Of a stretch of 64,000 bases of DNA, positions 1 to 64,000 are shown piece by piece (within the stretch, counting starts at the first letter, position 1; each line of letters begins with the position of its first letter). This DNA is from Bordetella pseudohinzii (GTDB lineage Bacteria > Pseudomonadota > Gammaproteobacteria > Burkholderiales > Burkholderiaceae_B): positions 186,001 to 250,000 of the forward strand of contig NZ_JHEP02000003.1 in the NCBI RefSeq assembly GCF_000657795.2. Direction: 5' to 3'. A program made the translations under genes and the position numbers. The notes below the pieces were generated by a model, which saw only the letters and a program-made list of their open reading frames with translations, was not told where the DNA came from and made no database searches.

Positions 1-110
1 CCGGGCAAGCGCTCACATTGCGCCGCCACGAGGGCTACGACCATGGCTATTACTTCATCTCGACCTTTATGGCGGATCACATCCGGTTTCACGTCGAGCG
101 CTTGCGTTAA
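1..110 (+). CDS. fghA: S-formylglutathione hydrolase, C-terminal end (partial)
   Basis: Only the last 35 codons are visible, in the frame starting at base 3 and ending at TAA 108-110. The translated tail contains EGYDHGYYFISTFMADHI, which matches the C-terminal active-site region of S-formylglutathione hydrolases (family pattern YDHSYYFI.TFI..H); the His of the Asp-His motif is the catalytic-triad histidine. The enzyme hydrolyses S-formylglutathione to formate and glutathione in formaldehyde detoxification, in the cytosol. The body of the gene lies outside the window, so the call rests on this short segment. Confidence 0.75.
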   Translation, partial: GQALTLRRHEGYDHGYYFISTFMADHIRFHVERLR

Positions 111-160
111 GGCTTGCCGGCAGGGCCGCTTCTATACTTTCGCGACCCTGACCGGAGCGC

Positions 161-856
161 TTGCCATTGACTGATCTGTTGACGCCTTTCGTGTGGGTCG
201 CCCTGGGGGCGGCCGTCGTGCTGCTGCTGGGCCTGGGCATGTTGCTGGGCCGTGGCGGGGCGCGCGACGACATGGGGCGCAAGACCTTCCGCCTGCGGCC
301 CCTGCGGCGCCTTGTCGGCCTGCTGCTGGCGGCCCTGGCGGGCGTATCCGTGCTGCTGGCGCTGTCGCTGGTGCAGTTCTTCCGCCTGACCGCCGATGCG
401 CCGGTCGCCGAGATCCGCGTCAGCCGCCAGGCCGACAATCAATATCTGGTGTCGGCGCAGGCCCAGGGCCTGGGCGCGCGCGACTACACCCTGTACGGCG
501 ATGAATGGCAGATCGACGCCAAGGTGGTGCGCTGGCGGCTGCCGGCCCTGGTCGCGGGGGCGCCGCCGCTGTATCGCCTGGAGCGCCTGTCCGGCCGTTA
601 CCGGGATGCCGGGCGCGAGCAAAGCGCCACGCGCTCCGTCCATGTGCTGGACGATTGGCCCGCGCCCGATATCAGCGCGGTCAAGCGCTGGCTGCCGGGC
701 TGGCTGCCCTTTGTCGATGTCACCTATGGCAGCGCGGCCTATATGCCGCTTTTCGACGGCGCGCACTATCAGGTGCTGTTCGATCCGCGCGGCGCGCTCT
801 TCATCCGCCCGGCCGACGAGGCGACGGCGCAGGGCCTGAAACAGCGCGACTGGTAG
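161..856 (+). CDS. Two-helix membrane protein of unknown function
   Basis: A 231-residue protein with two N-terminal hydrophobic helices (about residues 8-30 and 46-70) followed by a roughly 160-residue soluble domain that should lie outside the cytoplasm. The start is an uncommon TTG at 161 (a second TTG at 167 is possible) behind GGAG at 154-157. The soluble part is rich in Tyr, Trp and Arg and has no cysteine; I recognise no catalytic motif. Homologues in Bordetella are sometimes labelled as efflux-pump-like membrane proteins, but nothing here resembles a transporter. It follows the fghA end by 50 bp and may be read with it. Confidence 0.7.
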   Translation: MPLTDLLTPFVWVALGAAVVLLLGLGMLLGRGGARDDMGRKTFRLRPLRRLVGLLLAALAGVSVLLALSLVQFFRLTADAPVAEIRVSRQADNQYLVSAQAQGLGARDYTLYGDEWQIDAKVVRWRLPALVAGAPPLYRLERLSGRYRDAGREQSATRSVHVLDDWPAPDISAVKRWLPGWLPFVDVTYGSAAYMPLFDGAHYQVLFDPRGALFIRPADEATAQGLKQRDW

Positions 857-953
857 CCGCCGGGCCTTGGTCCAATTCGGGCCTGGCCCGGGCCCTGAGG
901 CCCGGCGCGCTTTCTATACTTGCCCGCTCCCCATGCAAGCCAAGGAGCGCATC

Positions 954-1412
954 ATGAAGCCAAGCACCCGACTCCCCCTTATCCGGCGTTTCATCGGGGG
1001 CGCCGCCCTGGCCCTGGCGATGGCGGCGGGCGCCCAGGCCCATGACGCCCTGGTCAAGTTCAATAGCGCGCGCGGCTTCGACGAAACGGTCACCCACTTG
1101 CGCCAGGGCCTGGTCGAACAGGGGATGACGATCTTCGCCGAGATCGACCACGCCGGCGCGGCCAAGGCCGCCGGGCTGGCCATGCCGCCCGCCAAGGTGC
1201 TGATATTCGGCAATCCCAAGGCGGGCACGCCGCTCATGCTGGCCGCGCCCGATGTGGCCCTGGACTTGCCCCTGCGCGTGCTGGTGCGCGAGCAGGACGG
1301 CCGTGTCGAGGTGCTGATGCATCCCATGGCCAACCTGGGCCTGCCGGCCGGGCTCCAGGGGCGGCTCGCCCCGGTCATCGAACTGGTGGGCAAGCGGGTG
1401 GCCCAAAAATAA
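954..1412 (+). CDS. Exported DUF302 family protein
   Basis: A 152-residue protein with a typical Sec signal peptide: Arg-rich start, hydrophobic core GGAALALAMAAG, cleavage near AQA-HD at about residue 28. The mature part (VKFNSARGFDETVTHLRQGL, then an F.EIDHAGAAKAAG segment and an IFGNP motif) is the small alpha/beta DUF302 fold, whose function is unknown and which may bind small ligands or metal. ATG at 954 is chosen over the upstream in-frame codon because AAGGAG lies at 942-947. It is predicted periplasmic. It is followed by the CIRCE operator of rpoH and is likely a separate unit. Confidence 0.85.
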   Translation: MKPSTRLPLIRRFIGGAALALAMAAGAQAHDALVKFNSARGFDETVTHLRQGLVEQGMTIFAEIDHAGAAKAAGLAMPPAKVLIFGNPKAGTPLMLAAPDVALDLPLRVLVREQDGRVEVLMHPMANLGLPAGLQGRLAPVIELVGKRVAQK

Positions 1413-1473
1413 TAGGTGACGTATTGGTTTCCCAGGGGCAAAACCGGAACTTTGGTGCGCCGCAATAGTCGAA

Positions 1474-1500
1474 TTAGCACTCAAAGTATTGGAGTGCTAA
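1474..1500 (+). promoter_or_regulatory. CIRCE operator (HrcA binding site) upstream of rpoH
   Basis: Perfect inverted repeat TTAGCACTC (1474-1482), a 9-base spacer, and GAGTGCTAA (1492-1500), identical to the consensus CIRCE element bound by the heat-shock repressor HrcA. It ends 46 bp before the chosen rpoH start, so it lies in the leader or promoter of rpoH. This is direct sequence evidence that HrcA represses the heat-shock sigma factor. Confidence 0.95.
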
Positions 1501-1546
1501 CATCAAGCTCATGCCGTTTTCCCCCTCGTTCCATGGAGGCCGCAAT

Positions 1547-2434
1547 ATGAATTCTGCCAGTCCCTCGTTGGCCGCCTCGGGCAACGCCTTGGCCTTGGCG
1601 GTTGCCAATCCGGGTGCGTTGGGCACGATCGACGCCTATATCTCGACCGTCAACCGCCTGCCGGTGCTGACCGCCGAGCAAGAGTCCACGCTGGCGCGCC
1701 GCCTGCGCGACGGCGACGACCTCGAAGCCGCCCGCGAACTGGTGCTGTCGCACCTGCGGCTGGTGGTGTCGGTCGCCCGCCAATACCTGGGCTATGGACT
1801 GCCTCATGCCGACCTCATCCAGGAAGGCAATGTCGGCCTCATGAAGGCCGTCAAGCGTTTCGACCCTGAGCGCGGCGTGCGCCTGGTGTCCTTTGCCGTG
1901 CACTGGATCAAGGCCGAAATCCACGAATACATCATCCGCAACTGGCGCCTGGTCAAGGTGGCGACCACCAAGGCCCAGCGCAAGCTGTTCTTCAACCTGC
2001 GCAGCATGCGTCCCGACGGCCACACGCTGGACACCGAGCAGGTCGATCACATCGCGCGCGAACTCAATGTCCGCCGCGAAGACGTCAGCGAGATGGAAGT
2101 CCGGCTCTCGGGCCGCGACCTGTCGCTGGAAAACCAGGACGATGACGACGACAGCTACGCGCCCATTGCCTACCTGTCCGATGAGTGCCGCGAAGAGCCG
2201 ACCCGCGTGCTCGAGCGCAAGGCGCGCGACGACTTGCAGGGCAAGGGCTTGTCCGACGCCATCATGGCGCTGGACCCGCGTTCGCGGCGCATCGTCGAGG
2301 CCCGTTGGCTGCAGGACGATGGCGGCGCCACGCTGCACGAGCTGGCCGCCGAGTTCGGCGTCTCGGCCGAGCGCATCCGCCAGATCGAGGCCGCCGCACT
2401 GAAAAAGATGCGTGGCGCCCTGGCCCCGGCCTGA
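1547..2434 (+). CDS. rpoH: RNA polymerase heat-shock sigma factor RpoH (sigma-32)
   Basis: A 295-residue group 3 sigma factor that directs RNA polymerase to heat-shock promoters. Region 1.2/2 is clear (LPVLTAEQESTLARRLRDGD; DLIQEGNVGLMKAVKRFDPE; VSFAVHWIKAEIHEYI). The RpoH box QRKLFFNLR, diagnostic of sigma-32, begins at about residue 144, and a C-terminal region 4.2 helix-turn-helix ends the protein (FGVSAERIRQIEAAALKKMR). ATG 1547 is preferred over ATG 1511 because GGAGG at 1535-1539 is well placed. The gene is monocistronic: a perfect CIRCE lies upstream and an intrinsic terminator 18 bp downstream. Regulation by HrcA in addition to the usual post-translational DnaK control is inferred from CIRCE. 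Confidence 0.97.
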   Translation: MNSASPSLAASGNALALAVANPGALGTIDAYISTVNRLPVLTAEQESTLARRLRDGDDLEAARELVLSHLRLVVSVARQYLGYGLPHADLIQEGNVGLMKAVKRFDPERGVRLVSFAVHWIKAEIHEYIIRNWRLVKVATTKAQRKLFFNLRSMRPDGHTLDTEQVDHIARELNVRREDVSEMEVRLSGRDLSLENQDDDDDSYAPIAYLSDECREEPTRVLERKARDDLQGKGLSDAIMALDPRSRRIVEARWLQDDGGATLHELAAEFGVSAERIRQIEAAALKKMRGALAPA

Positions 2435-2452
2435 TCGCGCAGGGCATCAGCT

Positions 2453-2485
2453 AAAAAGCCTGCTCCGCTGGAGCAGGCTTTTTTT
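2453..2485 (+). terminator. Rho-independent terminator of rpoH
   Basis: Stem AGCCTGCTCC / GGAGCAGGCT closed by a GCT loop, preceded by an A-run and followed by seven T (2479-2485). The A/T flanks make it usable on both strands. Confidence 0.93.
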
Positions 2486-2510
2486 CAGGCGCGGGCGGGC
2501 GGATATGACA

Positions 2511-2709
2511 CCAATTGATACAAATTGGCGGGCAACGCCTGGTATTTGCCCGAAACTTATCCTCCGAGGCCCTGACTAATCAACGTAGACCGCAACGCTT
2601 GTTTTACGGTTTTGCAGTCTTGGCGTCCGTCTCGGCTTCTCCTCTTTCCCCTCCCCTATGAGACGGACGGTTTTGCGGGGCACCTACGCATATCGGTGCC
2701 CCGTTTTTT
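2511..2709 (+). ncRNA. Candidate structured small RNA with pyrimidine-rich loop
   Basis: The 248 bp between the rpoH terminator and cpdA hold no ORF but four inverted repeats in series: CCAATT/AATTGG (2512-2528), CGGGCAA/TTGCCCG (about 2530-2552), a perfect 9-bp stem GTCCGTCTC (2625-2633) / GAGACGGAC (2660-2668), and an intrinsic terminator. The 26-base loop of the third stem is almost wholly pyrimidine and contains CUCCU and CCUCC, complementary to Shine-Dalgarno sequences. A strand-specific sRNA ending at the terminator near 2709 is the simplest reading; the 5' end is not defined and I found no convincing promoter. It could instead be an untranslated tail or a decayed element. Confidence 0.45.
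2676..2709 (+). terminator. Rho-independent terminator (3' end of candidate sRNA)
   Basis: Stem CGGGGCACC (2676-2684) / GGTGCCCCG (2695-2703) followed by TTTTTT and ATT. No protein gene on the plus strand precedes it, which supports a non-coding transcript. On the minus strand it lies just beyond the stop of cpdA but without a U-run, so it is oriented for the plus strand. Confidence 0.85.
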
Positions 2710-2733
2710 ATTGCCGCGCCGCCACGCGCCTGT

Positions 2734-3621
2734 TCAGGCGGCCCTGGCCTCGGGCGCGGCCTGGCCGCGCAGGGCGGCCCAGGTGCCGGCATCCAGCCGG
2801 CGCACGCCCGTGGCGATCGAACCATCCGCATAGAGCTTGATCCAGCGATAGCCCGGCGCCCGGGGATCGATGGCATGGCGGCCGTTCCTGAGCATGAACT
2901 GGAAGCAGGTCGAGGGCGTGCCCAGCATGCGCAGATGATGGTGCCGGCAGTCAAACTCCTGATGAATATGCCCCCAGAGGGCGATCCGCGTCCGCGGATG
3001 GCTCGACAGGCGCGCAAAGACCGCCGAGGCGTTGTCCACCATCATGGGGTCATGCCAATTGCCGTCCACGCGGACCAGGTTGTGATGCAGGGCGACCAGC
3101 ACATGGCGGTTGTCCGCGTCCCGCAGGGCCTGATCGAGCAAGGCGAATTGCGCCTCGCCCATATGGCCGAGATCCTGGCCGGGCACGGTGGAGTCCAGCA
3201 GGATGACGCGCCAGCCGGGCAGGTCATGGACGGGCTGCGCCCAATCGCCCAGCTCCTGGCGCAACACCCGCGGCGCATCATGGTTGCCGGGCAGGCAGCG
3301 CACCGGGTGGGAGGCATCCGCCAGATGGGCGCGCAGGCGCCGGTAGGCGGCCGGACTGCCGTCCTGGGAAAGATCGCCGGTCAGCAGCATCAGGTCGGGT
3401 CGGGCTTCCTTGCGCCGGGCGAGATCGAGCACGGCCCGCAGGCTGGCATCCGTGTTCACACCGAGCATGAGCGCCTCGGGATCGTCCATCAGATGCGAGT
3501 CGGTCAGTTGCAGGAGCAAGGCGGGCGCTTCATGACGGCGCGCCGCAAGCGGGTTCTGGGGCAAAGGCCGCTCCCGGTATCGGAAACCGCCAACGTTAGC
3601 GAAAAATCGCGACGCTGGCAT
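2734..3621 (-). CDS. cpdA: 3',5'-cyclic AMP phosphodiesterase-type metallophosphoesterase
   Basis: A 295-residue class III phosphodiesterase. The metal site is complete: D41-x-H43 (QLTDSHL), GDLSQDG with D83, GNHD (113-115), ALHHN (about 177-181) and GHIH (217-220). The family hydrolyses cAMP to AMP in the cytosol; the N-terminal 30 residues are an extension ahead of the fold. The start ATG at 3621 is preceded by AGGAGT at a tight but usable distance; the upstream in-frame extension overlaps the neighbouring gene and is not coding. It is divergent from the antiporter at 3739, whose tail resembles a cyclic-nucleotide-binding domain, so the two may share a signalling theme. Other phosphoesters cannot be excluded as substrates. 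Confidence 0.85.
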   Translation of the reverse strand: MPASRFFANVGGFRYRERPLPQNPLAARRHEAPALLLQLTDSHLMDDPEALMLGVNTDASLRAVLDLARRKEARPDLMLLTGDLSQDGSPAAYRRLRAHLADASHPVRCLPGNHDAPRVLRQELGDWAQPVHDLPGWRVILLDSTVPGQDLGHMGEAQFALLDQALRDADNRHVLVALHHNLVRVDGNWHDPMMVDNASAVFARLSSHPRTRIALWGHIHQEFDCRHHHLRMLGTPSTCFQFMLRNGRHAIDPRAPGYRWIKLYADGSIATGVRRLDAGTWAALRGQAAPEARAA

Positions 3622-3738
3622 GACTCCTATTCGAGCCAGGCGTAACCAAGTGTGGGCGCGGCATGCGGCGCGCCGACAAGCAGGCGCAAAAAAGACGCTA
3701 TCCTTGGCCCTTGTTCTCTTGCGCGGCCGCGCCTTCCC

Positions 3739-6312
3739 ATGGACATCGGATTTCTCGTTTTCGGGCTCGCCGGGCTCTTGACCCTGGTGTGCTTCATGCC
3801 GCCCCTGGCCGGCCGCCTGGGCCTGCCTTATTCGGTGCTGCTGGCCATCGTCGGCTGTCTGCTGGGCATCGGCATCCATCTGCACGGCTGGGCGCCGCCG
3901 GTATTGGGCGATCTGCTGGACACCATCGAGCGTTTCGAGATTTCTTCCGAGACCTTTCTCATGGTCTTCCTGCCCGTGCTGCTGTTCGAGACGGCGCTGT
4001 CCATGAACGTGCGGCGCCTGATGAACGATATCGGCCCCATCCTGATGATGGCCATTGTCGCGGTGGTGGTGTGCACCCTGGTGGTCGGCGTGGCGGTCAA
4101 TGCCGTGTCGTCCTATGGGCTGCTGGTCTGCCTCCTGTTGGGCGCCATCGTGGCCACCACCGACCCGGCGGCCGTGGTCGGCATCTTCCGCGAAGTGGGG
4201 GCGCCCAAGCGGCTCACCACCCTGGTCGAGGGCGAGAGCCTGTTCAATGACGCGGCCTCCATCGCGCTGTATTCGGTGCTGCTGGCCGCGCTGGGCGGCT
4301 CGGGCGAGCTCTCGGCCGGCGCCGTGTTCAATGACTTCATCATCCACTTCCTGGGCGGAGGCATCGCCGGATGGCTGATGGGCCGGGCGGCCTGCTCGCT
4401 GTTTGCCTGGCTGCGCGGCTTTCCGACCGCCGAGATCACGCTGACCCTCACCCTGGCCTATCTGTCCTTTTTCATTTCAGAGCACTATCTGAATGTCTCG
4501 GGCGTGGTGGCGACGGTCGTGGCCGGCCTGGTGGTCGGGTCGACGGGCCGCACCCGCATGTCGCCCACCACGTTCGAATACCTGTCCAACTTCTGGGGGC
4601 AGTTCGGCTTCTGGGCCAATTCGCTCATCTTCCTGTTTGCCGCCATGCTCATCCCCAAGCTGATGGCGGCGGCCGACTGGCAGGAGCTGTTCCTGGTGGT
4701 GGTGGTGTTCGCGGCGACGCTGGTGGCGCGCGCCATCGTGGTGTTCGGGCTGCTGCCGCTATTGCAGGTGTTCAAGATCGGGGCCGAGGTGAGCAATCCG
4801 TACAAGAGCGTCATGCTCTGGGGAGGGTTGCGGGGGGCGGTGTCGCTGGCCCTGGCCCTGGCCGTCACCGAGCAGACCACGGTGCCCGAGGAGGCGCGCC
4901 AGTTCGTGGCGGTGGCGACCACCGGTTTCGTGCTGGCCACGCTGTTCATCAATGGCATCAGCCTGCGCCCCTTGATCCGCATGCTGGGCCTGAACCAGCT
5001 CTCGCCCGTTGAGCGCACCATCCGCAACCAGGCCCTGTCCGTGGCCCTGGAGACCCTGCAGGGCAAGACGGATGAGATCGCCAAGGAAGACCATATCGCG
5101 CCCGAGGCCCGCGACCGCATCCATGCCGTCTTCGACGCCAGCCTGACGGCCGTGCATGACAGCCAGGTCGCGCGCATGAGCCTGGAGCAGCGCACCGCGG
5201 TGGGCCTGGCCATCGTGGCGCGGCACGAAGAAGAAATGTTCTTCGACATCCTCAAGGCCCAGATCGTCGATTGGCGCATGGCCGAAAGCCTGCTGGCCCG
5301 CGCCGAACGCCTGGAGGACGCGGTGCGCACCGGAGGCGTGAAAGGCTTTGAAGAGGCCATCGCGGCCGATGTGCGCTATTCCACGGGTTTCCGGCTGGCC
5401 TTGCGCCTGCATTATGTCTTCGGCTTCCAGAGCTGGCTGGCCCGCGAACTGGCCCAGCGTTTTGCCAATCTGCAGACCAAGCGGTCGGTGGCGCAGCGCC
5501 TGATGCAGTTCGCGCGCGAGCAGATCGGCCCCCTGCTGGGCGACGACGCCGCCCAGCACATCGTGACCGCCCACCAGCGCCGCCTGGACCTGGTCGACAA
5601 TGCCCTGCAGGCGCTCAACCTGCAGTATCCGAGCTATGCCTTGTGGCTGCAGGAGAGCTATCTGGGTCGGGTGGCCCGGGAGCTGGAGCGCATCCGCTAC
5701 CGCGACATGCTGGAGCAATTCCTGATCAGCGGCGAAGTCTATGCCGACCTGATGGCCCAGCTCAAGACGCGCTGGGCGCACATCGACCGCCGCCCGCCGC
5801 TGGACATCGAGCTGGGGGCGGCCGAACTCATCAAGCGGGTGCCCATCTTCGAAGGGCTGAGCCCGGACTCGCTGCGGGCCATCTGCAAGCTGCTCAAGCC
5901 GCGCCTGGCCCTGCCCGACCAGCGTGTGCTGGCCCATGGCCGCCATGGCCAGGAGATGTGCTTCGTGGCTTCCGGGGCCGTCGTGGTCCATCTGCCCGAC
6001 AACACCACGGTGGAGCTGGGCAGCGGCGAGTTCTTCGGCGAGCTCGCGCTGTTGGGCGACGAGCACATCAACGCCGATGTGCGTTCGCTGGGCTACAGCA
6101 AGCTGCTGATGCTCTCGGCGCGCGACCTGCACGCCGTGCTGGCGCGCGACGCCGATCTGCGCGAGCGCATCGACAAGGTGGTCAAGCAGCGGCTGCGGGC
6201 CATCGAGGTGTGGCGCCAGTTCTCCGAAACCGGCCAGGTCTATCCGCCGGGGGTCAAGCCGCCGCCCAGGCCGGCCCCCGCCTCCGAAGGCGCCCTGCCG
6301 GCGCCGGAGTGA
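3739..6312 (+). CDS. CPA1-family Na+/H+ antiporter with C-terminal cyclic-nucleotide-binding-like domain
   Basis: An 857-residue protein. Residues about 1-410 are a 12-13 helix CPA1 exchanger with the ion-site signatures TDPAAV (about 143) and GESLFND (about 165-171). A helical cytoplasmic stretch follows (410-700), then a cNMP-binding-like beta-roll (about 701-800: VPIFEGLS, HGQEMCFVASGAVVV, GEFFGELALLG) and a Pro-rich end. This layout resembles plant SOS1 and sperm NHE. In the phosphate-binding cassette, the P-R-x-A that normally follows GELALL is replaced by H-I-N-A: the arginine that binds the cyclic phosphate is missing, so nucleotide binding is doubtful. ATG 3739 is the first codon of the membrane domain. 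It exchanges Na+ or K+ for H+ across the inner membrane. Confidence 0.88.
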   Translation: MDIGFLVFGLAGLLTLVCFMPPLAGRLGLPYSVLLAIVGCLLGIGIHLHGWAPPVLGDLLDTIERFEISSETFLMVFLPVLLFETALSMNVRRLMNDIGPILMMAIVAVVVCTLVVGVAVNAVSSYGLLVCLLLGAIVATTDPAAVVGIFREVGAPKRLTTLVEGESLFNDAASIALYSVLLAALGGSGELSAGAVFNDFIIHFLGGGIAGWLMGRAACSLFAWLRGFPTAEITLTLTLAYLSFFISEHYLNVSGVVATVVAGLVVGSTGRTRMSPTTFEYLSNFWGQFGFWANSLIFLFAAMLIPKLMAAADWQELFLVVVVFAATLVARAIVVFGLLPLLQVFKIGAEVSNPYKSVMLWGGLRGAVSLALALAVTEQTTVPEEARQFVAVATTGFVLATLFINGISLRPLIRMLGLNQLSPVERTIRNQALSVALETLQGKTDEIAKEDHIAPEARDRIHAVFDASLTAVHDSQVARMSLEQRTAVGLAIVARHEEEMFFDILKAQIVDWRMAESLLARAERLEDAVRTGGVKGFEEAIAADVRYSTGFRLALRLHYVFGFQSWLARELAQRFANLQTKRSVAQRLMQFAREQIGPLLGDDAAQHIVTAHQRRLDLVDNALQALNLQYPSYALWLQESYLGRVARELERIRYRDMLEQFLISGEVYADLMAQLKTRWAHIDRRPPLDIELGAAELIKRVPIFEGLSPDSLRAICKLLKPRLALPDQRVLAHGRHGQEMCFVASGAVVVHLPDNTTVELGSGEFFGELALLGDEHINADVRSLGYSKLLMLSARDLHAVLARDADLRERIDKVVKQRLRAIEVWRQFSETGQVYPPGVKPPPRPAPASEGALPAPE

Positions 6313-6321
6313 TCCGCCGGC

Positions 6322-7143
6322 CTATGCCGCGCGGCGGTGCTGGATGTCCTCCAGGATGACCAAGGCGGCTTCCAGGGTGAATTCGCCGGCCTCGATGCGG
6401 TCCACGGCCTCGGGGACATCCAGGGTGGTGATTTCCATGACTTCGCCGTCGCGGTTGGCCGGCCGCGCATCTTCGGCCAGCACGCAGGTGCTGGTGAGCA
6501 GCGCTTCGACCTGATAGCCCTCGGGCAGGCGGCGCTGCATGCGCAGCACCGTGCGCAAGGGGCCGCGCTGGCCGATCTGGCCCGGCTCCAGGCCGGCCTC
6601 CTCGGCGCATTCGCGCACCAGGGCCTGGTCGAAGGACTCCCCGCTGCCGACCAGCCCGCCCACTAGGGTGTCCCACATGCCGGGGTCGGTGGACTTGGAC
6701 AGGGCGCGCCGCGCCACCCAGAGACGGTCATCGGGAGTCCAGGCATTGAGATGGACGGCGGCGGTGAGCAGGCCCAGCGGGCGCATGGCCGCGCGCTCGA
6801 TCACGCCCAGATGCGCCTCGCCCGCGGTGATGTCGAGCAGCTCGTCGCGCCAGCCGCGCAGGCAGCGCGCATCGCGCAGCACCTGGGCCACCTGGGCCAG
6901 CGCGGCGTCCAGCGCCGGGCCCGGACCCAGCGCGGGCTGGATGCGCAAGGCATCGTCTTCGATGCGGACCAGGCCGCTGTCGCGCAAGGCGTCGCAGGCC
7001 GCCAGCGTGGCCCAGCCGCAGCGCTGGCCGGCGATGTAGACGGGCCTGGCATGATCGGGCGGCGCCTGCAGCGCCTTGTCGCGCAGGGCGGCCGACAAGC
7101 GGTTCAGGCGTTCGGGTGCGGGAAGGGTGGACGGTCGAAGCAT
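6322..7143 (-). CDS. Nudix hydrolase with DUF4743-type N-terminal domain
   Basis: A 273-residue protein: an N-terminal helical domain (about 1-120) typical of the thiamine-pyrophosphokinase-related Nudix proteins, then a Nudix fold. The Nudix box is complete at residues 163-185 (G-x5-E-x7-RE-x2-EE-x-G-L), with the metal-binding RECAEE core. The family cleaves nucleoside diphosphates linked to another group; members with this N-terminal domain have been linked to removal of damaged thiamine diphosphate, but the substrate here is not shown by sequence. It converges with the antiporter gene, leaving only 9 bp between stop codons. Confidence 0.88.
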   Translation of the reverse strand: MLRPSTLPAPERLNRLSAALRDKALQAPPDHARPVYIAGQRCGWATLAACDALRDSGLVRIEDDALRIQPALGPGPALDAALAQVAQVLRDARCLRGWRDELLDITAGEAHLGVIERAAMRPLGLLTAAVHLNAWTPDDRLWVARRALSKSTDPGMWDTLVGGLVGSGESFDQALVRECAEEAGLEPGQIGQRGPLRTVLRMQRRLPEGYQVEALLTSTCVLAEDARPANRDGEVMEITTLDVPEAVDRIEAGEFTLEAALVILEDIQHRRAA

Positions 7144-7222
7144 GAAGCGGATTTTAGTTCACGGTATAGTCTAGGCACCGGTTGCCCCCAATCTGGACGA
7201 TTGCGGGGGTAAACAGGAGGCC

Positions 7223-7261
7223 ATGATTGTTTATCTGGTTTGTTCCAGGCATGGCATTTAA
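7223..7261 (+). CDS. Putative 12-residue leader peptide upstream of the oxidase operon
   Basis: ATG at 7223 follows AGGAGG (7215-7220) at near-ideal spacing and encodes MIVYLVCSRHGI before TAA. Such a strong ribosome site on a non-conserved-looking micro-ORF suggests either a leader peptide or chance. A TATAGT box lies at 7165-7170 without a good -35. Low confidence; no family is known to me. Confidence 0.25.
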   Translation: MIVYLVCSRHGI

Positions 7262-7292
7262 ATAGCTCGCAGGCAAGTCTCGCTATCTAGAA

Positions 7293-7322
7293 CTTACATA
7301 AGACTTAGGCTGTAGCTATAAT
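7293..7322 (+). promoter_or_regulatory. Sigma-70-type promoter for the cytochrome oxidase operon
   Basis: CTTACA (7293-7298), an 18-base spacer, and a consensus TATAAT (7317-7322). The predicted start near 7329 gives a leader of about 150 nt before coxB. Confidence 0.6.
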
Positions 7323-7479
7323 TCCGCGGTTTTAGATGTGTTGTGTGTGGGAGCGACAGGGTCTGTTGTCTTTCGCCTGGTTCGTGACTACCGTCTAATA
7401 ATTGCGCGTTCCCTGCCTTCCGGCGGCCCGTACGGCGTGCGGTGGTATTGGGCCATCCGCGCCATGTTTCGAGGTAAGC

Positions 7480-8637
7480 ATGAAGATGTGGAGAGGGTTG
7501 CTGGGGGCTGGTGCATTACTGGTTGGCAACATGGCTTTTGCCCAGGTGCGGGATATGCCGGGCGGACCGCGTGTCAATCAGCTGAATTTGCATGAGGGCG
7601 TGACGCAAATCGCGCGCGATGCGATGTGGCTGCACTGGATGATGCTCACGATCTGTATCGTGATCTTCATCGGCGTGTTCGGTGTGATGTTCTATTCCAT
7701 CTGGGCGCACCGGCGCTCGCGTGGCCATAAGGCGGCCACGTTTCACGAGCATCTGGGCGTCGAGGTCGCCTGGACCGTCATTCCTTTCATTATCGTCATC
7801 GCCATGGCGCTGCCGGCCACGCGGACCGTGGTCGCCATGAAAGACACTTCCAGCCCGGACCTGACCGTCAAGGTCACCGGCTACCAATGGAAGTGGGGCT
7901 ATGAATACCTGGACGGCGAAGCCAGCGGCATCAAATTCCTCTCCACGCTGTCCACGCCGCGCGCGCAGATCGAGAACCGCGAGCCCAAGGGGGAGTTCTA
8001 CCTCATGGAGGTGGACAACCATATGGTCGTGCCCGTGGACAAGAAAGTCCGCGTGGTCTTGACCGCCGGCGACGTCATCCATTCCTGGATGGTGCCGGAA
8101 TTCGGCGTCAAGCAGGACGCCATCCCGGGCTTTCTGCGCGACACCTGGTTCCGCGCCGAAAAGGTGGGCATCTACCGCGGGCAGTGCGCCGAATTGTGCG
8201 GCAAGGACCACGCCTTCATGCCCATCGTGGTCGAGGTCAAGTCGCAGGCCGATTACGACGCCTGGGTGGCCGAGCAGAAAAAGCTCATGGCCGCGCAAGC
8301 CGACGATCCCAACAAGGAATGGACCCAGGCCGAACTGATCGCCCGCGGCGAGAAAGTCTTCGCCAGCACCTGTGTGGCCTGTCACCAGGCCAACGGCAAG
8401 GGCATTCCGGGCTCCTTCCCGGCCCTGGACGGCGATCCCGTCGTGCTGGGTCCCAAGGGCGCGCAGATCAATACCGTGCTCAAGGGTAAGCCCGGCACGG
8501 CCATGGCCGCCTTCGGCGGCCAGCTCAACGACGTCGAAATTGCGGCGGCGATTACCTATACGCGCAACGCCTGGAGCAACGCAGGCAAGGGACAGGACCC
8601 CATGGTCCAGCCCAAGGACGTTGCGGCCGCGCGTTGA
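7480..8637 (+). CDS. coxB: Cytochrome c oxidase subunit II with C-terminal cytochrome c domain
   Basis: A 385-residue subunit II of the heme-copper terminal oxidase. After a signal peptide (cleavage near residue 21, AFA-QV) there are two transmembrane helices, then the periplasmic CuA cupredoxin domain with ligands C236-x3-C240-x3-H244 and M247. A C-terminal cytochrome c domain carries the heme motif C298-V-A-C301-H302 and a distal Met region. The fused cytochrome c makes this a caa3-like subunit that can accept electrons from soluble cytochrome c or quinol-cytochrome c reductase. ATG 7480 follows GAGGT; the longer frame starting at 7402 would mask the signal peptide. First gene of the oxidase operon. 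Confidence 0.95.
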   Translation: MKMWRGLLGAGALLVGNMAFAQVRDMPGGPRVNQLNLHEGVTQIARDAMWLHWMMLTICIVIFIGVFGVMFYSIWAHRRSRGHKAATFHEHLGVEVAWTVIPFIIVIAMALPATRTVVAMKDTSSPDLTVKVTGYQWKWGYEYLDGEASGIKFLSTLSTPRAQIENREPKGEFYLMEVDNHMVVPVDKKVRVVLTAGDVIHSWMVPEFGVKQDAIPGFLRDTWFRAEKVGIYRGQCAELCGKDHAFMPIVVEVKSQADYDAWVAEQKKLMAAQADDPNKEWTQAELIARGEKVFASTCVACHQANGKGIPGSFPALDGDPVVLGPKGAQINTVLKGKPGTAMAAFGGQLNDVEIAAAITYTRNAWSNAGKGQDPMVQPKDVAAAR

Positions 8638-8690
8638 GCGCGGTCCCCCCGCTGTTTTAAGAAGCTGTTTCCGTAGATACAGATATAGCG

Positions 8691-8714
8691 CCGGTCCCCT
8701 TGGACAGGGACCGG
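8691..8714 (+). promoter_or_regulatory. Stem-loop in the coxB-coxA intergenic region
   Basis: Perfect 8-bp inverted repeat CCGGTCCC (8691-8698) / GGGACCGG (8707-8714) with an 8-base loop, 25 bp before the coxA start and just ahead of its AAGGAG. It has no T-run. It may act as an mRNA processing or stability element that sets the subunit I to subunit II ratio; this role is inferred. Confidence 0.55.
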
Positions 8715-8738
8715 TGGATCAGCAGGAAGGAGTCCACC

Positions 8739-10340
8739 ATGAGCAGCGTCATAGTCGATCACGTGTCGCCGGGCCACGGCCACGATGACCACCACCACGC
8801 CACCCCCACGGGCTGGCGCCGCTGGCTGTTTGCTACCAACCACAAAGACATCGGGACGATGTATCTCATCTTCTCGTTCGTCATGCTGCTGGAAGGCGGC
8901 ACGCTGGCCTTGCTGTTGCGCACCGAGCTCTTCGAACCGGGCCTGCAGTTCTTCCGGCCCGAGCTGTTCAACCAGTTCACCACCATGCACGGCCTGATCA
9001 TGGTGTTCGGCGCCATCATGCCGGCCTTCGTGGGCTTCGCGAACTGGATGATCCCGCTGCAGATCGGGGCATCGGACATGGCGTTCGCGCGCATGAATAA
9101 CTTCAGCTTCTGGCTGCTGCCGGTGGCGGGCATCATGCTGACCGTGTCCTTCTTCGTGCCTGGCGGCGCCACGGCCGCCGGCTGGACGCTGTACGCGCCG
9201 CTGTCCACCCAGATGGGACCGGGCATGGACCTGGCCATTTTCGCCATGCACATCATGGGCGCCTCGTCCATCATGGGCGCGATCAACATCATCGTCACCA
9301 TCCTGAACATGCGCGCGCCCGGCATGACGCTGATGAAGATGCCGCTGTTCTGCTGGACCTGGCTGATCACGGCTTTCCTGCTGATCGCGGTGCTGCCGGT
9401 GCTGGCCGCGGCCATCACCATGGTGTTGACCGACCGCCATTTCGGCACGGGCTTTTTCAACGCCGCCGCCGGCGGCGACCCGGTGCTCTACCAGCATGTG
9501 TTCTGGTTCTTCGGGCATCCCGAGGTCTACATCATGATCCTGCCGGCTTTCGGCATCGTGTCGGCCATCGTGCCGGCCTTCGCCCGCAAGCCGCTCTTCG
9601 GCTATGCCTCCATGGTGTACGCCACGGCCTCCATCGCTGTGCTGTCCTTCATCGTCTGGGCGCACCATATGTTCACCACCGGCATGCCGGTGACCGGGCA
9701 GCTGTACTTCATGTACGCCACGATGCTGATCTCCATCCCGACCGGGGTGAAGGTCTTCAACTGGGTGGCCACGATGTGGCGCGGCTCGATGACCTTCGAG
9801 ACCCCGATGCTGTTCGCGGTGGGCTTTATCTTCGTGTTCACCATGGGCGGCTTCACCGGCCTGATCCTGTCGGTGGCGCCCATCGATATCCAGGTGCACG
9901 ACACCTATTACGTGGTGGCGCACTTCCACTATGTGCTGGTGGCCGGTTCGCTGTTCGCCCTGTTCGCGGGCACGTATTACTGGCTGCCTAAGTGGACGGG
10001 CCGCATGTACAGCGAAAAGCTGGGCAAGCTGCATTTCTGGTCCTCGCTGATTTCCTTCAACGTGACCTTCTTCCCCATGCACTTCCTGGGCCTGGCCGGC
10101 ATGCCGCGCCGCTACGCCGACTACGCCGCCCAATTCACGACTTTCCACCAGATCGCCACCATCGGCGCCTTCTGGTTCGGCCTGTCGCAGCTGATCTTCC
10201 TGTGGGCGGTGATCCGCTGCTACCGCGGCAAGGGAGAAACGGCCGCCGCCAAGCCCTGGGACGGCGCCGAAGGCCTGGAATGGACGGTGCCCTCGCCCGC
10301 GCCCTTCCATACCTTTGAAACGCCGCCGCAGGTCAAATGA
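8739..10340 (+). CDS. coxA: Cytochrome c oxidase subunit I
   Basis: A 533-residue catalytic subunit with 12 transmembrane helices, binding heme a, heme a3 and CuB. Seen in the sequence: [10 protein letters not shown] near the low-spin heme ligand, the CuB/cross-linked site [15 protein letters not shown] for the CuB histidines, and VVAHFHYVL for the heme a3/heme a histidine pair. A His-rich N-terminus ([10 protein letters not shown]) is common in betaproteobacterial CoxA. The start at 8739 is set by AAGGAG at 8727-8732. The stop overlaps the start of the next gene (ATGA). It is the oxygen-reducing proton pump of the inner membrane. Confidence 0.97.
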
Positions 10341-10474
10341 GCGCCGTCATGACACCCGAGCAGCGCCGCCGCAACCGCATCGCCGGGCTGATCCTGCTGG
10401 CTTTCGTGCTGGCGGTGTTCGGCTGGACCTTCGTGCGCGGCGCGGGCTTCCTGGCCCGGATGGCGGGACAGTAG
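10337..10474 (+). CDS. Cytochrome oxidase small assembly protein (single-helix, 45 residues)
   Basis: A 45-residue protein: a basic N-terminus (EQRRRNR) followed by one transmembrane helix (about 15-35). Its ATG overlaps the coxA stop (ATGA) and its stop is 4 bp before the DUF2970 gene, so the three are translationally coupled. Small proteins at exactly this position are annotated in Burkholderiales as cytochrome oxidase small assembly protein; they usually precede ctaG/cox11, which is missing here. Confidence 0.75.
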
Positions 10475-10478
10475 AGCC

Positions 10479-10703
10479 ATGAGCGAAGACCTGCACCAGG
10501 CCGCGCAGCGCAAGCTGAATTTTTTCCAGACGCTCAAGGCGATCGCTTGGGCTTTCTTCGGTGTGCGCAAGGGCGCCGGCTATAGCGAGGACATTTCCCG
10601 GTTGAATCCGGTCCATGTCATCCTGGCTGGCCTGCTGGGCGCAGTGATATTCGTCGTCGTGCTGGTCATGATCGTCCGTTGGGCGGTCTCCAGCCTGACC
10701 TGA
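10479..10703 (+). CDS. DUF2970 membrane protein of the oxidase operon
   Basis: A 74-residue protein with the DUF2970 pattern: an amphipathic N-terminus (FFQTLKAIAWAFFGVRK), a conserved polar middle, and one C-terminal transmembrane helix (about 46-70). The family is found almost only between coxA and coxC in betaproteobacteria; its role is unknown but presumably concerns oxidase assembly or stability. A 4-bp gap separates it from the preceding small protein. Confidence 0.85.
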   Translation: MSEDLHQAAQRKLNFFQTLKAIAWAFFGVRKGAGYSEDISRLNPVHVILAGLLGAVIFVVVLVMIVRWAVSSLT

Positions 10704-10736
10704 GCAACTTACAACTATCGTTGCAGGGAGAGAACC

Positions 10737-11612
10737 ATGAGTGCAAGCCACTCGGCTCAAGGTAAAGAGGCGCCGTACTACTATGTGCCGGCGGACTCCG
10801 GCCACCCCGTGCGCACCGCGCTGGCCCTGTTGGTCGTCGGCCTGGGCGCGGCGGCCTGGGTCAACGGCGTGGGCTGGGGCAAGTGGGCCGTCCTGGCCGG
10901 CTTCCTGGGCGTGATCGCCGTGCTGTATTTCTGGTTTGGCGACGCCATCGCCGAATCTGAGGGCGGGCTGTTCAGCAAGCGCGTGGACCTTTCCTACCGC
11001 TGGGGGATGAGCTGGTTCATCTTCTCGGAGGTGATGTTCTTCGCGGGCTTTTTCGGCGCGCTGTGGTACGTGCGCACGATCACCACGCCCTGGCTGGGGG
11101 ATATGGACCACCGGCTGCTGCTGTGGCCGGACTTCCAGGCGGTATGGCCCAATTTCGGGCCGGCCGGCGTGGTCGAGCATTTCCAGACCGTGGGCCCCTT
11201 CTGGCTGCCCACCATCAACACCGCCCTGCTCTTGACCTCGGGCGTGACGCTGACCATCTCGCACCATGCGCTGCGCGCCAACCATCGCGGCTCGGCCATC
11301 TTCTGGCTGGCGGCCACCGTGCTGCTGGGCTTTACCTTCGTGGCCTGCCAGGCCTATGAATACCACCATGCCTATTCCGAGCTGAACCTGAAGTTCAATT
11401 CGGGCGCCTATGGTTCGCTGTTCTACATGCTCACGGGCTTTCACGGCTTTCATGTGATCATGGGCGCGACCATGCTGACCGTGATCCTGGTGCGCCTGAT
11501 CCGCGGCCACTTCACCGCCGATCATCACTTCGGCTTCGAGGGCGCGGCCTGGTACTGGCACTTCGTGGACGTGGTCTGGCTGGGCCTGTATCTGTTCGTC
11601 TACTGGTTCTGA
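10737..11612 (+). CDS. coxC: Cytochrome c oxidase subunit III
   Basis: A 291-residue, seven-helix membrane subunit. Conserved features include FIFSEVMFFAGFF, a long loop between helices, the SGVTLTISHHAL stretch, FHGFHVIMG and the C-terminal WHFVDVVWLGLYLFVYW, where the conserved H-F-V-D-V-V-W is a signature of the family. It stabilises subunit I and proton uptake. RBS AGGGAGAG precedes ATG 10737. It ends the first block of the operon, ahead of a terminator-like hairpin. Confidence 0.96.
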   Translation: MSASHSAQGKEAPYYYVPADSGHPVRTALALLVVGLGAAAWVNGVGWGKWAVLAGFLGVIAVLYFWFGDAIAESEGGLFSKRVDLSYRWGMSWFIFSEVMFFAGFFGALWYVRTITTPWLGDMDHRLLLWPDFQAVWPNFGPAGVVEHFQTVGPFWLPTINTALLLTSGVTLTISHHALRANHRGSAIFWLAATVLLGFTFVACQAYEYHHAYSELNLKFNSGAYGSLFYMLTGFHGFHVIMGATMLTVILVRLIRGHFTADHHFGFEGAAWYWHFVDVVWLGLYLFVYWF

Positions 11613-11633
11613 GCGCCCCGCCGCCAGCCGCGC

Positions 11634-11662
11634 AATGCCCCCGGCGACGGGGGCATTCGTTT
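11634..11662 (+). terminator. Terminator after coxC
   Basis: Stem AATGCCCCC (11634-11642) / GGGGGCATT (11649-11657) with a 6-base loop, followed by CGTTT. The weak T-run means partial readthrough toward SURF1 is possible. Confidence 0.75.
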
Positions 11663-11675
11663 CATGGCGGGGCCG

Positions 11676-11876
11676 TCAACGCAGGCCGGTGCTCTGTATC
11701 CAGCCGAAGTAATGGGCGATGAGCACGAACAGAAAGAGCGCCACGGACAGGCCGATGCGCACGGTAAGCGCATTGACGGTACGGTTGGTGCTGCCTTTAT
11801 CCTTCATCAGATAGACCAGGGCCGACCCCAGGCTGGCCAGGATACCGATGAAGGCCACGACGACGATGACACGCAT
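11676..11876 (-). CDS. Twin-transmembrane DUF2909 protein
   Basis: A 66-residue protein with two helices (about 3-24 and 41-60) joined by a basic loop (KDKGSTNRTVNALTVR), matching the DUF2909 / twin-transmembrane family found beside the SURF1 gene in betaproteobacteria. It is encoded against the oxidase operon, between coxC and SURF1. The start at 11876 gives the family length; in-frame extension upstream runs into SURF1. The function is unknown, perhaps oxidase assembly. Confidence 0.85.
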   Translation of the reverse strand: MRVIVVVAFIGILASLGSALVYLMKDKGSTNRTVNALTVRIGLSVALFLFVLIAHYFGWIQSTGLR

Positions 11877-11910
11877 TCCGGCCTCCGTTGAAAACAAAAT
11901 TATTGCAGAC

Positions 11911-12681
11911 ATGGCGCGACCGCACTCGACCCGACTTACCCTGATAGCCCTGCTTTTGCTGGCTGGGGTCGTGGCGGTGACCGTGTCGCTGGGGCGCTGG
12001 CAGCTGCACCGCGCCGACGAGCGGCGCGCCGTGCTGGCGGCGATCGAATCCGGCCGCGGCCAGGCGCCTCTTGAATTGCGCGCCGACAGCGGCGGCCGGC
12101 CGGGCGGATTCGCTCCCTGGCGGCCGGCGCGCGCCCAGGGCCAGTGGCTCGCGCAGTACAGCGTCTGGCTGGACAACCGCAATCACGATGGCCGCCCCGG
12201 GTATTGGCTGGCCACGCCGCTGCAGCTCGCCCCGGGCGGCCCCGCCGTGCTGGTGCTGCGCGGCTGGCTGGCGCGCCAGCCTGGGACCGCGCCCGTCGCG
12301 CCGCCCGCGCCGGCCGGTCCGGTGACGGTGCACGGCGAGCTGGCCGAGCGCGTGCCGCGCCTGTTCGAGCTGTGGAATATGGGCGGCGCCGGCGGCCTGC
12401 CCGCCCGCCTGGCCCCGGGCCAGCTGCCCGCCGTGCAGAACCTGGACCTGGCCGCCTACGGGCAGGCCACCGGGCTGGCGCTCTTGCCCGTGGTCTTGAT
12501 GCAGACCGCATCCGAGGACGACGGCTTGCTGCGCGATTGGCCCCAGCCGTCCGTCGATTTTCATCAGAACCAGGGCTATGCCCTGCAGTGGTTCTCCTTT
12601 GCAACCATCGCCGTGCTGGCCTGGGTGGCGGTGGCCGTCAGGGCCTGGCGCCGCCGCTCCCGAGGAAGCCCCCTGCCATGA
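11911..12681 (+). CDS. SURF1 family cytochrome oxidase assembly protein
   Basis: A 256-residue SURF1/Shy1 protein: one N-terminal and one C-terminal transmembrane helix (about 8-28 and 222-243) flanking a periplasmic domain. Conserved elements are LGRWQLHRADER after helix 1, the G.W......WLDNR segment, PGYWLATPL, a V.RGWL motif and the final NQGYALQWFSFA helix entry. SURF1 helps insert heme a into subunit I. ATG 11911 follows the divergent DUF2909 start by 34 bp, so both promoters lie there or SURF1 is read through from coxC. Its stop overlaps the next start (ATGA). Confidence 0.92.
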   Translation: MARPHSTRLTLIALLLLAGVVAVTVSLGRWQLHRADERRAVLAAIESGRGQAPLELRADSGGRPGGFAPWRPARAQGQWLAQYSVWLDNRNHDGRPGYWLATPLQLAPGGPAVLVLRGWLARQPGTAPVAPPAPAGPVTVHGELAERVPRLFELWNMGGAGGLPARLAPGQLPAVQNLDLAAYGQATGLALLPVVLMQTASEDDGLLRDWPQPSVDFHQNQGYALQWFSFATIAVLAWVAVAVRAWRRRSRGSPLP

Positions 12682-13286
12682 TTTGCGCGCCCGCCATGCC
12701 CCGTAAAGCCTCGCTGCTGCCCATGGTCTTGATTTTCCTGTGCGCCCTGGCGCCCATCGTGGCCGCGGTGGTGGTTTATTACAACCCCCAGTGGTGGCCG
12801 GATGATGCCAGCAACTACGGCAGGCTGGTCCAGCCGCAGCGGCCCTTGCCCGGCGCCGGCGAGCTCGCGCTGACCACGCTGGACGGCAAGGCCTTCGATC
12901 CGGCCTCGCTCAAGGGGCAGTGGCTGCTGGTGTCGGTGGACCAGGCCGAATGCCCCGAGGCGTGTGCGCGTAAACTATTCATTGCGCGCAATGCGCACGC
13001 CAGCCAGGGCAAGAACGTCGATCGCGTCACGCGCGTGTGGTTCATCACCGACGATGCCGCCGTCCCCCAGAAGGTGCTCGATGCCTACCAGGGCACCCTC
13101 ATGCTGCGCGCGCGCGCCGATCAATTGGCCCGTTTCCTGCCGCCGGATCCCGCCGGCGGCCTGCTCGGGCCTATCTGGGTGGTTGACCCCCTGGGCAACC
13201 TGATGTTGCAGTTCCCCGCCGATGCCGATGGCGTCAAGGTGCGCAAGGATCTCAGCAGGCTTTTGTATAACTCGCGTATTGGCTGA
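12678..13286 (+). CDS. SCO/thioredoxin-like membrane-anchored protein of the oxidase operon
   Basis: A 202-residue protein with an N-terminal anchor (about 14-34) and a periplasmic thioredoxin-like domain. A C92-x3-C96 motif (CPEAC) sits where SCO proteins have CPDVC, and IWVVDPLGNLML resembles the SCO C-terminal beta-strand; the SCO histidine (D.DH) is not evident, so copper delivery is uncertain. ATG 12678 overlaps the SURF1 stop; ATG 12696 is an alternative. The position between SURF1 and heme A synthase is the usual one for this uncharacterised protein in Burkholderiales. Confidence 0.8.
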   Translation: MICAPAMPRKASLLPMVLIFLCALAPIVAAVVVYYNPQWWPDDASNYGRLVQPQRPLPGAGELALTTLDGKAFDPASLKGQWLLVSVDQAECPEACARKLFIARNAHASQGKNVDRVTRVWFITDDAAVPQKVLDAYQGTLMLRARADQLARFLPPDPAGGLLGPIWVVDPLGNLMLQFPADADGVKVRKDLSRLLYNSRIG

Positions 13287-13290
13287 GTCC

Positions 13291-14304
13291 ATGGACCGCA
13301 TCGTTCAACGCTACCGCAAACTCGTTTTCTTCACCTGGTTTCTCACGCTGGACCTGATCATGTTCGGCGCCTTCGTGCGCCTGACGGATTCGGGCCTGGG
13401 CTGTCCGGACTGGCCCGGCTGCTACGGCAAGGTCACGCCGCTGGGCGCGCTGCCCGACATCCACCAGGCCGCCAGCGACATGCCTTTCGGGCCGGTCACC
13501 CTGTCCAAGGCCTGGATCGAAATGATCCACCGCTATGTGGGCGCTTTCCTGGGCATGCTCATCATCGCCATCGTCTACATGGCCTGGCGCTACCGCCGCC
13601 AGCTGGGGCGCTCGCCCGCGCTGGCCACGGTGTCGCTGGCGGCGGTCTGCGTGCAGGGCGCTTTCGGCGCCTGGACGGTCACCCACAAACTCATGCCGGC
13701 CGTGGTGACGGCCCACCTGGTGCTCGGCCTGTCGCTGCTGGCCCTGATGACCTGGCTGGCCGCGCGCGAACGGCCCCATCTGCCCGTGCCGGCCATCGCG
13801 GTCCGGCTGCGGCCCTGGATGGCGGGCGGGCTGGTCCTGCTGGCCGTCCAGGTGACGCTGGGCGGCTGGGTCAGCACCAATTACGCCGCGCTGGCCTGCA
13901 TGGATTTCCCCACCTGCCATGGCCAATGGGCGCCCGAGATGGACTTCCATGGCGGCTTTTCGGTGATCCGGGGCCTGGGCGAGCTGCCCTCGGGAGAGAT
14001 GATTTCCCAGAGCGCGCTGACGGCCATCCACTGGGTGCACCGCAACTTTGCGTTCATTGTCTTTGTCTATATGGGCATCCTGGCCTGGCGCCTGCGCGCG
14101 CTGGCCGGGCTGTCGGGCCCGGGCCGACTGATGCTGGCCTTGCTGGCGGCACAATTGGTGACGGGTCTGACCACGATTTTCTTCCAGTGGCCGCTGCTGA
14201 TCGCCGTGCTGCATAACGGCGGGGCCGCGGGCCTGGTCCTGGCCTCGGTGCTGGCGCTCGTGCGCCTGGCGACGGCGGGCGGTCCGCCGCTGCGCAGGCT
14301 TTGA
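13291..14304 (+). CDS. ctaA: Heme A synthase (COX15/CtaA)
   Basis: A 337-residue, eight-helix inner-membrane enzyme that oxidises the C8 methyl of heme O to the formyl of heme A. Family landmarks: FGAFVRLTDSGLGCPDWPGCYG with the conserved Cys pair, WIEMIHRYVG and VTAHLVLG for the N-terminal heme histidines, then AIHWVHRN and AVLHNGGA for the C-terminal pair. ATG 13291 lies 4 bp after the previous stop. Confidence 0.95.
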   Translation: MDRIVQRYRKLVFFTWFLTLDLIMFGAFVRLTDSGLGCPDWPGCYGKVTPLGALPDIHQAASDMPFGPVTLSKAWIEMIHRYVGAFLGMLIIAIVYMAWRYRRQLGRSPALATVSLAAVCVQGAFGAWTVTHKLMPAVVTAHLVLGLSLLALMTWLAARERPHLPVPAIAVRLRPWMAGGLVLLAVQVTLGGWVSTNYAALACMDFPTCHGQWAPEMDFHGGFSVIRGLGELPSGEMISQSALTAIHWVHRNFAFIVFVYMGILAWRLRALAGLSGPGRLMLALLAAQLVTGLTTIFFQWPLLIAVLHNGGAAGLVLASVLALVRLATAGGPPLRRL

Positions 14305-14332
14305 GCGCCGGGGAGGCTAAAATAGGCAAATC

Positions 14333-15229
14333 ATGACGTCCATCGCTGCTTCCCAACCCGGATTGCTGCGCCAGTATCTCGTGCTCACCAAGCCGAGAGT
14401 CACACAGCTTGCTGTGTTCTGCGCCGTGATCGGGATGTTCCTGGCGGTGCCCGGCCTGCCCGACCTCAAGCGTGTGCTTTTCGGCACCGTCGGGATCTGG
14501 CTGCTGGCCGCCGCCGCTTTCGCCATCAATTGCCTGATCGAACAGGAAATCGACGCCCGCATGACGCGCACGGCGCGTCGCGCCACCGCGCGCGGCACGA
14601 TTTCGCCCGCCCAGGTCCTGAGCCTGTCCGGCTTGCTGGGCGGGGCGGGCATGCTGGTGCTCTATCACCTGGTCAATCCGCTGACCATGTGGCTGACCTT
14701 CGCCACCTTCGTGGGCTATGCGGTCATCTACACCGTCATCCTCAAGCCGCGCACGCCGCAGAACATCGTCATCGGCGGGCTGTCGGGCGCCATGCCTCCG
14801 GCGCTGGGCTGGGCCACGGTGGCCAATTCGGTGCCGGCCGAGGCCTGGGTGCTGGTGCTCATCATCTTCATCTGGACCCCGCCGCATTTCTGGGCCCTGG
14901 CGCTGTATCGCACGCAGGACTACGAAAAAGCCGGCCTGCCCATGCTGCCGGTCACCCATGGCAGCAAATACACCCGCCTGCAGATCATGCTCTACAGCTT
15001 CGCGCTGCTGGCCGTGACGCTGCTGCCCTATGCCATGCGCATGAGCGGGGTGCTCTATCTGCTGGCCGCCGTCGGCCTGGGCGCCATCTTCGTGGCCCAG
15101 GCCGTGGGCCTGTATCGCCACTATAGCGACGAGCGTTCGCGGCGCTTGTTCCGCTATTCCATCCTCTATCTGTCGCTGCTGTTCGGCGCGCTGCTGGTGG
15201 ATCATTGGGTCAGCGCCCTCCTGGCCTGA
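14333..15229 (+). CDS. ctaB: Protoheme IX farnesyltransferase (heme O synthase)
   Basis: A 298-residue UbiA-family prenyltransferase with nine predicted helices that adds a farnesyl group to heme B. The first prenyl-diphosphate motif is [15 protein letters not shown], with Glu in place of the usual first Asp, a variant I believe is common in Burkholderiales; the second is the [16 protein letters not shown] segment. [11 protein letters not shown] and [10 protein letters not shown] are family signatures. It follows ctaA by 28 bp and feeds heme O to it. Confidence 0.95.
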
Positions 15230-15252
15230 CCTTCCTGACGGGGGTTTGCTTC

Positions 15253-15861
15253 ATGTCCGTGTTTTCGTCCGCCCGCCGCCGGGCCGTGCAGGCCCTCGCC
15301 GGCTTGACCGTCCTGGGGGCCCTGGCCGCCTGCGGCGAGACGCCGCCGCCCTTCAAGGGCAGCGACATCACCGGCACGCAACTGGGCAAGAACATGGCGC
15401 TGACCGACATGAACGGCCAGCCGCGCACGCTGAAGGATTTCGCGGGCAAGGTCACGGTGGTGTTCTTCGGCTTTACGCAATGCCCGGATGTCTGCCCGAC
15501 CTCGCTGGCCGAAATGGCCCAGGTCATGCAGGCCCTGGGGCCGGATGCCGATCGCGTGCAAGTGCTGCTGGTGACGGTGGATCCCGAGCGCGATACGCCG
15601 GAAATCCTCAAGCAATATGTAACGAGCTTCGATAAACGTTTCCTGGCCTTGACCGGAACGCCCGATCAGCTCAGGCAGGCCGCCGCCTCGTTCAAGGCCT
15701 ATTACGCCAAGGTGCCCACCAAGGACGGCGGCTACACCATGGACCACACGGCGGCTTTTTATCTGATCGACGGCAAGGGCGAATCGCGCGTGCTGGCCAA
15801 CAACACCCTGGGCGCCCAGGCGCTGGCCAACGATATCAAGCTGCTGGTCGACGGCCGCTGA
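15253..15861 (+). CDS. SCO1/SenC copper chaperone lipoprotein
   Basis: A 202-residue protein with a lipoprotein signal (ALAAC, lipidated Cys at 27) and a thioredoxin fold. The copper motif C77-P-D-V-C81-P and the distal histidine in the MDHTAAFYLID segment are all present, so it should bind Cu and deliver it to the CuA centre of CoxB. ATG 15253 gives the complete signal peptide. The gene ends the operon; its stop codon lies in a 7-bp hairpin, CTGAACC/GGTTCAG (15858-15877), that also contains the stop of the convergent DUF3717 gene. Confidence 0.92.
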   Translation: MSVFSSARRRAVQALAGLTVLGALAACGETPPPFKGSDITGTQLGKNMALTDMNGQPRTLKDFAGKVTVVFFGFTQCPDVCPTSLAEMAQVMQALGPDADRVQVLLVTVDPERDTPEILKQYVTSFDKRFLALTGTPDQLRQAAASFKAYYAKVPTKDGGYTMDHTAAFYLIDGKGESRVLANNTLGAQALANDIKLLVDGR

Positions 15862-15873
15862 ACCGCGCCAGGT

Positions 15874-16101
15874 TCAGGATGCTTGCATGGCGGCGCGCCA
15901 GCCATCGTAGGCCTGGCGGGCGGTCGGACCCAGTTCGTCCAGGCCCAGGGTCTGGCGGCGCGCCATGATCATCATCGCGTAGGGCGTGGCCAGCGCGGCC
16001 GCTTCGGCGCACAATCGCGCCTCTTCCCCTTGGGCAGGCCTGAGATTGCGCCAGTAGTTGATGGCTTGTTCGAGGTCGGTCAGCGGGATGACGGTGTCCA
16101 T
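15874..16101 (-). CDS. DUF3717 family protein
   Basis: A 75-residue soluble, helical protein. The pattern I.LTDLEQAINYWR followed by LC.EA.AL..PYA.MI is that of DUF3717, a family restricted to Burkholderiales and of unknown function. It is convergent with the SCO gene, 12 bp apart. Confidence 0.85.
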   Translation of the reverse strand: MDTVIPLTDLEQAINYWRNLRPAQGEEARLCAEAAALATPYAMMIMARRQTLGLDELGPTARQAYDGWRAAMQAS

Positions 16102-16228
16102 GCTGCATTGTCCCAGAATGCGGCCATCTGTCCATCGGCAAGGCTTTGCAAAGCGTCACCATCGCAATAAGCCGAAATGACGGCCGGGTGCTATACAACG
16201 GGCCGTCTAGTACGCAAGGAGAGCCATT

Positions 16229-16876
16229 ATGAGCACCTCGACCGGCGCGCGCCGGATCCATCCGCTGTTCGCCAGCGCCGCCGTGGCGGTCATCGTGCTG
16301 TGCGCCGTCGGCGTGGCCGCCATCCTCGGCTGGCTGCCGCGCAGCCCCGCCCAGGGCGGCGTGCCAGAAGGCAGCCCGCCCATGAGCGCGGAACAGGCGG
16401 CGATCAGCGGGCCGGAGGCGGTCAACCTGGCGCCGGTGCCCGAGCCCGCTCCGCCTGCCCAGCCCGTCCAATCCGCCCAGCCTGCCCGGCCCGCCGCCGC
16501 CCAACAGGCGCCCGCGCCCCTGGCTTGCCCGACCTGCGGCGTGGTCGAATCCTTGCGCCAGGTCCAGGTGCCCAAGCGCGATGACAGCAACCACATCATC
16601 GGCACCGTGGCGGGCGGGGTGGTCGGCGGCGTGGTCGGCAATCAATTCGGCGGCGGCCATGGCAAGGATGCGCTGACCGTCCTGGGCGCGGTCGGCGGCG
16701 CTTTGGCAGGCCGTGAAGTCGAGCGTAATATTAGGCAGCAGGAGACCGTGACCCAATACGAGTTGACCGTGCGCATGGCCGATGGCAGCAAGCGCTTGTT
16801 CCATAGCGCGCAGCCCTTTGCCTATGGCCAGGGCGCTCAGGTCCGGGTCGAAAACAATCAATTGCTGCCGCGTTGA
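16229..16876 (+). CDS. Glycine-zipper 2TM domain envelope protein
   Basis: A 215-residue protein with an N-terminal helix (about 13-35), a Pro/Ala-rich linker (70-100), a Cys pair (CPTC, about 102-105), and a glycine-zipper hairpin (GTVAGGVVGGVVGNQFGGG and ALTVLGAVGGALAGREVE). A beta-rich tail (YELTVRMADGSKRLF) follows. This resembles the SmpA/OmlA-associated and Slp-like 17 kDa surface antigen family. RBS GGAGAG precedes ATG 16229. Probably inner-membrane anchored with a periplasmic domain; the function is unknown. Confidence 0.85.
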   Translation: MSTSTGARRIHPLFASAAVAVIVLCAVGVAAILGWLPRSPAQGGVPEGSPPMSAEQAAISGPEAVNLAPVPEPAPPAQPVQSAQPARPAAAQQAPAPLACPTCGVVESLRQVQVPKRDDSNHIIGTVAGGVVGGVVGNQFGGGHGKDALTVLGAVGGALAGREVERNIRQQETVTQYELTVRMADGSKRLFHSAQPFAYGQGAQVRVENNQLLPR

Positions 16877-16887
16877 CCGGAGACTGA

Positions 16888-17670
16888 ATGACTGAATCCA
16901 ACCCCTTCGTTCTGCCGGGCATGGGCCAGAACTCCGACCTGTCCGGCAATCCGCTGCTGGCCAGCATGGAGATGATGCGCCAGGCCTGGGCGGGGCTGTC
17001 CGGTCCGGGCGGACTGGGCCAGAGCCTGCCGCTGACCCCGCCGCTCAACCTGGAGGAGCTGGAGCGCCGTATCGCTGAGTTGCGCACGGTCGAAGGCTGG
17101 CTGAGGCTGAACCTGCAGATGCTCTCCAGCACCATCCAGGGCATGGAGGTCCAGCGCGCCACCATCGCCACCTTGCGTTCTTTCGTGGGGTCCGTCTCGG
17201 GCATGCCTTCGGCCGCCGAGGGCGAGGCCTCGCCGCTGGAAGTCGCGCTGGGCTTAAGGCCGGGCCGGGCCGAGGACCCGCCCGCCGCGCAGGAGCCTGC
17301 CGCGGCGCGGGCCGCGGCCGATCAAGAAGTCCCGCCCGCGCCGGACCGCGTCAACGAGGCGGCCCTGTCGGCTTCGCAGGCCTGGTGGGATCTGCTCAAC
17401 CAGCAATTCAGCCAGATCGCCGCGGCGACCGCGGCCAGCTTGCCGGGCATGATGCCGGGCATGGAGGCCGAGGACACGCCGGCCGGCCAATCCGCCGCCA
17501 AGTCCGCCGGCAAGGCGGCCAAGGCGTCCAAGACCCCTGGCGCGGCCAAGAAGGCCGCGCCGCGCAAGCCCGCCAAGAGCGCCAAGTCCGATCCGGCCAA
17601 GCCGGCCGCCGCCCCGCGCGGGGCGCGCGCCGCCAGCAAGGTCGTCCGCAAATCCACGCGCGCCGGCTAG
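16888..17670 (+). CDS. phaM: PhaM-type polyhydroxyalkanoate granule regulatory protein
   Basis: A 260-residue protein. The N-terminal half has the PhaM signature ([48 protein letters not shown] cut here into its key helix). The C-terminal 90 residues are a Lys/Ala/Pro-rich histone-H1-like tail ([13 protein letters not shown]). In Ralstonia, PhaM activates PHA synthase and ties granules to the nucleoid through this basic tail. It follows the glycine-zipper gene by 11 bp. Confidence 0.88.
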
Positions 17671-17690
17671 GCGCGCTTCGTTCGTCTTAG

Positions 17691-17720
17691 CACGGGCGCC
17701 CAGGCGCCCGTGTCATTTTT
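17691..17720 (+). terminator. Terminator between phaM and glmU
   Basis: Ten-bp stem CACGGGCGCC (17691-17700) / GGCGCCCGTG (17703-17712), followed by TCATTTTT. It ends only 8 bp before ATG 17729. Confidence 0.85.
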
Positions 17721-17728
17721 CAAGAGTT

Positions 17729-19111
17729 ATGTCTTCTATGCTTAATGTCGTGATTCTCGCCGCCGGACTGGGCAAACGCATGCAGTCCGATCTGCCCAAG
17801 GTGCTGCATACGCTGGCCGGACGCCCCATGCTCGGCCATGTGCTGGACGGCGCCCGGCAGCTCGACCCGGCGCGCATCATCGTCGTGGTCGGCCATGGCG
17901 CCGAACGGGTCGAGGCCGCCTATGCCGGCGAGCCGGGCCTGAGTTTCGCGCTGCAGCGGCCCCAGCATGGCACGGGGCACGCGGTGCAGCAGGCCGTGCC
18001 GCAACTGGCCGGCGGCGATGACGCCGATGATGCCACCCTGGTGCTCTACGGCGATGTGCCGCTGGTGCAGCCCGAGACGCTGCGCCGCCTGATGCAGGCG
18101 CGCGGCCGGGGCGTGGCCGTGCTGACCGAAGTGCTGGCCGACGCCACCGGCTATGGCCGCATCGTGCGCGACGCCCAGGGCCAGATCGCCCGCATCGTCG
18201 AACACAAAGATGCCAGCGAACAGGAACGCGCCATCCAGGAGGTCAACACCGGCATCCTGGTGGCGCCGACCGCCAAGCTGAAAGACTGGCTTACCCGCAT
18301 CGACAACAACAATGCCCAGGGCGAGTACTACCTGACCGACATCATCGGCCTGGCCGTGGCCGACGGCGTGCCGGTCCATGCCGCGCATCCCGGCGCCAGC
18401 TGGGAAACCCTGGGCGTGAACAGCCGCGTGCAGCAGGCCGAACTGGAGCGCCGCTGGCAGCAGGAACTGGCGCGCCGCCAGCTCGAGGCCGGCGTGACGC
18501 TGGCCGACCCGGCCCGCTTCGACCAGCGCGGCACGCTGGTGTGCGGCCGCGACGTCTATATCGATGTGGGCTGTGTGTTCGAGGGCAAGGTGACGCTGGG
18601 CGACGGCGTGCGCGTTGGCCCGCATTGCGTGCTGCGCGACGTCGAGATCGGCGCGGGCACGCATATCGAGGCCTTCAGCCATCTGCAGCAGGCCAAGGTG
18701 GGCGAAGAGGCGCGCGTGGGTCCGTATGCGCGCCTGCGCCCGGGCGCCGACCTGGGCCGTCAGGCCCATGTCGGCAATTTCGTCGAGATCAAGAACGCCG
18801 TGCTGGGCGAAGGCAGCAAGGCCAATCACCTGGCCTATATCGGCGATGCCGACATCGGCGCGCGCGTGAACGTGGGGGCGGGCACCATCACCTGCAACTA
18901 CGATGGCGTGAACAAGCACCGCACCATCATCGAGGATGACGCCTTCATCGGTTCCGACACTCAGCTCGTCGCGCCGGTGCGCGTGGGCCGGGGCGCGACC
19001 CTGGGCGCGGGCACCACGCTGACCCGCGACGCGCCGGCCGACGCCCTGACGCTGTCTCGCGCGCGTCAGACGACGGTGGCGGGCTGGAAGCGTCCAGTCA
19101 AAAAATCGTGA
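17729..19111 (+). CDS. glmU: Bifunctional UDP-N-acetylglucosamine pyrophosphorylase / glucosamine-1-phosphate N-acetyltransferase
   Basis: A 460-residue cytosolic enzyme making UDP-GlcNAc for peptidoglycan and lipid A. The N-terminal uridyltransferase has [18 protein letters not shown] and QHGTGHA, YGDVPL; the C-terminal left-handed beta-helix (from about residue 250) acetylates GlcN-1-P, with [31 protein letters not shown] and [13 protein letters not shown] 17729 (or 17738) follows the phaM terminator. The gene overlaps the following MFS gene by GTGA. glmS, the preceding step of the pathway, lies 4.5 kb downstream. Confidence 0.97.
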
Positions 19112-20502
19112 GCCCGGGCACGCCCCTGGCCGGCGCGCAGGGTAAGGCGCCGCCGGATGGCCTGCCCACGCCCAGGCGCTATTACGCCGCCGCCACCGTC
19201 CTCACCGGCATGAGTTTGTCGGTGCTGGACGCGACCATCGCCAACGTCGCCCTGCCGACCATTGCCGCCGACCTGGACTCGCCTCCCTCGGCGGCGGTCT
19301 GGGTGCTCAATGCCTACAACCTGGCGGTGGTCACCATGCTGCTGCCCATGTCGGCGGTGGCCGAGCGCATCGGTTTCCGCCGCATGTTCACCATCGGCCT
19401 GGCGCTGTTCACCCTGGCTTCGCTGGGCTGCGCCGTCTCCGGTTCGCTGCTGCAGTTGAGCCTGGCGCGCATGGTGCAGGGCATAGGCGCGGCCACGCTG
19501 ATGTGCATGTTCGGCGGCCTGGTGCGCAATATCTACCCCACCCATATGCTGGGACGGGGCATCAGCATCAACGCCACCACGGTGGCCTTGATGTCGGTGC
19601 TGGGGCCGACCCTGGGTTCCTTCATCCTGAGCGTGGCGCACTGGCGCTGGATCTTCGCCGTGAACCTGCCCATCGGCATCCTGCTGATGATGGGTTTGCG
19701 CTTCTTGCCCGAAGTGCCGCGCAATACCTCGCGCATGGATTACCTGTCGGCCCTGCTGTCCATGGCCGCGCTGGGCTGCTTCATCTCGGGGGTCGATTCC
19801 CTGGCCCAGGACGTGCTGCGCAGCCTGGGCCTGATCGCCGTGGCCATCCTGGCCGGCCTGCTGCTGATCCGCCGCAGTCGGGGACAGACCGCGCCGCTGG
19901 TGCCCATCGATCTGTTGCGCATCCGGCCCGTGGCCTTTGCCGTCATGGCCTCGGCCTGCACCTTTGCCGCGCAGATGTCCTCCTATGTCTCCCTGCCCTT
20001 TTATTTCGAGCACGTGCTGGGGCGGCCTCACCTGGAGGTGGGCCTGCTGATGGCGGCCTGGCCGCTGGGCACGGGGCTGGTCGCGCCGGCGGCCGGCTTT
20101 TTGTCGGACCGCTATTCGGCCGCCGTGCTTTCGGGTGTGGGAGCGGGCGCTATGGCGCTGGGCCTGCTGTGGCTGGTGTTCTCGCCGCTGGATGCCTCCA
20201 ATGGCCGCATCATGGCCGGCATGTTCGTGGCCGGCCTGGGCTTTGGGTTCTTCCAGACCCCGAACAATCGCGCCATGCTGTCGGGCGCGCCGCGCCAGCG
20301 CAGCGGCGCGGCCGGGGGGTTGCAGGCCACGACCCGGGTGTTCGGCCAGAGTTTTGGCACGGCCCTGGTGGCCATCGCTTTCAGCTTGAGCGCCGCGCAT
20401 GGCCCCACGCTGGGCCTGATGGCGGCGGCCGGCTGCGCCAGCCTGGCCATCGTGGTCAATTCGGTGCGCATCGCCAGAAAGGTGGGCCAGTCCGGCGCCT
20501 GA
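19108..20502 (+). CDS. MFS multidrug exporter, DHA2 (EmrB/QacA) 14-helix family
   Basis: A 464-residue major facilitator with about 14 predicted helices. DHA2 motifs include [15 protein letters not shown] in helix 1, [11 protein letters not shown] in helix 2, the loop motif ERIGFRRMF, and [16 protein letters not shown] 19108 overlaps the glmU stop, so it is translationally coupled to glmU although functionally unrelated. The substrate cannot be told from sequence; proton-driven export of drugs or metabolites is typical. Confidence 0.88.
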
Positions 20503-20526
20503 CGCGGACTGGCCGGCTTCTATAAT
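20499..20526 (+). promoter_or_regulatory. Sigma-70-type promoter for ugd
   Basis: CTGACG (20499-20504), a 16-base spacer, and consensus TATAAT (20521-20526). The short leader then contains a GC-rich hairpin, CGCGCCC/GGGCGCG (about 20539-20557), just before the start of ugd. Confidence 0.55.
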
Positions 20527-20578
20527 GGCGGCCGGAAGCGCGCCCTTGGGGGGCGCGAGGATTTACGAGGCTGCGCGC

Positions 20579-21901
20579 ATGAAAATCACGGTGATAGGAA
20601 CCGGCTACGTCGGCTTGGTGTCGGGCGCCTGCCTGGCGGACATGGGCAATGAGGTGATGTGCCTGGACACCAATGCCGACAAGATCGCCCAGCTGCGCCT
20701 GGGCCGCATCCCCATCTACGAGCCCGGCCTGGAAGACCTGGTGCGCCGCAACGTGGCCGAGGGCCGGCTGCAATTCACCTCCGATGTCGCGCAAAGCGTG
20801 GCCTTCGGCAGCGTGCAGTTCATCGCCGTGGGCACGCCGCCGGGCGAAGACGGTTCGGCCGACCTCCAATATGTGCTGGCCGCCGCGCGCAATGTCGCCC
20901 GCCACATGACCGAAGCCAAGGTGGTGGTGGACAAGTCCACGGTGCCCGTGGGCACGGCCGACAAGGTGCGCGCCGCCATGGCCGAAGAACTGGCCGGGCG
21001 CGGCGTGACGCTGCCGTTCTCGGTGGCCTCCAATCCGGAGTTCCTCAAAGAGGGCGCGGCGATCGCCGACTTCATGAGCCCCGACCGCATCATCATCGGC
21101 GCCGACGATGCGCATACCGTCGATGTGATGCGCCGCATCTACGCGCCCTTCCAGCGCACCCACGAGCGCCTCATGGTGATGGATGTGCGCTCGGCCGAGC
21201 TGACCAAGTACGCGGCCAACGCCATGCTGGCCACGCGCATATCCTTCATGAATGAAATGGCCAACCTGGCCGAGAAGCTGGGCGCCGACGTCGAACAGGT
21301 GCGGCGCGGCATTGGCGCCGATCCGCGCATCGGCTATCAGTTTCTCTATCCCGGCGTGGGCTATGGCGGCTCCTGCTTTCCCAAGGATGTGCAGGCGCTG
21401 CTGCGCATGGGCGCCGAGCAGGGCGAATCCATGCAGGTCATCCGCGCGGTCGAGGCCGCCAACGAGCGCCAGAAGCTGCGCCTGGCCGAGAAAGTGCGGG
21501 ACGTCTATGGCGAGGACCTTGCCGGCCGCCGCTTCGCGCTCTGGGGCCTGGCCTTCAAGCCCAACACCGACGATATGCGCGAGGCGCCCAGCCTGAGCAT
21601 CATCGCCGAGCTGACGCGCCGCGGCGCCGAAGTGCGCGCCTTCGATCCGGTCGCCATGGAGCAGGCCCGCCCGCTGCTGGCCGGCAACCCGGCCGTGAGC
21701 ATGACGGCCGATATGTACCAGGCCCTCGATGGCGCCGACGCCCTGCTCATCGTCACGGAATGGAAGGTCTTTCGCGCGCCCGATATGGAGCGCCTCAAGC
21801 ATCTGCTCAAGCGGCCGCTGATCATCGACGGGCGCAACCTCTGGGTGCCGGCCGAGATGCGCGAGCAGGGATTCGAATACCAGGGCATAGGCCGCGCATG
21901 A
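20579..21901 (+). CDS. ugd: UDP-glucose 6-dehydrogenase
   Basis: A 440-residue NAD-dependent enzyme that oxidises UDP-glucose to UDP-glucuronate for capsule, exopolysaccharide or lipopolysaccharide. The Rossmann motif is [18 protein letters not shown] at the N-terminus, the substrate lysine region is [19 protein letters not shown], and the catalytic cysteine is C266 in [13 protein letters not shown]-terminal motifs [17 protein letters not shown] and TEWKVFR complete the family pattern. ATG 20579 starts directly at the beta-strand (MKITVIG). It overlaps the glycosyltransferase start by 4 bp. Confidence 0.95.
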
Positions 21902-22953
21902 AGATCCTGCAGCTCAACTTCGAGAAAGGCTGGCGCGGCGGCGAACGGCAGACGTTGTACTGCATGCGCGCCTTCCGCAAGGCCGGCCACGAGGTCGAAC
22001 TGCTGTGCCGCGCCGGCGGGCCGCTGCAGGCGCGCGCCCGCGCCGAGGGTTTCGTGACCCACGGCGTGCGCAATGTGCCGGGCCAGCTGGCCTTCCTGGC
22101 CCGCCATGGCCGCGGCTACGACATCCTGCATTCGCAGACGGCCAATACCAATACCTGGGCCGTGCTGACCAAGCCCCTGCACCGTCGGCCGGTGGTGTTT
22201 TCGCGCCGCACTTCTTTCGTGGTCGAGCCCGGCGACGAATGGAAGACCGGCTTCAAATGGCGCCACGTCGACCTGCTGGTCGCCATCAGCGAAATGGCCG
22301 CCAGCGAGCCGCGCCGCCTGGGCATCGAACCCGTCATCATCCGCAGCGCGGTCGAGCCGCATGTGATCGATCCGGCCAATGTCGCCCGCCTGGCCGAGGA
22401 GTTCAAGCTGCAAGGCAAGAAGGTGCTGGCCACCTCGGCCGCGCTCATCCGCGACAAGGATCCCGTGACCCTGGTGCGCGCCGTCGGCGAGCTGGCGCGC
22501 CAGCGGCGGGATTTCGTTTTCCTGCATTTTGGCGCCGGCGGCGACCGCGAGGCCGAGGCGCGCGCCGAGGCGCGCAAGCTGGGCATCGAGGATGTCTATC
22601 TGTTCACCGGCTTTCGCAAGGGCGTCGAGGACTTCTACAGCATCATGGATGTCTTCGTGATGGCCTCCAGCGAAGAGGCGCTGGGCAGCAGCGTGCTGGA
22701 CGCCTTTTTGCAGAAAGTGCCCGTGGTGTCCACCGACGCCGGCGGCCTCAAGGAAAGCCTGGCCGATGGACGGGGCGTGCTGGTGGCCGTGGGCGACTAC
22801 GAGGCCATGGCCCGCGGCATGGCGCGCTGCCTGGATGACGCGGCCTTTCGCGCCGAGGCCACGCAACGCGCCTATGACTACGTGCGCAGCGAACACGACG
22901 TCACCGAAATGGGCCGGCGCTACCTGGCCGAGTTCGCGCGCCTGGCGCGCTGA
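21898..22953 (+). CDS. GT4-family glycosyltransferase
   Basis: A 351-residue GT-B fold enzyme. The N-terminal acceptor domain starts [17 protein letters not shown], with the Gly-rich loop typical of GT4 LPS transferases; the C-terminal donor domain has [31 protein letters not shown] and [11 protein letters not shown] (the usual second Glu of E-x7-E is Asp). ATG 21898 overlaps the ugd stop (ATGA), so the two form an operon and glucuronate may be a donor or a downstream product. The acceptor is unknown. Confidence 0.88.
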
Positions 22954-23454
22954 TCAGGCCGGCGGCAACTCCACCCGGGTCTCGAACTTGGCCCGGTGCA
23001 CCGAGAAGAAGGTCCGCACATTGCGCACATTGGCATGCGCCGTGAAGGCGCGATGGGCCAGCGCATGGTAGGCCGGCATATCGCGCACCAGCACAATGAC
23101 CACGAAATCCGGCCCCGGCGACACCCGGTAGCACTGCAGCACGGCCGGCTCGGCCAGCATCCATTGCTCGAACTCGTCCAGGCGTTCCGCCGCCTGCACA
23201 TCGAGCGTAATCTCCACAATGGCGGTCAGCGAACTGCCCAGCTTGGCGGCATCGAGCAGCGCGACCTGGCGGGCGATCACCCCGGTCTCGGTCAGCCGGC
23301 GCACGCGGCGCAGGCAGGTCGGCGGCGAGGCGTGCACGCGCTGGGCCAATTCCTGGTTGGTCAGGGCGCTGTCGCGTTGCAGTTGTTCCAGGATGCGTCG
23401 GTCCAGGTCGTCCAACTCAGGCAATTCGGCAGCCGGCGAGGTATTTTCGATCAT
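22954..23454 (-). CDS. Lrp/AsnC family transcriptional regulator
   Basis: A 166-residue regulator: an N-terminal helix-turn-helix (LDDLDRRILEQLQRDSALTNQELA, then SPPTCLRRVRRLTETGVI) and a C-terminal RAM ligand domain (VEITLDVQAAERLDEFE; VSPGPDFVVIVLVRDM). It is divergent from glmS across a 145-bp AT-rich intergenic region suitable for Lrp binding. It ends tail to tail with the glycosyltransferase gene with no spacer. The effector, probably an amino acid, is unknown. Confidence 0.9.
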   Translation of the reverse strand: MIENTSPAAELPELDDLDRRILEQLQRDSALTNQELAQRVHASPPTCLRRVRRLTETGVIARQVALLDAAKLGSSLTAIVEITLDVQAAERLDEFEQWMLAEPAVLQCYRVSPGPDFVVIVLVRDMPAYHALAHRAFTAHANVRNVRTFFSVHRAKFETRVELPPA

Positions 23455-23599
23455 TTATTTCAACAATCAGATAGACAAGAAATAATATTTAATCACTTAT
23501 CTGTAAAAAAATAAACGTTCACGAAAGAGCTAATATAGAAATCATATTTCTTGCAGCTGCGCGCACAATGCGCACACTGTCTTTATAGGAGCTATGCTC

Positions 23600-25432
<1,833 letters not shown>

Positions 25433-25512
25433 GGCGGAAGCGCTAGCCAAGGCCGGCCGCGCGAATTAAGCCGGCTGCCGCGACCAGGCCTTGCGACGTC
25501 TTCTGTCCCAGC

Positions 25513-25538
25513 ACAAGGGCCGCGCAAGCGGCCCTTGT
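25513..25538. terminator. Hairpin between convergent glmS and liv genes
   Basis: Eleven-bp perfect stem ACAAGGGCCGC (25513-25523) / GCGGCCCTTGT (25528-25538) closed by a GCAA tetraloop. It lies between two converging genes. The absence of a clear T-run on either side makes it a weak or bidirectional terminator. Confidence 0.6.
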
Positions 25539-25547
25539 TCACATGGC

Positions 25548-28037
25548 TCAGGCGTGGCCGCCCAGATAGGCGTTGGCCAGATCGTCGTTGGCGGCGATTT
25601 CGGCGGCCCTGCCCTGGGCCACCACACGTCCGCTCTCGACCACGTAGGCGCGGTCGGCCAGCGCCAGGGCCAGCCCGGCCATCTGGTCGACCAGCAGGAT
25701 GGTCATGTTTTCATTGCGCAGCCGATCGAGCGCGGCGAACAGCTCCGCGATCACCTTGGGCGCGAGGCCCAGCGAGGGCTCGTCGAGCAAGAGCACGCGC
25801 GGACGGCTCATCAGGCCGCGCGCGACGGCCAGCATCTGCTGCTCGCCGCCCGACAGCAGGCCGGCGCGCTGGTGCAGGCGCTCGCGCAAGCGCGGGAAGC
25901 GCAACAGCATCTCCTCGACGCGCGCCTCGCGGTCGGTGGCGTCCAGGAAGGCGCCCAGGCGGATGTTGTCCAGCACCGAAAGCTCGGGGAAGACCTGGCG
26001 GCCTTCCGGCACCAGCACCAGACCCAGGCCCACGATGTCTTCGGCGGCGCGGCCTTCGAGCTGGTGGCCGTCGATGTGCATGCCGCCCGACTGCGCGCGG
26101 TGCAGGCCGGCCAGTGTGCGCATCAAGGTGGATTTGCCCGCGCCGTTGGCGCCCAGCAGCGCCACCATTTCGCCCGCCCGCACTTGCAGGCTGATGCCAT
26201 GCAGCACCGGTTCGGCGCCATAGCCCGCCACCAGATCGGACACGCCCAGCAGTTCGGGGCCGGCCGTGCGCGGCGAGCGCGCCGCGGGGGATTGCGCCTG
26301 CAATGATTCGCCCAGGTAGGCCTGTTTGACCGCCGGATCGTTCTGCACCTCGGCGGGCGTGCCCACCGCGAGGCGGCGGCCGGCGTCCAGCACCACGAGC
26401 TGGTTGGAGATGGCCATGACCAGCGCCATGTCGTGTTCGACCAGCGCCACGCCCACGCCCGCATCGGCGATACGGCGCAGCAGCGCTGCCAGGGTGTCTT
26501 TGTCCTCGCGCGACAGACCGGCCGCGGGTTCGTCGAGCAGCAGGACATCGGGATCGGTGGCCAGCGCCCGCGCGATCTCCACCAGGCGCCGGTCGACATG
26601 CGCCAGGCCGGCGGCCGGCGCGCGCGGCGCGCCCGTGTAGCCGCAGAAGGCCAGCAGCGCCCGCGCCCGCAGCCGGGCCTGGCCGTCGTGAAAGCGGCCC
26701 GCCGAAAACAGGCCGCCCAGGCGCCCGCGCGCCATGGCGAGCAGGACGTTGTCTTCGACGCTCAGGGTGCCGAACAGCTGCGAGGTCTGATAGGTGCGCG
26801 CGATGCCGGCGCGAGCGATGCGGTAGGCGGGCTGGCCCGCCAAGGGCCGCGCGCCCAGGGTGAAGCCGCCCGCCGAGGGGCGATAGAAGCCGCTCATCAT
26901 GTTCAGCGCCGTGGTCTTGCCCGCACCATTGGGGCCGATCAGGCTCGTGACCGCGCCCTCGGGCACCGTCATGGACAACTCGCTTACCGCGCGCACGCCA
27001 CCGAAAGTCATGCCCAGGCCCTGGGCCGAAAGCACCGCGCGGGCGCGACGCGGCAGCGCCACCTCGCCATGGCTGGCCTCCTGGGCGTCGGGCGCCGCGG
27101 CCGGCGGGGTCTTGCCGGCGCCGCGGATCTGGCGCCACAAGCCGACCGCGCCCTCGGGCGCGACCCAGAGCACCAGCAGCAGCAAGGCGCCGAAGAACAG
27201 CAGCCGATAGGCCTCGAGCGAGGCGAGCAACTCGGGCAGCACGCCGACGATCAGGGCGCCGATGATGGGACCGGCGACGGTGCCCGCGCCGCCCACGACC
27301 ACGACCAGCACGAACAGGATGGACTGCATGAAGCTGAAAGTCTCGGCCGTGACGAAGCTCGAGAGCGGCGCGAACAGCCCGCCCGCCAGGCCGGCCGCCG
27401 CGGCCGAGATCGTGAACGCGGCGGTCTTGATCACCAGCGGGTTCAGGCCGATGGATTGCGCCGCGGTTTCGCTGTCGTTGACGGCGCGCATGGCCGCGCC
27501 CCAGCGGCCGCGCGCCAGCAGCGCATAGGCCGCCAGCGCCAGCGCCGCCGTCACGATGGCCAGGATCGCCACGGTCTGTTCGGGGCCCCAGCTGGACCAG
27601 AGTTGGGGCGGCGGAATGCCCATGATGCCGCTCTGGCCGCCGGTCAGGTCGCGCATTTCCACGGCGGCATGCTGCACGATGAAGCTGAAGGCGATGGTGA
27701 TCATCGCGAGATAGGGCCCTTTCACGCGCAGCGCGGGCAGCGCCAGCAGCGCGCCCATCGCGGCCGCCAGCAGCGTGCCGGCGGCCCAGGCCGGCCAGAA
27801 GCCCCAGCCGGCCTTGGTGGTGAGAATGGCCACCGTGTAGGCGCCGATGGCATAGAAACCCACATGACCGAAGGACACCTGGCCGGTAAGGCCCAGCAGC
27901 ACGTTCAGGCCGATGCCCACGATCGCGATCAGCGCGATGTTGGCGAGCACGAAGACGTAATAGCTATTGAGGGTGAGGGCCAGCAAGAGCGCCAGCGACA
28001 CCAGCGCGGCGCCTGCCGCAAGAGATTTGGCGTTCAT
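25548..28037 (-). CDS. Fused LivM permease - LivG ATPase - LivF ATPase of a branched-chain-amino-acid-type ABC transporter
   Basis: An 829-residue polypeptide that joins three subunits normally encoded separately. Residues about 1-300 are a LivM-type permease (NVLLGLTGQVSFGHVGFYAIGA; VVGGAGTVAGPIIGAL). Residues 333-575 are a LivG-type ATPase with Walker A GPNGAGKTT near 369 and Walker B LLLDEPAAGL near 500, but the ABC signature reads LAHVD instead of an LSGGQ-like motif. Residues 590-829 are a LivF-type ATPase with GANGAGKST near 631, a canonical LSGGEQQ near 730 and LLLDEPSLGL. The unbroken frame argues against a sequencing artefact. The start overlaps the livH stop (ATGA). Substrate unknown. 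Confidence 0.92.
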   Translation of the reverse strand: MNAKSLAAGAALVSLALLLALTLNSYYVFVLANIALIAIVGIGLNVLLGLTGQVSFGHVGFYAIGAYTVAILTTKAGWGFWPAWAAGTLLAAAMGALLALPALRVKGPYLAMITIAFSFIVQHAAVEMRDLTGGQSGIMGIPPPQLWSSWGPEQTVAILAIVTAALALAAYALLARGRWGAAMRAVNDSETAAQSIGLNPLVIKTAAFTISAAAAGLAGGLFAPLSSFVTAETFSFMQSILFVLVVVVGGAGTVAGPIIGALIVGVLPELLASLEAYRLLFFGALLLLVLWVAPEGAVGLWRQIRGAGKTPPAAAPDAQEASHGEVALPRRARAVLSAQGLGMTFGGVRAVSELSMTVPEGAVTSLIGPNGAGKTTALNMMSGFYRPSAGGFTLGARPLAGQPAYRIARAGIARTYQTSQLFGTLSVEDNVLLAMARGRLGGLFSAGRFHDGQARLRARALLAFCGYTGAPRAPAAGLAHVDRRLVEIARALATDPDVLLLDEPAAGLSREDKDTLAALLRRIADAGVGVALVEHDMALVMAISNQLVVLDAGRRLAVGTPAEVQNDPAVKQAYLGESLQAQSPAARSPRTAGPELLGVSDLVAGYGAEPVLHGISLQVRAGEMVALLGANGAGKSTLMRTLAGLHRAQSGGMHIDGHQLEGRAAEDIVGLGLVLVPEGRQVFPELSVLDNIRLGAFLDATDREARVEEMLLRFPRLRERLHQRAGLLSGGEQQMLAVARGLMSRPRVLLLDEPSLGLAPKVIAELFAALDRLRNENMTILLVDQMAGLALALADRAYVVESGRVVAQGRAAEIAANDDLANAYLGGHA

Positions 28038-28912
28038 ACTTTCTTGACCTCGGCTCGTCCGAACAGGCCATTGGGCCGCGCGGCGAGCACCGCGATGACC
28101 AGGGCGAAGGTGATGATCTGGGTGTAGCCCGAGCCCAGCGTGACCGTGACCAGCGCCTCGGCGATGCCGAAGATCAGGCCGGCCAGCATCACGCCCCAGG
28201 CCGAAGCGATGCCGCCCAGGATCGCCACCGCGAAGGCCTTCAGGCCGAACAGCGTGCCCATGTCGGCGCTCACGTTGAATAGCGGCGCGATCAGGATTCC
28301 GGCCACGCCCGCGAACAGCGTCGACACGGCGAAGGCGGCGGAGACCGCGCGCTTGATCGGGATGCCCATCAGACGCGCGGCGTCACGGTTTTGCACCACC
28401 GCCAGGAGCGCCGTGCCCCAGCGCGTGCGGCGCGCCAGCAGATGCAGCGCCGCCGCCAGCGCCAGACCGAGCAGCGGAATCAGCAGCTGCAGCGGATATA
28501 CCCCCAGTCCCAGTCCGGCGATCTCGATGGGTGCGACGGCCAGCGGCGACGGCAGGCTGCGGGGCTCCTTGCCGAAGGTATGCATGACCACGTTGTCGAG
28601 CACGATGCCGAGCGCGACCGTGGACATGAGCCAGGCATTCGAGCCGCGCGAGGCGAAGGGGCGCACCACGACGAACTCCACCACCAGGCCGTAAAGCGCG
28701 CAGCCGACCAGCGCGATCAGGATGGCCGGCGCCATGCCCCAGCCCAGGGTCTGGGCGAAGGTGAAGCAGAGCACCGCGCCCAGCATCATCGAACTGCCCT
28801 GGGCAAAGTTGACGGTCCCCGAGACCGAGTAAGTGATGTGGAAACCCAGGGCCATGAGGCCATACATGCTTCCCAGGCCCAGGCCGCTGATCAGCGCCGC
28901 CAGCAACTGCAT
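28034..28912 (-). CDS. LivH-type ABC transporter permease
   Basis: A 292-residue inner-membrane permease with about eight helices and the LivH signature (GLMALGFHITYSVSGTVNFAQGS; a central AILGGIASAWGVMLAGL). It is the partner of the fused LivM-G-F protein, whose start overlaps its stop, and lies 21 bp downstream of the receptor gene. With the fusion, two proteins plus the receptor make a complete importer. Confidence 0.93.
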   Translation of the reverse strand: MQLLAALISGLGLGSMYGLMALGFHITYSVSGTVNFAQGSSMMLGAVLCFTFAQTLGWGMAPAILIALVGCALYGLVVEFVVVRPFASRGSNAWLMSTVALGIVLDNVVMHTFGKEPRSLPSPLAVAPIEIAGLGLGVYPLQLLIPLLGLALAAALHLLARRTRWGTALLAVVQNRDAARLMGIPIKRAVSAAFAVSTLFAGVAGILIAPLFNVSADMGTLFGLKAFAVAILGGIASAWGVMLAGLIFGIAEALVTVTLGSGYTQIITFALVIAVLAARPNGLFGRAEVKKV

Positions 28913-28933
28913 GGTGTTCTCCGATGCGTCCGC

Positions 28934-30118
28934 TTACTGCGCCAGCCCGACGGGCAGGATGCGGTTGTCGATGAACTGCGCCCAGACATAGTCTTTTTCG
29001 GTCAGCGCGTCATGCACGGCGGGGGTGAAGGGCTGCTTGTATTGCTTGATCAGACCGTCGTAGCCGTCGATTTTGTAGAAACCCTGGCGGATCGCATCGC
29101 CATCGGTCGAGCCCGCGCGTTCGATGGCCAGCGCGGTGAGCTGCATGGCGTCATAGGCATTGGCCACGCCCACGGCCGGCGTGATGTTCTCCGGCCCCTT
29201 CACGTCGGGGTATTTGGCCTTGAGCGCGGCGATGACCTTCTCGCCCACCGGCGACTGCTTGCCGAAAAAGCTGTAGGTCTGGACGAAATGCACTTCCTTG
29301 GCATTGGGGCCGGCCAGCTCGGTGAAGCGGCCGCCCGCGGGACCCCAGTGCGACACCACCGGCACTTTCCAGCCCATGCGGTCGAGCGACTTCACGACCT
29401 GGGCCGAGGGGCCGACGTTGCCCACCATGAACAGCGTGTCGGCGCCGGCGGCCTTCAGCCGGGTGAGCTGCGGCACCACGTCGACGTCGTTGCCCTCGAA
29501 TTTCTCGCTACCGACCGGCTTCATGCCTTTGGCGGCAAGCGCGGCCACCAGGCCTTTTTCGTTGGACTCGCCCCAGGGATTGTTGACCATGATGAGGCCG
29601 AACTTCGAGGTCTTGAAGTGCTTCTGCGCATAGTCGACCATGCCCATGTCGACGATCTCGTCCACGGCGGACACGCGGAAAACATAGTTGGGGTTGGCGC
29701 CGTTCTTGGTGATCGGCGTGCCGGCGGCCCAGGGGCCCATGAACGGCACTTTGGCCTGGTTGACCAGCGGCACGATGGCCATCGACACCGGCGTGTCCAG
29801 CCCGCCGAAGATCACCGCCGCCTTTTCCTTGTAGATCAGCTCGCGCGCGGCCACCACGCCCTTGGCGGGGTTGGCCTCGTCGTCGCGGCGCACCAGCTCG
29901 AGCTTGCGGCCGCCGAGCAGGCCGCCCTTGGCATTGATTTCGTCGATCGCCACCAGCATGCCGCGCGAGATGGCTTCACCGGCCAGCGCCGACTGGCCCG
30001 ACAGCGCGGTGATCAGGCCGATCTTGATCGGCTCGGCGGCGATGGCCTGCGGGCCGAGACCGGCGCTCAACAGGGCGATTGCGGTGTAAACGAAGGTACG
30101 GCGAGACAGACGAGACAT
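28934..30118 (-). CDS. Periplasmic substrate-binding protein of the Liv-type transporter
   Basis: A 394-residue type I periplasmic binding protein (IKIGLITALSGQSALAGEAI; GGLDTPVSMAIVPLVNQAKVPF). The leader contains SRRTFVYTA, a good twin-arginine motif, followed by a hydrophobic stretch and cleavage near AIA-AE (about residue 28), so Tat export is possible though Sec cannot be excluded. First gene of the minus-strand operon (receptor, LivH, LivM-G-F). The ligand is not determinable; the divergent amidase/deacetylase genes suggest an amide or ureide-like compound. Confidence 0.88.
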   Translation of the reverse strand: MSRLSRRTFVYTAIALLSAGLGPQAIAAEPIKIGLITALSGQSALAGEAISRGMLVAIDEINAKGGLLGGRKLELVRRDDEANPAKGVVAARELIYKEKAAVIFGGLDTPVSMAIVPLVNQAKVPFMGPWAAGTPITKNGANPNYVFRVSAVDEIVDMGMVDYAQKHFKTSKFGLIMVNNPWGESNEKGLVAALAAKGMKPVGSEKFEGNDVDVVPQLTRLKAAGADTLFMVGNVGPSAQVVKSLDRMGWKVPVVSHWGPAGGRFTELAGPNAKEVHFVQTYSFFGKQSPVGEKVIAALKAKYPDVKGPENITPAVGVANAYDAMQLTALAIERAGSTDGDAIRQGFYKIDGYDGLIKQYKQPFTPAVHDALTEKDYVWAQFIDNRILPVGLAQ

Positions 30119-30392
30119 GGAATTCTCCCGGGGGTTGGTGATGGCAGGCGTATCGGCCGCTGTCCCGGTTCAAGCAAAAGCCATGCCAGTTCTTGCGTGT
30201 GCCTGGGCATCCTGGCACAGGGTTTGCTTGTGTACGCAGGTGTTTTTGACGGCAATCCAAGGTATTTATTGCTGACAATTAATCGGCTCATTGACGGGAA
30301 AAAAGGCCGCGCCGCGCTTTCGACGGCAGGCCGCGAGTCTCTTTCCGCCGCGATCCGAACGCACAGAAACAGTGCACTCATGGGAGCAAACG

Positions 30393-30827
30393 ATGCACAC
30401 CGCACCAAACTGGAACAGTGACGCCGCCCCGACGGATCCCGGCGCGATCGTCGACGCCTATCTCACCACGCTGATGAAGCCCGATCCCGAGGGCGCGCGC
30501 CGCTATGTGAGTCCGGCGCTGCGTATCCGTTTCACGGGCGGACGCGAAATGCGCGACCCGGGCGAATGCACCGCCTTCAATGCCTCGCGCTACAAGTGGG
30601 TGAAAAAGCGCTTTGAATCCACCGATGTGGTGGCGGGCGCAACGTACGAGCACGCGGTGGTGTACAACCGCGGCACGCTCCATGGCGAATGGCTGGACGG
30701 CACCCCGTTCGAAGGCAATCGCTACATCGACCGCTATGTCGTTCGCCGCGGCCTGATCACGGAAATGGACGTCTGGAACGACAGCGCCGAATGGTTGCTG
30801 GCGCGCGCGGGGCTGGCCGAGAAATGA
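30393..30827 (+). CDS. SnoaL/NTF2-like protein
   Basis: A 144-residue protein with the cone-like NTF2/SnoaL pattern: N-terminal helix IVDAYLTTLMKPDPEGARRYV, then alternating strands ending in TPFEGNRYIDRYVVRRGLITEMDVWND. Such proteins are small isomerases, hydratases or binding proteins; the role here is unknown. ATG 30393 is chosen for its GGGAG at 30382-30386. Its stop overlaps the deacetylase start by 4 bp, so they are co-translated. Confidence 0.8.
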   Translation: MHTAPNWNSDAAPTDPGAIVDAYLTTLMKPDPEGARRYVSPALRIRFTGGREMRDPGECTAFNASRYKWVKKRFESTDVVAGATYEHAVVYNRGTLHGEWLDGTPFEGNRYIDRYVVRRGLITEMDVWNDSAEWLLARAGLAEK

Positions 30828-31756
30828 GCGCCGTCGCTGACGCCGGGCGCTTTGGCCCCTTGCCCACGCATGGCCGTTTCGACTACTCGCCCATCCATGG
30901 CCGCGCCGACTATGCCTGGCCCGGGGGGGCGCGCCTTGCGGTCTATCTGGGTTTCAATATCGAGCACTTTGCCTATGGCGCCGGCATGGGCGCGCGGCTA
31001 GGGGCCAGCTTCGGCGAGCCCGATGTGCTGAACTACGCCTGGCGCGAGTACGGCAACCGCGTCGGCGCCTGGCGCTGCCTGGAGCTGTTCGACGCGCTGC
31101 GCCTGCCCGCCGGGGTGATCGCCAATACCGCCATCCTCGATCATTGCCCCGAGCTGATCGACGCCTGCGTGGCGCGCGGCGACGAATTGATCGCCCATGG
31201 CCATACCAACGCCGAGCACCAGGGCGGCTACGATGAAGCCACCGAGCGCGCGCTGCTGGAGCATTGCGCGCAGCGTTTCGCCGCGCGCACCGGCAGCCGT
31301 CCCGCCGGCTGGCTTTCGCCCTGGATCGCCGAGTCGCCGCTTACCTGCGATCTGCTGGCCGAAACGGGCTACCGCTACACGCTGAACTGGTGCCACGACG
31401 ACCAGCCGATTGTGCTGCGCACCCGGAGCGCCGCGCCGCTGTGGTCGGTACCGTATCCACAGGAGGTCAACGACATCCCCATGATCGTGGCGCGCCAGAT
31501 GGACGGCAAGGATTTCGCCCAGCTCATCATCGATAACTTCGACGAGATGCTCGAACAGTCCCGGCGGCAGCCGCTGGTCATGGGCATCGCGCTGCATCCC
31601 TATCTCGTGGGCCAGCCGTACCGGCTGCGCCACCTGCGCCGCGCGCTCGCGCACATCGCCGGCCATCGCGACAGCGGCGATGTCTGGTTCACCACTCCGG
31701 GCGCGATCTGCGCCCACGTTGATATGCTTTCCCGCGCCAAGGAGACGCTTGCATGA
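30824..31756 (+). CDS. Polysaccharide-deacetylase-fold hydrolase, PuuE (allantoinase)-like
   Basis: A 310-residue CE4/NodB-fold protein. It has the family topology (LAVYLGFNIEHFAYG; NTAILDHCPELIDACVARGDELIAHG cut here to its core; HGHTNAEHQ; GWLSPWIAES; MGIALHPYLVGQPYRL) but resembles the cofactor-independent allantoinase PuuE branch more than chitin deacetylases: the TxDD metal motif is not visible. No signal peptide, so it is cytosolic. It is translationally coupled on both sides (ATGA overlaps with the SnoaL-like gene and with the amidase). Probable hydrolysis of a cyclic amide or N-acyl bond in a nitrogen-compound pathway; substrate unknown. Confidence 0.8.
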   Translation: MSAVADAGRFGPLPTHGRFDYSPIHGRADYAWPGGARLAVYLGFNIEHFAYGAGMGARLGASFGEPDVLNYAWREYGNRVGAWRCLELFDALRLPAGVIANTAILDHCPELIDACVARGDELIAHGHTNAEHQGGYDEATERALLEHCAQRFAARTGSRPAGWLSPWIAESPLTCDLLAETGYRYTLNWCHDDQPIVLRTRSAAPLWSVPYPQEVNDIPMIVARQMDGKDFAQLIIDNFDEMLEQSRRQPLVMGIALHPYLVGQPYRLRHLRRALAHIAGHRDSGDVWFTTPGAICAHVDMLSRAKETLA

Positions 31757-33009
31757 CTTCGCCTGAATCCGGTCTGCCCTTCACCGACACCGCGGGCGCC
31801 TGGGTGCCGCACGGCCGCTTCCGCCTGGCGCCTTCGGGCACTGGCCCGCTCGACGGCCTGCGCTTCGCCGCGAAGGACTTGTTCGACGTGGCCGGCCACG
31901 CCACCGGCGCCGGCAACCCCGACTGGCTCGCGACCCATGCGCCGGCCCAGGCCACCAGTCCGGTCATCGCGCGTTTGCTCGCGGCGGGCGCGGAACTGCA
32001 TGGCAAGACCATCACCGACGAACTCGCCTACAGCATCCAGGGCGAGAACGTGCACTACGGCACGCCGCTGAACACGCGCGCGCCCGACCGCGTGCCGGGC
32101 GGCTCATCCAGCGGTTCGGCCGCGGCGGTGGCCGCGGGTCTGGTCGATTTCGCGTTGGGCACCGATACCGGCGGCTCGACGCGCGTGCCGGCCAGCTACT
32201 GCGGACTTTGGGGGCTGCGCACCACGCACGGCCTGGTCAGCGCCGAGCACATGGTGCCGCTCTCGCCCTTGTTCGACACCGTGACCTGGCTGGCCGCCGA
32301 TGCCAGCGTTTTCGAGCGCGTCGGCCAGACCTTGCTGCCCGAGCCGGCCGGCCTGGCATGGTCGTCGGCCGTGGTGTTGAGCGATGCCTGCATCCAGGCC
32401 GACGCCGTGTTCCAGCCGCTGCTGCGTGCCGTGGCGCGGACGCTCGAAACCGGGCTGGGCCTGCCGGTCGGCAACGCGCCGGCCTCGGATACGGACCTCG
32501 AGCAATGGCGCCAGACTTATGTGACGGTGTCGGCCTACGATGCGTGGCAAACGCATGGCGATTGGGTCACCCGTGTCCAGCCCGCCTTCGGCGCGGCCGT
32601 GGCGGGCCGCTGGAAGATGGCGGCCGCCGTCAGCGCGCAGGCCGCCGCGCAGGCCAGCGCCGAGCAGGCCCGGTTGCGCGCGCAGATCCATGCGCTGCTG
32701 GGCCGGGACACGGTCGCGGTGCTGCCTTCGGCATCCAGCGTGGCGATATCGCGCACCGCCGACCCGCTCACCGTGGATCAGATTCGCGCCAACACCTTTC
32801 GCATTACGTCGATCGCCGGCCTGGCCGGACTGCCGCAGGTGAACATCCCCTTCGTCGGGGCCGATGGGCTGCCGGCGGGGGTGTCGCTGCTCGGTCCGGC
32901 CGGCAGCGATCTGGCGCTGATCCGTCTGGCGGTGGCCGTGGGCCGGCAGCTCGCGGCCATCGGCGCCGAAGCCCAGCCGTCCGCCGCCCTTGCGGCGATG
33001 GCAAAATAA
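31753..33009 (+). CDS. Amidase signature family hydrolase
   Basis: A 418-residue amidase with the Ser-cisSer-Lys triad in place: the lysine in FAAKDLFDVAG (about 37), the cis-serine in PGGSSSGSAAAV (about 117) and the nucleophile in TDTGGSTRVPAS (about 141). The C-terminal RITSIAGLAGLPQVNIPF segment is also typical. It hydrolyses a carboxamide to acid and ammonia, in the cytosol. Shorter than GatA (about 480), so a catabolic amidase rather than a tRNA amidotransferase. ATG 31753 overlaps the deacetylase stop. Confidence 0.9.
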   Translation: MTSPESGLPFTDTAGAWVPHGRFRLAPSGTGPLDGLRFAAKDLFDVAGHATGAGNPDWLATHAPAQATSPVIARLLAAGAELHGKTITDELAYSIQGENVHYGTPLNTRAPDRVPGGSSSGSAAAVAAGLVDFALGTDTGGSTRVPASYCGLWGLRTTHGLVSAEHMVPLSPLFDTVTWLAADASVFERVGQTLLPEPAGLAWSSAVVLSDACIQADAVFQPLLRAVARTLETGLGLPVGNAPASDTDLEQWRQTYVTVSAYDAWQTHGDWVTRVQPAFGAAVAGRWKMAAAVSAQAAAQASAEQARLRAQIHALLGRDTVAVLPSASSVAISRTADPLTVDQIRANTFRITSIAGLAGLPQVNIPFVGADGLPAGVSLLGPAGSDLALIRLAVAVGRQLAAIGAEAQPSAALAAMAK

Positions 33010-33057
33010 GCCGCTCGCAACCGGCGCGGGACTCGCCCCGCGCCCGATGAAACCGCC

Positions 33058-33840
33058 ATGAAGAAAGCAGCCTCTCCTCGCCCCGCCGGCCCGGTCACGC
33101 GCGCAAGCGCCGCGCCGCGCGGCCGGCCCAAGGTGCGCCCGGGTGCGCTGGCGCCCGCCGGCGCCGGCGGAACCGAAGATGCGGAGACCCGGATCTACCA
33201 ATCGGTGGTGAGCGGGGTGATGAGCCAGCGCCTGCGTCCTGGCACCAAGCTGCCCGAAGCGGCCTTGTGCGAACTGTTCGGCGTGGGGCGCAGCGCGGTG
33301 CAGAAGGCCTTGCAGCGCCTGGCGCATGATCATGTGGTGGAACTGCGGCCCAACCGGGGCGCGATCGTGGCGATGCCTTCCCGTGAAGAGGTCGGCATGC
33401 TGTTCGAGGCGCGCCGGGCCCTCGAAGCGGCCATCCTGCCGCTGGTGGCACAGTCCGCCAGCCGCGCCGACTTTGCCTCGCTGCGGCGCCAGCTGCGCGA
33501 CGAACACCGCGCCATGCACGACTATCCCCAGACGGAATGGGCGCGTCTGGCGAGCGCCTTTCACCTGCGCCTGGGCGAGCTGTCGCGCAACCCCATCCTG
33601 GCGCGCTACCTGGCCGAGATTATTTCGCGCTGCTCATTGGTGGTGGCGATCTTCCAGCCGCCGGGCAATGCCACCTGCGAACACGACGAACATGCGCGCG
33701 TGGTGGACTTTCTCGAGCAGGGCCGCGTGGCCGAGGCGATCGCCGAAATGGATCTGCACCTGCGCCAGCTCGAGTCGCATATCCAACTGGTGGAGACGCA
33801 GCCCGAACGCAGTCTGGCCGACATGCTGGGCCTGGGCTGA
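33058..33840 (+). CDS. GntR family regulator, FCD domain
   Basis: A 260-residue regulator. A low-complexity Arg/Pro/Ala N-terminus (1-38) precedes a GntR winged helix (about 42-108: ETRIYQSVVSGVMSQRLRPG; LCELFGVGRSAVQKALQRL) and an FCD ligand domain with metal-ligand histidines (AFHLRLGELSRN; NATCEHDEHARVVDFLEQG; MDLHLRQLESH). It is 48 bp after the amidase and probably controls this operon and the divergent Liv transporter; I saw no clear shared operator. Confidence 0.9.
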   Translation: MKKAASPRPAGPVTRASAAPRGRPKVRPGALAPAGAGGTEDAETRIYQSVVSGVMSQRLRPGTKLPEAALCELFGVGRSAVQKALQRLAHDHVVELRPNRGAIVAMPSREEVGMLFEARRALEAAILPLVAQSASRADFASLRRQLRDEHRAMHDYPQTEWARLASAFHLRLGELSRNPILARYLAEIISRCSLVVAIFQPPGNATCEHDEHARVVDFLEQGRVAEAIAEMDLHLRQLESHIQLVETQPERSLADMLGLG

Positions 33841-33861
33841 GCCGCCCGAGCGCCGGGCGCG

Positions 33862-34026
33862 TCAAGCGGCTTCGCTGGAACCGGTCTCCTGCCGCGCCGT
33901 CATCGCCTTCTGCTTGGCCTTCTCCGCTTTTTCGCCATCGTGATGAGACTTGATGGCGAGAAACATGAAGGTGCCCAACACGAGGAGTTTGAACGCACCA
34001 AAGACGACAGGGACCCAAAAATTCAT
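33862..34026 (-). CDS. Small single-helix membrane protein
   Basis: A 54-residue protein with one transmembrane helix (about 4-25) and a highly charged, Lys/Glu-rich C-terminal tail. The start at 34026 is preferred because GAGGAAAT lies just upstream; an 11-residue extension to 34059 is possible. No family recognised. It is convergent with the GntR gene. Confidence 0.6.
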   Translation of the reverse strand: MNFWVPVVFGAFKLLVLGTFMFLAIKSHHDGEKAEKAKQKAMTARQETGSSEAA

Positions 34027-34142
34027 TATTTCCTCAACACGCTGCTGCGGCAGCTTCATTTACGGCGACGGGCCAGGCAAACCCGGCGCGGCGAGTGCTA
34101 GTGTACTCGCGCCATGTCAAAGCCCCCGGAGCAGACCCTGGA

Positions 34143-34718
34143 TTAGGGGTTTGCGCGGCCATCCGTTTTTGAGGCGCCGCGCGCCATGCTGGAGAAAACG
34201 CCATCGCGGAGAACCCAGGCATGCAGGAGCGCGGCGCCGATATGGCCCAGGAGCACCGCGAAGAGCAGCCATGCTCCGACGCCGTGCGCCAGCCGCAACC
34301 AGGCGTAGAGCGTGGAATTTTCAGGGGCGATGGCGGGCAGGTTCCAGCCGTCCATGACGGTGACCGGCCAGTTTCCGGCCGAGCGCGTGGCCCAGCCAAG
34401 CAGGGGCAGGCCTAGCATCAAGAGATAGAGCAGCCAATGCGAGGCACGCGCCGCCACGGCCTGCCAAGGGGGAATACTCGCGGGCAGTGCCGGCACCGGC
34501 CGGCAGACGCGATTGATCAGGCGCAGCAGGGCCAGGCACAGGATGGCGATCCCCAATGGCTGGTGCAGGGCGAGCAAGCTTGGACGGAGAGACAGCGAAG
34601 TCATCATGCCCACGCCGATGAAGAGCATGGCCAGGATCGCGATGGCCATGACCCAGTGCAGAATCCGGGCCAGAAGGTTGAAGTGCCCAGGCGCGGCGCT
34701 TTTGGATACTTCCGCCAT
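34143..34718 (-). CDS. Cytochrome b561 family protein
   Basis: A 191-residue four-helix diheme cytochrome b. The heme histidines lie in ARILHWVMA (helix 1), LLALHQPLG (helix 2), ARASHWLLY (helix 3) and RLAHGVGAWLLFAVLLGHIGAA (helix 4, split here by its first half). It carries electrons across the inner membrane from quinol. Its start overlaps the stop of the catalase-like gene by one base, so the two are an operon and it probably donates electrons to that peroxidase. Confidence 0.9.
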   Translation of the reverse strand: MAEVSKSAAPGHFNLLARILHWVMAIAILAMLFIGVGMMTSLSLRPSLLALHQPLGIAILCLALLRLINRVCRPVPALPASIPPWQAVAARASHWLLYLLMLGLPLLGWATRSAGNWPVTVMDGWNLPAIAPENSTLYAWLRLAHGVGAWLLFAVLLGHIGAALLHAWVLRDGVFSSMARGASKTDGRANP

Positions 34719-35785
34719 TACTCGCTGTCCTTGTTGCCGATGGCCTCGGTGGCTTTGCCAAAGCCGATTTCACGCAGGCGTGCGTTATAGGAATGCGAAT
34801 AGATGCCCGCGCGCGCGGCCAGCACGGGATCGTTGGACAGCGCGATGCCCGAGGGCACCAGGGTGGGATCGAAGTTGATATCGCGGCATCCCCCCTCCGT
34901 CTGATCGCGGACCTTGGTCACTTCCAGCGTGCCGGCGACCACTTGTCGCCGTGTGGCCGGCCAGGGCTGCGACGGGTCGTCGACCGGATCGTCCGCCTGG
35001 GCCAGTTGCAGCACCAGGTCCCAATACAGGGGGCCATCGGCCAGGCGCCGCTTGATATCGTCAAACAAAAAATCATGGCTGGCATTCGCCCGCTCTTCGG
35101 CGGACAGGCCAGGCAGTTTTGCATGCGGCCGCATGGACCAGCGGACGGGCTGGCGCTGGCCGTTCTCCGCAATCAAGATAAAGGCATTGATCGCGTTGTA
35201 CTCGGCGCCCGCGAAACTGCTCGGCCAGGGCGCCGTGGCTTTGTACTCCGTCAACTTGCGCGCCTCGGGATATTCCTCGAAGAATGCGGCGACGCGCGCG
35301 GGATCCGGCTGCCCCGTGGCCGGGTCGGGCTGGAAGGCTTTTCTTTGCGCCAGGAAGCCCTCGGCATTGCGAGTCGCGAAGTAAGGGGCGTTGTTCAGCT
35401 TCATCCGCCATTGGGATTTGTCGTCGGCGCTTAGCAGCAAGGCCATGCTGACCGTGGCGGTCGAGGTGTCCGCGGCATGGGGATCTTCGGCGCCGATGGA
35501 AAAGCGCCCGATGGCCGGCACTTCCTTCTGGGAAAACACCCTGGCCTTGGAGAGCGAGGCCGCGGCGCCGCTGCTGCGGAAAACGCCGGCGAAGCACATC
35601 CCCTTGCCATGCGCGCGGCGGTAGCCGGGGTCGAAGTGTTGCAGCGTGTCGCCAAGAAAGGTCCGGGTGGTGGCGCGGTGGCCTATCAGGCCGGCCGTCC
35701 AGGCGAATGCCAGCGCCAGGCCTGCGGCGATGGCCGCGATGGCCGCGAGAGGCAGATAGACGGTTTTTAATTTCCGGATGCGCAC
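34718..35785 (-). CDS. Membrane-anchored catalase-family peroxidase (SrpA-like)
   Basis: A 355-residue heme protein of the short catalase-related class. A GTG start at 35785 with AGGGAAG upstream gives a basic N-terminus and one anchor helix (about 9-32), placing the enzyme in the periplasm. The catalytic histidine lies in RRAHGKGMCFAG; the proximal heme-ligand region is near RAGIYSHSYNARLREIGFG. Much shorter than true catalases (about 480), so peroxidase activity with an organic or quinol donor is likelier than dismutation. Coupled with cytochrome b561; divergent from an HxlR regulator. Confidence 0.87.
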   Translation of the reverse strand: MRIRKLKTVYLPLAAIAAIAAGLALAFAWTAGLIGHRATTRTFLGDTLQHFDPGYRRAHGKGMCFAGVFRSSGAAASLSKARVFSQKEVPAIGRFSIGAEDPHAADTSTATVSMALLLSADDKSQWRMKLNNAPYFATRNAEGFLAQRKAFQPDPATGQPDPARVAAFFEEYPEARKLTEYKATAPWPSSFAGAEYNAINAFILIAENGQRQPVRWSMRPHAKLPGLSAEERANASHDFLFDDIKRRLADGPLYWDLVLQLAQADDPVDDPSQPWPATRRQVVAGTLEVTKVRDQTEGGCRDINFDPTLVPSGIALSNDPVLAARAGIYSHSYNARLREIGFGKATEAIGNKDSE

Positions 35786-35852
35786 GCGGCTTCCCTGGGC
35801 CCTTGACCTATGTTGATCTCCCAATATAAGCTGTTCCACCCATTCATGGAAG

Positions 35853-35872
35853 TACACACCTTTTGGTTAGTA
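35853..35872 (+). promoter_or_regulatory. Palindromic operator candidate for HxlR
   Basis: TAC-N2-ACC-TTTT-GGT-N2-GTA, an imperfect palindrome ending on the first base of the hxlR start codon and about 70 bp upstream of the divergent catalase-like gene. It is well placed for autorepression and control of both genes; binding is inferred. Confidence 0.4.
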
Positions 35873-36300
35873 TGATGCCAGCAAGCCGCGCCAAGGTCCC
35901 CAGGCCTCAAGATCCCCTCCTTGCCGACGAGCGCACCCTCACGGCCAAGCTCCGGCGCGGCGAGCTGTTCACCGGCCATTGCCGGGCCAGGGAAGTGCTC
36001 GCCCACGTGACGAGTTTGTGGGGCGTGTTATGCCTCATTGCCCTGCGCGATGGCACGCTGCGCTATAGCGAGTTGCGGCGCAAAGTGAACGGCATCAGCG
36101 AGAAGATGCTGTCGCAGACGCTGCAACGGCTTGAAGGGAATGGGCTTGTGCGCCGGACGTCCTATCCGGTTGTCCCGCCGCATGTCGAGTACGACCTGAC
36201 TCCCTTCGGCGAGGGAGCGGCGCGGCATGTGGCCGCGCTCGCGGATTGGCTGGAGCTGAATCTCCATCACGTCCCGGACGCCCAGCGCGATGCCGGTTGA
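35872..36300 (+). CDS. HxlR family transcriptional regulator
   Basis: A 142-residue MarR-like winged-helix protein of the HxlR class: HVTSLWGVLCLIALRDGTLRYSELRRKVNGISEKMLSQTLQRLE is its core (shown elsewhere in pieces), followed by the wing VRRTSYPVVPPHVEYDLTPFG. A Cys at about 41 (FTGHCRARE) is at the position that senses oxidants or electrophiles in HxlR proteins such as YodB and HypR. It is divergent from the peroxidase operon, so redox control of that operon is likely. Starts at 35863 (TTG) and 35875 are alternatives. Confidence 0.88.
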   Translation: MMPASRAKVPRPQDPLLADERTLTAKLRRGELFTGHCRAREVLAHVTSLWGVLCLIALRDGTLRYSELRRKVNGISEKMLSQTLQRLEGNGLVRRTSYPVVPPHVEYDLTPFGEGAARHVAALADWLELNLHHVPDAQRDAG

Positions 36301-36330
36301 TGAAGCGCGGCCTCGATAACAGGCCGGGCG

Positions 36331-39300
36331 TCACCATGTGTACTTCACGCCGATCCGGCCGGCATATTGATGGTAGTCCTGCGCGCCCCAGCTGCCGGAC
36401 ACGTTGACCCATCCGGTCCAGCCTTTTGTGAAGTCGGCATGGGCGCCCAGCTTCAGTTCGTACCGGTCCTTGGGATACAGGTTCCCAACGGGCAGCTGAT
36501 TGAATGACACGGAGCTGTCGACACGGGTGTGCCACCAGTTCACGGTTGCAAAGGGTTGGAGCTTGCGGTTGTTGCCAAGGTCCAGCGTGGTGTAGGTGCG
36601 CGCCCCAAGCCGGGTGATGGTGCCATTGGCGTCGGCGCGGTTCACGCGGGTGCCGTTCTGTTCGGTGATGCTGTCGGTGTCGCTGTCGACATAGATGATC
36701 TGGGCCTGGGGCTCCAGCATCCAGTTCTCCCTCAGCTTGAATGCGTAGCCCGCCTCCGCGGACACCGCCCAAGCCTGGGAGTCGTAGTCGACGCGGGGCA
36801 GCCCGCTTCCTTGCACCCGGTTGTTGAACCAGCCGTACTGGAACCATGTGTCCACGTAGGCGCCCAGCTTGGTGTCGTCGTTCTGGAACCATGTGCCGTA
36901 TAGGCCTGCGCTGTACCCGTTGACGCGGCCCTTGGCTTTATAGGGATTGCCGTCGGCGCGGGCATTGCTGTCGGCGGTGCCGTAACCCAGCATGGCGCCC
37001 AGGTGCAGGCGATCGGTCTCTGAAAAGAGCTTCCATTGCGCCAGGTCTCCGCCGCCATGCAAGAGGAAGAGATTGGTGCTGACGTCAAAGTTCCCATCGC
37101 GGCTGTGGCTGCCTTCCCAGTTGCCGACCGCGCGCAGCCAGAGCGCCCGGCGCTTGCTGTCGTCGTCCGCGAATTGTTGCGACTCGATGAACTGGGGTTC
37201 TCCCAGCCGGTCGTGCATGCTGTGCGCGAACATCTGCCCGGCCAGGCGCTGGTTGGCCAGGTAGGCCGCGACTTCCGGCCGGTACAGCGGCTCGGGATCG
37301 GGGGCAGGCCCCGGCGGCTCCGGCCTTTTTTCCGACCGCAAGTACCAGCTCTGATCGTCGGGTGCCGCGGCGGATCCCCGGTGAAGCTGATATTCGTAGG
37401 GGCCGGCCACAACCCGTCCGGACAGGGAAAATGCGGAGGCTTGGGTCGTGGCTCCGTTGATGGTGTCGACGACCTTGATGCCGGATGCCGTGGTCAAGGC
37501 TCCCGGACCTCCGGCATTGGCGATGCGCAAGGCCGTGCTGCCGGTCGCGGCTCCGCCGTCGACGACCAGCCGGTCCGAGGGCGAACTGTCATCCCCGAGA
37601 TAGGTGTTCAAGCCGATCAGGCCGCCAGAACCGGAGTAGTTGTTGACGGTCAGGGTCTTGAACGCGCCTGAGGCGGGCGGCGTGAACAGGATCTGGCTCG
37701 CGTTATTGGCCAGGGTGCCGAGGTTGGAGCTTCCGGTCATATTCCATACCGAACCATTGTTCAGCGAGACGGTGGACGTAGCTCCGGCCTCGGTCAGGGC
37801 CGAGCCGTTGAGCGTGGAGCCCGAGGCGTTGATCGTGGCGACACTACCGGGGCCGGCCGCCGGCGCGGCCGCGCCGCCCGGCAGGATGGCCACGCTCATG
37901 CCTGACAGGTCTGGCGAGTTGCTGCCTGAAGCGGTGATCGCATCGGGCGCCGTCAGAGGATCGGCGACAAGCGCCGATGGCGCGATCACATGCAGCCAGC
38001 GGGGGGCTCCCGTGACCTGCGTGCCCGTCAAAGTGACTTGCCCCGTGCCGCCATTGACGGCGATGGCGTCGGATTGGGCGCTGTTCAGCGTGCTGTTCGT
38101 CAAGGTGGCGCTAGCCGTCATGCCGGCCAGGCTGTCCAGCCCCAGGCCAACCGCCGAGACGCCGCTCGCCTGCAAGCTGGCATTGGCCACGGTCAAGGCG
38201 CCGTTGGTGACGCGCGCGGCGAACGCGCTCTCGCCGGAAGTGCTGACCGATGTGCCATCGATAGACATCGTCGCCTTCGCGCCGGAGACGTATAGGCCAT
38301 GCGAGCTCTTTCCTTGCGTTTGAACCGAACCGCCGCTCAGGCTCAGCGTCACGATGTCGGTGGGCGTTGTTCCCCAAGCCGTCGCCCCGGGGGCGCGATC
38401 GTTCGTGGATATGGCGGTGACGTTGACGCCGGTCACGCGGGAGTTCGCGCCATAACTGAGCAGGTTATAGCCGGAGAGACCGCGCGTGGTCACTTGCGAA
38501 TTCTGCAGTGTGACGGTCGAACCGGCCATCGCATAGACGCCATAGGCCGATTGTCCGGACGCGGTCACGGCCACGTTCGATGCGCTGATCGTGCCGTTGT
38601 TCGCGAACAGGCCGTTGCCACTGGGGCCCGCCGTGGTGATGATGGTGCCGGTCAGCGTGGCGTCCGAGCCGAGGGCGCTTACCCCATAGGCCACATCGCC
38701 GGCCGTGGTGATCGTGCCGCCCGTGATCAATAGCTGGCCGCGCACGCTATTCATGGTGTTGGATAGCGCCCCATAGGCGCCATAGATGCTGGAGCCAACT
38801 CGATACGCCGCGCCGCGTGTCTCGATGACGACGCCATCGAGCGTCACCTGGCTCCCGAAAGCGTACGCGCCCGTTCCGCCCTGGCCTTCCGTGAGGATGT
38901 TGGCCCGGGTCAGGGAGATGCTGCTGTTGTGACTGGCGACGGCGCCGTAGGAACCCACCGGCAGGCCCGCCACGGTGCCATAACCTCCGGTGGTATGGAT
39001 GCTCAGCCCACCGGCCGCTGTCGCGCTTACCCCCGTGTTGCGCGTCCACAAAGCGGCCGCCGCATCGCCCGTGGTCTTGAGGGACGTGGCGCCGTTGCGG
39101 AGAACGATCGTTCCGCCCGTGGCGTAGATGCTGAAAGCGTTGAAGCTGCTTGCGGACAGCGACACCGGGCCGGGGGTCGGGCCCGCCGAGGGATCGATGA
39201 TCAAGGTGCCGCCCGTGACCGAAGACGCCGTTCCGGGGGGGGTGATCGTCGTGTTGCCCACCACGGTGGTGGTTCCGCTGCTGACGTTGGCCGGCACGGT

Positions 39301-39438
39301 CAGGTTGCCAGGGCCGACGGTCTGGGCGGAAACATGGCTTGCCGCGGGCAGGAGCATGCCCGCGGCCAACAGGGGAGATATGCCGCGCAGCGCCGGACGC
39401 CGCGGACCTGATGATTCCGATACCAACCCGTGTTTCAT
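36331..39438 (-). CDS. Type Va autotransporter with pertactin-like passenger
   Basis: A 1035-residue outer-membrane autotransporter. After a signal peptide (cleavage near VSA-QT, about residue 38) a Ser/Thr/Gly/Asn-rich passenger forms a predicted beta-helix (many short G-x-hydrophobic repeats to about 700). A Pro-rich linker (RPEPPGPAPDPEP, near 709) leads to a roughly 300-residue beta-barrel domain ending in the terminal aromatic pattern VKYTW. The late passenger resembles the pertactin-like domain. The start at 39438 has GGGAG upstream. The coding strand carries an uninterrupted C8 at 39235-39242 (codons near 66-68), a possible slippage site for phase variation. Adhesin function is likely but not shown. 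Confidence 0.92.
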   Translation of the reverse strand: MKHGLVSESSGPRRPALRGISPLLAAGMLLPAASHVSAQTVGPGNLTVPANVSSGTTTVVGNTTITPPGTASSVTGGTLIIDPSAGPTPGPVSLSASSFNAFSIYATGGTIVLRNGATSLKTTGDAAAALWTRNTGVSATAAGGLSIHTTGGYGTVAGLPVGSYGAVASHNSSISLTRANILTEGQGGTGAYAFGSQVTLDGVVIETRGAAYRVGSSIYGAYGALSNTMNSVRGQLLITGGTITTAGDVAYGVSALGSDATLTGTIITTAGPSGNGLFANNGTISASNVAVTASGQSAYGVYAMAGSTVTLQNSQVTTRGLSGYNLLSYGANSRVTGVNVTAISTNDRAPGATAWGTTPTDIVTLSLSGGSVQTQGKSSHGLYVSGAKATMSIDGTSVSTSGESAFAARVTNGALTVANASLQASGVSAVGLGLDSLAGMTASATLTNSTLNSAQSDAIAVNGGTGQVTLTGTQVTGAPRWLHVIAPSALVADPLTAPDAITASGSNSPDLSGMSVAILPGGAAAPAAGPGSVATINASGSTLNGSALTEAGATSTVSLNNGSVWNMTGSSNLGTLANNASQILFTPPASGAFKTLTVNNYSGSGGLIGLNTYLGDDSSPSDRLVVDGGAATGSTALRIANAGGPGALTTASGIKVVDTINGATTQASAFSLSGRVVAGPYEYQLHRGSAAAPDDQSWYLRSEKRPEPPGPAPDPEPLYRPEVAAYLANQRLAGQMFAHSMHDRLGEPQFIESQQFADDDSKRRALWLRAVGNWEGSHSRDGNFDVSTNLFLLHGGGDLAQWKLFSETDRLHLGAMLGYGTADSNARADGNPYKAKGRVNGYSAGLYGTWFQNDDTKLGAYVDTWFQYGWFNNRVQGSGLPRVDYDSQAWAVSAEAGYAFKLRENWMLEPQAQIIYVDSDTDSITEQNGTRVNRADANGTITRLGARTYTTLDLGNNRKLQPFATVNWWHTRVDSSVSFNQLPVGNLYPKDRYELKLGAHADFTKGWTGWVNVSGSWGAQDYHQYAGRIGVKYTW

Positions 39439-39882
39439 AAGAATTCTCCCGAATGCCGCGAGAGGAAGCGCACACGCTCGACATTGATGAAACAGGCAAT
39501 ATCGCTGATTTGGCAAAAATCCTAGCATGGGCGCCGGATTCCGGCGTCCAGCCGGGACCATCGCTGTTGGCCCGAAGCGACGCGCGCGGACGGACCCGAC
39601 GCCGCAAGCCGGAAAGCCACAACGATTGTTGATCAGGCCCCTATCGAGGCGGCGGCCATCGCGCCATAACTTTTCGCGCCCGCGGGTGGGCCGAAATTTC
39701 ATCTGAGGGCGGCGGCGCTGCGCCGCTCAGGGAAAGCCCTCAACTTCGGCCCGCCATGGCGCATTGATAAATACTTAGGTCTCTAATATTATTTTTCGCA
39801 CACGTTCTGGCCTGGCGCGATCGCAAGCCTGTTGCGCCGTCACGGCGGTTCGGGAGCGTGAATTAAAAAAACGGAGACAACC
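39439..39882. other. Intergenic region between autotransporter and Bug receptor genes
   Basis: 444 bp holding the divergent promoters. The left part (39439-39760) has no ORF or repeat that I can support. The right part carries the operator-bearing promoter of the Bug gene at 39764-39792 and an AT-rich leader with a GGAG ribosome site just before 39883. Confidence 0.6.
39764..39792 (+). promoter_or_regulatory. Promoter with MarR-type operator upstream of the Bug receptor gene
   Basis: TTGATA (39764-39769), a 17-base spacer and TATTAT (39787-39792) form a good sigma-70 promoter. The palindrome TTAG-GTCT-CTAA (39775-39786) fills the spacer, so a bound repressor would block RNA polymerase. The same TTAG-N4-CTAA word occurs upstream of the Rieske and TauE genes. 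Confidence 0.8.
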
Positions 39883-40902
39883 ATGTTCGAGATTCCCGCC
39901 GGCGCGCGCCGCGCCTGTGTTCACGCCGCTTTTGCATCCGGACTCCTGACGGCCGCGATGGGCCTGGTCTTGCCGCAGGCCGCCGAGGCGTCGGAGGACG
40001 CATCGGCATTTCCCTCCCATGCGATCCGCTTCATTGTTCCCTATGCCGCCGGAGGGCTGCCGGATACGGTCGCGCGCGTCGTCGCGCAGCGCTTGACGCT
40101 CTCGTTGGGCCAGCCGGTCGTGGTGGAGAACAAGCCGGGCGCCAATGGCGTGGTGGCCGCCCAGGCGCTCACTGGCAGCGCGCGGGACGGCTACACCTAT
40201 CTGGTCACCGATGGATCGATGATGTCGATCAACCCGTCGCTGTACAAGGACCTCTCCTATGAACCGAAGCGGGATTTTGTTCCGGTCTCCTTGATCGCGA
40301 CTTCGCCGCTGTTCCTGGCCACGAGCGCGCAGACGAAGATCAATTCCCTGCCCGAGTTTGTCGAACGCGCCAAGGCGAAGTCCGCGGCGATCAACTATGG
40401 CTCTTCCGGCGTGGGCAGCTCCCATCATCTGACGATGGAAGCCCTGAATGTGGCGCTGGGGACCAAGATGACCCATGTGCCCTTCCGGGGTTCGGGACAG
40501 TCCGTGCCGGCCATGGTCGGCAACCAGGTGGATGTGGTGTTCGCGGCGCTGCCCTCGCTGTCCGGCTTCGCGGACAAGGGCCAGGTCAAGATCCTTGCCA
40601 CGAATGCCGGCAAGCGGTCGTCGCTGGCGCCCGAGATCCCCGCCATCGCGGAGATTGTCCCGGGATTCGATTTTGCCGTCACGGTGGGCGCGCTGGCCGC
40701 GACCGGCGTGCCGGACTACGCGGTGCAAAAGCTGTCGCGCGAGCTGGCCAAGGCAGTCCAGGATCCTGCCGTCGTGAAGCAGTTCAACACCTTGGGCATC
40801 GAGCCTATCGGCGGCGGCTCTGCCGATTACGCGCGGGCCATCGACGCCGAAACCCAGCGTTACCAGAGCGCGATCAAGGCCGCCGCCATCAAGGCGGACT
40901 AG
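39883..40902 (+). CDS. Bug-family (tripartite tricarboxylate) periplasmic receptor
   Basis: A 339-residue periplasmic binding protein with a signal peptide (cleavage near AEA-SE, about residue 36). It shows the Bug signature IRFIVPYAAGGLPDTVARVVAQ, the VENKPGANGVVAAQAL loop, and MTHVPFRGSGQSVPAMVGNQVDVVF. Bug proteins bind carboxylates, including aromatic ones. No TctA/TctB membrane genes are nearby, as is common for Bordetella Bug genes. It shares its operator with the phthalate oxygenase operon, so a phthalate-like ligand is likely. Confidence 0.9.
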   Translation: MFEIPAGARRACVHAAFASGLLTAAMGLVLPQAAEASEDASAFPSHAIRFIVPYAAGGLPDTVARVVAQRLTLSLGQPVVVENKPGANGVVAAQALTGSARDGYTYLVTDGSMMSINPSLYKDLSYEPKRDFVPVSLIATSPLFLATSAQTKINSLPEFVERAKAKSAAINYGSSGVGSSHHLTMEALNVALGTKMTHVPFRGSGQSVPAMVGNQVDVVFAALPSLSGFADKGQVKILATNAGKRSSLAPEIPAIAEIVPGFDFAVTVGALAATGVPDYAVQKLSRELAKAVQDPAVVKQFNTLGIEPIGGGSADYARAIDAETQRYQSAIKAAAIKAD

Positions 40903-40934
40903 ACGGGGCGCGCGCGCCTTGCCGGTCCGATGCA

Positions 40935-40964
40935 TTGCGAAAATACTTAGATATCTAATATAAT
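40935..40964 (+). promoter_or_regulatory. Promoter with MarR-type operator upstream of the Rieske oxygenase operon
   Basis: TTGCGA (40935-40940), an 18-base spacer, and consensus TATAAT (40959-40964). The perfect palindrome TTAGATATCTAA (40947-40958) occupies the spacer. Flanks AATACTTAG and CTAATAT are shared with the Bug promoter site. Confidence 0.85.
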
Positions 40965-41015
40965 TTTAAAAAAAGCAGGCCGCGGGCGCGGCGGATGTGG
41001 AGTCGAGGAGTAACT

Positions 41016-42335
41016 ATGTTGACGAAGGAAGAAAACGAGCTGCTTTGCCGTGTCGAGGGCGACGCGGCCATGGGCCGGCTCATGCGGCGGCACTGGGTGC
41101 CGGTCTGCCTGACCGAGGAGGTCAGCGAGCCCGACGGCGATCCCGTCCATGCCCGCATTCTTGGCGAAGACCTGGTGGTGTTCCGCGACACGGAAGGCCG
41201 CGTTGGCGTGATGGACGAGTACTGCCCGCATCGGCGCGTCTCGCTTGTCTACGGACGCAATGAAGACTGTGGCCTGCGCTGCCTCTACCATGGCTGGAAG
41301 ATGGACGTCGAGGGCACGGTGATCGAAATGGTCTCCGAGCCCGCCGCCAGCAACATGGCGGAAAGGGTCAAGCACAAGGCCTACAAAGTCCAGGAATGGG
41401 GCGGGATGGTGTGGGCCTTCATGGGCCCGCAGGACGAGGTGCCCGAGTTTGTTCCTCCGTCCTGGGCGCCCGAGCGCGACACCAAGGTCAGCATCGCCAA
41501 GGTGCTGGTGCCGTGCAACTGGGCGCAGATTCTTGAGGGCGCCATCGATTCGGCCCATAGCTCAAGCCTGCATTCCTCCGATTTCGTGCCGGCTCGCGTG
41601 GGCGGCGCCGAGGCGACCGACAAGAACTGGCTGCGTCCGTCCACCGACAAGGCGCCGCGCATGCAGGTGCACCGCACGTCCTATGGCTTTCGCTATGCGG
41701 CGATCCGGCGGCCCATCACGAATGCCGCGCAGAACGACTACATCCGCTCCACGGTCTTCGTCGCGCCGGGCACCGTCCTCATTCCGCCCAATAATCTGTA
41801 CAACGTCGCCAACGTCAATGTGCCCATGGACGACACCAACACGGTGTTCTACTTCATCGCATGGGGCGCGAGGGAAACGACGCCGGATACGGAGACCTGG
41901 CGAAAATTCCTGGGCGCCAGCGTGGGCCGAGACCTGGACGAACGCTACCGGCCGCTGCGCAACATGGAGAACCGGTTCTGGCAGGACCGCCAGGCCATGA
42001 AGGCGGGCAACTTTACCGGCATCAAGGGCTTTCCCAATCAGGATATCGCCATGTGGGTGACCATGGGGCCGATCGCCAATCGCTCCGATGACCGTCTCGG
42101 GGCCAGCGATCTGGCCATCGTGGAATTCCGCCGCCAGATGCTGGAGGCCGTCCAGGCATTCGCCCAAGGCGCGCCGGCCATCGGGACCGCTGGGCAGCGC
42201 ATCCCGTCTTCTGTCTGCGCCTTCCAGGCCATCGTGCCGAAGAGCGTCGATTGGCGGGAGTTCCAGTCCGCGCCGGTCGGCCGGGAGCCCGGCGCCGACC
42301 CCGAACTCGAAACCAATTACCAAACCACCGCCTGA
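41016..42335 (+). CDS. ophA2: Rieske non-heme iron oxygenase, phthalate 4,5-dioxygenase oxygenase component
   Basis: A 439-residue ring-hydroxylating oxygenase. The Rieske centre is C-P-H (DEYCPHRR) and C-x2-H (RCLYHGW), 16-18 residues apart. The mononuclear iron site is DSAHSSSLH (D-x2-H-x4-H, near 184-192), with a distal Asp. Sequence style (MLTKEENELLCRVEGD; MGRLMRRHWVPVCL; FRDTEGRVGVMDEYC) is that of the phthalate dioxygenase/LigXa subgroup, which has no small subunit. It would form the 4,5-cis-dihydrodiol from phthalate; the neighbouring decarboxylase and dehydrogenase support that over demethylation. ATG 41016 follows GAGGAG. Confidence 0.85.
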   Translation: MLTKEENELLCRVEGDAAMGRLMRRHWVPVCLTEEVSEPDGDPVHARILGEDLVVFRDTEGRVGVMDEYCPHRRVSLVYGRNEDCGLRCLYHGWKMDVEGTVIEMVSEPAASNMAERVKHKAYKVQEWGGMVWAFMGPQDEVPEFVPPSWAPERDTKVSIAKVLVPCNWAQILEGAIDSAHSSSLHSSDFVPARVGGAEATDKNWLRPSTDKAPRMQVHRTSYGFRYAAIRRPITNAAQNDYIRSTVFVAPGTVLIPPNNLYNVANVNVPMDDTNTVFYFIAWGARETTPDTETWRKFLGASVGRDLDERYRPLRNMENRFWQDRQAMKAGNFTGIKGFPNQDIAMWVTMGPIANRSDDRLGASDLAIVEFRRQMLEAVQAFAQGAPAIGTAGQRIPSSVCAFQAIVPKSVDWREFQSAPVGREPGADPELETNYQTTA

Positions 42336-42350
42336 GCGCCGGAGACTGTC

Positions 42351-43340
42351 ATGGCCAAGCTGAAACTCTCTATCGCCATGGGCGATTACGACCGCAACCG
42401 GGCGCTGTATGACGGCGCCGTGCAGATCGACGGCGTCGATCCGGCCTTCATGCTGCTCAGTCCCGAGGAAATGTTTTTCCGCGCCTTCCGCTTCCAGGAC
42501 TTCGATGTCAGCGAGCTGTCGTTCTCCAGCTATCTAGTGAAACATTCGCGGGGCGAGTGCCCCTACGTCGCGATCCCGGTGTTTCTGTCGCGCGCGTTCC
42601 GGCATACCTCGATCTATGTGCGCAAGGACAGGATCAAGTCGCCCGAAGACCTCCGGGGCAAGCGCATCGGCATTCCGGAGTACCAGCTGACGGCCAATGT
42701 CTGGGCGCGCGCGCTGCTGCAGGACGATTATGGCGTCAAGCCTGGCGACGTCACCTGGGTGCGCGGCGGGATAGACCAGCCGGGGCGTCCCGAGAAGATC
42801 AAGCTGCAGCTGCCTCCGGACGTCAACATGGTTGACGCGCCGGCCGACACCACGATCTCCGAGATGCTGCATCGCGGCGAGATCGACGGCTTCATGGCGC
42901 CGCGCGCCCCATCGGGCGAGGCCCGCCTGAACCCCAACGTGGGCTGGCTCTTCGACGATCCCACGGCCGTGGCCAAGGACTACTACCGGCGCACCGGCAT
43001 TTTCCCGATCATGCATGTGGTGGGCATCAGGAAGACGCTTGCCGAGCAACAGCCCTGGCTTCCGGGCGCCTTGCTCAAGGCATTCGAGCTATCCAAGGCC
43101 GCGGCGCTCGCGAAACTGGCCGATACCTCGGCCACCAAGGTGACGCTGCCTTTTGTCGAAGAACAGCTCAAGGCGGCCCGCGAGACGATGGGAGAGGATT
43201 ATTGGTCGTATGGCGTGCCGGGCAGCCTCGCGACGCTGGAGGCCTTTACCCGCCATCACCACGCCCAGGGGCTGTCGGCGCGGCATGTCCCCGTGGAAGA
43301 ACTGTTCCACCCCAGCAGCTACGAAACCTACAAGATCTGA
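42351..43340 (+). CDS. ophC: 4,5-dihydroxyphthalate decarboxylase
   Basis: A 329-residue cytosolic protein with a periplasmic-binding-protein-like fold but no signal peptide, as in the Pht5/OphC family. Recognisable features are the N-terminal KLSIAMGDYDRNRALYDG, SPEEMFFRAFRFQDFDVSELSFSSYL (typical opening), VFLSRAFRHTSIYVR, and GIPEYQLTANVWARALLQDDYG. It would convert 4,5-dihydroxyphthalate to protocatechuate. It lies 15 bp after the oxygenase gene. Confidence 0.87.
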   Translation: MAKLKLSIAMGDYDRNRALYDGAVQIDGVDPAFMLLSPEEMFFRAFRFQDFDVSELSFSSYLVKHSRGECPYVAIPVFLSRAFRHTSIYVRKDRIKSPEDLRGKRIGIPEYQLTANVWARALLQDDYGVKPGDVTWVRGGIDQPGRPEKIKLQLPPDVNMVDAPADTTISEMLHRGEIDGFMAPRAPSGEARLNPNVGWLFDDPTAVAKDYYRRTGIFPIMHVVGIRKTLAEQQPWLPGALLKAFELSKAAALAKLADTSATKVTLPFVEEQLKAARETMGEDYWSYGVPGSLATLEAFTRHHHAQGLSARHVPVEELFHPSSYETYKI

Positions 43341-43377
43341 GCCGTATCGGCGGCCGCCGAATTTGCTGGAGACAGTC

Positions 43378-44349
43378 ATGAATCAGTCCGCTCACGAGGC
43401 TGGCGAGATGATGCCGCTGCGCATCGTGAAGATCGCCGATGCGGCCGAAGGGATTCGTTCCTTCGAGCTGGCGCGCGATGATGGCGCGCCGCTGCCCGGG
43501 TTCACGGCGGGCTCGCACATCCGGGTCCGGGTGCCCAATGGCGAGCTGCGCAAGTATTCCTTGTGCAATGACCCGGCCGAGCGCGGCCGCTACGTCATCG
43601 CCGTCAAGCGGGACGCGCAGGGGCGCGGGGGCTCGATCAGCCTGGTCGATCAGGCGCGGGAAGGCGATGTGCTGCCCACCTCGGCGCCGGACAACGCATT
43701 CGCGCTGGTGGACAATCCCGGCAGCCTGACCTTCATTGCCGGCGGCATCGGCATCACGCCGATACTGTCCATGATCCGCTCTTTCGGCGAATTGCCGCCC
43801 GCGCCCTGGAAGCTCTATTACCTGAGCCAGGCCGCGCAGACCACGGCCTTTCTGGACGAGTTGAGCGCGCCGGAACTCAAGGGCCATGTGAAGATCCATC
43901 ACGACCAGGGCCAGGCCGACAAGGCTTTTGATCTCTGGCCCGTGCTGGAGAAGCCCAATCGCGGTCATGTCTATTGCTGCGGGCCCAGGGGGCTGATGGA
44001 AGCGGTGCGCGATATGTCGGGACATTGGTCGCCGGGCCGCATCCACTTCGAGAGCTTTCTCGAGGGCGGCGGCAAGCGGCCCGATGACCGTCCGTTCAGC
44101 GTCGAGCTGGCGAGCTCGGGACAGACGCTGGAGGTGCCGGTCGGCAGGTCCATTCTCTCGGTATTGCGCGAGGCCGGCGTGCGCGTCGCCTTCTCCTGCG
44201 AGAGCGGCACCTGCGGCTCATGCCGCACCGGCATGCTGGCCGGCAGCGCCGATCATCGCGATATGGTGCTGTTGCCCGAGGAACAGGCCTCCCAGATCAT
44301 GGTCTGTGTGTCGCGCGCGAGCTGCGACAAGCTGGTCCTGGATCTTTAG
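43378..44349 (+). CDS. ophA1: Phthalate dioxygenase reductase-type FMN/2Fe-2S protein
   Basis: A 323-residue class IA oxygenase reductase. An FMN-binding barrel ([19 protein letters not shown]), a nucleotide domain ([30 protein letters not shown]) and a C-terminal plant-type ferredoxin with C-x4-C-x2-C ([13 protein letters not shown]) and a late Cys (VCVSRAS) are in the order of phthalate dioxygenase reductase. It moves electrons from NADH to the Rieske centre. The start 43378 is the first ATG of the family N-terminus; the frame upstream overlaps ophC. Confidence 0.9.
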
Positions 44350-44350
44350 C

Positions 44351-45562
44351 ATGCCGGACGCCGCCATGACACCTCGCTTGCTGCGCCTGGGCATCGTGGG
44401 GCTGGGCCGCGCCTTCACGCTGATGCTGCCGACCTTTCTGAGCGACCCGCGCATCAAGCTGGCCGGCGCCTGTGATCCGCGCGCCGAGGCCCGGCGGCGC
44501 TTTGCCGCCGATTTTTCCTGCCCGGTTCACGACAGCGTGGAAGCCCTGGCGGCGGATCCGGACGTCCAGGCGGTTTATATTGCCAGCCCGCATCAGTTCC
44601 ATGCCGAGCATACGCGCATCGCCGCCTCGCATGGCAAGCATGTGCTGGTGGAAAAGCCGATGGCGTTAAGCCTCGGCGAATGCGACGCGATGATCGACGC
44701 CTGCCGCGCCGCGGGGGTGCATCTCGTGATAGGGCATTGCCATAGCTTCGACACCCCCTATCTTGAAACGCGCCGCCTGATCGAATCCGGCGAATACGGC
44801 GCGGTGAAGATGATTCATGCGCTGAATTACACCGATTACCTCTATCGGCCCCGGCGGCCCGAGGAGCTTGCCACCGAGGCCGGCGGCGGGGCCGTCTTCA
44901 GCCAGGCCGCGCACCAGGTCGACATTGTGCGCCTGCTGGCGGGCCGGCGCGCGCGTAGTCTGCGCAGCGCCTTGGGCAACTGGGATCCGGCGCGCCCGAC
45001 AGAAGGGGCGTATAGCGCCCTCCTGTGGTTCGACGGCGGCGCCTACGCCTCCTTGAACTACAACGGCTACGGTCATTTCGACTCCGATGAGTGGATGGAC
45101 TGGATAGGCGAGATGGGCGCCGCCAAGCATCCGGACGACTATGGGCAGGCCAGGCGCAAGCTGGCCACGGTGTCCGCTCGCCAGGAGGCCGAGCTCAAGG
45201 CCGCGGGCGCCTACGGCGGCAAGGCCTATGTGGCCGGGCCGGCCGGCCGCGGCGCGCGCGCGCCCGATCTGGCCCACCAGCATTTCGGGTCCATCCTGGT
45301 GTCCTGCGAGGGGGCCGATCTGCGGCCGACCAGCCACGGCATCCATGTCTATGGGGACCAGGCGCGGCGCTTTTTGCCCCTGCGCCCGCCCGCCGCGCCG
45401 CGGCTGGAGGTCATCGACGAGCTGCACGACGCGGTCTACCTCGGCAAGCCCTGCCTGCATGATGGCAGCTGGGCCAAGGGAACCCTGGAGATCTGTCTGG
45501 CCATGCTGGCGTCGAGCCGCGGCGGCCGCGACATCGGTCTTGTACACCAGGCCGGGGCATAG
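44351..45562 (+). CDS. ophB: Gfo/Idh/MocA oxidoreductase, probable phthalate 4,5-cis-dihydrodiol dehydrogenase
   Basis: A 403-residue NAD-dependent dehydrogenase. The Rossmann motif is [10 protein letters not shown] near the start, the family lysine is in [18 protein letters not shown], and the C-terminal domain has [21 protein letters not shown]. Pht4/OphB enzymes belong to this superfamily and aromatise the dihydrodiol to 4,5-dihydroxyphthalate. It starts one base after the reductase stop (ATG 44351; ATG 44366 also possible). The assignment is mostly from context plus family. Confidence 0.82.
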
Positions 45563-45636
45563 CGCCGGCCGGCGGCATGCCAGGGACTTTGAGGTATATT
45601 TTCGAACAGCCAAGCTGCCCCCTGCCGACGCCGCGT

Positions 45637-46182
45637 ATGACATCCAAAGAGACCCAGACCGTACTCAAGCACTGGCGTGAAGCGGTTCCCGACGACCGCC
45701 TTGCCCACCTGATCAAGGACGCCACCCGCGCCTTGGTGCGAGGGCTCCAGGCACGGCTGGCCGAGCACAATGTTTCTTTCGGCCATTGGGCATTCCTGCG
45801 CATCCTGTGGGAGCAGGATGGCCTGACGCAGCGCGAACTCAGCGAAAGCGCCGGCGTCATGGAGCCGACGACCTATTCGGCCATGAAGGCCATGGAGTCG
45901 CTGGGATATATCGAGCGCAAGCATCTGCCGGGCAATAACAAGAATGTCCACGTCTTCCTGACCCGCAATGGCCGCGCCCTGAAGAAAAAGCTGGTCCCCC
46001 TGGCCGAAGAGATCAACGCGATCGGCACGCGCGGCCTGAGCGGCGCCGAGATCAAGACGGCCCGCAAGGTGCTCTTGACCATCATCACCAATATGGCCGA
46101 TGACGAGGCCGCGCTGGAAAATGCCGAACGCCGGGTGCCCTCGACCCGCGAACTGTCGCGCCGGATCAGCGAGACGGCCTGA
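45637..46182 (+). CDS. MarR family regulator of the phthalate island
   Basis: A 181-residue MarR protein: dimer helices at both ends and a winged helix (LTQRELSESAGVMEPTTYSAMKAMESLGYIERKHLPGNNKN in parts, with the wing Arg-Lys region). It lies 74 bp after ophB and 100 bp before the TauE gene, and the three TTAG-N4-CTAA sites flank its neighbours, so it is the best candidate to bind them; the inducer may be phthalate or a pathway intermediate. No such site precedes its own start. A start at 45577 would add 20 residues; neither start has a strong ribosome site. Confidence 0.88.
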   Translation: MTSKETQTVLKHWREAVPDDRLAHLIKDATRALVRGLQARLAEHNVSFGHWAFLRILWEQDGLTQRELSESAGVMEPTTYSAMKAMESLGYIERKHLPGNNKNVHVFLTRNGRALKKKLVPLAEEINAIGTRGLSGAEIKTARKVLLTIITNMADDEAALENAERRVPSTRELSRRISETA

Positions 46183-46207
46183 CCTCGCCGACCGTCCATG
46201 ATGCTGA

Positions 46208-46229
46208 TATTATTAGATCGCTAATAATA
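46208..46229 (+). promoter_or_regulatory. MarR-type operator upstream of the TauE/SafE gene
   Basis: Perfect palindrome TATTATTAG (46208-46216), ATCG, CTAATAATA (46221-46229), containing the shared TTAG-N4-CTAA word. An AT-rich -10-like TAATAA overlaps its right arm; the -35 is weak. Confidence 0.8.
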
Positions 46230-46282
46230 ATCCGCAGGTGTCGGTGTGCGATTCCGATACCGGCTCATCCCGCGAGACCCTC

Positions 46283-47056
46283 ATGGACATGTCGCTGCCG
46301 TGGACGATGCCCGAATGGCCCGGCTATCTTCTCCTGGCCTTCGCCGCCGCCACCTTCATTGTCGCGGGCATCGTCAAGGGCACGCTGGGCGTGGGTCTGC
46401 CGCTGGTTGCTGTGCCCATGCTGTCCTTTGTGCTGCCGCCCCTGACCGCGATCAGCCTGCTGGTCGTGCCCGTGCTGGCGTCCAATCTCTGGCAGGCCGT
46501 CAGGGCGGTGGAGCCCAGGCGGGCCCTCGGGCGGTTCAAGGGCCTGTCGGCCGCGCTTTTCATCAGCACCATCGTCTCGGTGCGCTTGGCCCTGTCCTTG
46601 CCCACCGAGCTGCTCAACCTGCTGGTCGCCGGCTCGGTGGTGTGCGCCGTGGTCCTGATGGTCTATCGGCCGGATAGCGCCATTCCACCCCAGCGGGAGG
46701 GCAAGCTGGGCGTGGCGGTCGGGCTGCTGGCCGGCGCCATGGGCGGCGTGTCCTCGATGACGGGCCCTTTCATCATCACCTATCTGATGGCCTTGCGGCT
46801 GCCGCGCGAAGCGTTTATCGGCGGCATCAGCATCATCTATCTGTTCGGGATGATCCCGCTTTACGCCTCGCTGGCCCTCTACGGGCGTCTCGGGCTGTCC
46901 GAGATGGTGTGCTCGGCGATCGCTCTGCTGCCCATGGCCCTGGGGATGTCGATAGGCCGCAGGCTGCGCGGCCTGTTGAGCGAAGGCGCTTTCCGCAATG
47001 TGCTGCTGGGTTTTCTGTCCACCTTGGCGCTGCTGCTTATCGGCAAGGGCGTCTAG
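46283..47056 (+). CDS. TauE/SafE family membrane permease
   Basis: A 257-residue protein with seven to eight helices and the TauE/SafE pattern (IVKGTLGVGLPLVAVPML in the first repeat; GAMGGVSSMTGPFIITYLMAL in the second). The family moves sulfonates, sulfite and small organic anions. Here the shared operator suggests export or import of an aromatic acid, or relief of an intermediate; this is inferred. GTG 46238 would add 15 residues; ATG 46283 is preferred. Confidence 0.85.
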   Translation: MDMSLPWTMPEWPGYLLLAFAAATFIVAGIVKGTLGVGLPLVAVPMLSFVLPPLTAISLLVVPVLASNLWQAVRAVEPRRALGRFKGLSAALFISTIVSVRLALSLPTELLNLLVAGSVVCAVVLMVYRPDSAIPPQREGKLGVAVGLLAGAMGGVSSMTGPFIITYLMALRLPREAFIGGISIIYLFGMIPLYASLALYGRLGLSEMVCSAIALLPMALGMSIGRRLRGLLSEGAFRNVLLGFLSTLALLLIGKGV

Positions 47057-47163
47057 CCCGGCCCGGATCACCATCGAGCGCGGTTATCAGGTAGAGTTCG
47101 CGGCGTTACATCTCACGCCATGCCGGTATCGCGGCCTGGGACGCGCAATCCTGGAGGGCATTC

Positions 47164-48366
47164 ATGCGCCAAATCGTCATCATCGGCGGCGGCCACGCCG
47201 CGGCACAACTCTGCGGCAGCCTGGCCGACGCCGGCCAGGACCTGGCCGTCACGCTGATCAGCGAGGAGACGCAGCTGCCCTATCACCGGCCGCCGCTGTC
47301 CAAGACCTTTATCAAGGACGCGACCGCCGAGCCGACGCCGCTGCGCCCGGCCAGCGCCTACGAGGGCGTCCGCCTGTTGCTGGGCGAGACCGCCACGGCC
47401 ATCGATGCGGCCGCGCGCACCGTGACGCTGGCCTCGGGCGCGGTCGTGGCCTATGACGAGCTGGTGCTGGCCACCGGCGCGCGCCCGCGCCGCCTGGCGG
47501 CCCTGGAGCCGGCGCCGGCCAATCTGCACTATCTGCGCACCGCCTCCGACGCGCGCCTGCTGCGCGACGCCCTGGCCCAGGCCAGCCGCATCACCGTGCT
47601 GGGCGGAGGGTTCATCGGCCTGGAGATCGCCGCCACGGCCGCCGCGCTGGGCAAGCAGGTCGAGGTCTTCGAAAGCCAGCCCCGTTTGCTGGCGCGCTCG
47701 GTCTCGCCCGAGGTCTCGGAGCGGGTCGCCGCCCATCTGCGCGATGCCGGCGTCGTGCTGCACCTGGGCGTGAGTGTCGAGGGTTTTGACCTGGCCGATG
47801 GCCGCGTCGGCGCGTTGCGCGCCGGCGGACGCAGCCATCCGGTGGCGTTGCTGATCGCGGGCATTGGCGCCGTGCCCGAGACCCGTCTGGCCGAGGCCGC
47901 CGGCCTGGCCGTGGACAACGGCATCGTGGTCGACAGCCATATGCAGACGTCCGAGCCGCACATCCATGCCATCGGCGATTGCGCGGCCTTTCCCTATCTG
48001 CGCGAGGGCCGCCGCCTGCGCCTGGAGTCGGTGCAGAACGCCAACGACCAGGCCCGCACGCTGGCGGCCGTGTTGTGCGGCCAGCCGGCCGATTACCGCG
48101 CCCTGCCCTGGTCCTGGTCCGACCAGGGCGCGCTGCGCTTGCAGATCGCCGGCATCGCGCCGGCGGACGCCGAGCGCCGGCTGCGTCCCGGCCCCAAGCC
48201 CGGCAGCCTGTCGGTCATGCACTTCCTGGACGGGCGCCTGATGTGCGTGGAGTCCATCAACGCGCCGCTGGACCACATGGCCGCGCGCAAGCTGCTGGAT
48301 CTGGCCGAGCATCCGCCGGCCGAAGTGCTGCTCGATCCGGCGGTGGCCTTGAAAACGCATTGCTGA
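47164..48366 (+). CDS. FAD-dependent ferredoxin/rubredoxin reductase-type oxidoreductase
   Basis: A 400-residue pyridine-nucleotide oxidoreductase. FAD site IVIIGGGHAAAQL at the N-terminus, LPYHRPPLSKTFI, LATGARPR, NAD site ITVLGGGFIGLEIAATAA near 142, and the second FAD site IHAIGDCAAFP near 273, with LESVQNANDQA and a C-terminal reductase domain. It resembles reductases that serve Rieske and P450 systems (BphA4/ThcD type). No ferredoxin gene is adjacent and no TTAG-N4-CTAA site precedes it, so a link to the phthalate genes is not shown. GGAGGG precedes ATG 47164. Confidence 0.9.
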   Translation: MRQIVIIGGGHAAAQLCGSLADAGQDLAVTLISEETQLPYHRPPLSKTFIKDATAEPTPLRPASAYEGVRLLLGETATAIDAAARTVTLASGAVVAYDELVLATGARPRRLAALEPAPANLHYLRTASDARLLRDALAQASRITVLGGGFIGLEIAATAAALGKQVEVFESQPRLLARSVSPEVSERVAAHLRDAGVVLHLGVSVEGFDLADGRVGALRAGGRSHPVALLIAGIGAVPETRLAEAAGLAVDNGIVVDSHMQTSEPHIHAIGDCAAFPYLREGRRLRLESVQNANDQARTLAAVLCGQPADYRALPWSWSDQGALRLQIAGIAPADAERRLRPGPKPGSLSVMHFLDGRLMCVESINAPLDHMAARKLLDLAEHPPAEVLLDPAVALKTHC

Positions 48367-48587
48367 ACACCCGGCCCGCCGCGCCTGGGCCGGCGGCACC
48401 CGGAGGCGGCGGACAATCAGACGCTTGGCGCTATTGAGGGCGGGCGCGCATCCGTATCCTGACGGATTGCATCCACCGCCAGCGCCGCGCCGGGCGCCCG
48501 CTTCATGCCGCTGAACCGTCCTCTCTTTGTCGCCGCCATGCCGGCCTGCCGTTCTCGCGGGCGGCGGCCGCGCGGCGGCTAGGCGCC

Positions 48588-49736
48588 ATGGGCGCGGCGG
48601 CGCGGATCTACGACAGCGTCACGGCCTGGGCCGGGCTGGCATTGGACCGCGGCCTCATGGGCACGCCCATCAGCCAGTGGGCCCTGGCCTTGCTGGTGCT
48701 GCTGATGGCCTTGTTGGCGCGCCACTTCTTCTGCCGGGCCGTGCTGCGGCATCTGGAGCGGCGCATGGGCCAGCGCGAGGCGGACCCGGCCATGGGCGCG
48801 GCGCTGGGGCCGCCCATCCGCTTCATCCCCATCGTCGTGGCGGTCTTCGTGATTTCGCGCATCGTCAGCGCCGACGCCGAGTGGCGCGAGCTGTTCGCCC
48901 AGGTCAATCGCACGCTGGTCGTCCTGACGCTGTTCTGGGTCCTGTCCGGGGCCGCGGCGCCGCTGTTGACCGCCCTGGGCCGGCGCGAAAACGGCATCAG
49001 CCCCAGCATGATCGCCTGGGCCTTGAGGATCTCCCGGATCGTCATCGTGCTGCTGGCCGCGGCCATCATCCTCGAGATCTGGGGCATCCGCGTCGGTCCC
49101 ATCGTGGCCGGCTTTGGCCTGTTCGGCGCCGCCGTGGCTCTGGGCGCGCAAGACCTGTTCAAGAACCTGATCGCGGGGATTTTCATCATCGCCGAAAGGC
49201 GCTTCGAGAGCGGCGACTGGATCCTGGCCGAGGGCCAGGTCGAGGGCACGGTGGAGACCATAGGCCTGAGGACCACACGGGTGCGCCGTTTCGACCTGGC
49301 GCCGGTGTTCGTGCCCAACGCCAGGCTGGCCGATAGCGCGGTCGTCAATTTTTCGCGCATGACCTATCGGCGCATTTCCTGGATCGTCAGCCTGGATTAC
49401 CGCAGTTCCTGCGGGCAGCTGCGCCGCGTCCGCGATGAGGTGCAGGCCTATATCCTCGGCAGCGCGGCCTTTGTGCATCCGCCGCAGGCGCCGGTCTTCG
49501 TGCGCGTGGACAAGTTCAACGACTCCTCGATAGACCTGATGGTCTATTGCTTTACGCGGACCACCGACTGGGGCGAGTGGCTGCGGCTCAAGGAGGCGCT
49601 GGCCTGCGCCATCAAGGACATCGTGGCGCGGGCCGGGGCCGCTTTCGCCTTTCCCAGCCGCTCGATCTATGTGGAGACCCTGCCGGCCGGGGTGGATGTC
49701 CGGCCGGCGGGCCCCGGCTCGTCGGAGGCCGCCTAG
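48588..49736 (+). CDS. MscS family mechanosensitive channel
   Basis: A 382-residue membrane protein with four N-terminal helices, the MscS pore helix (VGPIVAGFGLFGAAVALGAQDLFKNLIAG; Gly/Ala-rich TM3 packing), a beta-domain (ERRFESGDWILAEGQVEGTVETIGLRTTRVR in part) and an alpha/beta tail (FNDSSIDLMVYCFTRT). It opens under membrane tension to release solutes in osmotic downshock. Preceded by 221 bp of GC-rich sequence with no feature I can support. Its stop codon shares the CTAG tetranucleotide with the stop of the convergent aldoxime dehydratase. Confidence 0.92.
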   Translation: MGAAARIYDSVTAWAGLALDRGLMGTPISQWALALLVLLMALLARHFFCRAVLRHLERRMGQREADPAMGAALGPPIRFIPIVVAVFVISRIVSADAEWRELFAQVNRTLVVLTLFWVLSGAAAPLLTALGRRENGISPSMIAWALRISRIVIVLLAAAIILEIWGIRVGPIVAGFGLFGAAVALGAQDLFKNLIAGIFIIAERRFESGDWILAEGQVEGTVETIGLRTTRVRRFDLAPVFVPNARLADSAVVNFSRMTYRRISWIVSLDYRSSCGQLRRVRDEVQAYILGSAAFVHPPQAPVFVRVDKFNDSSIDLMVYCFTRTTDWGEWLRLKEALACAIKDIVARAGAAFAFPSRSIYVETLPAGVDVRPAGPGSSEAA

Positions 49737-50791
49737 GCGGGCGCCCAAAGTTCGGCGAAGGGCAGCATGCCCGTGGCCGGGTGGCAGTTGACGTACTCGA
49801 AGGCATGGCCGTCCTGCAGCACGAAAAGCTCATGCCAGGTGACGACCTCGCGCTTTTCCTTGTGCAGCCGGTTCATGTCGATGGCGTGGCGGTAGATGTC
49901 GAGATGGGTCTCGTGCGAGGCGGCCCAGCCCTCCAGGTGCGCCAGGGACAGAAAATACGCCGCCACCGAAGTCTCCTGGCGCGGCGAGCCGTCCTCGTTC
50001 AGGTTGGCCATGATGCGCAGCGACATACAGCCGGTGGCGACCTTGTGGTCGCGCAGGAAGTTCATGCCGCGCATGAGCTTGGGCTGCAGCGCCTGCAGGT
50101 AGTCCTGCGTCTGTTCGACACCGGCGCCTTCCCAGAACTGGCCCGAGCGCAGCATGGCCACATTGTGCGGCACGCGCGCCAGCAGGCGGGCGCCCCGGCT
50201 TGCCGGCTGCGCGGGCGCCGGCAGCTGGCTGCCCCAGGGGCTGACCAGCTCATCGATGGCCGAGACCGGCAGACGGTCGCGCGCGGCGCCGAAATAGCCA
50301 TTGTTGGTGATGGATACGATGGCGGTTTGCGGCGTGCGGCCGAAGCCGATGCGGTACGTCGGCTTGGAATAAATGGTCTCGTGGCGGTCGTAGGGCACGC
50401 TGACGGTTTCGTTCCAGTAGCCGAAGCTTTCTTGCAGGCGGGCGGGATCGGTGAACCAGGCCCGGAAGCCGGTCTGGCGCATCCAGGTCGCATATTGCGC
50501 CGGATCGGTCCAGTAGGCGACGATGATGCCGTTGGTATGGCCGGCCTCGTCCAGGCAGCGCATGAATTCATAGCTTTCCGGCCCATAGGGGTCGTCCAGC
50601 CAGGGCTGCATGAGGCGATGGAAGGCTTGCTCGTCTTCCCAGCGCAGCGCCTCGGCCTGGATGCCGAAGTAGGCGGTGGTCAGCATGGCGATGGGCTTTT
50701 CCCAGCGCAGGGAAAAGCGCGGCGCGGCCGGCTGGTGGCCTTGCGGCCGGCGCGCGGCGACGGTGCGGGGATATTGCACTTCGAAGGTCAT
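49733..50791 (-). CDS. oxd: Heme-containing aldoxime dehydratase
   Basis: A 352-residue protein matching phenylacetaldoxime dehydratases in length and motifs: ITNNGYFGAARDRLP, a C-M-S-L-R segment with the active-site Ser, W-A-A-S-H-E-T-H-L near residue 295 where the proximal heme His lies in the known enzymes, and WHELFVLQDGHAFEYVNCHP with the second catalytic His near 320. The enzyme dehydrates aldoximes (R-CH=NOH) to nitriles using ferrous heme, in the cytosol. Last gene of a seven-gene operon, 14 bp after the nitrilase that would use its product. Confidence 0.9.
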   Translation of the reverse strand: MTFEVQYPRTVAARRPQGHQPAAPRFSLRWEKPIAMLTTAYFGIQAEALRWEDEQAFHRLMQPWLDDPYGPESYEFMRCLDEAGHTNGIIVAYWTDPAQYATWMRQTGFRAWFTDPARLQESFGYWNETVSVPYDRHETIYSKPTYRIGFGRTPQTAIVSITNNGYFGAARDRLPVSAIDELVSPWGSQLPAPAQPASRGARLLARVPHNVAMLRSGQFWEGAGVEQTQDYLQALQPKLMRGMNFLRDHKVATGCMSLRIMANLNEDGSPRQETSVAAYFLSLAHLEGWAASHETHLDIYRHAIDMNRLHKEKREVVTWHELFVLQDGHAFEYVNCHPATGMLPFAELWAPA

Positions 50792-50805
50792 GTCGTTCTC
50801 CCGCG

Positions 50806-51741
50806 CTAGGCGCCGGCCACGGTCTGGATTACCGCCATGGGGCGTTCCTGGACGGTCAGCTGGAAGATGTCCGGGCGGGCGTAATGGCCGGCCGCGTCGA
50901 AATCGAACTTGCCGCGCGCCAGGTCGTCGGTGTCGAGCTCGGCCACCAGAATGGTTTCACCGCTGAAGTCCGGGCCGGCCAGCACGCGGCCCAGCGGATC
51001 GATGATGAGGCTGCCGCCGCGCATCAGCACGTCGTCGCCCTGGTCGGTGATGTGGTTCTTCATGCCCTGCGGGAATTGGGAGCGCTTCAAGTATTGGCAG
51101 GCCGACAGCACGAAGCAGCGGCCTTCCAGGGCGACGTGGCGCATGCTGGCCTCCCAGCTGTCGCGGTCGTCGGCGGTGGGCGCGCAGTAGATGGATACGC
51201 CCTTGCCGTACATGGCCATGCGCAGCAGCGGCATGTAGTTTTCCCAGCAGATGACCGAGCCCATGGTGCCCCAGGGCGTGTCCACGGTGGTGAGCGTCGA
51301 GCCGTCGCCGAATCCCCAGCACAGGCGCTCGGCGGCCGTGGGCATGAGCTTGCGGTGCTTGCCCAGCAGGCTGCCATCGGGGCCGAAGAACAGCACCGTG
51401 CAATACAGCGTGCCGCCGTCGCGTTCGATGACGCCTATCGTGACGAACAGGCCGGCCTCGGCCGCCGCGGCGCCCAGGGCTTCGGTTTCCGCGCCGGGCA
51501 CGGCGATGGCCTGGTCATAGTATTGGCGGAACTCGTCGCGTCCCTGCGCGGTGCGCATGCCGATGGCGATGTCGAAGCTGGCGCCCTTGGGGTAGCCGCC
51601 GATGAAGGCTTCCGGAAAAACCGCGATCTGGGCGCCCTGGCGGGCGCAGTCGGCGATGAGCTGGCAGGCCTTGGCGACCGTGGCCGGCGTGTCTTCGGTG
51701 ATCGAGGAGGCTTGAACGACTGCTGCCTTGAACTTTGCCAT
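50806..51741 (-). CDS. Nitrilase
   Basis: A 311-residue carbon-nitrogen hydrolase with the complete Glu-Lys-Cys triad: E44 in FPEAFIGGYPKG, K131 in GKHRKLMPT and C165 in SVICWENYMPLLR. The GGYPKG and CWENYMP contexts are those of true nitrilases (aliphatic/arylaceto type) rather than amidases. It converts a nitrile to acid plus ammonia. The start 51741 is set by AAGGAA. It lies between livF (13 bp) and oxd (14 bp), so uptake and both catalytic steps are co-transcribed. Confidence 0.92.
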   Translation of the reverse strand: MAKFKAAVVQASSITEDTPATVAKACQLIADCARQGAQIAVFPEAFIGGYPKGASFDIAIGMRTAQGRDEFRQYYDQAIAVPGAETEALGAAAAEAGLFVTIGVIERDGGTLYCTVLFFGPDGSLLGKHRKLMPTAAERLCWGFGDGSTLTTVDTPWGTMGSVICWENYMPLLRMAMYGKGVSIYCAPTADDRDSWEASMRHVALEGRCFVLSACQYLKRSQFPQGMKNHITDQGDDVLMRGGSLIIDPLGRVLAGPDFSGETILVAELDTDDLARGKFDFDAAGHYARPDIFQLTVQERPMAVIQTVAGA

Positions 51742-51754
51742 GATGGATTTCCTT

Positions 51755-52456
51755 CTAAATACCCAGATAAGTGCGACGGATGTCGTCGTTGGATTCGAGT
51801 TCGGCCGCGCTGCCCTGCATGGCGATGCGGCCGCTTTCCAGAACATAGGCGCGGCCCACCACGCGCAAGGCGCTGGCCACGTTCTGTTCGATCAGCAAAA
51901 CGGAAATGCCCCGGGCGTTGACGGTCATGATGGCCTTGTGCACTTCGTCGACCATCATCGGGGCCAGGCCGTGGCTGGGTTCGTCCAGCAGCAACAGGCG
52001 CGGCCTGGCCATCAGCGCGCGGCAGAAGGCGACCATCTGCTGTTCGCCGCCGGACAGCGTGCCGGCCAGTTGCGCGCGGCGTTCGGCCAGGCGCGGAAAG
52101 AGCGTGAAGCAGGCCTGGATGTCTTCACTCAGGTCCGCGTCGCGCCGGCTGTAGGCGCCCAGCAGCAGATTGTCGTAGACGCTCATCTCGGGGAAGACAT
52201 GGCGGCCTTCCGGCACGCAGGCCACGCCCGCCTGGACGCGGCGGTGCGCGGGCAGCTGGCGCAGGTCGCGGCCCTCGAACTCGATGGCGCCGCCGACCTT
52301 GGGCAGCTGGCCGCAGATGGCGCGGATGAGCGAGGTCTTGCCGGCCGTGTTCGCGCCCAGGATGGCCACGGTCTCGCCGGCGCGCACCTCGATGCTGACG
52401 TCCTGCAGCACCGGGCGCGGCCCATAGCCGCCGCTGAGATTACGTATGCTGAGCAT
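51755..52456 (-). CDS. LivF-type ABC transporter ATPase
   Basis: A 233-residue ATPase: Walker A GANTAGKTSL, canonical signature LSGGEQQMVAFCRAL, Walker B LLLDEPSHGL. The start at 52456 overlaps the end of livG by 17 bp. One of two ATPases of the aldoxime-island importer; separate here, unlike the fused paralogue at 25548. Confidence 0.93.
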   Translation of the reverse strand: MLSIRNLSGGYGPRPVLQDVSIEVRAGETVAILGANTAGKTSLIRAICGQLPKVGGAIEFEGRDLRQLPAHRRVQAGVACVPEGRHVFPEMSVYDNLLLGAYSRRDADLSEDIQACFTLFPRLAERRAQLAGTLSGGEQQMVAFCRALMARPRLLLLDEPSHGLAPMMVDEVHKAIMTVNARGISVLLIEQNVASALRVVGRAYVLESGRIAMQGSAAELESNDDIRRTYLGI

Positions 52457-53171
52457 GGCTGCCTCCCAGATAAGCGGAAATGACGTCCGGATTGGCGGAC
52501 ACTTCGGCCGGCGTGCCATCGGCGATCAGGCGGCCGAAGTTGAGCACCAGCAGGCGCTCGCACAGGCGCATGATGGCGCGCATATGGTGCTCGACGACGA
52601 TGAGGGTGAGACCGTCGCGGTCGCGCAGCTCGCGCAGGGTCGCCATCACCGTATCCATTTCGGGCGGCGTGAGGGCGGCCATCACTTCGTCGAGCAAGAG
52701 GATGCGGGGCTGGGTCGCCAGGGCCCGGGCCACTTCGCCCAGGGCTTTCTGCGGAAAGGTGAGGTCATCGACGTCGGCATGCGCCTCGGCGCGCAGGCCC
52801 ACCTTGTCCAGGCAGTCCCAGGCCAGGGCGCGCGCATCGGCCAGGTTGTGGTGCAGCAGGCCCGCGGTCGTGACGTTCTCCAGCAGGCTCATCTCGGGAA
52901 ACAGCGCCGTGTTCTGGAACGTCTTTGTCATGCCCTGGCGGGCGATGACGTGCGGACGCTTGCGGTCGATGCGCTTGCCGTCGAAGTGGATCCGGCCCGA
53001 GGTGGGGCGGTACAGGCCCACGAGCATGCTGAACAGCGTGGTCTTTCCGGCGCCGTTCGGGCCGATCAGGCCGATGATCTCCTTGGGGCGGATGCTGAAC
53101 GACACATCGTTGACGGCCACCAGGCCGCCGAAGCGGACGGTCAGGTTGCTGGCGATCAGGTTTGCATTCAT
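52440..53171 (-). CDS. LivG-type ABC transporter ATPase
   Basis: A 243-residue ATPase: Walker A GPNGAGKTTLFS, Walker B RILLLDEVMAALTPPE, H-loop VEHHM. The signature position reads LTFPQKALGE (near 139) rather than LSGGQ, so, as in the fused paralogue, the LivG site is degenerate while LivF is canonical. The start overlaps the livM stop (ATGA). Confidence 0.93.
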   Translation of the reverse strand: MNANLIASNLTVRFGGLVAVNDVSFSIRPKEIIGLIGPNGAGKTTLFSMLVGLYRPTSGRIHFDGKRIDRKRPHVIARQGMTKTFQNTALFPEMSLLENVTTAGLLHHNLADARALAWDCLDKVGLRAEAHADVDDLTFPQKALGEVARALATQPRILLLDEVMAALTPPEMDTVMATLRELRDRDGLTLIVVEHHMRAIMRLCERLLVLNFGRLIADGTPAEVSANPDVISAYLGGSHAQHT

Positions 53172-54130
53172 GCGCGCGCTCCTGCCCGCTTGCCGCGGAA
53201 GACCGACACCAGCCCGCGGGGGCGCCAGAGCACGATGGCGATGAGAACGATGCCAAACGTGAAGGGGGCGATGCCGGCGGCCTTGTTGGACAGATAGGTG
53301 TTGAGGATTTCTTCGAGCGGCACGACCACCAGCGCGCCGATGATGGGGCCGGCCAGGGTGCCCACGCCGCCGACGATGGCGATGAGCGCGGCCCGTATCG
53401 AGATGCCGGCGGCGCTGAAGACGCTTTCGGGATCGAAGAAGAAAGTGAACTGCGCGAACAGCGTGCCGGTGGCGGCGGTGAGCGCCGCGGAGATGAGCGC
53501 GCCGATCAGCTTGACCTTGAGCGTGTTGACGCCGGCCACCTCGGCGGCCTCTTCGTTCTCACGCACGGCGCGCAGCAGATAGCCCATCTTGCCGTGGGCC
53601 AGGCAGGCGAAGACCGCCGACACGATGACGAACAGCCCGGTGAACAGGTAGACATAATTGCCCGCGCCGCGGAACTGCATCATGGCCCAGGAATTGCCGA
53701 CGAAAGGCACGGAGATGCCTTGCGGACCGCCGGTGATGCCGGGCAGCGAGGTCGCCAGGATGCGGCAGGCTTCGCCGAAGGCCAGGGTCGCCAGGGCGAA
53801 ATAGGGGCCCTTGAGCCGCATGGTGGGCAGCGCCAGAACGACGGCCGCCAGCATGGCCAGGACCATGCCCAGCAGCATGCCCAGCCAGGGCGTGATGCCC
53901 CACAGGGTTTGCAGCACGGTGGAGGAATAGGCGCCGATGCCGAAGAAGGCCGCGTGGCCGAGCGAGATCTGGTTGGCCAGGCCGCCGACGATGTTCCAGC
54001 ATTGGCCCAGCGTGGCCGCCATGAGCACCAGGCAGAGCACCCGCACGCCATAGCCGCGCGGATCGAGGGCCTGGGACAGGGCCAGCGCGGCCATGGCCGC
54101 CACCGCGATGAGGATCAGGGATTTTTTCAT
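53168..54130 (-). CDS. LivM-type ABC transporter permease
   Basis: A 320-residue permease with about ten helices; CWNIVGGLANQISLGHAAFFGIGAYS is the LivM signature region (shown in part) and GGVGTLAGPIIGALVVVPLEEIL its C-terminal counterpart. ATG 54130 overlaps the livH stop (54127-54129); a longer frame to 54760 lies antisense-free inside livH and is not coding. Confidence 0.93.
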   Translation of the reverse strand: MKKSLILIAVAAMAALALSQALDPRGYGVRVLCLVLMAATLGQCWNIVGGLANQISLGHAAFFGIGAYSSTVLQTLWGITPWLGMLLGMVLAMLAAVVLALPTMRLKGPYFALATLAFGEACRILATSLPGITGGPQGISVPFVGNSWAMMQFRGAGNYVYLFTGLFVIVSAVFACLAHGKMGYLLRAVRENEEAAEVAGVNTLKVKLIGALISAALTAATGTLFAQFTFFFDPESVFSAAGISIRAALIAIVGGVGTLAGPIIGALVVVPLEEILNTYLSNKAAGIAPFTFGIVLIAIVLWRPRGLVSVFRGKRAGARA

Positions 54131-54996
54131 CGTGCCCCCTTGCCCAGCAGGCCCTGCGGACGAAACGCGAGAAAGGTGATGAACACCACGAATAAGGCGA
54201 GGTTCTGCAGCTGTATCGGCATGACGAGGGTGGAGAGCGATTGGATCACGCCGACGATCAGGCCGCCGACCAGCGCGCCCAGCACGCTGCCCAGGCCGCC
54301 CAGCACGACGACGGTGAACATCAGCACCACGAACTGCGCGCCCGCCGTGGGGCTGACGGCCGAGTAGCTCAGGATGACGCCGCCGCCGAAGGCGGTCAGG
54401 CCGGTGCCCAGGCCGAAGGCGATGGCATAGACGGTGCGGGTGTCGATGCCGAACAGCTGCGCGGCATTGGCATTTTGCGAGGTGGCGCGTATGGCGCGGC
54501 CTATCCAGGTGCGCGTCAGCAGCAGCCAGAGCGCGCCGGAGATGGCCAGCGCGGCGATGAAGGCCACGAGATAGGGCACGGAGATGAACAGCGGGCCGAG
54601 TTCCAGCGCGGCGGTCTGGTAAGGCGTGCGCACGGAGCGGAACTCCGAGCCGAAGAGCATCAGCGCGCCGTTCTCGATCACGGCCAGCAGACCGACGGTC
54701 AGGAAGATCTGCGCCACGGGCGGCGCCTTGAGCACATGCTGCACGAGCAGGCGCTGGCACAGCGCGCCGAGGGCGAAGCCCACGGCCAGGGCCACGAAGG
54801 CGCCGAACACCGGGTCCAGGCCCAGGTAGGCCCAGGAGAACCAGGCGGCGTACATGCCTATCATCAGAAATTCCGCCTGCGCGAAATTGACGATCTTGAG
54901 CACGCCGAACACCAGCGACAAGCCGACGGCGATCACGCCGTAGACACCGCCGATCAGCAGCCCGTCAATCAGGGTTTGGAGAAATGCGGAGATCAT
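54127..54996 (-). CDS. LivH-type ABC transporter permease
   Basis: A 289-residue permease with the LivH signature (GGVYGVIAVGLSLVFGVLKIVNFAQAEF in part; VVLGGLGSVLGALVGGL). Translationally coupled to livM; 49 bp after the receptor gene. Confidence 0.94.
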   Translation of the reverse strand: MISAFLQTLIDGLLIGGVYGVIAVGLSLVFGVLKIVNFAQAEFLMIGMYAAWFSWAYLGLDPVFGAFVALAVGFALGALCQRLLVQHVLKAPPVAQIFLTVGLLAVIENGALMLFGSEFRSVRTPYQTAALELGPLFISVPYLVAFIAALAISGALWLLLTRTWIGRAIRATSQNANAAQLFGIDTRTVYAIAFGLGTGLTAFGGGVILSYSAVSPTAGAQFVVLMFTVVVLGGLGSVLGALVGGLIVGVIQSLSTLVMPIQLQNLALFVVFITFLAFRPQGLLGKGAR

Positions 54997-55045
54997 GGAG
55001 TGTCCTGCGGGCCGGCGCGCGCGCCGGCCCTGGGGGGAAGAGGAT

Positions 55046-56218
55046 TTACTTGACTTCGGCGCCCATCCAGCGCGCCGGCGCCTTGGCCGCGCTCTCGGGG
55101 AAGACGGTCACCAGGTCGGCGCCGCGCCATTGCACGAAGATGGGATAGGCGGTCGAGGTCAGGCCCTTGTCGTCGAAGGCCGTGCAGCCGCCCGGGATGC
55201 CGGCCGAGAAGCCGTCGCATTTCTTCAGCGCGGCGACCGCGTTGCGGATCTTGTCCGGATCGGTGGACTTGGCCTGCTGGATGGCGGCGACCATGTGCTG
55301 CAGCGCCGCGCCGTACATGAGGGCTTCGTGGGCCATGAACACGCCGTGCTTGGCCTTGTAGCGCGAGGCGATATCGGGCACGGCGTCGTAGTTGGCCGGC
55401 GCGATCGAGAACACGTCCTCGGCGTACTCGCCCAGGCCCTTCTGGAAGTCGGGCACGATGTAGCCGGCCGCCCCGCCGATGACCGGCATGTTGATCCGCT
55501 GCTGGCGCATGGTGCGGATGATGAGCAGGCCGTCGTTGAAGTACGACACGGGGAAAACCACCTGGGCGTCCGAGCGGCGCAGCTTGTTGACCAGCGGCGC
55601 CACGTCCGTGATGCCCAGGGGATAGCCGTCGTCGATCACGACGTCGACGCCCGCCTTGGCGGCCGCCTTGCGTATGCCTTCGGCCTGCGAGGTGCCGTAG
55701 GCGGTGTCTTCATAGAAGATCGCGATCTTCGACAGTTTGGTGCCTGCCTTGGCGGCGATGTCCAGGGCGTACTGGAACTGCTTCTCGCCGAAGGTCGTGG
55801 CCTTGGGCGCGACCTGGAAGATGTAGCGGTAGCCGCGGCTGGTGATCTGATCCGCGAAGGAGTGGGTGATCATGGGGATGCCGGTGCGCTCGGTGACTTC
55901 CGAGGCCGCCAGCGTGATGGAGCTCACGAAAGCGCCCACGATGCCGACGACTTGGTTCTGGCTCACCAGACGCTGCACGGCCGCGGCGGCCGCGTTGGGG
56001 GCCGGGACATCCGCGTACACCAGCTTGACGTCCAGGCTGCCCAGGCCGGGCTTGATGTCCTGGAGCGCCTGCTCGATGCCGTTCTTGGCGTTGATGCCGA
56101 ACTGCGCATTGGGGCCGCTCAGGGGCAGCACGATGCCGATGTTGACGGTTTCCGCCGAGGCGGCGGCGGGGCCGAGCAAGGCGGCGCCCAATGCAGTCAC
56201 TGCGAGCCAGCGAACCAT
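55046..56218 (-). CDS. Periplasmic receptor of the aldoxime-island Liv transporter
   Basis: A 390-residue type I periplasmic binding protein with a Sec signal (MVRWLAVTALGAALLGPAAASA, cleavage near residue 22) and the LivJ-like opening TVNIGIVLPLSGPNAQFG; IVGAFVSSITLAASEVTER is the ligand-loop region. Start 56218 follows AAGGAG; the extension to 56257 lacks support. First gene of the operon; the ligand may be an aldoxime, a nitrile or a related amino-acid derivative. Confidence 0.92.
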   Translation of the reverse strand: MVRWLAVTALGAALLGPAAASAETVNIGIVLPLSGPNAQFGINAKNGIEQALQDIKPGLGSLDVKLVYADVPAPNAAAAAVQRLVSQNQVVGIVGAFVSSITLAASEVTERTGIPMITHSFADQITSRGYRYIFQVAPKATTFGEKQFQYALDIAAKAGTKLSKIAIFYEDTAYGTSQAEGIRKAAAKAGVDVVIDDGYPLGITDVAPLVNKLRRSDAQVVFPVSYFNDGLLIIRTMRQQRINMPVIGGAAGYIVPDFQKGLGEYAEDVFSIAPANYDAVPDIASRYKAKHGVFMAHEALMYGAALQHMVAAIQQAKSTDPDKIRNAVAALKKCDGFSAGIPGGCTAFDDKGLTSTAYPIFVQWRGADLVTVFPESAAKAPARWMGAEVK

Positions 56219-56270
56219 GTTTTTCTCCTTGGACTGAAATTTTGTGTGCCGCAACAAGCGGCTGAAAGGC

Positions 56271-56299
56271 AGTCTAGGTAGCGTAAAAAATCACGTCAA
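56271..56299 (-). promoter_or_regulatory. Promoter of the receptor-Liv-nitrilase-oxd operon
   Basis: On the minus strand, TTGACG (56299-56294), a 17-base spacer, and TAGACT (56276-56271). Immediately upstream lies TTGTCGAA (complement of 56305-56312), a half-site of the regulator palindrome, which with the degenerate arm at 56293-56300 overlaps the -35. Confidence 0.65.
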
Positions 56300-56350
56300 T
56301 AAAATTCGACAAAATAGGCCGGTTTTCGGCGTTTTCCCCTATAAATATCC

Positions 56351-56380
56351 TTGAAAACAAGCACATTTAGAGGATATATT
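56351..56380 (+). promoter_or_regulatory. Promoter of the TrmB-like regulator gene
   Basis: TTGAAA (56351-56356), an 18-base spacer, and TATATT (56375-56380). The predicted start near 56387 falls inside the palindromic operator, which suggests autorepression. Confidence 0.65.
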
Positions 56381-56381
56381 G

Positions 56382-56401
56382 TTGTCGAAAATATTCGACA
56401 A
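56382..56401 (+). promoter_or_regulatory. Perfect palindromic operator at the TrmB-like regulator gene
   Basis: TTGTCGAA (56382-56389), AATA, TTCGACAA (56394-56401). It lies between the -10 box and the ribosome site of the regulator; a second half-site TTCGACAA is at 56305-56312 near the divergent promoter. No other copy was noticed in the window. Confidence 0.8.
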
Positions 56402-56412
56402 CGGAGACGGTC

Positions 56413-57180
56413 ATGGACATGGACGCGCAACTGCAGGCCCTGGGCCTGGACGAGAAGGAGCGCCGCTTTTATCTCGCCGCCCTGCAGCTGGGCTCGGCGT
56501 CCGTCACGGAAATCGCCACGCGAGCGGGCGTATCGCGCACCAATGGCTATGACCTGCTGGAGCGGCTGGAGCGGCGCGGCCTCGTGGCGCAGGAGGGCGA
56601 GGCGTCCGGCGTGCGCCGGGTGCTGCCGGAGGATCCGCGCGTGCTTATCCGCGACTGGGAGCGCAAGCGGCTCATGCTCGATGAGCTGGTGCCCGAGCTG
56701 CGCTCGCTCTATAACGGCTCGCCCCGCAAGCCGCGCACACGCATCTACGAGGGGGCCGAGGGCATACACCGGGCGCTTTGGGAGACCCTGGACTGCCGCA
56801 GCAAGGTCCTGCTGGGCGTGTTGTCCATGCATGAGCTGCTGGAGGTGCCGGGCGCGCAATGGATGGATGGTTTCATTGCCGAGCGGGTCAAGCGCGGCAT
56901 ACGCCTGAACGTCCTGCGCTCGCCCTCGCGCGAGACCGAGAGCATCTGGCCCAGCAGCGGCGACGAACTGCGCGAGCTGCGCTATGCGCCGGATGATCTC
57001 GATCTGGGCATGACCATGTATATCGCCGACGACAAGGTCACCTATGTCTCGTCCAAGGAGGAGAACTACGCCATGGTCATCGAAAGCCGCGAGCTGGCCT
57101 CCTTGAACCGCTCTTTCTTCCGTTCCTTATGGGCCGTGGCGGGGCAGGCGTCGCGCCTGCCAGGCGCCGCCGGGGCCTAG
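56413..57180 (+). CDS. TrmB-like winged-helix transcriptional regulator
   Basis: A 255-residue regulator: an N-terminal TrmB/HTH winged helix (LDEKERRFYLAALQLGSASVTEIA; GVSRTNGYDLLERLERRGLVAQ), a helical linker, and a C-terminal effector domain (RTRIYEGAEGIHRALWETLD; IYEG motif typical of TrmB/DprA-like domains found with PLD-like folds). TrmB-type regulators are frequent in archaea and less so in proteobacteria, where they sense small ligands. It is divergent from the aldoxime operon and has its own operator. Its TAG stop shares CTAG with the convergent hydrolase gene. Confidence 0.85.
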   Translation: MDMDAQLQALGLDEKERRFYLAALQLGSASVTEIATRAGVSRTNGYDLLERLERRGLVAQEGEASGVRRVLPEDPRVLIRDWERKRLMLDELVPELRSLYNGSPRKPRTRIYEGAEGIHRALWETLDCRSKVLLGVLSMHELLEVPGAQWMDGFIAERVKRGIRLNVLRSPSRETESIWPSSGDELRELRYAPDDLDLGMTMYIADDKVTYVSSKEENYAMVIESRELASLNRSFFRSLWAVAGQASRLPGAAGA

Positions 57181-57836
57181 GCGGCCGCCAGGTGGCGCCA
57201 CAGGAAGGCGCGCGAGCGGGCTTCGCTGTGCAGCGGATGCCGCGCCGCGTCGTATTCGACGCGCACGCCGGCCGCCTCGAGCGGGCGGGCCAGGTCCGGC
57301 TGGCTGCCCGCCAGATGTACGGCGACCTGGCGCAGCGCCGCCAGGTCCTCCGCCGCGTCGGGCAGCGCCTGCGCATCCAGGGGCGCGGGCGGCGCGCACA
57401 GGGCGGCGGCGTTGAGCCGGCCGGGATGCCGCAGCATGAAGCGGTGCGCCAGGCGCGCGCCCGTTTCCAGGCCGAAGACGGCGACCCGCGAGAAGGCCAC
57501 CTGGTAGCGCGCGGCGACGGTATCCATCATGCGCAGCAGCATCAGGTCATGGCGCAAGCCGTCTTCGTCCAGGTCCTGGTGGCTGTCGCCCAGCGGGCCG
57601 CGCGGGAACAGCGGCGCCAGCACGATGGCATTGCGGTCTTCGGCCAGGCAGGCAAAGGCATCGCGGCAGGTTTCGGCGGCGCGGTTGGCGCCGTGCAGGG
57701 CCACGACGAGGTGGACGGGGCGCTCGCGGTCCAGCGTCCGGGGGACGAACAGGCAGTAGCTGACGGGCAGGTCGGGCGCCAGCGCGTAGTAGGCGGTGCG
57801 GCCGACGTCGTGAGGGCCCAGGGCGGGCAGGCTCAT
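57177..57836 (-). CDS. Alpha/beta-hydrolase-fold protein lacking the nucleophilic serine
   Basis: A 219-residue esterase/PHB-depolymerase-like protein: oxyanion segment LVVALHGANRAAE (43-55), a nucleophile elbow VAVFGLETGARLAHRF where the G-x-S-x-G serine is Glu124 (G-L-E-T-G), and a C-terminal His region (ARHPLHSEA). With Glu in the elbow, ordinary serine-esterase chemistry is not expected; it may be a binding protein or use another mechanism. No signal peptide. It is convergent with the TrmB-like gene, stop codons overlapping. Confidence 0.75.
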   Translation of the reverse strand: MSLPALGPHDVGRTAYYALAPDLPVSYCLFVPRTLDRERPVHLVVALHGANRAAETCRDAFACLAEDRNAIVLAPLFPRGPLGDSHQDLDEDGLRHDLMLLRMMDTVAARYQVAFSRVAVFGLETGARLAHRFMLRHPGRLNAAALCAPPAPLDAQALPDAAEDLAALRQVAVHLAGSQPDLARPLEAAGVRVEYDAARHPLHSEARSRAFLWRHLAAA

Positions 57837-58032
57837 GCCGGGCCCCGGCGGACAGGGGCGGCCAGGCAGGGGAGCTGGCCGGTGGGCGGGGTCATGGGCG
57901 CGGCTTTCATGCTTTCTCCTTGGGGTGTGCTGGCCGCCGGCGGATAATCCGCAGTGTCAGGCCCGCGTGCGCTGCGCGATGGCATGGCGACAAAGTGTAT
58001 TATGAGTGCTTAAAAAACATCAAGCTGCCATT

Positions 58033-58917
58033 ATGCCCCGCCGTTCTTCCTCCCGTCTGGATCTCGCCGGACGCATTTGTGGCTATATCCACGAGCAGCG
58101 GCTCGCGCCGGGCGACCGGGTCAATGAAAAACGCCTGGCCGAATGGCTGGGGGTGTCGCGCACGCCCGTGCGCGCCGCCCTGGAAGAACTGGCCGCTCAT
58201 GGCTATGTCGAGCGCCGCAGCAATCTGGGCATGACGCTGGTCAAGCCGCCGCCCCTGCCGGCGCCCGGCGGCGCCCGCGAGCTGGATGAGCTGGTCCTGC
58301 GCGTGGCGCGCGACCGTCACAAGGGCGTGCTGGCCGAGTTCATCTCCGAGAGCGACCTGATGCAGGCCTATGGCCTGACCCGGCTGCGCGTGCGCGAGGC
58401 CCTGGAGCGGCTGGCGAACCTGGGCGCGGTGGAAAGAAAGCTCGCCAGCGGCTGGCGTTTCCTGGCCGCGCCCTGGGATAGCGAAGCGCGCCGCCAGAGC
58501 TATCAGTTCCGCCTCACGGTGGAGCCCGCCGCCATGCAATTGCCCGGCTTTGCCCTGGCCCCGGCATGGATAGACGATATGCGCCGGCGCCATCAGCGCT
58601 TTCTGCAATCGCCCTGGGACGAGCATGCCAGCATCGAGTTCTTCGAGATGAACGCGGCCTTTCACCTGGGCATCGCCGCGGGCTCGGGCAATCGCCACTT
58701 CGCCGACGTGATCGAGCGGCAGAATATGCTGCGCCGCCTGAGCAACTACGATTGGCGCTACGGTCAGGACCGCGTGCTGGTCAGCACGCGCGAGCATCTG
58801 GAGATCCTGGACAAGCTGGCCGCCGGCGATATCGAGCTGGCCGTGCTGCTCATGCGCCGCCATCTGGAAAGCGCCATGCAAGTGCGTTCCACACCACGGC
58901 AAAATTGTTCTTTATAA
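58033..58917 (+). CDS. GntR-type regulator with two winged-helix domains and an FCD-like domain
   Basis: A 294-residue regulator. A GntR winged helix (ICGYIHEQRLAPGDRVNEKR; LGVSRTPVRAALEELAAHGYVER) is followed, from about residue 75, by a second winged-helix-like segment (LAEFISESDLMQAYGLTRLR; VREALERLANLGAVERK). An FCD-type ligand domain comes next (FFEMNAAFHLGIAAGSGN; STREHLEILDKLAAGDIELA). A doubled DNA-binding region is unusual in GntR proteins. The start at 58033 is chosen over GTG 58006. A 19-bp palindrome overlaps its stop codon. It could control the downstream sulfur gene set. Confidence 0.82.
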   Translation: MPRRSSSRLDLAGRICGYIHEQRLAPGDRVNEKRLAEWLGVSRTPVRAALEELAAHGYVERRSNLGMTLVKPPPLPAPGGARELDELVLRVARDRHKGVLAEFISESDLMQAYGLTRLRVREALERLANLGAVERKLASGWRFLAAPWDSEARRQSYQFRLTVEPAAMQLPGFALAPAWIDDMRRRHQRFLQSPWDEHASIEFFEMNAAFHLGIAAGSGNRHFADVIERQNMLRRLSNYDWRYGQDRVLVSTREHLEILDKLAAGDIELAVLLMRRHLESAMQVRSTPRQNCSL

Positions 58918-58923
58918 GAACAA
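58905..58923 (+). promoter_or_regulatory. Perfect palindrome at the gntR stop, upstream of the TusA-DsrE operon
   Basis: TTGTTCTT (58905-58912), TAT, AAGAACAA (58916-58923), with the gntR TAA inside it. It lies 195 bp before the TusA-like gene. There is no T-run after the hairpin, so an operator is as likely as a terminator. Confidence 0.55.
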
Positions 58924-59117
58924 AATACATTCAAGACCGGAATGTCAGGGGATGCCCGCACTATTGCTGTTGATCTGATGTGGGTAAGATGCCGGTTCCG
59001 GCAGCCGCCTCGGCTGTTTCCCCTTTGTCGCTGATGTGCAAGGTCCTTGCCACCATGACTACACCTACTTCTCCCCGTTCGCCCCTTCCCGTCCGGCTGC
59101 CGCGCGGCTGACGCGCC

Positions 59118-59357
59118 ATGTCCGCGCCGCGCGAAGGCGACGACTTCTGGGACGCCGGCAACATGGGTTGCGGCGAACTCATCCTCAAGTTGCGCAAGCA
59201 TCTGAAGAAAATGCCCGGCCAGCTCATGCGCGTGGTCGCGCACGACGCGGGCGCCATCCATGACATCCCGGCTTTCTGCCGCATGACCCGCAACGAACTG
59301 GAACGCTACGACGCGCAGACCCATACCTTCTGGATACGCTCGCGGCTGGACTGGTAG
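59118..59357 (+). CDS. TusA-like sulfur-carrier protein
   Basis: A 79-residue TusA/SirA-fold protein. The sulfur-carrying Cys is C18 in GNMGCGELILKLRKHL; the usual C-P-x-P is replaced by C-G-E-L, so it belongs to a divergent branch. The C-terminal half ends VVAHDAGAIHDIPAFCRMTRNELE, equivalent to the TusA strand-helix-strand. First gene of a five-gene run. TusA proteins pass persulfide sulfur to acceptors such as DsrE proteins in the cytosol, which fits the next gene. Confidence 0.85.
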   Translation: MSAPREGDDFWDAGNMGCGELILKLRKHLKKMPGQLMRVVAHDAGAIHDIPAFCRMTRNELERYDAQTHTFWIRSRLDW

Positions 59358-59398
59358 ACCCGCTTTGCTGTTTTCACCCCGACCCCTGGAGGCTCAAC

Positions 59399-59761
59399 AT
59401 GGCTGGAAAATTCGTCGTTTCGCTGACCTGCTCCAAGAACGATACCGATAAGGCCACCGTGGCCTTCGTGGTCGCCAATGCCGCGGTGGCTTCCGATAAG
59501 CAGACGGTGGTGTTTCTGTCCATCGAGGGCACGCGCCTGTCCCAGCAGGGCTATGCCGATGATATCCACGAGGCCGGTTTCGCGCCGCTCAAGGAACTGA
59601 TGGACAACTTCGCGGCCGCCGGCGGCGAGATCTATGTCTGCTCGCCCTGCTTCAAGAAACGCGCCCTGGATGAAAACAAGCTGGTGGCCGGCGCCAAGAT
59701 CGTCGGCGGGGCCAAGCTGGTGGAGTTCATGAGCGACGGCGCGCCCAGCATCAGCTACTGA
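59399..59761 (+). CDS. DsrE family sulfur-transfer protein
   Basis: A 120-residue DsrE/F-like protein (FVVSLTCSKNDTDKATVAFVVANAAVA split; VVFLSIEGTRLSQQGY). Conserved cysteines are C81 and C84 in EIYVCSPCFKKRAL, the site that receives sulfur in DsrE/TusD proteins, plus C11. It lies 41 bp after the TusA-like gene with GGAGG upstream. Likely partner of the TusA-like protein in a cytosolic persulfide relay. Confidence 0.9.
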   Translation: MAGKFVVSLTCSKNDTDKATVAFVVANAAVASDKQTVVFLSIEGTRLSQQGYADDIHEAGFAPLKELMDNFAAAGGEIYVCSPCFKKRALDENKLVAGAKIVGGAKLVEFMSDGAPSISY

Positions 59762-59783
59762 TCCTATCCCACCGGGAGACGCC

Positions 59784-60302
59784 ATGCCTGCCCGTCGTTT
59801 GCTGTGCGCGGTATTCGTGCTGGCCGCCCTGGCCTATGTGGCGGCGAGTTATGCCGTGTTCGAGTTGCCCGCCACGGCGGCCGAGGCTGAAGCCTGCGGC
59901 TTTTTGCCGGGCGAATTCGCCGCGGGCGGGGGCCTCGCCTATGAGCGCGCCCAGGCCTGGGCCGTCAGCTTCTTGCGCAAGCAGGAGTATTTCACCGCCA
60001 TCACGGTGGGCCTGGCCCTGGCTTTCATGGCGTTTGCGCTTGCCATCGGGCGGCGCGGCGGCGCGGCCTCGGCCGGCGTGGCCGCCGGCGGCGGCGCGCT
60101 GGCTGTCTCGGCCCTGTGCGTGAGCTGTTTGGCGCCGGCGCTGTCCGTGGTGGGCCTGGGCATCGCGGGCGGCTTTCTGGCCGATGTGCCCAAGTGGCTC
60201 ATCACCTTGAACACGCTGCTGCTGACGGGCTGGGGCGTCCTGTTCCTGTCGCGGCGCGCCCAGGCCTGCGCCCTGCCCCCAGGGCGGGCGGCAAGGGCGT
60301 GA
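59784..60302 (+). CDS. Four-helix membrane protein with a paired-cysteine helix
   Basis: A 172-residue inner-membrane protein: helices at about 5-25, 72-93, 98-117 and 122-160 (the last two adjacent). C-V-S-C (ALCVSCLAPALSVVGLGIA) opens the third helix, a feature that recalls MerT-like thiol/metal transporters but is too short to assign. No family recognised. Operonic position, 22 bp after the DsrE gene, suggests transport or handling of a sulfur species. Confidence 0.75.
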   Translation: MPARRLLCAVFVLAALAYVAASYAVFELPATAAEAEACGFLPGEFAAGGGLAYERAQAWAVSFLRKQEYFTAITVGLALAFMAFALAIGRRGGAASAGVAAGGGALAVSALCVSCLAPALSVVGLGIAGGFLADVPKWLITLNTLLLTGWGVLFLSRRAQACALPPGRAARA

Positions 60303-60321
60303 GACTCATCGGGGACGACGC

Positions 60322-61851
60322 ATGAAAATCCGCTATGCCGCCGCCATGGCGGCCTGTGTGTATGCCTTGCCGGCGGCCGCGCTGGACTATGCCAGCGTGC
60401 TGACGCCGGCGCGGCCCGGCCTGCCGCTGGCCCATCCGATTGCCGCCGGGCCCATCGCGCCGCCGCCTTTCTCGTTGATCGCCGAGCGTCCGGTCAAGCC
60501 GGCCTATGTGCCCGGCTTGCCGGGCCTGCCGCAATATCGCATGGTCACGGATGATTTCGGCCGCAAGATCGCCAAGTACGACGGGGTCTTCATCCGCCAG
60601 AGCCGCGTGGAGAACGGCGAAGTGGTGATCCCGCCGGGCGGCCTCTATTACCTGGAGGACACCTGGGGCGGCGAGGTGGCGTTGCGCGGCGAGCAAGTGC
60701 CCATGCTGGGCCGCCTGGCGACCTTCATCGACTACGACATGTCGATCGAAGTCCAGGAGAATGTCAGCATCCCGGCCGGCGGCAGCGTGGCCGTGGGCGG
60801 CCAGGTCTACCAGTACTACGCGACGGTGGGCCATGAAACCCTGGCCAACCACGCGCTGCATGTGCGCACCATCGCGGGAACCGACTGGGAATGGGCCTTC
60901 GGCAATCCCATCCTCTCCAATAACGAAACCAACTGGTGGGGCGCGCGCTTTAACCAACTCTACAACCAGGGCCAGGCGCGCGAGATCAGCCCGCAGAAGC
61001 TGGTGTTCGATTGGCTGAGCGGCGTGCGCACCGACCGCATGCTCTATGCCGAGGAGAACATTCACGCGGGCCTGGCCGGCGTGGGCGAGCAATGGCGGAT
61101 CGGGACGCGCGCGCTGCGCGTGGCCGCCGTGGGCGCGGACACGGTCACCCTGGAGCTGCTCGAAGGCGGCCAGGTGGTCAAGACGCGCACCTTGGGGCCC
61201 ATACGCCCAGAGCGGCTGATCGAGGACACCGAGGCGCGCAAGGCCTTGCTGTTCGAGGATGGCGACATGGCGGTTTTTCTGTCGCCCTGGCCCGGCGCCT
61301 TCGAGGGCGGCAAGGCCAATCTCAAGGTCTATGGCAAGGCCTACAGCCTGGCCTATGGCGCGGACTACGCGCGCGACACGCGCTATGCCAGCTATCCGGT
61401 GGGCTGCCCCACCGGGCATCAGTTCGGCTTCATGCTGGTCAACAAGGACACCATACGGCTCAAACCGGGCCAGGCGCATGCCGGTCCGGAAGGGTATTTC
61501 AAGATCGTGGTCGACGCCGTCGCCGACGGCAGGGTCACGGCCTGGCATATCGAGGACCGCGAGGGCGCGCGCTCCATCAACCTGGGCGGCCCGGACGTGG
61601 AGAATGTCGACCTGGTGCTTGGCCAGGGCCGCGTGGCCGGGCAGGCCATGCTCTTCGATGTCGGGCGCGCGATGCTGGCGCGCAGCTATGCCGCCGCGCG
61701 GCGCGCCGACGCGGGCGCGGCGACCGCGCCCAGGGCGCCCGTCGTGCCCCAGTCCGCCGCGGCCTGGCCGCCGTCGCTCATCATCGTCATCGCCATCCTT
61801 GCCCTGGCCTGCCTGGGCGTGGGTTTCGAGTGGGGGCGGCGCCGCCGCTAG
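60322..61851 (+). CDS. Exported, C-terminally membrane-anchored beta-rich protein
   Basis: A 509-residue protein with a signal peptide (cleavage near AAA-LD, about residue 21), a large extracytoplasmic domain, an Ala/Pro linker and one C-terminal helix (about 483-503) followed by RRRR, so it is anchored with the domain outside. One cysteine (PVGCPTGHQFG) is in the mature domain. The segment GEQWRIGTRALRV ... TVTLELLEGGQVVKTR weakly recalls the archaeal S-layer duplication domain, but this is only a resemblance from memory. The function is unknown; its place between the sulfur-relay genes is the main clue. Confidence 0.75.
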   Translation: MKIRYAAAMAACVYALPAAALDYASVLTPARPGLPLAHPIAAGPIAPPPFSLIAERPVKPAYVPGLPGLPQYRMVTDDFGRKIAKYDGVFIRQSRVENGEVVIPPGGLYYLEDTWGGEVALRGEQVPMLGRLATFIDYDMSIEVQENVSIPAGGSVAVGGQVYQYYATVGHETLANHALHVRTIAGTDWEWAFGNPILSNNETNWWGARFNQLYNQGQAREISPQKLVFDWLSGVRTDRMLYAEENIHAGLAGVGEQWRIGTRALRVAAVGADTVTLELLEGGQVVKTRTLGPIRPERLIEDTEARKALLFEDGDMAVFLSPWPGAFEGGKANLKVYGKAYSLAYGADYARDTRYASYPVGCPTGHQFGFMLVNKDTIRLKPGQAHAGPEGYFKIVVDAVADGRVTAWHIEDREGARSINLGGPDVENVDLVLGQGRVAGQAMLFDVGRAMLARSYAAARRADAGAATAPRAPVVPQSAAAWPPSLIIVIAILALACLGVGFEWGRRRR

Positions 61852-61871
61852 CCCGCAGGAGGAGTCCCGAT

Positions 61872-63368
61872 ATGCAAGCCCTGCCCCGGCATGAACACAG
61901 CCCCGATGTCAGTTTCGACGGCGGCGATCTGGATTGCGGCAATGGTTTGCTGCTGCTGATCCGCAAGCACATCGATCCCCTGCCGCGCGGCGGCTTGCTG
62001 GAAATCCTTTCGCGCGAAATCTCCGTGGACGAGGACCTGCCGGCCTGGTGCAGGCTGACGGGCAATGAACTGGTCTCCTGGACCCAGCAGGACGGGCAGC
62101 GCAGCTTTCTGGTGTGCAAGGGCGCGCTGGCCGAACGCCAGGCGCCCGCCGCCCCGGCCAAAGCGCCCCGGCCGGCCGAACCGCGCCAGGCGCCGCGCCA
62201 GCGCATCGCCGCGCCGCCCCTGCCGCCGCTGGCCGTCACCGGCATGGGCAGCTGGCCCCGGCCGCGCTGGATGATAGAGGCCATGCACGCCCATGTGCAG
62301 GGCCGCCTGTCGGAGGCGGCTTTCCAGGAGACGGCCGACGACGCCGTGCGCCTGGCCGTGGCCGCGCAGGAGCAGGCCGGCGTGGACATGATCACCGATG
62401 GCGAACAGCGCCGCGACAGCTATGCCAGCTTCGTGGCCTCGCGGCTGGACAACTGCCAGCTGATTCCGCTGACCGATCTGCTGCCCCTGGTCGACGATCC
62501 CGAGGCCTTCGCCGCCGAGCTGCGCGCGCTGGACATCCCCGCCGGCGAAGTGCGGCATCCGGCCGTCTTCGGCCGGCTGGCGCGCTCGCGCCCGCTGGTG
62601 GCGCACGAGGTCGATTTCGCGCGATCCGTCACGGGCAAACCGGTAAAGGTGGCCTTGCCCGGTCCCTATCTGCTGACGCGCACCATGTGGATGGAGTGCA
62701 TCTCCGACCGCGCCTACGACAACCGCGAAGCGCTGGCGGCCGACATCGTGCGGGTGTTGCGCCAGGAGCTGGCCGAACTGCTGGACGCCGGCGCGGCCCT
62801 GGTGCAATTGGACGAGCCCGTGCTGTCCGAGGTGGTGTTCTCCGGCGCCAAGAACAAGCGCAGCTTTATGTGCGGTGCGCTGTCCGAATCGCTGGCGCCC
62901 GCGCAAGAGCTGGCCTTCGCGCGCGACCTGCTCAACGCCGTGCTCGACGGCATGCCGCAGGAGCGCACCGCCCTGCATGTCTGCCGGGGCAATTGGACAC
63001 CGGACGAAAGCGTGGCGCTGTCGGGCGATTACGCACCCCTGCTGCCCACGCTGGCGCAGGTGCGCGTGGGCGCCTATCTGCTGGAGATGTGCACGCCGCG
63101 CGCCGGCGACGTGGCCATGCTCAAGGCCCTGCCCGATCATGCCCGCATCGGCATCGGCGTGGTCAATCAAAAAGATCCGGCCATCGAGTCCGAAGACGCG
63201 GTGGCCGCGCGCATCGAGCGCGGCATCGGCCTGTTCGGCCGCGACCGGCTGCTGCTGCATCCGGATTGCGGCTTTGCCACTTTTGCGGACAACCCGATCT
63301 GTTCGGCCGGAATCGCCCAGCAGAAACTGGCCGTGATCGCCCAGGCGGCCGGGCGGTTCGCGCGATGA
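61872..63368 (+). CDS. TusA-like domain fused to cobalamin-independent methionine synthase (MetE) catalytic domain
   Basis: A 498-residue fusion. Residues 12-85 are a second TusA-like domain (C22 in DLDCGNGLLLLIRKHI; C60; C82), again without the C-P-x-P proline. An Ala/Pro linker (86-117) leads to the MetE C-terminal TIM barrel (about 118-495: TGMGSWPR; GVDMITDGEQRRDSY; PGPYLLTR; LDEPVLSE). All four zinc ligands are present: H369 and C371 (LHVCRGN), E405 (LLEMCTP) and C466 (HPDCGF). The MetE N-terminal half is absent, as in core-MetE enzymes that use methyl donors other than folylpolyglutamate. AGGAGG precedes ATG 61872. Methyl transfer to a protein-bound or low-molecular thiol is a plausible role; unproven. 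Confidence 0.88.
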   Translation: MQALPRHEHSPDVSFDGGDLDCGNGLLLLIRKHIDPLPRGGLLEILSREISVDEDLPAWCRLTGNELVSWTQQDGQRSFLVCKGALAERQAPAAPAKAPRPAEPRQAPRQRIAAPPLPPLAVTGMGSWPRPRWMIEAMHAHVQGRLSEAAFQETADDAVRLAVAAQEQAGVDMITDGEQRRDSYASFVASRLDNCQLIPLTDLLPLVDDPEAFAAELRALDIPAGEVRHPAVFGRLARSRPLVAHEVDFARSVTGKPVKVALPGPYLLTRTMWMECISDRAYDNREALAADIVRVLRQELAELLDAGAALVQLDEPVLSEVVFSGAKNKRSFMCGALSESLAPAQELAFARDLLNAVLDGMPQERTALHVCRGNWTPDESVALSGDYAPLLPTLAQVRVGAYLLEMCTPRAGDVAMLKALPDHARIGIGVVNQKDPAIESEDAVAARIERGIGLFGRDRLLLHPDCGFATFADNPICSAGIAQQKLAVIAQAAGRFAR

Positions 63369-63423
63369 CCGGGCCGCGGGGCGCCCGCAAGGCTATGATG
63401 GCGCACCCCGGACTGGAATCATC

Positions 63424-63687
63424 ATGAATAAATACGACCTCGAAAAGAACAAGGCCCTGAAGCTGGCCGGCCAGCTGCGCCAGGGCGGCACGCCCGGCCG
63501 CTTCGGCGCCGGCCAGGCCCCCGACCGGCGCGAGCAGCGCAAGCTGGACCAGGCCGCCGGCCTGGTGCCCTTCGCGCTCAAGCTGCCCCAGGCCCAGGCC
63601 GAACGCCTGCGGGCGCTGGCCCAGGAGCGCGGCGTCTCGACCAACGACATCGTCGCCGAGCTGCTGCAAAAAGCGCTGGACGCCTGA
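63424..63687 (+). CDS. Small hypothetical protein with ribbon-helix-helix-like C-terminus
   Basis: An 87-residue basic protein. The C-terminal 40 residues (PFALKLPQAQAERLRALAQERG; STNDIVAELLQKAL) look like a ribbon-helix-helix unit; the N-terminus is polar and Gly-rich. No named family. It lies 6 bp before the YaiI-family gene and is probably co-transcribed. Confidence 0.65.
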   Translation: MNKYDLEKNKALKLAGQLRQGGTPGRFGAGQAPDRREQRKLDQAAGLVPFALKLPQAQAERLRALAQERGVSTNDIVAELLQKALDA

Positions 63688-63693
63688 CCGCCC

Positions 63694-64000
63694 ATGCATA
63701 TCTGGGTCGATGCGGACGCCAGCCCGGCCGTCATCAAGGACATCCTCTACCGCGCCGCCCAGCGCTGGCGGCTGCCGCTGACGCTGGTGGCCAACCAGAT
63801 GCTGCGCACCCCGCCCTCGCCCTGGATCCGCGCCGTGCAGGTGCCGCGCGGCTTTGACGTGGCCGACGCGCATATCGCCCAGCATGCCGTCGCCGGCGAC
63901 CTGGTCATCACCGGCGACATCCCCCTGGCCGCCGATGTGCTGGCCAAGGGGGCCATGGCGATCAACCCGCGCGGCGAGCGCTATTCGCCGGAAACCATAC
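63694..64000 (+). CDS. YaiI/YqxD (UPF0178, DUF188) family protein, partial at window end
   Basis: The first 102 codons are visible. [24 protein letters not shown] and the ANQML and D-x-A-D-x-x-I-A (DVADAHIAQ) and [11 protein letters not shown] motifs match the PIN-like YaiI/YqxD family, a group of putative nucleases of unknown role. The family is about 150 residues, so roughly a third lies beyond the window. Confidence 0.9.

Follow-up and report, generated by a model that had tools for sequence, protein, structure and literature searches.

A conserved operon with a TusA::MetE-core fusion in Bordetella pseudohinzii is a candidate selenium-supply relay to SelD

Introduction

To our knowledge, how bacteria specifically acquire selenium when sulfur is vastly more abundant, and which donor delivers it to SelD, is a long-standing open question. 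TusA, which carries a C-P-x-P active-site motif, and DsrE are classically sulfur carriers. Relatives of both have been tied to selenium. In one study, the TusA/SirA-like protein TIGR03527 (YedF) is linked to selD by both species distribution, with agreement in 21 of 21 species, and gene neighborhood (PMC2276186), and reviews count YedF and a DsrE-like selenoprotein among selenium proteins. A second study reports that selenium starvation of Methanococcus maripaludis raised TusA and TusD transcripts by 4.5 to 4.6 log2 together with SdmABC, a methyl-selenide methyltransfer system that connects methyl transfer to selenium acquisition (PMC11097638). A third relevant group is the MesA to MesD/core-MetE proteins, which are MetE cores without a folate domain; a term search of PMC7857596 gave no TusA, DsrE, “fusion” or “fused.”

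Here, we describe an operon in a 64,000-nucleotide stretch of the Bordetella pseudohinzii genome (the window) that has elements in common with all three systems and differs from each. Unlike YedF, it encodes TusA and DsrE as separate genes and has a second TusA domain fused to a MetE core, and P0001, P0002 and the fusion gave no TIGR03527 match at an E value of ≤1 in an NCBIfam scan. Whereas Sdm uses a corrinoid protein and coenzyme M, the operon has a zinc MetE core, and Pfam detected no corrinoid domain in its five proteins. The fusion shares its homocysteine-binding and zinc residues with the MesA to MesD proteins but differs from them in the TusA domain in front, the DsrE and TusA partners and the selenium-gene context. 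The first-pass annotation knew of no described pathway with this gene set, and no title or abstract opening listed in searches of open PMC full text, a body that mostly excludes subscription papers, described one.

Results

Five co-directional genes with conserved order. All five open reading frames lie on the plus strand where they had first been placed, separated by gaps of 41, 22, 19 and 20 bp from gene 1 to gene 5. Relatives in many genera keep the same gene order, with identities of 41 to 98% depending on the gene, and the five genes are thus not together by chance. Alignments of homologues revealed near-invariant cysteines in all five protein families. A simple consensus scan of the plus strand from 58900 to 63500 detected no promoter- or terminator-like sites, either between the genes or upstream, and no RNA elements were found within the operon. 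We rejected the possibility that the relay proteins contain selenocysteine, because tblastn alignments of their homologues showed no in-frame TGA at the cysteine positions. The GntR/FCD gene directly upstream (58006-58917) was likewise dropped as a candidate regulator, as none of 82 related loci gave a tblastn match to it at 1e-8.

Two TusA-like domains, a DsrE protein and a MetE core. Gene 1 (59118..59357, plus strand) encodes a 79-aa TusA-like carrier that matched Pfam TusA at 1.8e-10 (41 bits; cut-off, 28.6), and C18, within a C-G-x-x motif, and C54 were each kept in at least 97% of a 67-row alignment. The N-terminal domain of gene 5 (approximately residues 9 to 84) scored 26.6 bits against the same model, slightly below the cut-off, and its C22 and C60 were kept in at least 97% of aligned homologues. 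The cysteines of both domains were thus confirmed in the C-G-x-x context originally proposed, with the gene 5 domain marginal in Pfam. Since C-G, near-invariant among homologues, replaces C-P-x-P at the active-site position, we refer to both domains as TusA-like; scores of 36.9 and 22.5 bits likewise fell short of the 78 bits that NCBIfam requires for the TusA equivalog PRK00299. Gene 2 (59399..59761, plus strand) encodes a 120-aa DsrE-family protein (Pfam DsrE, 1.1e-14; 55 bits against a cut-off of 22.7), and both of the cysteines first noticed, in C81-S-P-C84, are near-invariant in a 77-row alignment.

Gene 5 (61872..63368, plus strand) matched Pfam Meth_synt_2 at 1.2e-29 (104 bits), while Meth_synt_1 scored only 23.1 bits (cut-off, 27) and fell inside the Meth_synt_2 stretch. 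As judged from sequence, the product is a TusA-like domain followed by a linker and a MetE core that lacks the N-terminal folate domain. Both halves of the proposed fusion held up, the MetE core through Pfam and retained residues and the TusA part through cysteine conservation. An 83-row conservation analysis and an alignment with MesD (3rpd), 1ypx and 1xpg showed that the homocysteine-site residues S127, E178 and D314 are kept, as are H369, C371, E405 and C466, which we take to be the zinc ligands of the MetE core. S127, E178 and D314 align, at a constant offset of 3, with MesD Ser22, Glu73 and Asp188, which adjoin selenomethionine in 3RPD. Retention of these residues fits a homocysteine-type compound as methyl acceptor or donor. 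Gene 5 reached none of the curated methionine-synthase equivalogs (best, PRK04326, with 171 bits against a cut-off of 406).

A cysteine-lined membrane protein and an S-layer-like exported protein. Gene 3 (59784..60302, plus strand) encodes a 172-aa protein with four hydrophobic segments by hydropathy, in agreement with the four-helix membrane protein first annotated. In the alignment, C38, C112, C115 and C162 are invariant, and we propose that they may form a cysteine path through the membrane, an arrangement that may be broadly similar to the thiol path of MerT-type proteins. The members have no Pfam family in common, and no PDB match was obtained by sequence or by a fold search with a model of mean pLDDT 71.

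Gene 4 (60322..61851, plus strand) encodes a predicted exported, C-terminally anchored, beta-rich protein of 509 aa with an invariant C362-P-x-G-H366 motif. A signal peptide and a C-terminal anchor had been assigned to it, and the anchor corresponds to the one C-terminal hydrophobic segment seen by hydropathy. Its AlphaFold2 model matched 3u2g in Foldseek at 1.5e-6 and gave a VIA Z of 8.9, but with an rmsd of 7.1 over 218 residues, and 3 to 4 of 27 members showed weak S-layer Pfam matches. The modeled fold therefore appears similar to the archaeal S-layer DUF1608 domain of Methanosarcina MA0829; gene 4 differs in being proteobacterial and single-anchored, in its invariant CPxGH and in sharing only 11 to 14% identity in structural alignments.

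A widespread core with interchangeable envelope parts. To survey relatives, we used 82 fusion loci, namely, the best 80 of 146 relatives and 2 of 3 Paracoccus plasmid matches. Of these, L044 begins inside the fusion, L053 and L065 come from one genome, L076 stands outside the genome-level searches, and L042 has an incomplete membrane-protein copy and was counted as “TM only” and excluded from alignments A2 and A4. The TusA–DsrE–fusion core was present in 65 of the 82 loci, across several phyla, and DsrE in 76; three loci were classed as “other.” The membrane/exported pair occupied its slot in 25 loci and is an optional cassette. Non-pathogenic carriers of the operon include Paracoccus versutus, Xanthobacter tagetidis and Nitrospirillum amazonense. 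Co-occurrence of all five genes, set beforehand as a test, thus held for the core and for DsrE and only partly for the envelope pair.

In 27 of the 82 loci, PhnD/PhnE-type ABC transporter genes (a PhnD-like binding protein and/or a PhnE permease) precede the fusion, replacing the membrane/exported pair; L043 has them beside it, and four of the 27 (L066, L067, L083 and L085) have no detected DsrE. One such PhnD-like protein is encoded at L080:7392-8276. Transporter genes of this type are absent from the window. The one PhnD-like protein tested scored 153 bits against the PhnD model, short of the cut-off of 261, and lower, at 82 bits (cut-off, 250), against the “selenate” family TIGR04553. These transporters bear on whether the operon serves export or detoxification, in which case surplus selenium or sulfur, or a thiophilic metal, would be methylated by the relay and MetE core for release and the envelope proteins would act as exporters. 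The direction of transport is not given by sequence, and a MerT-like outline of gene 3 would suit such a function. However, transporters with a substrate-binding protein are of the importer type, and pairing with selD and selA (see below) is biosynthetic, and we regard this explanation as very improbable.

Six Binatia loci have MetX, MetW, MetY and a phosphorylase adjoining the DsrE–fusion genes and no sel genes; among the neighbor clusters viewed, most of them unannotated, these Met genes were the only organosulfur genes recognized. They favor a sulfur-based, folate-independent methionine system in which sulfur or a methylthio group is carried by DsrE and TusA, methionine is either product or substrate of the MetE core and the selenium genes are bystanders, as do the retained homocysteine and zinc sites and the classical role of the carriers. 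However, the MetH activation domain was found in 36 of 39 fusion genomes. We therefore rejected the fusion as their sole methionine synthase, and for the same reason testing for methionine auxotrophy would not settle the matter. An Rfam scan of 20 of the 82 loci yielded only tRNAs, with methionine, SAM and cobalamin riboswitch thresholds unreached. A sulfur-methionine system would also fail to account for two observations described below, the placement of selD or selA after the fusion and the Xanthobacter-family contrast, and we consider it unlikely.

SelD co-occurs with the fusion. SelD scored above the cut-off in 77 of 82 fusion genomes (39/39, 34/39 and 4/4 in the three sets), compared with 2 of 14 controls. 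The five genomes without it (L063, L080, L094, L097 and L101) are all metagenome-assembled genomes (MAGs). SelA was present in 35 of 39 fusion genomes and absent from 4. In the Xanthobacter family, SelD occurred in 12 of 12 fusion genomes versus 77 of 159 in the family draw (P = 1.0e-4), and this is the only family to provide a within-family contrast. SelD is common in the window's own order, Burkholderiales (27 of 33 rows), and in Paracoccus (94 of 101 genomes), and co-occurrence there consequently carries no weight. The fusion itself was found in 4 of 151 genomes of the draw from the window's own family. It occurred in 1 of 398 genomes drawn phylum-wide, which makes that draw uninformative on co-occurrence because the single genome is the window's own, and in 1 of 101 Paracoccus genomes, where the high SelD frequency leaves no contrast.

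Selenium genes lie next to the fusion in three lineages. In one MAG (L056), the genes for TusA, DsrE, the membrane and exported proteins, the fusion and selD follow one another on one strand, converging on selA, selB, tRNA-Sec, fdhE and fdhI. In four Paracoccus loci (L032, L033, L060 and L073), the fusion is immediately followed by selA and trxB, with tRNA-Sec within the L032, L033 and L060 stretches, selB in L032 and L033 and a UGSC selenoprotein gene in L033. In a beta-proteobacterial MAG (L053), tRNA-Sec and selB lie about 1 kb from the fusion locus. Altogether, sel genes occurred in 6 of 82 loci from 3 lineages, against an expected 0.3 to 0.6 loci (rough Poisson P for 3 lineages, 0.004 to 0.02), and the fetched stretches of the other 76 held none. 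A supposed SelB in L068 was discarded, as it is merely a GTP_EFTU fragment at a contig end. The window's own locus is not among the six. Its genome encodes a full Sec set (selA, selB, tRNA-Sec, selD and fdhA) approximately 40 to 50 kb from the operon, with the sel genes at a distance of 45 to 49 kb, and its fdhA has an in-frame TGA in the context VRV-U-HGPT.

What actually underlies these links could be Sec-formate dehydrogenase. The operon would then be a one-carbon module whose methyl group is oxidized to formate, a Sec-dependent formate dehydrogenase would explain the selenium genes, and TusA and DsrE might supply molybdenum-cofactor sulfur. The fdhB-, fdhI- and fdhE-like genes next to the selenium genes in L056 and the host Sec-FdhA operon with selA, selB and selD accord with this. 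In L056, however, selD lies downstream on the fusion strand and the fdh genes on the opposite one; the Paracoccus stretches, with their selA, trxB and, in L033, UGSC selenoprotein genes, gave no FdhB, FdhI or FdhE match; and one genome (G168) has a long-ORF SelD and no SelA match. We judge a formate module to be improbable.

L053 and L056 also contain GcvH-like genes, and L056 contains a lipoyl ligase gene. In sHdr-LbpA sulfur oxidation, HdrC1B1AC2B2 and a lipoate-binding protein occur with TusA and DsrE.

Discussion

The first-pass annotation described a sulfur-relay operon with envelope parts, and taken as a chalcogen relay that description is supported: the operon is conserved and includes the TusA::MetE-core fusion. 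Sulfur as the relayed element is not supported, since the physical and phylogenetic links to selD, selA, selB and tRNA-Sec point to selenium. Methyl transfer by the MetE core on a sulfur carrier, as then proposed, is supported by the retained homocysteine/methionine site but not in the choice of element.

On the evidence of gene content and residues, we slightly favor reading the operon as a selenium-supply relay that feeds SelD. The cargo is probably selenium, and flow from import toward SelD seems the somewhat likelier direction. A selenium compound would enter, we infer, through the S-layer-like exported protein and the cysteine-lined membrane protein here, and other genomes would use an ABC transporter of the PhnD/E/C type. 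Held on cysteine as a perselenide, the selenium would be carried by DsrE and the small TusA and end at SelD, where selenophosphate would be made for the synthesis of selenocysteine or selenouridine. The substrate of the fused MetE core would most likely be a selenium compound bearing a methyl group: homocysteine activated by zinc would accept that group to give methionine, and the fused TusA domain would capture the freed selenide on its cysteine. We suggest only tentatively that the MetE domain moves the methyl group of methylated selenium to homocysteine. A shade more doubtful is the complete scheme, a cobalamin-free assimilation of methylated selenium in which the fusion demethylates, its own TusA cysteine keeps the selenide, and a membrane-spanning cysteine relay with DsrE and TusA leads to SelD behind interchangeable importers.

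With a defined operon that has invariant cysteines and occurs in culturable species, the question of selenium supply becomes open to direct experiment. Should the methyl step prove correct, bacteria would have a B12-free equivalent of the SdmABC route of methanogens, one that would link the methylated selenium of soils and waters to selenoprotein synthesis.

Organization of the operon in the B. pseudohinzii window

The five genes are at positions 59118-63368, as the first-pass annotation placed them: all run in one direction, separated by gaps of 41, 22, 19, and 20 bp. In Pfam and NCBIfam profile scans, the product of gene 1 was a TusA-like carrier and that of gene 2 belonged to the DsrE family. 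A four-helix membrane protein (hydropathy), for which a family search found no match, is encoded by gene 3, and an exported protein with an anchor at its C terminus by gene 4. Gene 5 joins a TusA-like domain to a MetE core that lacks the folate domain, bearing out the fusion (as we call it here) read from the sequence earlier. Just 5′ of the operon lies a gene for a GntR/FCD regulator with two HTH stretches (58006-58917), no match to which adjoined the TusA-DsrE-fusion triad across the 82 loci described below. The small RHH-like ORF immediately 3′ of the operon (63424-63687) had matches at just three of these loci: L034 and L044, both Bordetella, and L080, at 52%. The window also carries, at 51755-57180, genes of an ABC transporter of the branched-chain-amino-acid type and, in divergent orientation, a TrmB-like regulator gene, all assigned from the ORF list alone.

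A conserved core with alternative envelope genes

Scanning a single genome from each species found 146 relatives of the fusion. The best 80 of these span Alpha- and Betaproteobacteria, Binatia, Rokubacteria, Planctomycetota, one deltaproteobacterial metagenome-assembled genome (MAG), and one Obscuribacterales MAG; two Paracoccus plasmid records brought the set to 82 loci. The fusion is patchily distributed: 4 of the 151 genomes drawn from the host's family carry it, as do 3 of the 7 genomes listed for its genus. A fragment from B. hinzii LMG 13501 (L044) is 98% identical to fusion residues 101-498.

The expectation that all five genes co-occur held for the core, with TusA and DsrE both 5′ of the fusion at 65/82 loci (DsrE at 76/82; misses are partly contig ends), and held only partly for the envelope genes, with the membrane/exported pair between DsrE and the fusion at 25/82. 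A separate TusA gene was not found at the Binatia loci. Nothing large occupied the DsrE-to-fusion interval at 26/82 loci, and genes for a PhnD-like binding protein and/or a PhnE-like permease lay 5′ of the fusion at 27/82, in 4 of which DsrE was not found. The remainder comprised one locus with the membrane gene without the exported gene and three undecided loci. From these counts we therefore take TusA-DsrE-fusion to be the core machine, and the pair appears, on gene order, to be one of two import-like cassettes. Because one of the 25 pair loci (L043) carries both cassettes, they are interchangeable or additive, not strictly exclusive. At another locus (L075), the pair is upstream of DsrE. 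The exported gene was confined to loci with the membrane gene (both in 26, membrane gene alone in 1). Profile scores class the PhnD-like protein with general phosphonate-type binders and give it only a weak likeness to the "putative selenate" family TIGR04553.

Conserved residues and predicted structures

Residues kept in at least 97% of aligned homologues were C18 and C54 of TusA; C81 and C84 of DsrE; C38, C112, C115, and C162 of the membrane protein; C362 and H366 of the exported protein; and C22, C60, H369, C371, E405, and C466 of the fusion. Hydropathy places the membrane protein cysteines in loop 1, helix 3, and the segment past helix 4, which, given an N-in topology, would provide a periplasm-to-cytoplasm cysteine path. 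Ser22, Glu73, and Asp188 of MesD, positioned by selenomethionine in 3RPD (PMC7857596), align with fusion S127, E178, and D314 (constant numbering offset of 3), and so the fusion likely acts on a homocysteine/methionine-type substrate.

The AlphaFold2 model of the exported protein (60322-61851; mean pLDDT, 79.7) matched a Methanosarcina S-layer DUF1608 domain (Foldseek, 1.5e-6; Z, 8.9; rmsd, 7.1 over 218 residues), a predicted archaeal S-layer-like fold in a proteobacterial protein. For the membrane protein, the model (mean pLDDT, 71) was poor near helix 3, the site of two cysteines, and gave no fold-search match.

Selenium genes beside the operon

At six of the 82 loci, in three lineages, sel genes lie near the fusion; random placement of one or two sel clusters in 5-Mb genomes would predict 0.3 to 0.6 such loci. 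In a Bradyrhizobiaceae MAG (L056), TusA, DsrE, the membrane and exported protein genes, the fusion, and selD follow one another on a single strand, with about 130 bp between fusion and selD; convergent on selD are genes for a GcvH-like protein, a second DsrE, a lipoyl ligase (LplA-B_cat match, 7e-40), and two unknown ORFs, followed by tRNA-Sec, selB, selA, fdhE, and fdhI. In a betaproteobacterial MAG (L053), roughly 1 kb separates the fusion from tRNA-Sec and selB. In both of these unrelated lineages, the stretch from the triad to tRNA-Sec/selB holds genes for a second DsrE and a GcvH-like lipoyl protein (L053:12196-13139 and L056:11054-12718), and a lipoate carrier may be part of a selenium relay. 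At four Paracoccus loci (L032, L033, L060, and L073), the fusion is followed by selA and a thioredoxin-reductase-like gene; a SufS-type cysteine desulfurase gene and tRNA-Sec are nearby in L032, L033, and L060, and selB in L032 and L033. The P. ferrooxidans locus (L033:13300-14065, minus strand) also holds a UGSC-family selenoprotein gene, publicly annotated as 95 aa because the Sec TGA was taken as a stop. L068, a fourth sel-linked candidate, was dropped because its apparent SelB was no more than a GTP_EFTU fragment where the contig ends. At most of the 82 loci, no sel gene was found within reach.

On the host contig, 40 to 50 kb downstream and outside the window (L127:1133-11336), the gene for a formate dehydrogenase contains an in-frame TGA and is followed by fdhB, fdhI, fdhE, selA, selB, tRNA-Sec, and selD. 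Sec-formate dehydrogenase could be a hidden common factor behind the selenium link.

Separately, a transglutaminase-like gene was seen near the triad in Paracoccus (L032, L033:14469-15575, and L060) and in MAGs of planctomycete, deltaproteobacterial, and rokubacterial origin (L081, L089, L094, and L108); the profile check covered L033 and L094.

SelD co-occurrence across genomes

SelD scored over the cut-off in 77 of 82 fusion genomes: 39/39 in the first batch, 34/39 in the second (two of these, G865 and G867, being partial genes at contig-like ends), and 4/4 found by the family draw only. All five genomes lacking it are MAGs. SelA was present in 35/39 fusion genomes. The SelD background was 129/398 in the phylum draw; the window's own order and Paracoccus prove nothing for the link, because SelD is present there in 27/33 and 94/101 genomes, respectively. 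The informative contrast is the Xanthobacter tagetidis family, in which 12 of 159 genomes carry the fusion, 77 of 159 carry SelD, and all 12 fusion genomes have SelD (hypergeometric P = 1.0e-4, phylogeny ignored).

Proposed role of the operon

We lean toward the operon being a selenium-supply relay ending at SelD. Its MetE core would demethylate a selenium compound, and the fused TusA domain would accept the freed selenide. We propose this demethylation step tentatively, as a possibility, because the homocysteine and zinc sites are kept, the folate domain is absent, the TusA domain would be a natural selenide acceptor, and there is precedent. In Methanococcus maripaludis under selenium starvation, TusA/TusD transcripts rise together with the SdmABC methyl-selenide system; the authors of that study interpret the Tus response in terms of tRNA thiolation and describe its reason as not obvious (PMC11097638). 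A TusA/SirA-like protein family is reported to track selD in 21 of 21 species (PMC2276186). Counting against a selenium relay are the lack of sel genes near the fusion at most loci, the possible common factor in Sec-formate dehydrogenase, and the weak TIGR04553 likeness of the PhnD-like protein. At six Binatia loci (L106 and L109 to L113), genes for MetY, MetX, MetW, and a phosphorylase lie divergently from DsrE-fusion, which favors a methionine-related system in place of a selenium relay; homocysteine supply would suit demethylation as well, and we consider the methionine-related system improbable.

In line with the first-pass statement that no described pathway with this set is known, our searches of the open PMC full-text library showed no account of these genes together, nor of a MetE core fused to TusA, nor of such a core acting in selenium use. 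Published work lists a DsrE-like selenoprotein and also names YedF as selenium-related. Selenium trafficking by TusA/DsrE-type proteins is a known kind of system, and the operon would be a variant of it with a TusA-fused MetE core.
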